The notes beneath the pieces were generated by a model. The model searched no databases. It worked only from the letters and a program-made list of their open reading frames with translations, and was not told the DNA's origin. A program made the translations under genes and the position numbers. From Gammaproteobacteria bacterium (GTDB taxonomy: Bacteria; Pseudomonadota; Gammaproteobacteria; Pseudomonadales; Pseudohongiellaceae), in NCBI GenBank assembly GCA_026710425.1, contig JAPORB010000209.1, positions 1 through 34,616 on the forward strand: 34,616 nt of DNA, given 5' to 3'. This document shows, in pieces, positions 1 through 34,616 of this stretch (position 1 is its first letter; every line of letters starts with the position of its first letter).

Positions 1-808
1 AATCAGTAAAAGCTCTTGCCGGTGTGTCTTTCTCACCAATGATCCGCTCCACCTTTACCGCCTCAAATAGCCTGTGAGCGGGAGCATTTCCCAGATCGCC
101 ATCATGCCTGAATACAATTAGCCTGCGGGCAGACATTTCTCCGCGCGCAGCGGAGCGATCATGCTCAAACATATTGATGAGTGATTGCCATAACAGCTTC
201 AGATCAGTGTCGGAAAAACCTGTACGCTCGGCGAGCTTAGCCGAAATGTAGCCATGCACGCGGTAAAGGCCGTAGGGAATAATATGTTTCCTCCCCATTG
301 TCCGCTCTTTCTCAAGATCCCTCTCGTTGGTGACTGCCATGCGGGTGATAGCCACCTCTAGTGGCAGAATCGGATCAATGGAGCTGCCAAATGCCAACTG
401 GACAGGTCCCCTGACCTGTCCAGTATTCACCTCTGTAGTCATGACCGCACCAAAGGCCCGCACATCAAAAAAGGTGCGACACATCCAGTCTGTCAGTGCT
501 TGGGCCTGCTCATTTTCCCTTGGTAGTTTCTTTGGAACAGGTTTGATGTCCAATGCTTCATAGGCCTTTTTGTGTTGATTGTTCAGTACCGATTTTTCCT
601 GCATGTAAATATGATAGCCAGCTTTATTGTTCTCCGACAGCAACACAAAGTTACGAATTTTCCGTTTAAGGCATACGTCAGTCACCAATCCTTGGCTAGT
701 TTCTGGGTCAAGTCGCGGCATGTTGCCGGCATCCGGGTCACCGTTTGGGTTGCCGTTGGTGACATCAAATAGGTAGACAAACTCGTAGCGGTTAATGATT
801 GCACTCAT
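1..808 (-). CDS. cas7: Type I-C CRISPR-associated protein Cas7 (Csd2 family), C-terminal end cut by window edge
   Basis: Reverse strand from ATG at 808 reads [53 protein letters not shown]; near the edge it reads [39 protein letters not shown]. Typical Csd2 sequence. ATGA overlap with the cas8c stop. Not in the ORF track because it runs off the window. Confidence 0.93.
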
Positions 809-1197
809 TTCTCGTCTCCATGATCAGGTTGAATTTTATGTTTTGTTAAGAGGCTCTGCTGCTGGTGATAGTAGCCAATAACAAACCTCCCTTGGGCCTG
901 CAAACTAAGGCTCCCAGGAAATTCCGAGCCAAGCAGTTCAATTATTTCGCCTATTTGCCTTTCCAATATAACTGCTAAGCCGGGTTTGTCCTTTTTCACT
1001 TTACCCAAATGATGCTGAGCATTTCGTACAAGCAGCGGAAAAATAGCTGCCGGGGTTGCGGAGGCGGCACCGAAATATCGTTCTCGTATCGTAGCATTTA
1101 CTTCTCTTCCCAGCGCATTGCGCTGACAGGACTCTAGCGAGGCGAACAGCCGCCCCAGCACGTAACCCGGGTCTTGGTTTTGTATGTCTATACTCAC
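805..1197 (-). CDS. cas11c: Candidate internally translated Cas11c small subunit (in-frame C-terminal product of cas8c)
   Basis: In-frame GTG at 1197-1195 preceded by AAGGAG (1209-1204) with 6-nt spacing; product [22 protein letters not shown]... about 130 aa, sharing the cas8c stop. Confidence 0.6.
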
Positions 1198-2670
1198 TGG
1201 AATCTCCTTCTTTTGAGTATTAGTAAAACGGGTATTACGACATAGCACTGCTTTGCATAGGGCTACACGCAAAGGAGAAAAATGCCCATCTGCGCGTATC
1301 CGCATGAGTACATTAGTCAGTAAACTTCGTGGGTAGCGTTGACCAGTAAGAATTGCTCTTGTCAGCTCACCCGCAAGCTGTGGTGGAACATCATTCAATT
1401 TGGGCTTGTTATTTTCCCTATATGGCACCAATTCTCTGATCAGTCGCCAAACCGCAGGCTCATTTTTCCAAGGCTGTGGATTAAGATACAAATCCTGATA
1501 ATGCTGCGCCAATCGTGCAGTGAAATTCTTCAGACTATCTGCTTCCCAGAATCGAATTGATAGTCGAGAGGTGTTTGGAGCAAGCCCTAGTACATAGATT
1601 TGGGTTTCTTCGTCCAGTTCCGGGTCGAGTTCAGACAATGGTCTGCCTTTGGAAATTTTGGTGAGTGCACTTTGAAGTTTGCAAGTCTCCGTCTCGTCTG
1701 TTTTCACGTCGAGCAGGGTACTCAGCAGGTTTTCTCCAGCTATGGCCTGTTTCATATGTGCCGCTTCGGCCCAAAATACCACCGTAGTATCGCCAATTTG
1801 CAGGCGTTGGCGGTTGCCATCATCATGTCGAAGCAGAAAATTCAGTGCCGTCACATAGGCAGCGGCTGCTCTTTTTGAAACAGGTGCGTTATACCCCTGG
1901 GATTTTCCATAAGACCCAAATGAGTCCTTGTTAAAGGAAACGATAGAGGCTCCAGAACTCTGAGCTCCGGCCACACCCTTGATTGATTCATGGATTCTTG
2001 CGATGGTTTGATGCTTCCCGGTCACCAGACAGTTACCACATTCGCTCTCTTCAGACTGGAGTCCATCTTGGGGCACTAATTCCTTGGCTGCCGACCGTTC
2101 ATGCAGAAGCTCTCGCTTACCATCCAGCCGAAATACCACATTCGAATCCAGGAAGTCTTCACCAAGCCTGAGGAAGTGGTTGCTCTCCAAAAAAGTATCA
2201 GGATTCCATGTATTCAGGAAACGTAAGAAAGAAGTCAGGCCTTCATCTGTTGGGTTTTCAAGCAGATTAACATGGTATGACCTGAATGATTCATGTTCTT
2301 TGGAAAGTCGATCTAGCATTTTTTCCAAGTCATCTTTCTCTTTATTTGATAATTGCTGGCTGCTTTCTTGCTTTTTTCGAAGCTTTTCCACCTTCCCGCT
2401 AATACCAAGGGCATAGCTAGTTTTATCCCAGAAAAGAAACGGCTTGAAAACCTGCCCCGTCCGCTTGGTTGAGGCTGGAACAATTAGCCTCTTGGGTAGG
2501 GGTTTCGCATAGGTTGTATCTCGCAAATCTTGAACCGAAACAACATGTCCAGTGATGTCTAAAACAACTGCATAGCTTATTTTTTCAGCACTATATCCTC
2601 TGGGAGCAATACCGGAATCTTCGTTTGAAGCAAGCCTTTCATAATAATTGTTCAGTGCTGATAGAATCAT
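805..2670 (-). CDS. cas8c: Type I-C CRISPR-associated protein Cas8c (Csd1 family)
   Basis: 621-aa ORF between cas5 and cas7 in the canonical I-C order; Csd1-like sequence ([17 protein letters not shown]..., C-terminal [17 protein letters not shown]...). Confidence 0.93.
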
Positions 2671-3341
2671 GCTTTCAACTCCTGAACTTTAAATAAAGGT
2701 ACATTTATCACACCATCTCTCATCTGCGCCCGGAAGTAGTGAGGGGTAATGCCGTTTTTGAAGTCAAAATCGTGCAGTATCCAGCCCAGATCTTTTTGAC
2801 CAACCAGATCGGGATGAACTGTCGGCCTCACACCCTCTTCCACAAATTCAAAACTCGCTGCAAATTCCCTGTTTCCCAAACATGGGGTATGAAAGCACTG
2901 ACCCCTGCGTGCTCTTCGGACAAAGATGTCCCTATGTTTTCGTTCATTGTCATCCGGCCCTGCATTTTCCGTCAGCTCGAAATGTGCTTCAATGATATAG
3001 GCCACGTTCCGTAATAGCGTGGTTGCCCGTTGCTGCCGATTGTCTCCGTCATCAACATAATATCTAAGTGCCATCTCTGAGCCGCTCATTGCTGCTTTCA
3101 CCTTATTATCCGAGATTTTGTCCTTGACTTCATTGCGCCTAAGGGTTTCAAACCTGATAGGATTGAGCACGGTGATCTTGTCTATATGCCAGCGAATCGC
3201 TGGTTTCCAGTGAATGGCCTCAACAATGCCCCTAGCTGCAGAAGGTGTGATGACATCATAGCTGACGCGCTCTACCTTCATTTCGGGCCGAGTGAAACAG
3301 GCTCTTTCTCCCCAAACTTTTAGCTTTACTCCATAACTCAC
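2667..3341 (-). CDS. cas5c: Type I-C CRISPR-associated protein Cas5c/Cas5d
   Basis: 224 aa; MSYGVKLKVWGERACFTRPEMKVERVSYDVITPSAARGIVEAIHWKPAIRWHIDKI is characteristic of Cas5d; overlaps the cas8c start. Confidence 0.93.
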   Translation of the reverse strand: MSYGVKLKVWGERACFTRPEMKVERVSYDVITPSAARGIVEAIHWKPAIRWHIDKITVLNPIRFETLRRNEVKDKISDNKVKAAMSGSEMALRYYVDDGDNRQQRATTLLRNVAYIIEAHFELTENAGPDDNERKHRDIFVRRARRGQCFHTPCLGNREFAASFEFVEEGVRPTVHPDLVGQKDLGWILHDFDFKNGITPHYFRAQMRDGVINVPLFKVQELKA

Positions 3342-3371
3342 GGTAATGCCTCTGTCTCTTTATTGCAAAAC

Positions 3372-5627
3372 TTAATAAACTGATCTCTCTGCTGCAATAT
3401 ATGCAGGGTTTTCCCAGCTCAGACCACAGTCTTCATCATACAGGTTTGTAGATACAAGTTCCAAGAACTGCTCACCGAACTTTTCTTCATTTACAGGCTG
3501 AACTGCACCAGCAGCACGCAATGCTTGTAACCCATATGCAGGGACCTGCACCAGATAAGGCTGTAGCTTCCTTGCAATTCCGCCAACTCGATCCAGTTGC
3601 TTAATTGTATTCAAAAGCTTAGTCACATCGCTTCGGGAAGACTGTTCATGTAGCGAAGAGTAGGTAACGATAATCGGTTGCATATTGCTCTCGATCATAC
3701 GGAATTTGCGCGCCATCTGTTCGAAGGGTAAAGCATCAGGATCCTGGTTTACATCTAGGAGCCTGTGCGCATCCAGTTCGCAGCCTTTAATCCAATACAC
3801 TTCCTTAAAATAATTCTGAATGGCCTCGGGTGATAGAGTTATACTTGAGTGCTGCCTTAAAATCATGCGGCTAGCTTGAGCGTACTGCTCTAGTTCCGGT
3901 GGCATAGACCAATCGCCTCTTACTGAAAACACAGACACGATACTTTCGTTTTTGGATTGCTTGCCTTCACGATTGCAACGCCCGGCAGCTTGGGCGATGG
4001 AGTCCATGCCAGCATCCGCACGAAAAACTGTAGGGAAATCAACATCTACGCCCGCTTCTATCAATGAGGTTGAAATGACCCGGCATGATCTTCCAGATCT
4101 CAGTGCCTTTCGAATACACTCCAGTTTGTCGCTGCGGTGTCTTGCACACATCAATGTGGTCAGGTGGTAGCTGCCTTCCATATGGCGGATCCTTTTAAAC
4201 ACAAATTGAGCATGACGGCGGTTGTTCAGGATACACAACACTTGTTGCTGATTTATCAACCGCTCAATCAGCTGTTCATCATCCAGTTCGCCGATATGTT
4301 CTATACGCACCCGCTCTAGCTCCCTGTGAAGGGATTTCGGATCAGGTGCCAGCTCCCTCACGTTTTCCAGTCCATTCTTAAAACCATCCTTGGCTAGCAA
4401 CGCTGGTTGTGTTGCTGTGCATAATACCAAGCTGGTGCGGTAATTCCTTGCCAGCTCGGCAATAGCGGCTACACAGGGGCACAACAATTTATATGGAAGT
4501 GTCTGCGCTTCATCCAGAATAACAACGCTATTGGAAATGTTATGCAGTTTTCGACATTGCGAAGGGCGATTCGCAAAAAGACTTTCGAAGAACTGTACCG
4601 CGGTGGTGACAATGATGGGAGCATCCCAATTTTCGCTAGCAAGTCGCAACTTATCCTTGGAGTCTGGATCTACCAAAGCATACCTATGCTCATTGAATGC
4701 ACTGTGATGCTCCAGCACCGCTGCATCACCGAGCAATCCAAATGCCTTACGAAGCTCTCCGGCGTTCTGCTCAACAATACTGGTGAAGGGAATAACAAAG
4801 ATAATACGGTGCAAGCCATGTTGAATGGCATGATCAAGGCCAAACGCTAGTGACGACAGAGTTTTTCCGCCACCTGTCGGTACATTCAACGTGAATAGTC
4901 CCGGTGCCAATGCAGCCTGTTGACGGACATGGGTGAGGATTCTGAAGCGAACAGGGTTTATTCCATTTGGTGACTGAAATCTGGGTTTTTGTAAATAATC
5001 AGTCAACGCTTGTTGCAGTGCCCACAAAGATGGAAAACTTCGATCTCTTGGTGCCTTTCCCTCAATCCGCCGAAAGAAGGCATCCGTGTCAAGAAAGTCG
5101 GCATCGACAAGGCATGAGTATAGCATTCTTGTCAGAAACGCTATCTGAAATCCTGACAATTTTGGATCTGTGTCCAGTTTAGGTACGGACGGGCACGGAT
5201 TCAGGTTAATCTCTTTTTCCCAGCATGTATCCAGTTGCGTTTCCACTGGATGGCGCAATCGTGTTTCCAGTGGAGTAATGGATTGCCGCTCAAGTTCCTT
5301 ACCATCTGCTAATCCGGCATGATGCCCAGCAATCGCATATGCCAGTAATTTTCCAACTTGAGGGTAACGCAAGGCAACAATCTGGGCACCCCAAGTAGCA
5401 TGATCAACCCGCCTTACGCTGCCTCTCAAACGAGCCTGGAATTCCGGGCAATACTTTCCAACATCACGCAATATACCTGCCAATTCGGCTAAATCCCCAC
5501 AACCAAATCCTTCTGCGAAATTTTTCGCCAAGCTTCCTACTTGTTTCAAATGATCCTGAAGGGTTTGCCACTCCGTTTCTGGAAATTCACTCGACGAATG
5601 AGCATAGAAAGTAGTTCCTTTATACAT
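3372..5627 (-). CDS. cas3: Type I-C CRISPR-associated helicase/nuclease Cas3 (HD + SF2 helicase); HD motif altered (see findings)
   Basis: 751 aa; Walker A NVPTGGGKTLSSL, DEAQ box VVILDEAQTLP, motif III CTATQP, motif VI QAAGRCNREGK; N-terminal HD-like region reading LAGILRDVGKYCPEFQ and AGHHAGL. Confidence 0.93.
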   Translation of the reverse strand: MYKGTTFYAHSSSEFPETEWQTLQDHLKQVGSLAKNFAEGFGCGDLAELAGILRDVGKYCPEFQARLRGSVRRVDHATWGAQIVALRYPQVGKLLAYAIAGHHAGLADGKELERQSITPLETRLRHPVETQLDTCWEKEINLNPCPSVPKLDTDPKLSGFQIAFLTRMLYSCLVDADFLDTDAFFRRIEGKAPRDRSFPSLWALQQALTDYLQKPRFQSPNGINPVRFRILTHVRQQAALAPGLFTLNVPTGGGKTLSSLAFGLDHAIQHGLHRIIFVIPFTSIVEQNAGELRKAFGLLGDAAVLEHHSAFNEHRYALVDPDSKDKLRLASENWDAPIIVTTAVQFFESLFANRPSQCRKLHNISNSVVILDEAQTLPYKLLCPCVAAIAELARNYRTSLVLCTATQPALLAKDGFKNGLENVRELAPDPKSLHRELERVRIEHIGELDDEQLIERLINQQQVLCILNNRRHAQFVFKRIRHMEGSYHLTTLMCARHRSDKLECIRKALRSGRSCRVISTSLIEAGVDVDFPTVFRADAGMDSIAQAAGRCNREGKQSKNESIVSVFSVRGDWSMPPELEQYAQASRMILRQHSSITLSPEAIQNYFKEVYWIKGCELDAHRLLDVNQDPDALPFEQMARKFRMIESNMQPIIVTYSSLHEQSSRSDVTKLLNTIKQLDRVGGIARKLQPYLVQVPAYGLQALRAAGAVQPVNEEKFGEQFLELVSTNLYDEDCGLSWENPAYIAAERSVY

Positions 5628-5680
5628 ACAAAAATACCTTTTCTAACTTCAAGGGTTTTTGTCAAAACATATCATATTAT

Positions 5681-5695
5681 TCTAGCCTTGCTAGA
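5681..5695. repeat. Short inverted repeat upstream of cas3 (TCTAGC-CTT-GCTAGA)
   Basis: Perfect 6-bp arms with a 3-nt loop between tRNA-Ser and the cas3 start. Confidence 0.5.
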
Positions 5696-5811
5696 GCCTA
5701 GCTTCTGGATAATCTGTTAGAAGATATTGGATAAAAAGCCATAAAATATACGGCTCGTTAATTGCATTGACTGAATTTTTAGGGTCTTTCGAACGGTCCC
5801 GAATGCTGAAA

Positions 5812-5899
5812 TGGCGGTGAGGGAGGGATTCGAACCCTCGATACGTTCCCGCATACACACTTTCCAGGCGTGCTCCTTCGACCACTCGGACACCTCACC
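5812..5899 (-). tRNA. tRNA-Ser (anticodon GGA)
   Basis: Reverse complement GGTGAGGTGTCCGAGTGGTCGAAGGAGCACGCCTGGAAAGTGTGTATGCGGGAACGTATCGAGGGTTCGAATCCCTCCCTCACCGCCA: acceptor pairs, anticodon loop CTGGAAA, long variable arm, GGTTCGAATCC T arm, encoded CCA. Confidence 0.97.
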
Positions 5900-6020
5900 A
5901 TCAAAATTCAACCAGAATAATATCTACATCTCCTACATCTAGAATTTCACGCTCTATTGAACAGAACATAGTATAATTCAGCCTTAAGAAATTTACAAAG
6001 TAGACAATCGCTCCCATTCG

Positions 6021-6839
6021 TTATTGCCGGGAGATACGAGATAGGATTTGTTGATAGCTAATGGGCGCAGAACTACGATATACATTGATATCAAGACCAC
6101 CCCGGCGTAAATAATTCATGCATAAAATCAGCTTTTGGGGCTTACAGTAAAGCATCAGATCCCGGTAGATGCGCTCAGCACATTCTTCATGGTACCCCTG
6201 GTGCTGCCGATATGAGCAGAGATATTTAATCAATCCATGTTGATCTATTTTTAGCCCGCTGTAACTAATCAGTACTCGGGCCCAATCGGGGGCACCAGTG
6301 ACGGGACAATTGGACCTGAACAGCTGACTGCTGAGTTCCTCCTCTACCACCGTCTTGTCACTGGTGGCCAGAAAATCACCACAAGGAAGATAATGACTAA
6401 CCTCCACCTGATGATTGTCAATACTCCTTCCTCTACTACAGCTTAATTCACAGAACTGTTTGTCTTCGACATCAAATATGTGGACTTTAACCTGTGACTT
6501 GCTGATCGCTGATAGGTCCCTACCAAGCATGGATGCCAGTTGATTTTTTCCCTCAAGTCTCTCTTGGTTAAGCGAATTCAGATACAGCTTGAGTGACTTT
6601 GACTCAACGATGTATTCTGAGTCTGCATCGAAAAAAAATTCAGCCACTGCCACCTCTGGTTTGCCCTGGGAATTAAGCCAGGATAGCTCAAAGGCATGCC
6701 AGTGGTCAAAGCCATACATAGGCAGGTTATTGTCGATACCAAGTGTCTGGCGTGCACTTGAACGGGCAATGGGGTAGAGAATTCCCGGATCATAGTGTTC
6801 CGGTGCTGCAATAGTTTCGCCTAAAGGATTACCAGTCAT
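6021..6839 (-). CDS. queF: NADPH-dependent 7-cyano-7-deazaguanine reductase QueF
   Basis: 272 aa; PLGETIAAPEHYDPGILYPIAR, YDFHWHAFELSWLN-type segment (GFDHWHAFELSWLNSQGKPEVAV), ESKSLKLYLNSLN, catalytic-Cys segment SNCPVTGAPDWA. Confidence 0.95.
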   Translation of the reverse strand: MTGNPLGETIAAPEHYDPGILYPIARSSARQTLGIDNNLPMYGFDHWHAFELSWLNSQGKPEVAVAEFFFDADSEYIVESKSLKLYLNSLNQERLEGKNQLASMLGRDLSAISKSQVKVHIFDVEDKQFCELSCSRGRSIDNHQVEVSHYLPCGDFLATSDKTVVEEELSSQLFRSNCPVTGAPDWARVLISYSGLKIDQHGLIKYLCSYRQHQGYHEECAERIYRDLMLYCKPQKLILCMNYLRRGGLDINVYRSSAPISYQQILSRISRQ

Positions 6840-6849
6840 TTTTATGCTG

Positions 6850-7623
6850 CTACTGGCGAATTCCTGTACCGTGACGCAATAACCAAATGCAGCCGCTGTA
6901 AAGGACGACGCTAAACAGCCCGAGGATCAGGAAGGCCCACACAATATCAACATCCGAGCTACCAAGAAAACCATAGCGAAACGTATTGACCATGTAGAAG
7001 ATGGGATTAAGAGCCGATACCGCCTGCCAGAACGGAGATAACAATTCAACTGAGTAAAACACCCCTCCGAGATAGATCAGCGGTGCCAACACGAAAGTGG
7101 GAATGATCGAAATGTCATCGAAACTGTTGGCAAAGACTGCATTAACAAAACCTGCCAATGAAAAAACAATTGAAGTCAATAATATTACCGAGACAGTCAC
7201 CAATGGGTAAGCAATCCGCAGGTCCGCAAACATCAAGGATAGTGAAGTAACAATAACTCCAACAGCCAAACCCCTTGCCATGCCTCCTACCACAAATCCG
7301 GATAGGATGACGTAGTTTGGTACGGGTGAGACCAGCAACTCCTCAACACTGCGCTGAAACTTTTGACTGAAAAAACTGGACACCACATTGGAATAAGAAT
7401 TCTGAATCACCGACATCATGATCAGTCCAGGAACAATAAATTCCATGTATTGAAAACCTGCCATCTCGCCTATGCGGCGACCGACCAGATTACCAAAGAT
7501 GACAAAATATAGGACAATGGTGATGGCGGGTGGAACTAGGGTTTGCAACCATATTCTGGCAAACCTCCTGATTTCCTTGACCACAATAGTCTCGAATGCA
7601 ATCAGTTTGTGGTTACCGTACAT
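6850..7623 (-). CDS. ABC-2 type exporter permease (YadH-like)
   Basis: 257 aa; multiple hydrophobic segments, PPAITIVLYFVIFGNLVG and PLIYLGGVFYSVELLSPFWQ typical of ABC-2 permeases; next to an ATPase gene. Confidence 0.92.
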   Translation of the reverse strand: MYGNHKLIAFETIVVKEIRRFARIWLQTLVPPAITIVLYFVIFGNLVGRRIGEMAGFQYMEFIVPGLIMMSVIQNSYSNVVSSFFSQKFQRSVEELLVSPVPNYVILSGFVVGGMARGLAVGVIVTSLSLMFADLRIAYPLVTVSVILLTSIVFSLAGFVNAVFANSFDDISIIPTFVLAPLIYLGGVFYSVELLSPFWQAVSALNPIFYMVNTFRYGFLGSSDVDIVWAFLILGLFSVVLYSGCIWLLRHGTGIRQ

Positions 7624-7720
7624 ATTTCTCCCTAACGGATTTGATTTTTTTCATTACTTTCTGTGATCTGCAAACAATTTCAGAAATCGGTTGAGTCTTA
7701 TTTTCGGAACCGACAGTTCA

Positions 7721-8653
7721 TCATGCCTCTATAACATTTCTTTGCAGGCGAGAGAGAAACAACTGCTCAAGGCGATTACTTTTATTGCGCATACTACTAA
7801 TATTGATCCCCTTGGCATTAATTTCAGCAAACACTGCGTTTAAGGAAATGCCGGCGGGCACAGAAATTTCGATGCTATGTTCGTCGACAACATTGGCATA
7901 GACTCCTTCCAGTGAAAAATCAATTGGACCGCTCATAGCGTCCCTCGAATCAAGCACGAAGACTTGTGAGTCAAGGGCAGCAAGTAAGTGCTTCATGCTG
8001 GTGTTTTCCACAATCTCACCATTATCGATGATGGCAATATTACGACACAGTTGTTCGGCTTCTTCCAAGTAATGGGTAGTTAGGATGATGGTGGTGCCAT
8101 TTGCATTAATCTCAGTAAGGAAATCCCACATGGATTTTCGCAATTCGATGTCCACCCCTGCGGTTGGTTCATCAAGAATCAACAGGCGGGGTTCATGCAC
8201 CAGGGCTCTGGCTATCATCAAGCGGCGTTTCATGCCGCCAGACAAAGTGCGAGAGCGATCGTTGCGTTTTTCCCACAATCCAAGTTGCCTGAGATATTTC
8301 TCTGTGCGCTCTTTGGCCAATTTTCTATTCAAGCCATAATAACCGGCCTGAGTTATAACCACATTGCCCACTCTCTCGAAAAGACTGAAATTCACCTCTT
8401 GAGGCACGATGCCCAGATCCAGTTTAGTTTCGTAGACATGAGTATCCACATTGCGTCCAAAAACCTCCACGAACCCACCGGTGCGATTAATCAGCGTTGA
8501 TATCACGCCGATGGTGGTCGATTTTCCTGCTCCGTTTGGACCTAGCAAGGCAAAAAAATCTCCCTGTCTCACCTCTAGGGATATACCTTTTAGTGCTTCA
8601 AACCCATTGGCATAGGTTTTCTGCAGATTTTTTATGGAAATGGCTATCGACAT
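7721..8653 (-). CDS. ABC transporter ATP-binding protein (YadG-like)
   Basis: Walker A GPNGAGKST, signature LSGGMKRRL, Walker B LLILDEPTAGVD, H-loop TTHYLEEAE. ORF track starts at 8677; MSIAISIKNLQKTYANG at 8653 is the likelier start. Confidence 0.93.
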   Translation of the reverse strand: MSIAISIKNLQKTYANGFEALKGISLEVRQGDFFALLGPNGAGKSTTIGVISTLINRTGGFVEVFGRNVDTHVYETKLDLGIVPQEVNFSLFERVGNVVITQAGYYGLNRKLAKERTEKYLRQLGLWEKRNDRSRTLSGGMKRRLMIARALVHEPRLLILDEPTAGVDIELRKSMWDFLTEINANGTTIILTTHYLEEAEQLCRNIAIIDNGEIVENTSMKHLLAALDSQVFVLDSRDAMSGPIDFSLEGVYANVVDEHSIEISVPAGISLNAVFAEINAKGINISSMRNKSNRLEQLFLSRLQRNVIEA

Positions 8654-8769
8654 GGTGAACCCGCACTCAATCTGCAACAGTGCCTTGCTGAGACTGTTTT
8701 GCGGGACAAGCTGGGGCTAGGAAATGACACTTTGCAGAATATGCAGGAAGCATGGCTTGCATTTTGCTC

Positions 8770-8797
8770 AAAAAAAAGCCCAGCTTTTGCCGGGCTC
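8770..8797 (-). terminator. Rho-independent terminator after tRNA-Glu
   Basis: Minus strand AGCCCGGC-AAAA-GCTGGGCT followed by TTTTTT. Confidence 0.8.
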
Positions 8798-8802
8798 TAT
8801 GT

Positions 8803-8878
<76 letters not shown>

Positions 8879-9400
8879 AGTTGAATTGTCTCGCAGAACT
8901 CACCACATAAAAGACCATCATAAACAGCATGTCTGATTAAGTCAAGGGGTTTTCCAATGGAGAAATTGTGCGACAAGGTTCTGAGGAATTTTAGAGAATA
9001 AAAATTTTTATATTATTGATATTTATAGCATTTAATAATCAACTTTAGAATAAATCCTTTGGTCTGATCGTACCACACTGTTACCTATCCAATTTATTTT
9101 TATGCTTTGTATATGGGTTTTCTGTTCCATACCCTGCTCTGGTCAGGCAAGATCAACGAGAATACCCGTCCGTAACAAGTAATGATCTACGGACCCTTTA
9201 TCAAGGTACTGGAGGGGGTCAATTGAGTCTGACAATTCAGGAAAATTCCGGATGGCCATTCTTCAGAGCCTTTTCCTGATTCTCTTTATTCAGCCCGTTG
9301 GTCGTCTCTTGAAGGATAATGCGACTAGCCGCACCATTGACCATGAACAGAAAATTGAGGAAAAATTTACTTTTTGGCAGATATGAAGTAGACTTTAGAT

Positions 9401-10621
9401 ATGCCAAGTCATTGGATTAAAAGAACTTTTGAGCCAATCTTCAGTAAGCCAGCCAAACATTTGCGCTTGTTTCCTGTATGGTTACTACTCGGTCCAAGGC
9501 AGTCGGGCAAAAGCTCGCTCCTGCACCGTTGCAGCACTGGTCACACACATGTAGATCTTGATGACCTGAGTATCAGGGAGCGCGCAAACCGGGATCCGTT
9601 GCTGTTTATGAGAAATTTAACGCCACCATTCACTATCGACGAGATTCAGTATGCACCGCATCTGCTGAGCCCAATAAAGCAGCTTGTGGACTCGGGAAGC
9701 CTCACACCTGGTGCCATACGGTTAACGGGATAGCAAAATTTCCGGGTGATGCAGGGGGTAAGCGAGAAACTCGCAGGTCGGATCGCTATTCTGAATCTGC
9801 TTGGACTCTCATTTGCAGAAAAAGGTTGGGCGCACACAGCTTCGCCACAAAAGTACTTCGAGTGTTTGCTGGAAACAGGATTTCCAAAACTGCATGGCGT
9901 GAGGGATCAAGCGACTCGGGATTTGTATTTGTCGTCATATCTCCAAACCTATATCGAACGCGATATCCGAGAGCTTTCCAGAATCGGGAAACGCAGAGAA
10001 TTTGAGATTTTCGTCAAGGTTTGCGCGCTTCGAACTGGGCAGATAATTAACCTTTCTGATCTTGGGCGCGATGCGGGGGTGTCCTCCGCAACAGTGCGGG
10101 ACTGGCTGAGTCTGCTTGAAGACGGGTTCCTGATCAAATTGGTGCACCCCTACTACAGCAACCGTACCAGAAGAATGATCAAAAGCCCTAAACTCTATTT
10201 TCTTGATGCTGGTCTTGCCGCGTGGCTTGGCGGGTGGCGTAGTATCGATGAGACCCGACTTGGGCCAATGGGTGGTTTCATTTTCGAGACTCAAATTTTG
10301 TCTGAGATTGTGAAAAGCTTACGCCACAGAGCACTTGAAATGAGCGTATATTTCTGGCGCACAAGGGATGGTCAGGAGATTGATTTTCTTGTCGAATTCG
10401 ATGGTCGAGTGTTCCCGATTGAGGTCAAGATGGGCTCGCCACACACTTCAACATTACCAAGCCTTGAAAAGATTGCGGAGCGGAATTGGGAACGAGGACA
10501 AGTGGTTTCGCTGACCGCTGAAACATCACCAGTGGACCTGACCCATGAATGGGAACTCTGTGCGCCTCATCAGCTGAATTTCATGTTAAAACCACAGAAT
10601 TCTGATCTTTTGATTAGTTAA
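9401..10621 (+). pseudogene. AAA ATPase with C-terminal DUF4143 domain, interrupted by one in-frame TAG
   Basis: ORFs 9401-9733 (GPRQSGKSSLL Walker A) and 9746-10621 (DUF4143-like; WRTRDGQEIDFLVEFDGRVFPIEVKMG) are in the same frame, separated only by TAG 9731-9733: ...RLTG*QNFRVMQGVSEKLAGR.... Confidence 0.85.
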
Positions 10622-11052
10622 TGAGTGAAAGTTAAAATTTCTCCCAATCCAGAAATCAGACTAAAACCAAGACATTAATGGGATTTTGTAGCTCGGGATT
10701 CATGCAGCTGATTGGCATGGAGCGGGCTCGGACTATCCTCAGGGTCTTATTTCTTCTGGAGAATGGACAGGAATAGTCGGACCCGGGTGACTGCCAGGAT
10801 TCTGTAAGTGGAATGGCTGACAATTGCCTTTCCTCCTGACCCAAACGCTCACCTTAATCCAGCAGCAAGACCTTGAGCTTCTCCTTAAACTCATGATCAT
10901 CTCAGCCAACAAAACATTTTCCCCGATCACTCCCAAGTCTATTTAGATACTGTTCTTAAGCTAAATTGGATGGTTATACATTAACAATTTTGTCGGGGTT
11001 CCCGTATGGAGATAGGAGCTAGCAGACACAGTTTTATACTTTTCTTGCTTAT

Positions 11053-11430
11053 TTATAAGCTTTGAGGCGTTGATAACGGTAGAAAATCGGGTTGCCCCGC
11101 TACTCCGTACAGACTCCGGATGTGTGCGATACGCGCCCGCTTGCCAAGTGAGGTGAAGATACTCTACATTCCCTGGCCAACGTCTTCGCACACGGCCAGT
11201 GCATCTTCGACGTTCACATACAGATATCGGTACTCATAACTGGCATTGAGCAGGTCTGCCGGTGCCAAAAGCACCGAGGTCTTGCAGGTTTACCGCGGCG
11301 CATGCTGCACAAAGTATTTCTATTTCCGAATCAGATTCAGGAAATTATCTACATCCACCATCCGATCCAGTGGCGGAATGCAGTAATGTTTCTCAACCTT
11401 TACAGATCCTGCTGTGTTAAAAAAGCACAT
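11053..11430 (-). pseudogene. Decayed ATP-binding protein (AAA ATPase) N-terminal remnant with three in-frame stops
   Basis: Single frame reads MCFFNTAGSVKVEKHYCIPPLDRMVDVDNFLNLIRK*KYFVQHAPR*TCKTSVLLAPADLLNASYEYRYLYVNVEDALAVCEDVGQGM*SIF...; resembles the family pattern FNTAGPV..HYxxPPLxR..KYFVLHAPRQTGKTSAL. Stops at 11322-11320, 11292-11290, 11166-11164. Confidence 0.8.
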
Positions 11431-11593
11431 GGTATAAATATATCCTGAATTGTCCGATGAAGCATTTTTTCTGCATATGGTGAGAGACATCACCAATGCT
11501 CAAAGTGCTATTGAACCAATCTAGCGTCTTTGAATCGAAATGTCATAGCCACGCCCTTCCTTCATAACTTTCGCTATACAGGAATCAAAATAT

Positions 11594-12439
11594 TTACATA
11601 TTGTCATTTGAAAGACTTGGTACTTCGTCGATGACAAAGATGTCTTCCGCATAAGTCTCGCCAATTTCAAAGTCTGTCCAGATTGCCTCATTCGCCATAA
11701 TGCCATTATAGAACAAGCGCACCCGGCCAGCCTGTTGCCAACTGCTCCCCGGCTTCGAAAAATAATCAGAATACCTTCGCTCATGCCAGCCGCGCGGTGT
11801 ATCAAACCCAACATAGAGAATTTGCAGCGAGTCTTGTTCAAATCCGAACAGAGTCTCACCGCCATCAGGATCACTCAGTTCAATCATAAAGGCAGGTTTG
11901 CCATCAATGGTGCGGTTTGCTCTTCTCATCTGCGTCCAGCCTTCATCCAATGCATTGCGGATAGCACCATATCCAAAATTGTTGCTCCACATGGCATTGG
12001 CAGACTGATTTTCCATACGACCATTCATATCGTAAGTCACCTGTCCATCATAGCTGATCAGCATAGCCAACTCCTGCCCTTGCCAGGCTTCAATACGCAC
12101 TTTGCCAGTAGCGGTATGGGCATCACTTTTCTCATCCGTAAAAACCCGCCACATGGCGTATTTGTCCCAGATGCTGATGCCACCATCCTGGCCATAAATT
12201 GTATTATGACCCGACAAGAACAGGGTTCCGGGATTGACAAAGATCTCACCGCCCGCCGCTGCATGCGCCATCTCAATAATCTGGCGGCCAGTCAGATCAG
12301 ACCGATACTGCATCGCATTTTCTGATTGTATTGTGGATTCCGCATCAGCAGGTATTTCACCTTGAGTAACGTTTTCCTCAAGGTCTTGGCACGCAGTAAT
12401 GAACATCGAACATGAAAAACATAGCACCTGAAGTTTCAT
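11594..12439 (-). CDS. Putative lipoprotein of unknown function
   Basis: 281 aa with N-terminal hydrophobic signal and lipobox-like FITAC; long ORF with coherent composition (DGKPAFMIELSDPDGGETLFGFEQDSLQILYVGF). Confidence 0.75.
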   Translation of the reverse strand: MKLQVLCFSCSMFITACQDLEENVTQGEIPADAESTIQSENAMQYRSDLTGRQIIEMAHAAAGGEIFVNPGTLFLSGHNTIYGQDGGISIWDKYAMWRVFTDEKSDAHTATGKVRIEAWQGQELAMLISYDGQVTYDMNGRMENQSANAMWSNNFGYGAIRNALDEGWTQMRRANRTIDGKPAFMIELSDPDGGETLFGFEQDSLQILYVGFDTPRGWHERRYSDYFSKPGSSWQQAGRVRLFYNGIMANEAIWTDFEIGETYAEDIFVIDEVPSLSNDNM

Positions 12440-12889
12440 AAATTAACCTCCATAACAAAGTTTCTTCTTGGTATCGGCCTCATTTTCATTTCTTAGGCTC
12501 TACCCAAGTTAAGCCTAAGGTAACAAGTGAATATTTTATTGCAAACCTGATTGGTCATACTAACCTGCGATGGCAAATTATAGATAATTTACCAATCAGA
12601 TAAGAGTCCAAAAAACTTTATACTTGGCCAATCTTCTCAACATTGATTGGACCAAGCTGCAATATACCAAGGACTGAATATTCGAGATCTTTACGCGGAA
12701 TGTGATTGTTAAAAAGCTTGTATGCTAGATAGACAAGTGAAGGTTAATATCACAACAAGTAAGATTGACGAACCCCATTCAACTCATCTCATCTATGCGA
12801 GAGGCATGGACCTTGCCACAGATCCTGACTAAAGAATACTCTGGCTCAGTTCAGGTATCTGAAGAATACTTGGAAGCAAGACAGTTCTG

Positions 12890-13726
12890 GTGATAATTGA
12901 CAAAACAGGAACAGAATTGATGGTACACAGAGCCTACCTGGATGGCACATTCGGACAAATTCACTATCGCATTGCAGACTTTGAAAATGAAGCTGCTAAG
13001 CCGCCACTGATTTGTCTGCATCAAAGCCCCAAATGCGGGCTAGAATTTGAAAACTTCATGCTTGCGGCATGTCGTGACCGCATCGTCATTGCCCCGGACT
13101 ATCCGGGTTACGGCATGTCGGATCCAGCACCCTCAGAGGCCGCGACAACCATTCCAATGTATGCTCAAGAGATGTGGCGGGTTGCAGACAAATTAGGACT
13201 GACAAAGGTGGACCTGTTCGGCAATCATACGGGAGCGAAAGTCGCTGCTGAAATGGCTATGACGGCAAATGGTCGAGTTCATGCAATTGTAATGATCTCG
13301 GCCGCCATTCTCACCGATGATGAGCGAGAGAAATTCAAGGATATGTTCACTGCGATCCCGCTTGATGAGGCACATACCCGTTTCAGAACCTGTTGGAAGC
13401 GAATCCAGGAACGCTGCGGTCCCGGCCAAACTTTGGAGATGATGGACCGCTCAATTTATATGAATATGATGGGCGGTGAAGCCTATGAATGGGGGCATGC
13501 AGCTGCCTTTGCATGGGGAAAGTCCTTTGAAGAGGCTTTGACCACACTGCCACAGCGCATCACCATCCTAAATCCTCAAGATGATCTTACTCAATCTACC
13601 CGGCGTGCCACTTCGCTTCTGCACAATGGTGAGGTAATTGAATGTCCTGACTGGGGATATGGCTTTATGGATGTTTTCCCCAAGGACACCGCAAATCTGG
13701 TACTCAATAAGTTGGATGCTGACTAG
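12890..13726 (+). CDS. Alpha/beta hydrolase fold protein with non-canonical nucleophile elbow
   Basis: 278 aa; PPLICLHQSPKCG, RDRIVIAPDYPGYGMSDPAP, then VDLFGNHTGAKVAAEMA at the expected nucleophile elbow position. Confidence 0.88.
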   Translation: MIIDKTGTELMVHRAYLDGTFGQIHYRIADFENEAAKPPLICLHQSPKCGLEFENFMLAACRDRIVIAPDYPGYGMSDPAPSEAATTIPMYAQEMWRVADKLGLTKVDLFGNHTGAKVAAEMAMTANGRVHAIVMISAAILTDDEREKFKDMFTAIPLDEAHTRFRTCWKRIQERCGPGQTLEMMDRSIYMNMMGGEAYEWGHAAAFAWGKSFEEALTTLPQRITILNPQDDLTQSTRRATSLLHNGEVIECPDWGYGFMDVFPKDTANLVLNKLDAD

Positions 13727-14225
13727 AAATTGCAGGTTTTACCGCACTGTGGTGCAATAATCGATCCCATTAGACCTACCTCAATCATTGCGTCCCCAGG
13801 AACATAATCCACATGAAAAATTCCATTTGGAGAGGCTGGCATGGTTAGCCTACATTTCCAGCCCCGGATCCAATACCAGGGCAATTGAATATGGTAATTG
13901 AGTTAACTCCAGATTCATTAAAGCCAGTGTAAACTCCGAAAAAACGGTGGAGAAAAACATCTTCAACTCAAGATATTTAGCGATACGCCGCTCACAAAGG
14001 AAGGCTGATACCAAAGACTGAAGAGTTTTGTGCCTGCTGGTCGTACTGGAGGTAACAGAACCATCCGGCTTATTTGACAATCCATCCCTTGACCGCTCTC
14101 GGCAACTGTGCCATGCTGAAGATGAAAGAGTCAAAATAAGATTTGAGTTCAGGGGACGCTATATCCCTTGGAAGCAAAGCAGGAATCATTATCAGCTTGG
14201 AGTCTGATATGGAGGCCCTGAACGC

Positions 14226-14504
14226 ATGAGTAGCGGTAAAAAAACCGACCAGACCAGCCATGCAGACCGCCTAGCGGCAGAGTCTAATATCTCCATTGAT
14301 CAAAAACTGATCGAAGAAGGCACCGCACAACTCAATAATGAAATTGAGGTGCTGGAAACTTGGCTAAGCGAGTTGGATGGCTCCGATGACAGCAATCCGG
14401 AGTTGGTAGCAACGCGAAAATCCTACAGTGACATGCTTCAGAGTCGCAAGGAAATGCTTAGCACACTCGCCAAACAAAGCAGACTACGTGCTGTCGCTGA
14501 CTGA
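14226..14504 (+). CDS. Small hypothetical protein (92 aa, acidic/helical)
   Basis: Complete ORF MSSGKKTDQTSHADRLAAESNISIDQKLIEEGTAQLNNEIEVLETWLSEL...; not antisense to another gene, codirectional with the next gene. Confidence 0.55.
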   Translation: MSSGKKTDQTSHADRLAAESNISIDQKLIEEGTAQLNNEIEVLETWLSELDGSDDSNPELVATRKSYSDMLQSRKEMLSTLAKQSRLRAVAD

Positions 14505-14603
14505 TAGAACCCACCCCCAGCCTCCTATCCACTATATTTCGCTATTACAGTTGCTGGGAACTCCCTACCTTGTTGTGGCTCTAGACCTGAACCTGATCAA
14601 GCC

Positions 14604-15263
14604 ATGTTGTCGCGTGAACAAACTGCTACTATGTTGTTATTACAAGGCAACATGAATGCAAAAGTTGATCCCAACTGGGTACATGCCCGATACCCTTATC
14701 TCCGAGCCGTCGCCATTGAGGGTGCAGAGGCCATGGATCAGCATGGCTGGAAATGGTGGAAAAAACAGCAAAAGGATCTTCCTCAATTACAGCTGGAACT
14801 TATTGATATATGGCACTTTATTCTTTCCGAGGTGCTTTTGCGCAGCCTTGATCAAAATATTGATCCCCAACAGATGCTGGATACCGCATTGCAGCAAGCT
14901 GAGACACAAAACACTGTTGAGCTTGACGGTAAGACCTATGTACTTGATTCACTTGAGTTATTGGGGAAGCTGGAGCTGCTGATAGCCCTGTCGGTGGTAC
15001 GGCGGATTGAACTCTCGGTGTTTGCCGTCATTATGCAGGACTGTAAGATGGACTGGACAGAATTATTTAGACAATATGTTGGCAAAAATGTGCTGAATAT
15101 GTTCCGCCAAGACCGAGGATATAAAGATGGCAGCTACCAAAAGCACTGGCAGGGTCGGGAAGACAATGAGCATCTGGTGGATATTATCCACCGTCTTGAT
15201 GCCGATAGCCCAACATTCTCAGAGGCGGTATACGCCGAACTGGCGGAAATCTATCCAGATTAG
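14604..15263 (+). CDS. dUTP diphosphatase, dimeric (dUTPase_2 / all-alpha NTP pyrophosphatase type)
   Basis: 219 aa; [18 protein letters not shown]-like segment and [19 protein letters not shown] typical of dimeric dUTPases. Confidence 0.88.
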
Positions 15264-15841
15264 CGGTAGTAAGCGTTTTCTGTATTGCTGTGGTCAGTAA
15301 TATCCCGCACTTCAGTGAGCTGTGGAATCTGTTGCAACAGCGTTTTTTCTACCCCGTTCTTTAGTGTGACATCCACCATACCGCATCCCTGACAGCCTCC
15401 GCCAAAGCGCAATACTGCCACACTGTCCTGGAAAATCTCCTCCAACGTTACCATGCCACCGTGAGCAGCCAGACCCGGGTTTATCTCGTTATACAGCACA
15501 TAATTAACCCGATCTTCAAGCGGACTGTCCCCATTAATTTTTGGCATGCGTGAATTCGGAGCTTTAATGGTTAATTGTCCCCCCATGGAATCCTTCTGAA
15601 AATCGACCACCGCCTCTTCCAGAAAAGGTATACTTGGCTTGTCAACATAGGCATTGAAGCCCTCGTATTTCTGTACCTCATCGTCCGGTTTTTCTTCGCC
15701 TGGCCGACAAAAAGAAATACAGGTCTCAGCACGGGGCGTTCCCGCATCCAGGATAAAGACGCGTACTGCAATACCTTCCACGTTTTGCTTTGCCAGTAAA
15801 TCAACCAGATATTCCTGTGCAGATTCGGTGATGCTGACCAT
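15260..15841 (-). CDS. nfuA: Fe-S biogenesis protein NfuA
   Basis: 193 aa; HesB-like N-terminus and Nfu domain [48 protein letters not shown]. Confidence 0.96.
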
Positions 15842-16086
15842 GATGTCCCTCGTTTACAGTTCTTATGGGTACTAACTTAGATAATTATATCGGATAGAAG
15901 GCGAATTAGGAATACCTGAGTAAAATACTCAATTATTTTACCCTCTGCAGGTGCGAGATTCGCAAGTCCAGGAAAGTTGCTGAGCAGCCAAACACCTAAT
16001 CTGCGACTTACAAAACATCAAATGGACCACTCTGGTATCAAGGATTTCCGCAAACAACATCAGGCTCAGTCGCAATACCAAAAATT

Positions 16087-19000
16087 ATGACAATGAAGAG
16101 ACCACTTAGCACAAAAGCCCTAAAGGATGCACTTGCCGAGCGCATTCTGGTCATTGATGGTGCCATGGGGACCATGATCCAGTCCCACAAGCTTGCCGAA
16201 GCCGATTTCAGAGGTTCTCGATTCACCACCCACCCCAGTGATCTGGCAGGAAACAGCGATATTTTGTCGCTTACCCAACCTGACCTTATCAAAGGCATCC
16301 ATAGTGCCTATTTGCAGGCGGGTGCGGATATAATTGAGACAAATACCTTCTCGGCAACCCGAGCAGCACAATCTGACTATGGACTAGAGGATATTACCCA
16401 AGAACTCAACCATGCTGCCACCCGTCTGGCACGTGAGGCCTGCGATGAGTGCATGGCGGATAGTCCAGAACATCCAAGATTTGTGGCCGGAGTACTGGGC
16501 CCCACCAACCGTAGTGCCTCCATTTCCCCCGACGTCAACGACCCTGGCTTTCGCAACATCACTTTCGATGACCTGGTTGATGACTACTCCATTTCCACAC
16601 TTGGCCTTGTGGAAGGTGGGGCCGACATTATTCTGATTGAAACCTCCTTCGATACCCTTAATGCCAAGGCTGCGATTTTTGCGGTGCATCGCTGCTTTGA
16701 AGAGCTTGACCATGAGCTGCCATTAATTATTTCCGGCACCATAACCGATGCCAGCGGTCGGACTCTATCTGGTCAAACTGTTGAAGCATTCTGGAACTCC
16801 GTGTCTCATGGCAAAGCATTGGCTGTTGGCTTCAACTGCGCTCTGGGTGCGGAACAGCTGCGACCGCATATTGAGGAATTGTCGGCACTGGCACCAACCC
16901 TGATATCTACCCACCCCAATGCAGGCTTGCCCAATGAGTTCGGCGACTATGACCAAACTCCAGAGGTCATGGCCGAGCTTCTCGGTGAATTCGCTAGCAA
17001 AGGATTCGTCAACATAATTGGCGGCTGCTGCGGTACCACACCAGCACACACAAAGGCTCTGGTAACAGCAGTAAAGCATGTGGCTCCACGCCCAATACCT
17101 GACCTTGCCCCCGCCTGTCGTCTCAGTGGGCTGGAAGCATTCAAAATTGATGGTGATTCTCTATTCGTCAATGTTGGCGAGCGAACCAATGTCACTGGTT
17201 CTGCGCGCTTTGCCCGCCTGATCCGGGAAGAAGCTTTCGATGAGGCACTGGAAGTCGCCCGCCAGCAAGTAGAAGCAGGTGCCCAGATCATCGACATCAA
17301 CATGGATGAAGGAATGCTTGATTCGAAGCAAGCCATGGTCAAATTTTTGCACCTGCTCGCGGCGGAACCGGATATCTCGCGAGTGCCATTGATGGTTGAC
17401 TCATCCAAATGGGACATTATTGAGGCTGGGCTTAAATGCACCCAAGGCAAGACAGTGGTGAACTCCATCAGCCTTAAGGAAGGGGAAAGCGATTTCCTTG
17501 CCAAAGCACGATTGTGCCAGAAGTATGGGGCCGCCGTGATAGTAATGGCTTTTGATGAGCAGGGTCAGGCCGATTCAGTAACTCGCAAGAATGAAATCTG
17601 CCAGCGCAGCTATGATCTACTCATAAATAAACTCAACTTTCCGGCCTCAGACATTATTTTCGACCCCAACGTCTTTGCCGTAGCCACAGGCATTGAGGAA
17701 CACAACAATTATGCTGTTGATTTCATCGAATGCTGCCGGTTTATCAAGGCAAACCTGCCGGGGGCCCTAATCTCTGGCGGTATTTCCAATGTGTCGTTTT
17801 CCTTCCGTGGCAACAACACTGTAAGGGAAGCCATACACTCAGTCTTCCTGTATCACGCCATCAAGGCTGGCCTTAGCATGGGAATAGTCAATGCAGGACA
17901 GTTAGCCGTATATGACGACATTCCTGATGAACTAAAGCAGGCAGTGGAAGATGTGATACTGAATCGTCATAGCGGGGCCACGGAAAAATTGATGGAGATA
18001 GCGCAATCCTTCAGTGGCAACTCTGTCAACAGCACTAGCGAAGATTTAAGCTGGCGAGAATCTCAAGTCAGCACACGCCTCAGCCACGCATTGGTAAATG
18101 GCATCAGTAAATATGTGGAAGAAGATACCGAAGAAGCCCGGCAGCAAGTCAGTAAACCCATCGAAGTAATTGAGGGTCCGTTAATGCAGGGTATGGGAAC
18201 TGTGGGTGATCTTTTTGGTGCCGGCAAAATGTTTCTGCCACAAGTGGTTAAAAGTGCTCGCGTAATGAAGCAGGCGGTAGCCTATCTGCTACCCTACATT
18301 GAGGAGGAAAAAACAGGAGAAAAGCTTAGCAGCAAGGGCAGGATCTTGCTGGCAACAGTAAAGGGTGATGTTCATGACATCGGCAAGAACATCGTTGGTG
18401 TGGTGCTAGGTTGCAATAACTATGAGGTCATTGATCTTGGAGTGATGGTACCGGCAGATAAGATCCTGCAGGTGGCCAGAGAAGAAAAAGTTGACATCAT
18501 TGGCCTGAGTGGTCTCATCACCCCCTCTCTGGATGAAATGGTGCATGTGGCAAAGGAAATGCAGCGACTGAACTTCAATATCCCGTTGTTGATTGGTGGT
18601 GCCACCACATCCAAAGCTCATACGGCTGTTAAAATTGAGCAAAACTATAGCAACGACACCACAGTGTATGTACCTGATGCATCGCGCTCGGTCACGGTTG
18701 TCAGTGAACTGCTTAATGCTGATAAAAAAACCGGGTTTTGTGAGGCCATCAGGCAGGAATACGCCACCATTCGCAAGCGGTCTGCCAATCGTAGCAACAG
18801 GCGTGAACTGATTGACTATGCCACTGCCAACAGCAATGCACTAACCATTAATTTTGACATGCAGCCGCCTTCAGCTCCAACTTTCACAGGCTGCCGGGTT
18901 TTTGAGAACTATGATCTTGAAATTCTCAGGGATTTTATCGACTGGACACCGTTTTTCATCACCTGGTCTCTGGCCGGGAAGTATCCGGCAATATTGAGCG

Positions 19001-19782
19001 ATGATAAAGTAGGCAAGGCCGCTCGCGAGTTATTTGATGATGCTCAGAACATGCTGAACAAAATCATAGAACAACGACTGATCGAGGCCCGGGCAGTAAT
19101 AGGATTCTGGCCCGCACAGCGCACTGGCAGCAATGATGTATCCTTGTTCATGTTCAATGGCAGCAAGCAGCCATTGGAGACGCTATACTTTTTGCGGCAG
19201 CAGATGGAAAAGCAAACTTCGCTCTCACATTTGTGCCTTGCTGATTTTATTGCCGATGAATCAGCAGCCGTGCAGGACTATATTGGAGGTTTTGTGGTTA
19301 CTGCCGGGATCGGTGTCGATACACTGGTGGCTCGCTATGAAAAAGATCATAATGACTATGCCGCGTTAATGGTAAAGGCCTTGGCAGACAGACTTGCGGA
19401 AGCATTTGCTGAGCATATGCATCAGCGTGTGCGGAAAGAGTTTTGGGCCTACAATCCCGATGAGTCACTCAATAATGAAGAACTCATCGGTGAGAAATAT
19501 GCTGGCATACGACCAGCACCAGGCTATCCCGCCTGCCCCGATCATTCTGAAAAGACTACATTGTTCAGGTTGCTGGATGCCACCAGTACCATCGGTGTTG
19601 AACTCACTGAGAGTTTTGCCATGACACCAGCGGCCAGTGTAAGCGGTCTATACTTCAGTCATCCTCAGGCCAGGTATTTTTCGGTTGGAAAGATAACAGA
19701 AGAACAGATTAGCGATCTGGCTCAGCGAAAACATGTTGATGGAAGAAAACTAATGAGACTGCTCGCACCCAATTTGGGATAA
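16087..19782 (+). CDS. metH: Cobalamin-dependent methionine synthase MetH
   Basis: 1231 aa; homocysteine domain ([18 protein letters not shown]), pterin-binding ([13 protein letters not shown]), B12 domain ([30 protein letters not shown]), activation domain ([15 protein letters not shown]). Confidence 0.98.
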
Positions 19783-19987
19783 TTGCGCGCATCCATGAAT
19801 ACTTGGAATTTATTTCACAATACGGAAGAAAACGCAATATCATTCAAATGAGTTATTGCTGATACATAAAGCACCTATTAATCACTTACGCAGAAAAAAC
19901 AAGTCAACTGTCTAAAATTAAGCATCAGGATTCATTTACTGCTTGCTGCTACAGAGCATCATTCGGGCATAATCCCGCAATCCACTC

Positions 19988-21148
19988 ATGGAACAGGATT
20001 CACTGCTTTTTTCCTTCTTCCTGATTTTTACCGGCGCAGCGATATTGAGCACAGCCGCTCTATTACTGCGCCAACCCTTGCTTGTCGCCTACATTGTGCT
20101 GGGTGTTGCTCTAGGCCCGTTCGGCACTTCGTATATTTCTGACCCATCTCTACTCACCGATATCTCGGAGTTCGGCATTATTTTCCTACTGTTCCTGCTG
20201 GGCCTTGATATGCAACCAGCCAAACTGTTTGTAACTCTCAGAAAAACCTTTTTGGTGACTCTTGCCAGCTCGCTGCTATTTGTGATGATTGGTTACAGCA
20301 CCGGCCTGCTATTTGCCTTCAGCCACATGGAATCGCTGGTGATTGGCTTCGCCATGATTTTTTCAAGCACCATTATCGGTATCAAACTGCTGCCAACCAC
20401 GGTACTACATCAGAAACATATGGGAGAGCTGATGGTGGGAATTCTGCTAATGCAGGATTTTATTGCTATATTTATACTGGTATTTCTTGAATCAGGCAGC
20501 CAGGAAGATGCCAGCACACTCAGGGTATTGCTTGCCCTGCCCTTACTGGTGGGCTTTACTTATCTGTGTACCCGTTTTCTGCTGATAAAGCTGATAGCTC
20601 GATTCGATCAGTTCAAAGAGTACATATTCCTGCTGGCGATTGGCTGGTGTCTGGGAATAGCCGAAATCTCTGCTGCGATTGGGTTATCGGTCGAGATCGG
20701 GGCTTTTGTCGCCGGAGTCTCGCTGGCGACTAATCCGATTTCCCGGTACATTGCGCTCAACCTCAAACCATTACGGGATTTTTTCTTGGTGCTGTTTTTC
20801 TTTTCCCTTGGTGCTCAACTCAATGTTGGCTTACTGGGAGAGATCCTGCTACCTGCCATCCTACTAGCTATGCTGGCATTAACCATAAAACCAATGGTGT
20901 TTTACGCGCTGCTCCGCCGTTTCAGTGAAAAAAAACAACTTGCTTGGGATGCCGGCCTTCGCTTGGGGCAGATCAGTGAGTTCTCCCTGCTAATTGCATT
21001 TGTGGCCACCCAGTATGCTGTGATTGGAGAAAGTGCTTCTCTGCTAATCCAGAGTGCAGCCATCCTGACATTCCTGGTCTCCTCCTACATAGTGGTGCTG
21101 TTCTGCCTCACTCCGATCGCCCTTTCCAGCAAGCTGCGACGAGATTAA
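19988..21148 (+). CDS. CPA2-family cation:proton antiporter (KefB-like membrane domain only)
   Basis: 386 aa polytopic ORF; LLFLLGLDMQPAKL, MIFSSTIIGIKLLP, VEIGAFVAGVSLATNP; no TrkA-N/RCK domain in the ORF. Confidence 0.88.
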   Translation: MEQDSLLFSFFLIFTGAAILSTAALLLRQPLLVAYIVLGVALGPFGTSYISDPSLLTDISEFGIIFLLFLLGLDMQPAKLFVTLRKTFLVTLASSLLFVMIGYSTGLLFAFSHMESLVIGFAMIFSSTIIGIKLLPTTVLHQKHMGELMVGILLMQDFIAIFILVFLESGSQEDASTLRVLLALPLLVGFTYLCTRFLLIKLIARFDQFKEYIFLLAIGWCLGIAEISAAIGLSVEIGAFVAGVSLATNPISRYIALNLKPLRDFFLVLFFFSLGAQLNVGLLGEILLPAILLAMLALTIKPMVFYALLRRFSEKKQLAWDAGLRLGQISEFSLLIAFVATQYAVIGESASLLIQSAAILTFLVSSYIVVLFCLTPIALSSKLRRD

Positions 21149-21168
21149 TCAGTTCAGACTGTTACCTT

Positions 21169-22164
21169 TCAGGCCGCTGGATCGAATACAAAACGACCTA
21201 CCGCACCTCCCTGTAGTACAGCTGTCAGACTTTGCTCCAGTTCACCAAAGCCAATTACAGTGGTAATGCGATTAAGCCCATCAAGTTTCCAGTCCCCTGC
21301 CAAACGTTGCCAAATCGCCTGCTTGGTCGCTAAGGGCAATTCAACTGAATCAATTCCCAGCAAATTAACCCCACGGAGAATAAACGGCAAAACACTGGCC
21401 TGAAAGTACGGTGACTGGACCAATCCACAAGCGGTAACGCTACCCCCACTTTGAAGACTCTTAATCACATTGAAAAGAGTATCTCCGCCGACCACATCAA
21501 CCGCACCGGCCCATCGTTCCTCCAGCAATGGTTTGGCCGAAGCCTCACCCAACTCAGACCGATCCAGCACAGTTGAGGCTCCACAGCGACGCAACCATTC
21601 ATCATGCGATAACTTTCCAGTGCTGGCAGCCACCTGAAATCCAGCTTTTGCCAGCAACATCACCGCAATAATGCCAACCCCTCCGGTGGCACCTGTCACC
21701 AGCACCTCACCCTGATCAGGTTCAAGCCCGTTTGCCAGTAATTTTTCCAGACAAAATGCAGCTGTAAATCCGGCCGTTCCAAGCTGCATGGCTGCTAATG
21801 CATCCAATCCCTCAGGCAAGGGTAAAACCCAGGCAGCCGGAACCCGAATATACTCGGCAAAGCCACCAGCTGTATTCATACCAAGATCGTATCCCGACAC
21901 TATGACTGAATCACCAGCCATAAATTGAGAAACGGAGGACTGTTTCACCACACCAGCCACATCAATGCCTGGCGTGTGTGGATAGTTGCGGGTTACCCCC
22001 TTGTTACCACTAGCCGACAGCGCATCCTTGTAATTTAGACTTGAATAGGAGACCTTGACTAGCACCTCGCCAGCCGGTAAATCATCCAGCTTTTTTTCTA
22101 CGGCAATCCCTCTGAAGAGATTATCCTCAATCTCAGAAACTTCATAGGCTCTGAATGTTGTCAC
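21169..22164 (-). CDS. YhdH/AcuI-family quinone oxidoreductase / acryloyl-CoA reductase
   Basis: 331 aa MDR-family protein; SSLNYKDALSASGNKGVTRNYPHTPGIDVAGVV, VLVTGATGGVGIIAVMLL, TACGLVQSPYFQASVLPFILRGVNLLGIDSVELP. Confidence 0.93.
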   Translation of the reverse strand: MTTFRAYEVSEIEDNLFRGIAVEKKLDDLPAGEVLVKVSYSSLNYKDALSASGNKGVTRNYPHTPGIDVAGVVKQSSVSQFMAGDSVIVSGYDLGMNTAGGFAEYIRVPAAWVLPLPEGLDALAAMQLGTAGFTAAFCLEKLLANGLEPDQGEVLVTGATGGVGIIAVMLLAKAGFQVAASTGKLSHDEWLRRCGASTVLDRSELGEASAKPLLEERWAGAVDVVGGDTLFNVIKSLQSGGSVTACGLVQSPYFQASVLPFILRGVNLLGIDSVELPLATKQAIWQRLAGDWKLDGLNRITTVIGFGELEQSLTAVLQGGAVGRFVFDPAA

Positions 22165-22354
22165 TGATGGTTCCTCTTACAAGTCTGATTGATAAACACT
22201 GATATTTTCCGCTCTTTGATTACTGGATTACCATTCGCTCATTCGCTTGGTGTTATCAGTTTGAACTGACACCAAAACGGTTTGTGGCCACGATCATCTG
22301 GTCGGTTGAAGCAGGAAAATTCCAAGTGAGACAGGCCGTTTAACATATTCAATT

Positions 22355-23425
22355 TCACTGATATTTTTCCGTACTGGAGCGTTCGATCCAACGTGAAAAG
22401 ATGCGGTTCAAGCTTTGCTCAAGCATCCCGTCAAAGCGGTCCTGTATTGATTTTCGAAACTCGTAATCAACTTCAAAAACATCAGCATTCTCACAAGCTT
22501 CTACAATACATTCATCGCTGGTTTTAATCTCGTCAACCATGCCACGGTCCATGGCCTGTGTACCAACCCAGGTTTCGCCAGTAGAAATCCTGTCAATCTC
22601 CACATCAGGCCGATGATCCTTGACCCAGCCTTTGAACAGGTCGTGAATGTTTTCCACATCTTCCTGCACCTTATCCCGCCCCTTCTGGGTGATTTCACCA
22701 AATACTGTCAAAGTTCTCTTGAACTCTCCAGCTGAGATAATTTCAAAATCAACATTATTCTTTTTGAGCACACGATGAAAATTTGGCAATTGAACCAAAA
22801 CTCCGATTGAACCTATGATGGCAAATGGGGCAGCAATCAACTTGTCGGCCAAGCAGGCCATCATATAACCACCACTGGCAGCCACCTTGTCCACGCAAAT
22901 CGTCAGCGGAATTTTCTGGTCGCGAAGCCGTAAAAGCTGGGAAGATGCCAAACCATAGGCATTAACCATGCCTCCAGGACTTTCCAGCCTGAGTAGTACT
23001 TCGTCAATGGAATTGGCCATAGAAATAACTGCAGAAATTTCTTCCCGCAGACAATCCACCTCTCCGGCCTCCATATCGCCGGTAAAGTTAAGCACGTAAA
23101 TTCGTTTGCGATTGACCGGTTCTTTCTGCTCTGCACTTTCTGCTCTCTTTCTAGCATCCTTGCGCTCTTTTTGTTCGACTTTATGTTTTTTCCTCTGCTC
23201 TTTTTGAATTCTTTTTACCTCATCCTTGTCAAGCACAGCAAAACGCATCATATCCTGCAATTCATCGAAGTGGTCATTAAGACAGCTAACTCTTAACCTT
23301 CCCTTGCGGTCAGGTCTTCTGGCACGCTGACTAATTGCACCAATAAAAAGGATAACCAAAAAAACAGCTGCAACAATGGTCACTGCCTTGGCTAGAAACA
23401 ACCCATATTCGGACAAAAACTCCAT
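22355..23425 (-). CDS. sohB: Inner membrane S49-family peptidase SohB
   Basis: 356 aa; N-terminal TM segment, LRLESPGGMVNAYGLASSQL, CVDKVAASGGYMMACLADKLIAAPFAIIGSIGVL. Confidence 0.95.
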   Translation of the reverse strand: MEFLSEYGLFLAKAVTIVAAVFLVILFIGAISQRARRPDRKGRLRVSCLNDHFDELQDMMRFAVLDKDEVKRIQKEQRKKHKVEQKERKDARKRAESAEQKEPVNRKRIYVLNFTGDMEAGEVDCLREEISAVISMANSIDEVLLRLESPGGMVNAYGLASSQLLRLRDQKIPLTICVDKVAASGGYMMACLADKLIAAPFAIIGSIGVLVQLPNFHRVLKKNNVDFEIISAGEFKRTLTVFGEITQKGRDKVQEDVENIHDLFKGWVKDHRPDVEIDRISTGETWVGTQAMDRGMVDEIKTSDECIVEACENADVFEVDYEFRKSIQDRFDGMLEQSLNRIFSRWIERSSTEKYQ

Positions 23426-23473
23426 TCACTTTCCCCATACAGTCTATACAAATAGTCAGGTCGCAGTTTAACC

Positions 23474-24319
23474 CTAAAGAGCCCCTGATTGCATCTGCCG
23501 GACAAAATTGTCGATCAGTTCACCAGCTACACTAATTCTGGCAGAAGGCGTAGTCGGCAAACTATCCACAGAATACCAGCCAGCTTCAGCAATCTCACCT
23601 ATCTCCGGCACAATCTCTCCGGCCTTGTAATCAGCATAGAAGCCAAGCATCAATTGTGAAGGGAATGGCCAGGATTGACTCTTGAAATATCGTATGTTGT
23701 GCACATCAAGCCCGGACTCTTCCTTGACCTCACGCAATACCGTATCTTCCGCAGATTCACCCACCTCAATGAACCCTGCCAGGCAGCTAAGAAACCCTGA
23801 TCGATAACGGGCGTTTCTGGCCAGCAACATTTTGTCCTCTTTAATAACCAGCACAATGACACAGGGATTGATACGAGGGAAAAAGTGATGATTACAGGAT
23901 CTGCATTCCATCAGCAGCTCCTGCTCACCACAAATGGTTAACCGCCCACAGTAACCACAGTGGCGATGGGCCCGAAACCACTCCAGTATCTGATTGGCCT
24001 TGCCTACAGTGAGCAAGGCTTGCTCGGAATTAAACAAAAGGCTACGCAATGATATTTTTTCAGCTGAGTCTGGTAGCAAAGAATCATCTTTCAGTTCGAG
24101 GGCAACCAGATCGGGATTCCGAGCAGTGAGCAGTGGCTGCTGAGCATGCTCAAATAAATGAACCACTTCGCTGAAATCCCACAAATACTTATGCCTGTCG
24201 GCCACAACGCGATGTTGGCTGAACAGGATGAACTGATCAGTCTCAAGCAGTTGCTCAGTACTCGGAAAAAAATTTCGCATGGCGACATCGGGCCAGTGGT
24301 CGAATCCCGCCAGCATCAC
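23474..24319 (-). CDS. nudC: NAD(+)/NADH pyrophosphatase NudC (Nudix)
   Basis: 281 aa; zinc ribbon CGYCGRLTIC...CRSCNHHFFPRINPCVI, Nudix box GFIEVGESAEDTVLREVKEESGL. Confidence 0.95.
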   Translation of the reverse strand: MMLAGFDHWPDVAMRNFFPSTEQLLETDQFILFSQHRVVADRHKYLWDFSEVVHLFEHAQQPLLTARNPDLVALELKDDSLLPDSAEKISLRSLLFNSEQALLTVGKANQILEWFRAHRHCGYCGRLTICGEQELLMECRSCNHHFFPRINPCVIVLVIKEDKMLLARNARYRSGFLSCLAGFIEVGESAEDTVLREVKEESGLDVHNIRYFKSQSWPFPSQLMLGFYADYKAGEIVPEIGEIAEAGWYSVDSLPTTPSARISVAGELIDNFVRQMQSGAL

Positions 24320-24409
24320 AACAACATCAATTAGCCCGTCAAATTAACAACGAGCACCTTGTGCTATTGCCTTTTAAACTTGCCATTCGGATTTCAAGAC
24401 TAGCAAGCC

Positions 24410-25789
24410 TCAGTGTCCGACTGTCTCGGTCTCGACACCGGGGCTGGTCAGAATTTCAAGCGGATTGGAGTAAAAGTCCCAGAACAACCACATAATGATG
24501 GTACAAGTCACCAGGGTTACCAACATTACAGGCAGGCCTTTCCGCATCCAGAGTCCAGGTGTGATGGCCAAACTTGGATCCCCTGCGTCTTTGGCCATTT
24601 TCTCGGAAATGGTAACGATGAACACATTCGCCGTTGAGCCAATATGCGTCCCATTACCTCCCATACCCACACCAGCGGCAAGACCCCATAGCAATGGCGT
24701 TACATTGATTCCCTGGGATTCCATGCCAGCAATAATCGGAATCATCGCCGCAGTAAATGGAATATTGTCGATAGCGGCAGACAAAATGGCAGCAACCCAC
24801 ATCAACATCAGAGTAGCCGTCAACAGGTCTTGCTCCACGAACGGGATTATGAACTGGCCGATGTACTCAAGGAACTGACTATGCTCCACTCCACCCACAA
24901 TGATAAACAAGGAGATGAAGAACATGAGCAAGGCCAATTCGGTGTGGGCAAAGGCTTCCTCCATGTCAAGTTCTCTACCAATAAAAGCCAGAGCAGTTAG
25001 GCCAAGTGCTGTGACGAACCAGGGTTCCCAGTGCAGGGAATTGTGCATGATGAAACCAATAACCATGATGCCAAGGACGCCGAGTGCACCATACCAGGTC
25101 TTGGGGTCGGAGAGTGGCTCGCGATCAGTAAGGTTGAGCTCGGCGGGAGTTACAGCCAGCTCTTCCCGAAACTCGTAGCGTAGCAGGAACAGAACCACTA
25201 GCCAGGCGACCAGTACCATCAGACCCATATGGATAACAAAAGTATTGAAGTCGATACCAAAGGCCGAACCGATCATCAGATTGGGCGGATCTCCCACCAG
25301 TGTGGCCACACCGCCAGTGTCTGATAGCAGTGCAGCTGCAAGCAAAAAAGGAATCGGGCTGACACGAAGGGACTGGCAGATAAGAATTATCAGGGGGCCA
25401 AATATGACCACCGTGGTAACATTATCCAGTAGCAGGGACAAACCAGTAACCAAAGAACCAATAAGGGCCAGAAGAAGAAACAGTCTGCCTTTGCTAAAAT
25501 CTGCCGTCCAGTACGCAAGTTGCTGGAAACCACCCGTTGGAATCATGATCGCAACAATAGTCATCATCCCACCGAGTAGAAACACTACATTCCAGTCGAT
25601 TGCCTCCACAGCACCCTCGGGGTTGTAGAATCCCATAATTTGTCCCACCACGATCATGGTCGCAGCACCAGCCATGGCACATTTCACTCGGTGAACCTTG
25701 TGTATTTCCTCTGTGAAAATGGCAATAAAGGTGGTCGCCAGAATAATGGCCGACCAGAGCATATCGTTATTCCATTCAAGCAATTCCAT
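24410..25789 (-). CDS. ArsB/NhaD-type (SLC13-like) permease
   Basis: 459 aa polytopic; LLGGMMTIVAIMIPTGGFQQLAYW, LSDTGGVATLVGDPPNLMIGSA, AAGVGMGGNGTHIGSTANVF. Confidence 0.9.
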   Translation of the reverse strand: MELLEWNNDMLWSAIILATTFIAIFTEEIHKVHRVKCAMAGAATMIVVGQIMGFYNPEGAVEAIDWNVVFLLGGMMTIVAIMIPTGGFQQLAYWTADFSKGRLFLLLALIGSLVTGLSLLLDNVTTVVIFGPLIILICQSLRVSPIPFLLAAALLSDTGGVATLVGDPPNLMIGSAFGIDFNTFVIHMGLMVLVAWLVVLFLLRYEFREELAVTPAELNLTDREPLSDPKTWYGALGVLGIMVIGFIMHNSLHWEPWFVTALGLTALAFIGRELDMEEAFAHTELALLMFFISLFIIVGGVEHSQFLEYIGQFIIPFVEQDLLTATLMLMWVAAILSAAIDNIPFTAAMIPIIAGMESQGINVTPLLWGLAAGVGMGGNGTHIGSTANVFIVTISEKMAKDAGDPSLAITPGLWMRKGLPVMLVTLVTCTIIMWLFWDFYSNPLEILTSPGVETETVGH

Positions 25790-25853
25790 ATAGCTTCTAC
25801 CTTGTCAGTTGGGTTGTGATCAGCTTCTGGGGCAAGACGGTGTACCGCCCAAA

Positions 25854-25889
25854 TTCGGAGGGATACCACTTTTCGGAGGGATACCACTT
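25854..25889. repeat. Perfect 18-bp tandem duplication (2 x TTCGGAGGGATACCACTT)
   Basis: Positions 25854-25871 and 25872-25889 are identical and directly adjacent. Confidence 0.95.
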
Positions 25890-26145
25890 ATAGATGACAA
25901 ATAAAACAAAATAATCAAGCTGTTCCTATATTTTGCTGGATATCGAGTCCGTCTGAGTCCACCTGTTGGCTACCTCTAACCATAGTTTGCCGGACCATCC
26001 AGATTTCGGGGTAAAGGTCAGATGTGTCCAGAGCTTGAGAATAGTACAGATTTAATGCTTGCTCTTCAACCGGTTAAGTCCTGGTTTTCTGCTTCCTGGC
26101 CGATTTCAAGAGCAGTGACATCTGCGATGGCCTTGGCAACTCACT

Positions 26146-26868
26146 TCAGTGCCCTGATTCCAACCGATTCCAAAGGGCTCCCTTGGAACTGCTTTTCTCC
26201 AGTTCCTCAAGACGCTCTTGATGAGCATCGAGTTCCGCATTTTTTGCTCGGATTATGCGCAGTGGTGGACGATTCGGATCAAGGGTCCGTTTGACTTGGA
26301 GGCTGGTTTCGACCTGGATTGAATCAGTAGCGGGGGCAAAAATGCTATGCTGACCACTGGTCATCATCAGATAGACCTCAGCAAGAATCTTCGCATCCAG
26401 CAGTGCCCCATGCTTCTCGCGTTGAGAATTGTCTATGCCATAACGTTTACAAAGAGCATCAAGTGAGTTGCGCTGTCCAGGATGTTTATTTGAGGCCAGT
26501 ACCAGAGTGTCAAAAACCGTACAAAAACTTGCAATATCGGGGTATTCTGATTGCGCTAGACTTAATTCGTAGTCAAGAAATCCAACATCAAAGGGAGCAT
26601 TGTGCATAACTAGCTGAGCACCCGAAACATATTCAATAAACTCATCCATAATATCGGCGAACAAAGGCTTGTCAGCCAGAAATTGTGCAGAAAGCCCATG
26701 CACTTCATATGCACCTGCTTCTACCTCTCTTTGCGGATTCAGGTATCGGTGAAAATGATTGCTAGTCAGACGACGGTCTTGCAACTCAACACATCCTATC
26801 TCAACAATACGATGGCCCTCAGCAGTATCTCTTCCGGTAGTTTCTGTATCCAGTATGATTTGTCGCAT
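26146..26868 (-). CDS. dnaQ: DNA polymerase III epsilon subunit (DEDDh 3'-5' exonuclease), full length
   Basis: 240 aa; ExoI ILDTETTG, ExoII MHNAPFDVGFLD, ExoIII KHGALLDAKILAEVYL, plus a C-terminal extension LDPNRPPLRIIRAKNAELDAHQERL. Confidence 0.95.
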   Translation of the reverse strand: MRQIILDTETTGRDTAEGHRIVEIGCVELQDRRLTSNHFHRYLNPQREVEAGAYEVHGLSAQFLADKPLFADIMDEFIEYVSGAQLVMHNAPFDVGFLDYELSLAQSEYPDIASFCTVFDTLVLASNKHPGQRNSLDALCKRYGIDNSQREKHGALLDAKILAEVYLMMTSGQHSIFAPATDSIQVETSLQVKRTLDPNRPPLRIIRAKNAELDAHQERLEELEKSSSKGALWNRLESGH

Positions 26869-26915
26869 GGGATATCTAATTACACTTATATTTGATTATA
26901 TTTTTTATGCACCTG

Positions 26916-27461
26916 CTACCCAGCGGACTGACTATCGCTAGTCATGGTCAGATACAGTTCAGCAAGAATTTCAGCATCCAGTAAGGCCCCGTGGAATTCG
27001 CGGCGAGTGTTATTTACATTATAACGCTCACAAAGAGCATCAAGAGTATTTTTTTGATCAGGATGTTTATGTTTGGCAAGACGCAAGGTGTCAGTTACTG
27101 TACAGCAGCTTTCAATCTGCGAAATGTTGCACTGCGCAAGTGTAAGTTCATGATCTAGAAACCGAACGTCGAATGTCGCATTGTGAATAATCAGTTCAGC
27201 CCCTGAAACGAAACTCATAAAATTATGCACTATTTTGCTAAATAAAGGTTTGTCTGCCAAAAACCTTTCGGTCAGCCCATGTACTTTTATTGCCTCATCA
27301 TCCACCTTTCTTTGAGGGTTGAGATAGCAGTGAAAATGTTGACCAGTTAACTTGCGGTCGAGGATTTCCACGCATCCAATTTCAACGATTCGGTGTCCCT
27401 GGCTCGGACTTAGTCCGGTAGTCTCTGTGTCTAGCGCAATTTGACGAGTAGCGTTAGTCAT
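26916..27461 (-). CDS. Second DnaQ-like DEDDh exonuclease, C-terminally short paralog
   Basis: 181 aa; ALDTETTG, IHNATFDVRFLDHEL, FHGALLDAEILAELYLTMTS; strongly similar to its neighbour but ends just after ExoIII. Confidence 0.92.
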   Translation of the reverse strand: MTNATRQIALDTETTGLSPSQGHRIVEIGCVEILDRKLTGQHFHCYLNPQRKVDDEAIKVHGLTERFLADKPLFSKIVHNFMSFVSGAELIIHNATFDVRFLDHELTLAQCNISQIESCCTVTDTLRLAKHKHPDQKNTLDALCERYNVNNTRREFHGALLDAEILAELYLTMTSDSQSAG

Positions 27462-27627
27462 TTTCTAACTATTTTTAGTCTGGACATGCTTGTGTTACCT
27501 GGTTACTTTCCATCAGTAGTGAGTTACTGTAATTGTTTTAGCAGGTACAGTGATTTGCATCAAAATATTAAGATAGTAAAGATAATAGATCTACTTCTTA
27601 TCGTAACCTGTTTTGAAGGATAATTAA

Positions 27628-27637
27628 CCCCCCCCCC
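27628..27637. repeat. 10-bp homopolymer (poly-C on +, poly-G on -)
   Basis: TTAACCCCCCCCCCACAATAG read directly. Confidence 0.9.
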
Positions 27638-27696
27638 ACAATAGAAATGATTTTGGCAATATTTCCTGTCAGATTTATGTGGTGTATCTCAATCAC

Positions 27697-28593
27697 TCAG
27701 CCGGAAATTCTTGCGCTTCCTCTCGGTTCGGTAATATCAGTCAAGATTCTTTCAATCCTGTTATTAGCAATTTCGGCCATTGCTTCCTCAATTTCTGTAC
27801 CAATAAATTTACGAGATTCCAATAATGCCGCTTCTCCACAGGAACCAGAACCAGCAAATGGATCATAAACTAGTGAGTTTTCATAGCTAAATATCCTTAT
27901 CAAATGTCTCAGCAAGTCTACAGGCTTAGTTGTCAAGTGTCCATATCTTTCTTTAGGTTTAGAAGCTGATATAATTGTACCTGGAAATTTTTCAGGTTCA
28001 ATGTAAGGATTTGAAACATCAATTAGTCCAGTTTCCCAATTATCCCAATTATCCACAAAAGTACCTTCACGCGGTGCCTGGGCCAGAACGATCATTTCAC
28101 ATTGTGGCTTTAACTGGGGAGTTTTACGACTACCAACTTTTTCAATTAAGCGTTCTTTTTCATGTTGAGAGATTTTGCGTTTTCGGATAAAATGCTGTTG
28201 AGTGAATGCTTTTGCCTGTCCTTCATATCGCCATGCGAGTATATCTCTGATTTCAAATCCCGCATCTTCAATTGTCATTGCAGAATGATGGACCAAACGA
28301 TTTTGAGAAAAGCAAAGTACAAATCCACCAGGCTTGATTATTCTCATCCATTCTTTTGCAATTGGATATAAAAATTTTTGAAGGTTCTTACCTTGCTGCT
28401 TGTCAAACTTCATGCCTACTGGCAATGATCCAACAACTCCTGATTTCTTGGTTTTCTCCTTTAATTTCTGGTGATTCCAGTCATCACCCATACCATCAAT
28501 AAAATAAGGTGGGTCAGTGAGAATTAAAGAAACGGTGTCATCATCCATTTCCTGCATCATTAATCTGCAATCTTTTGAATGAATCAATTCCAT
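27697..28593 (-). CDS. DNA (adenine-N6 or cytosine-N4) methyltransferase, beta-class order
   Basis: 298 aa; motif IV LTDPPYFIDGMG near the N-terminus, motif I VYDPFAGSGSCGEAALL near the C-terminus. Confidence 0.92.
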   Translation of the reverse strand: MELIHSKDCRLMMQEMDDDTVSLILTDPPYFIDGMGDDWNHQKLKEKTKKSGVVGSLPVGMKFDKQQGKNLQKFLYPIAKEWMRIIKPGGFVLCFSQNRLVHHSAMTIEDAGFEIRDILAWRYEGQAKAFTQQHFIRKRKISQHEKERLIEKVGSRKTPQLKPQCEMIVLAQAPREGTFVDNWDNWETGLIDVSNPYIEPEKFPGTIISASKPKERYGHLTTKPVDLLRHLIRIFSYENSLVYDPFAGSGSCGEAALLESRKFIGTEIEEAMAEIANNRIERILTDITEPRGSARISG

Positions 28594-28758
28594 ATATTTA
28601 CTCTGTCAATTTCAATTAACTTATCCGCCGAATTGCAGGATGGCACAAGGTTTATCTCTTTCCCACTATCAAGAATAAATTTTGAATATCACAACTGGCA
28701 CTGTGTTGAAATAATTAACTCTCCATTGTTGACTTTAACAAGAATCAAAATCTGCTGG

Positions 28759-29196
28759 CTAGCCCAATTCATCAATTCCCAAATTTGCGAGAGCATCAGC
28801 CTGTTCGTTTCCGGGATGTCCGCTGTGGCCTTTGACCCACTCCCAGTCAACTTGATGCAAGGCAACCAGCTCATCCAGCTGCTGCCACAAATCGACATTA
28901 AGCACTGGACTCTTATTGGCGGTACGCCAGTTACGGCGTTTCCAGTTCGGCATCCACTGAGTAAATCCTTCAAGGACATATTTGGAGTCCGTGGTTACCA
29001 GTACCCGGCAGGATCTTTTTAATGCTCCCAGCCCTTTGATAACCGCCGTCAACTCCATGCGATTATTCGTGGTATTCGCCACGCCCCCATGCAGCAACTT
29101 TTCTATATCTCCAAAGCGCAACAATACTCCCCATCCCCCCTTGCCCGGGTTACCGCGGCAAGCTCCGTCGGTGTACATCTCAACGATATTACTCAA
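28759..29196 (-). CDS. rnhA: Ribonuclease HI
   Basis: [66 protein letters not shown]. The ORF track extends to 29331 but that part overlaps the upstream gene; likely start is TTG 29196 ([11 protein letters not shown]) or ATG further in. Confidence 0.94.
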
Positions 29197-29219
29197 GCGA
29201 ATTACCTCACCCTTTCCAG

Positions 29220-30068
29220 CTAATGCATTTTGACCCGAGCAGTTTCTGATGCTGGCATGACAACCGGACGGGCTGACAGTGGTCGCCAGCGGGGCATGAT
29301 CGGGGTGATGGGAACAACCTGCTTGACGCACAGGTATACATATGCTCCACCGAGTGGGCTTCCAGTTCGTACACCGAACTTTTCCATTGAATCCGCATGT
29401 TGTAGCAATGAACTGTAAGCGAGGGGTAGAAAGTGCAGACCATGATGCAATGCCTGTGTATGCAGATTAAGCAATTGCAACCAGTCGCTGAGCCTCCTCT
29501 TTGATAGAAAGCGACCTCGCCAGGGAATGGCAGTATTGCGCCTAAACAACTTACTCAGTCCCCAACAGCTGACAGGATTGAATCCAATTATGAGCATCTG
29601 ACCTCCGGGTCTAAGCACCCGGGTAGCCTCACGCAAGAGTCGGTGACTATCGTCCGCAAAATCCAATGCATGATGCAAGACGACTACGTCAATGCTGTCA
29701 GTGGCTAATGGTAGCTCTTCAATGTCAGCCACCGGATTACGGCAGCCAGGCCTCCAACTAGGTGCAAAAATTAGTTTGTGTCTAGCCGGGCTATTTTCTA
29801 TCAGCGAATATTCCTCATTGCAGCCAATTTGCAGGATATGATGCCCAAAAAGCCTTTCAAGAAGGGGGCTGGTCATCGATTTCTCGGCCTCCAGCACTTT
29901 TACGCCCAGCGGTGTCTGGAGCCACCTGGCGACCATAATGTGAACCATTTCCTGGGCCTGAAAGCCCCGCAACAACTGTCGTCTTGTCTCATGCTTGGAA
30001 AATAACTGCATCATTCTTGGAAATACCGATTTTCTCGAACCTACTTGATTCTCGTATTTTAAAAACAA
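29220..30068 (-). CDS. Class I SAM-dependent methyltransferase (YafS-like, next to rnhA)
   Basis: 282 aa; [68 protein letters not shown]. Confidence 0.9.
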
Positions 30069-30389
30069 TCGGGAACTGATTTCAGCACTGCTCTTATGTT
30101 CATAGCATCAATTGCCTTGGGTCATCACGAATTGCTATCCAGCAAAAAAGATTATCTATGGCAGAAACACCTAAAATTTATCACACATTTGAATTCTAGA
30201 GTATGCATCATAGAGTAATGTCTCATCAAGGATAATATTGGTATTTTTAATTCTTTGATATTGCATCTATAATGGTTAGAATGCCTTAAAGCTGGTTACT
30301 CTAAATGATGTGGTCAGAAAAATTCTCCTGTCCAAGGTTAATGCATACACCCAACTTCAGGTGGAAATGTCAATATGCGGAGATGGTGA

Positions 30390-33300
30390 GTGACTATTGT
30401 TCGAACTTTTCAGGGTACTTTATTTGCAGAAGAATTCCTATTTGAGTTCATCCGTGATATGCCAGAGTGGGGCAATATTGGTGATGCCGAGCTTGACAAA
30501 GTAGAGAATAATTTACGCAATCTCTTTACCAAATTTCCAGCCAAAGCATCACCAAATGAAAGCCAAACCGAAAATGACCTAATTTGGCCAGTACTACGAA
30601 TTCTTGGATGGAAAGCAAGTCTACGCCAGCAAAATCTCTCTCTACGCGGTCGTGAAGATGTACCGGATGGCTTGTTGTTCAAGGATAATGTCACTAAAGA
30701 TCTTGCTAATACCTTCCATGAGGAATGGAAACGATACAGAATTGGTTCAGCAATTGTGGAGTGTAAGCGATGGGCGCGGCCACTTGATCGCCGTTCTGGA
30801 CGCAGTGGAGAAGAAACCGCACCATCAACCCAAATGCTTCGTTATCTGAGGCATGTAGATGACCTGAGTGAAGGTGGAGTTCGATGGGGGATCCTGACCA
30901 ATGGACAGTGCTGGCGACTTTATTGGCAAGGTGCACATTCAGTCTCAGATCAGTTCTTTGAAGTTGATCTTGCAACCATGCTTGCTTTACCGGAATATCA
31001 AGAAAACCAGCAAGCACTAAATCTTGATGCACGTCGCCATCTGCTGAAGGTTTTTTTCATTATATTCCGACCCGGTGCTTTTTTGCCTGATCCAATCGAC
31101 GGTCGGACGCTGCATCAGCGGGCAGTTGATGAAAGCAGGTACCATCAACAACATGTATCAAGCAGCCTATCCGAATTAGTATTCGGTCAAGTCTTTCCGA
31201 ACTTAGCCTACGCTATATCAGAAGCCTCCCCAGCTGCAACATGCAGCGAAGTTCGCAAAGCCACTTTAATCTTACTCTATCGATTGCTGTTCATTTTTTT
31301 TGCGGAAGATCGTGACTTACTACCTGTTCGCGATACTCGATATGGTCAGTATGGACTACGTGAGAAAGTTCGAATTGATGTAGGCCATCGTAAGGATAAG
31401 GGTGATGTATTCTCTTCCAGAGCGTCACGGTATTGGTCCGTATTCGACGATCTATGTCGCACTATTGATATAGGAGATCGTTCAATTGGCCTCCCACCAT
31501 ATAATGGAGGGCTATTCGACAGAACGCAAACACCACTTTTGTCCCAAATACGCCTTGCTGACTCAGTGATGGCAAGTATGATTGATGCGCTCGGATTTGA
31601 ACAGTTACCGAATGGTCGACGCTATATCAACTATCGTGACCTTGGTGTACAACAATTCGGTTCAATCTATGAACGGTTACTAGAACAGGAAATAGTTAAG
31701 AATGGTAATCAGTTAATATTGCGACCCAATGTATTTGCAAGAAAGAACTCTGGCAGCTACTACACACCTGATGATCTAGTTGGATTGATTGTACGGGAGA
31801 CTATTAATCCACTGATTCAGTCTTGTCTGGATTTATTTCAAACAGAAGCAGAGAATTTAGTCAAAAGCCATCTACCAGAAGATATACGGATTGGACAGTT
31901 AAAAATCCATGACCCAGCCGAGCGTATTTTAGAACTCAGGGTCTGCGACCCCGCCATGGGGTCAGGGCATTTTCTGGTGTACTTGGTGGATTATCTTACT
32001 GATCGGATCATAACAGCAATGGCTGAATCAGAGGATATCTGGGAAGGATATCTATCACCACTGAGTGAACGGGTTGACAAAATTCGAAATAAAATCATCA
32101 ACAATGCAAAAAAACAGGACTGGTTAGTCGATCCATCACAATTAGATGACCGACACATAATTCGACGGATGGTTCTCAAACGCTGCGTGTATGGTGTAGA
32201 CAAGAATCCAATGGCTGTAGAACTCGCCAAGGTATCACTTTGGCTACATACCTTTACTGTTGGAGCACCACTCAGTTTTATTGATCACCATCTACGCTGT
32301 GGTGATAGCTTGTTTGGTACATGGGTGAGAGTTGCCCTGGATGAGTCAGAGCGAAAAGGTGGCAGACTGCTTGTGACAGATTCCGTAAAGCGTGCAGTGC
32401 GTGCAGCCACACCCATGCAGATTCTTGAAAAGCTAACTGATGCAGAAATTGCAGAGGCATATCGTTCCTCAGATATTTTTGATGAAGTCTCGATAATGAC
32501 AGCACCACTTGATGCCCTGATGTCATTGCTTTTTGCGTTCGAGTGGTTGGATTTGCGTAATGCACAAGATAAGGCAGCGGTGCAGGAATGGTTAATGGGA
32601 ACTTACGGAGATCCTGTCACTATTGCACTAGCCACGACCGAGATTAGAGGAGAGTCAAAGACTTCACATCGGTTCCGCCAGCTTTTGGAAAAAGCAAGAC
32701 AGCTCATTGTCGAAGAGAGATTCCTAAACTGGCAGGTCATGTTTCCTGGAGTATGGGATAACTGGGAAGATTCCGAATTACAAGGTGGTTTCGATGCCGT
32801 AATTGGGAATCCACCTTGGGACTGCATGAAACTGCAACAAGTAGAGTGGTTTGAATTCCGCCGACCTGAAATCGCACAGATGACAAGGGCCTCTGATAGA
32901 ACAAAGCTGATTAAGAAATTGGAACAATCCAATGATCCACTGGCCGAGGAGTTTGCACTTGCTAGCGTTAGAGCAACATCCTCTATGCGGATGATACAAA
33001 CTAGAGGTGATTATCCACTCCTTTCTCATGGTGATGTCAACCTCTATGCATTATTCGTAGAGAGAGCCATAACTCTGGTCAAAGCAGATGGAATGATAGG
33101 ATTACTAACTCCGATAGGAATAGGAACCGATAAATCAGCAGCACCATTATTTGCGAAATTGATGAAAAAAAGGCAACTTAAGTGCTTCTGTGCTTTCGAA
33201 AATCGAAGAGGTTGGCTTTTCCCTGGAATTCACCACGAAGAGCAACCAACTGCTATTGTCTTCAGTCATAGTCAAGGGCAGTTCAATAGCTACAAATACT

Positions 33301-34457
33301 GTGCTCGAATCAGTGACTGGTTGCAATTTCAGGATTCAGAACGTTGCTTCCATGTTGATTCTACCGATGCTATGCGTATCAACCCCAATACTGGCACAGC
33401 TCCCCTCTTTCGTAATAGGCGCGATGCTAATTTGATTACCGCTATTTACGAACGACTACCTGTTCTTGTTGACAGGTCTACTGATGAGGTGATCAAGGCA
33501 TGGGCCGTAAAATATATGACTATGTTCCACATGACTAATGATTCAAAACTTTTTCGTACCCGCATGGAGCTGGAAGAAACTGAAGGAGCTTGGCCCACTG
33601 GCAAAAATCGTTTTGATAGCCCAAGCGGAAAATGGGTGCCTTTATATGAAGGTAAGTCTATTCAACTCTTCAACCACCGTTATGCTAGTGTGAAAACTAA
33701 TCCCAAAAATATCAGTAGTCAAGGCAACACAGAAGTTCTAACGTTTAAGCAGCTCAGCGATATCAATTTAACACCGGAACCACGATACTGGGTTAATAAG
33801 AATAACATGCCATGCCTGAGTGTTGATTGGGGTATTGGTTTCAATAGCATCTGTAATATCAATAATGCTCGTAGCCTCATCACATCTATTGTTCCCTTAT
33901 CCGCTTGTGCTAATAGCCTCCCTATTTTTTTACCGGAAAATAGCTCCCAACAGCAACCAATCGAACTTCTTGCCGCTAATCTTGGTTCAATTATTTGCGA
34001 TTATGTTGCACGTCTAAAAATACAATCCAGAAATTTGAATAAATATATCATAGAACAATTACCAGTTATTCCTGTGGATGCTTATCATAAAACTCACTTT
34101 GGTTCTATATCAGCCGGGGAATTACTCCGCCAAATCATTCTGGAACTTACTTATACAGCAACTGATATTGCCGCCTTTGCCCGAAGTATGGGCTATGTCA
34201 GCAATAAAGATGAAGTTCTACCACCATTTAAATGGGACGAAAAGCGGCGCCTTTTGCTTCGATCAAAATTGGATGCCATCTACTTCCACCTCTATGGCAT
34301 CACTAAACGAGATGATATACGTTATGTTTATTCAACTTTTCCTGTTATTGAACGACAAGAGATCAAGCTGATTGGCAGCTTCCGATCTCGAGATCTCTGC
34401 CTTGCATGGTTCAACGCTTTGTCAGCGGGTGAGCCGGATGCAACCATTACAATATAA
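30390..34457 (+). CDS. Eco57I/type IIG-like restriction-modification enzyme (fused nuclease-methyltransferase)
   Basis: 1355 aa; N-terminal PD-(D/E)XK-like DVPDGLLF...SAIVECKRW, NSGSYYTPDDLVGLIV, motif I LRVCDPAMGSGHFLVYLVDYL, motif IV AVIGNPPWDCMK, C-terminal LDAIYFHLYGITKRDDIRYVYSTFPVI. Confidence 0.9.
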   Translation: MTIVRTFQGTLFAEEFLFEFIRDMPEWGNIGDAELDKVENNLRNLFTKFPAKASPNESQTENDLIWPVLRILGWKASLRQQNLSLRGREDVPDGLLFKDNVTKDLANTFHEEWKRYRIGSAIVECKRWARPLDRRSGRSGEETAPSTQMLRYLRHVDDLSEGGVRWGILTNGQCWRLYWQGAHSVSDQFFEVDLATMLALPEYQENQQALNLDARRHLLKVFFIIFRPGAFLPDPIDGRTLHQRAVDESRYHQQHVSSSLSELVFGQVFPNLAYAISEASPAATCSEVRKATLILLYRLLFIFFAEDRDLLPVRDTRYGQYGLREKVRIDVGHRKDKGDVFSSRASRYWSVFDDLCRTIDIGDRSIGLPPYNGGLFDRTQTPLLSQIRLADSVMASMIDALGFEQLPNGRRYINYRDLGVQQFGSIYERLLEQEIVKNGNQLILRPNVFARKNSGSYYTPDDLVGLIVRETINPLIQSCLDLFQTEAENLVKSHLPEDIRIGQLKIHDPAERILELRVCDPAMGSGHFLVYLVDYLTDRIITAMAESEDIWEGYLSPLSERVDKIRNKIINNAKKQDWLVDPSQLDDRHIIRRMVLKRCVYGVDKNPMAVELAKVSLWLHTFTVGAPLSFIDHHLRCGDSLFGTWVRVALDESERKGGRLLVTDSVKRAVRAATPMQILEKLTDAEIAEAYRSSDIFDEVSIMTAPLDALMSLLFAFEWLDLRNAQDKAAVQEWLMGTYGDPVTIALATTEIRGESKTSHRFRQLLEKARQLIVEERFLNWQVMFPGVWDNWEDSELQGGFDAVIGNPPWDCMKLQQVEWFEFRRPEIAQMTRASDRTKLIKKLEQSNDPLAEEFALASVRATSSMRMIQTRGDYPLLSHGDVNLYALFVERAITLVKADGMIGLLTPIGIGTDKSAAPLFAKLMKKRQLKCFCAFENRRGWLFPGIHHEEQPTAIVFSHSQGQFNSYKYCARISDWLQFQDSERCFHVDSTDAMRINPNTGTAPLFRNRRDANLITAIYERLPVLVDRSTDEVIKAWAVKYMTMFHMTNDSKLFRTRMELEETEGAWPTGKNRFDSPSGKWVPLYEGKSIQLFNHRYASVKTNPKNISSQGNTEVLTFKQLSDINLTPEPRYWVNKNNMPCLSVDWGIGFNSICNINNARSLITSIVPLSACANSLPIFLPENSSQQQPIELLAANLGSIICDYVARLKIQSRNLNKYIIEQLPVIPVDAYHKTHFGSISAGELLRQIILELTYTATDIAAFARSMGYVSNKDEVLPPFKWDEKRRLLLRSKLDAIYFHLYGITKRDDIRYVYSTFPVIERQEIKLIGSFRSRDLCLAWFNALSAGEPDATITI

Positions 34458-34616
34458 GATTGTCTTGACTCATTACATTTCTTTAGAGTGACTTGACTGC
34501 CTAATTTCAGATGTCCTGACCTCAATAGCTGCTCGACAGCAGTGTAATTCTGAATACTTAGTTTAATATCATATAGTTATGAATGATTACCGAGATTTTT
34601 GCAGATGTTAACATTG

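Follow-up and report, generated by a model that had tools for sequence, protein, structure and literature searches.

A type I-C Cas3 with arginine in place of the HD-dyad histidine in an otherwise conserved effector operon

The type I-C Cas3 of Neisseria lactamica (NlaCas3) coordinates its metals through the residues H8, H25, H52, D53, H118 and H119 (PMC11417383). Cleavage is lost in the mutants H25A, H52A, D53A, H118A, H119A and S192A. On dsDNA the mutants D53A and H118A are only partially impaired, H52A is not named among these partial cases, and H52A abolishes the cleavage of both ssDNA and dsDNA (PMC11417383). In the HD domain of E. coli Cas3, H74A is the standard dead-nuclease mutant (PMC9427990). 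More generally, HD sites accept various metals and non-canonical ligands (PMC8177086). Gene repression by the I-C Cascade without Cas3 has been reported for P. aeruginosa and for a gonococcal system engineered for the purpose of study. Among the I-C systems of P. aeruginosa, some have a broken cas1 and arrays that are dissimilar (PMC7913775), and in S. epidermidis the loss of CRISPR through inactivating mutations of the locus was observed experimentally (PMC3784566). No direct precedent for a natural HD-dead Cas3 was found in the open-access literature searched, although this absence is not a proof.

The window analysed here, of 34,616 nucleotides, is an entire contig (C159) and starts within cas7. 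It contains cas3, cas5c, cas8c and cas7c in one operon and in that order, which corresponds to the type I-C effector module with a partial cas7 (Table 1). The window region 5628-6839 places the cas operon directly downstream of a tRNA-Ser gene that neighbours queF; an acquired operon could plausibly have inserted there.

Table 1. Features of the cas operon and its boundary (window coordinates).
Feature	Position	Strand	Basis and remarks
cas7c, first 269 residues	1..808	-	truncated at the contig start, about 20 residues short of the expected end
cas8c, 621 aa	805..2670	-	PADLOC; one conservative departure at conserved columns
cas5c, 224 aa	2667..3341	-	PADLOC; zero departures at conserved columns
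cas3, type I-C, 751 aa, intact frame	3372..5627	-	PADLOC Cas3c (E 3e-220), pairwise alignment, predicted structure
Arg54 codon CGT, replacing the HD-dyad histidine	5466..5468	-	translation and codon readout (5468-5466)
tRNA-Ser (GGA)	5812..5899	-	immediately precedes cas3 and bounds the cas operon

The Cas3 protein displays successively an HD domain (residues 1 to about 185), an SF2 helicase and a C-terminal domain. The helicase motifs GGGKT, DEAQ, TATQP and QAAGRCNREGK are all present, as listed in the initial annotation of this DNA. The predicted structure has a mean pLDDT of 88.9 (around 95 near residue 54), and its first structural matches are the solved I-C Cas3 structures 8zns and 8g9u. 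Around residue 54 the protein reads AGILRDVGKY, within the longer stretch DLAELAGILRDVGKYCPEFQARLRG (751-aa frame, minus strand). The presence of R-D instead of H-D, on which the initial annotation was founded, was confirmed both by translation and by codon readout. As judged from its sequence, the product is a Cas3 by descent with an incomplete nuclease signature. It is the only Cas3 of the assembly; the genome-wide search for Cas3-HD proteins gave one match (n=1) and no second one. A backup nuclease acting in trans was considered and rejected on the basis of this single match and single Cas3.

The N. lactamica enzyme is the best match of this Cas3 in both sequence and fold. In the pairwise alignments Arg54 pairs with the histidine of the motif LLHDLGK in 8zns and 8g9u, namely H52, one among the six metal-binding residues. 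The residues corresponding to the NlaCas3 ligands and to S192 are H10, H26, R54, D55, H102, H103 and S171. The protein thus retains five of the six metal ligands as well as the counterpart of S192, and the metal-binding set H..H..HD..H..HH is interrupted at the HD histidine while every other position is retained. Cas3 homologues were collected from a species-representative genome collection, from the genus, the order and the class, and from viral contigs. After removal of duplicates, we observe a histidine in the Arg54 column in 112 of the 112 readable I-C-like rows, which represent 111 genes (L004 and L008 are the same gene). No homologue collected carries an arginine at this position; within the genus a single further full-length I-C Cas3 was found, and it has the histidine. 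The residues H10, H26, D55, K58, H76, H102, H103 and S171 are invariant in the homologues and retained here, in agreement with the initial annotation, which had described the other histidines of the HD domain as intact. The homologues use the two histidine codons nearly equally (58 CAT and 57 CAC, counted before duplicate removal), and the proposed change from CAT to CGT is indeed a single transition. A chance alignment at this column was excluded. The different HD dyad that the initial annotation had allowed for does not exist in the protein; an alternative dyad nearby was rejected, the alignment being unambiguous.

The conservation of the whole protein was evaluated by a leave-one-out test, with the comparison restricted to sequences less than 60% identical. 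H54R is the sole departure of this Cas3 at 51 otherwise invariant columns. At least one invariant column is broken in 29 of 113 Cas3 proteins by the same test. One broken column is unremarkable in itself; it is remarkable that the broken one corresponds to a predicted metal ligand. When looser columns are included (97% conserved), the protein also departs at A263G and V467L, both conservative. The substitution, its column, the conservation of this column and the intactness of the remainder are established by the present analysis, and the Cas3 looks healthy apart from one apparently disabling change.

The collected viral sequences include an I-C-like Cas3 (L093/L094) that was considered as a case of convergence from H to R. 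This candidate was rejected: the protein sequence itself reads VSFASRGHDIGKYSP, with ASRGHDIGKY, which corresponds to an intact HD and a two-residue insertion. The viral contig L093 (IMG/VR 3300025669_002088) contains at positions 2748-12052 the genes cas3-cas5-cas8-cas7 of I-C type, directly followed by an array of 12 repeats. There is no cas4, cas1 or cas2 between cas7 and the array, and a TnpB/Cas12-like zinc-ribbon gene is found upstream. This organization recalls the I-C variant of huge phages (PMC7162821), with the difference that the Cas3 of L093 has an HD domain.

A nuclease-dead HD site is the best reading of Arg54, because the remaining HD residues and helicase motifs look normal, as do Cas5, Cas8c and the incomplete Cas7, and the model fits the solved I-C Cas3. 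The impairment of the nuclease, already put forward in the initial annotation, is well supported by homology, H52 being a metal ligand whose replacement in H52A kills the enzyme; the residue tested in NlaCas3 is alanine and not arginine. The protein resembles the laboratory dead Cas3 mutants (NlaCas3 H52A and E. coli H74A) in that the same histidine of the HD dyad is replaced and the helicase is untouched. It differs from them in that the change is natural and leads to arginine instead of alanine. We infer that arginine is as disabling as alanine. The opposite possibility, that Cas3 still cuts with Arg54 compensated by the other ligands or by the preferred metal, has a low probability. It is favoured by the intact residues H10, H26, D55, H76, H102 and H103, by the tolerance of HD sites for different metals and ligands mentioned above, and by the merely partial impairment of D53A and H118A on dsDNA. 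On the other hand, H52A is inactive on both substrates, and a bulky positively charged side chain at the metal site should be more harmful than alanine.

It is also unlikely that the arginine codon is a base error, with a true codon CAT or CAC and a normal Cas3. The assembly is a draft of 258 contigs, and another gene of the same contig is also broken: an in-frame TAG (9731-9733, LTG*QNFRVMQG) interrupts the AAA_14-DUF4143 ATPase gene (window 9401-10621, plus strand), as would be expected from natural decay or from a further base error. However, accessory ATPase genes decay naturally as well, the completeness of the assembly is 99.95% for a contamination of 0.06%, and errors are not dense, since the frames of Cas3, Cas5 and Cas8c are otherwise clean and the other conserved sites of the operon are kept.

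The initial annotation had proposed either a system that binds and unwinds its targets without degrading them, giving silencing, or a system freshly inactivated. The second part fits best, because a single radical change is accompanied by no decay elsewhere in the operon (Cas7c also has no departures at conserved columns, its cut end aside). The first is feasible and is left unsupported, no array, Cas1, Cas2 or Cas4 having been found in the assembly. A recent loss of function is most likely, rather than a new kind of machine. We consider it probable that the substitution H54R occurred naturally and recently, and suppressed interference while the rest of the system was kept. An A-to-G missense mutation on the coding strand (CAT to CGT) would have deprived the HD site of a metal-binding histidine; the site would no longer hold the metals properly, and DNA would no longer be cut. 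The binding by Cascade would persist, as would probably the ATP-driven helicase. Interference would have been lost recently, and the system would not yet have decayed further. This loss was most likely neutral or briefly useful, by the tolerance of a useful mobile element or by the escape from self-targeting. We infer both the recency of the change and the reason for its survival; the age and the direction of H54R are not datable, because the closest Cas3 found is only about 56% identical. Two sampled Cas3 genes, L072 and L003, are each interrupted internally by an in-frame stop codon (a TAG at residue 156 and a TGA at residue 469 of the read frame), and Cas3 inactivation is therefore recurrent and ordinary rather than rare.

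In a complete I-C locus cas4, cas1 and cas2 lie downstream of cas7. Cas1, Cas2 and Cas4 were not found in the assembly, where the contig ends inside cas7 and short contigs were apparently filtered. Three repeat-pattern searches modelled on the repeats of relatives (GTCGC...GGATTGAAAC-type) detected no CRISPR array in the assembly; a single near-match to the repeat pattern lies inside other sequence and was rejected as a repeat array. No contig of the assembly overlaps the contig end to provide the missing remainder of cas7. Relatives have about 20 more residues of cas7 beyond the point where the contig starts, and the array lies about 2.25 kb from there. None of 20 sampled contigs is shorter than 2026 bp, which suggests a length filter of about 2 kb. 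Such a filter could have discarded a short piece from further downstream, and these absences are thus no proof of loss. For this reason among others, we give little credit to the idea of a remnant locus dying as a whole, in which the adaptation genes and the array were deleted first, the selection on Cas3 was lost and H54R arose by drift. The absence of Cas1, Cas2, Cas4 and the array from the assembly would agree with it, as that point of cas7 is usually followed in I-C loci by about 2.25 kb and an array, and so would a contig end falling within cas7. Nevertheless, the other conserved sites of the operon are kept, which argues against a long drift.

The same absences bear on silencing. The remaining parts of the system could bind DNA without cutting it, as in I-C CRISPRi (Cascade without Cas3) and in type IV-A, a natural nuclease-independent precedent. 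All but the nuclease ligand looks conserved, and in I-C systems Cascade without Cas3 represses transcription. However, it is improbable that a nuclease-dead Cas3 was selected for in a DNA-binding device of gene silencing similar to type IV-A or to the laboratory I-C CRISPRi. No guide source is visible here and cas3 is retained, in contrast to these systems, and type IV-A uses CasDinG. Retaining Cas3 is unnecessary for silencing, and Arg54 was found in no relative. With the array, Cas1, Cas2 and Cas4 all undetected in the assembly, there is no sign of a guided complex. The chance is slimmer still that a nuclease-dead and helicase-competent Cas3 has been kept by selection for Cascade-directed binding or unwinding without degradation in a natural I-C system.

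Elsewhere in the window, at the right contig end, a gene (30390-34457, plus strand) encodes a protein of 1355 aa that weakly resembles BREX PglX and type II adenine methyltransferases. Its third-position GC (0.365) is below that of the other genes measured, and it is possibly an acquired defence gene.

If the base is real, this locus represents a clean natural case in which a single point change at a catalytic residue probably abolished interference in an operon otherwise kept. If sister strains had Arg54, the system would become a candidate for a natural nuclease-free type I targeting. Genome annotation would count such a state as an intact CRISPR effector, and the presence of cas3 should not be equated with active immunity.
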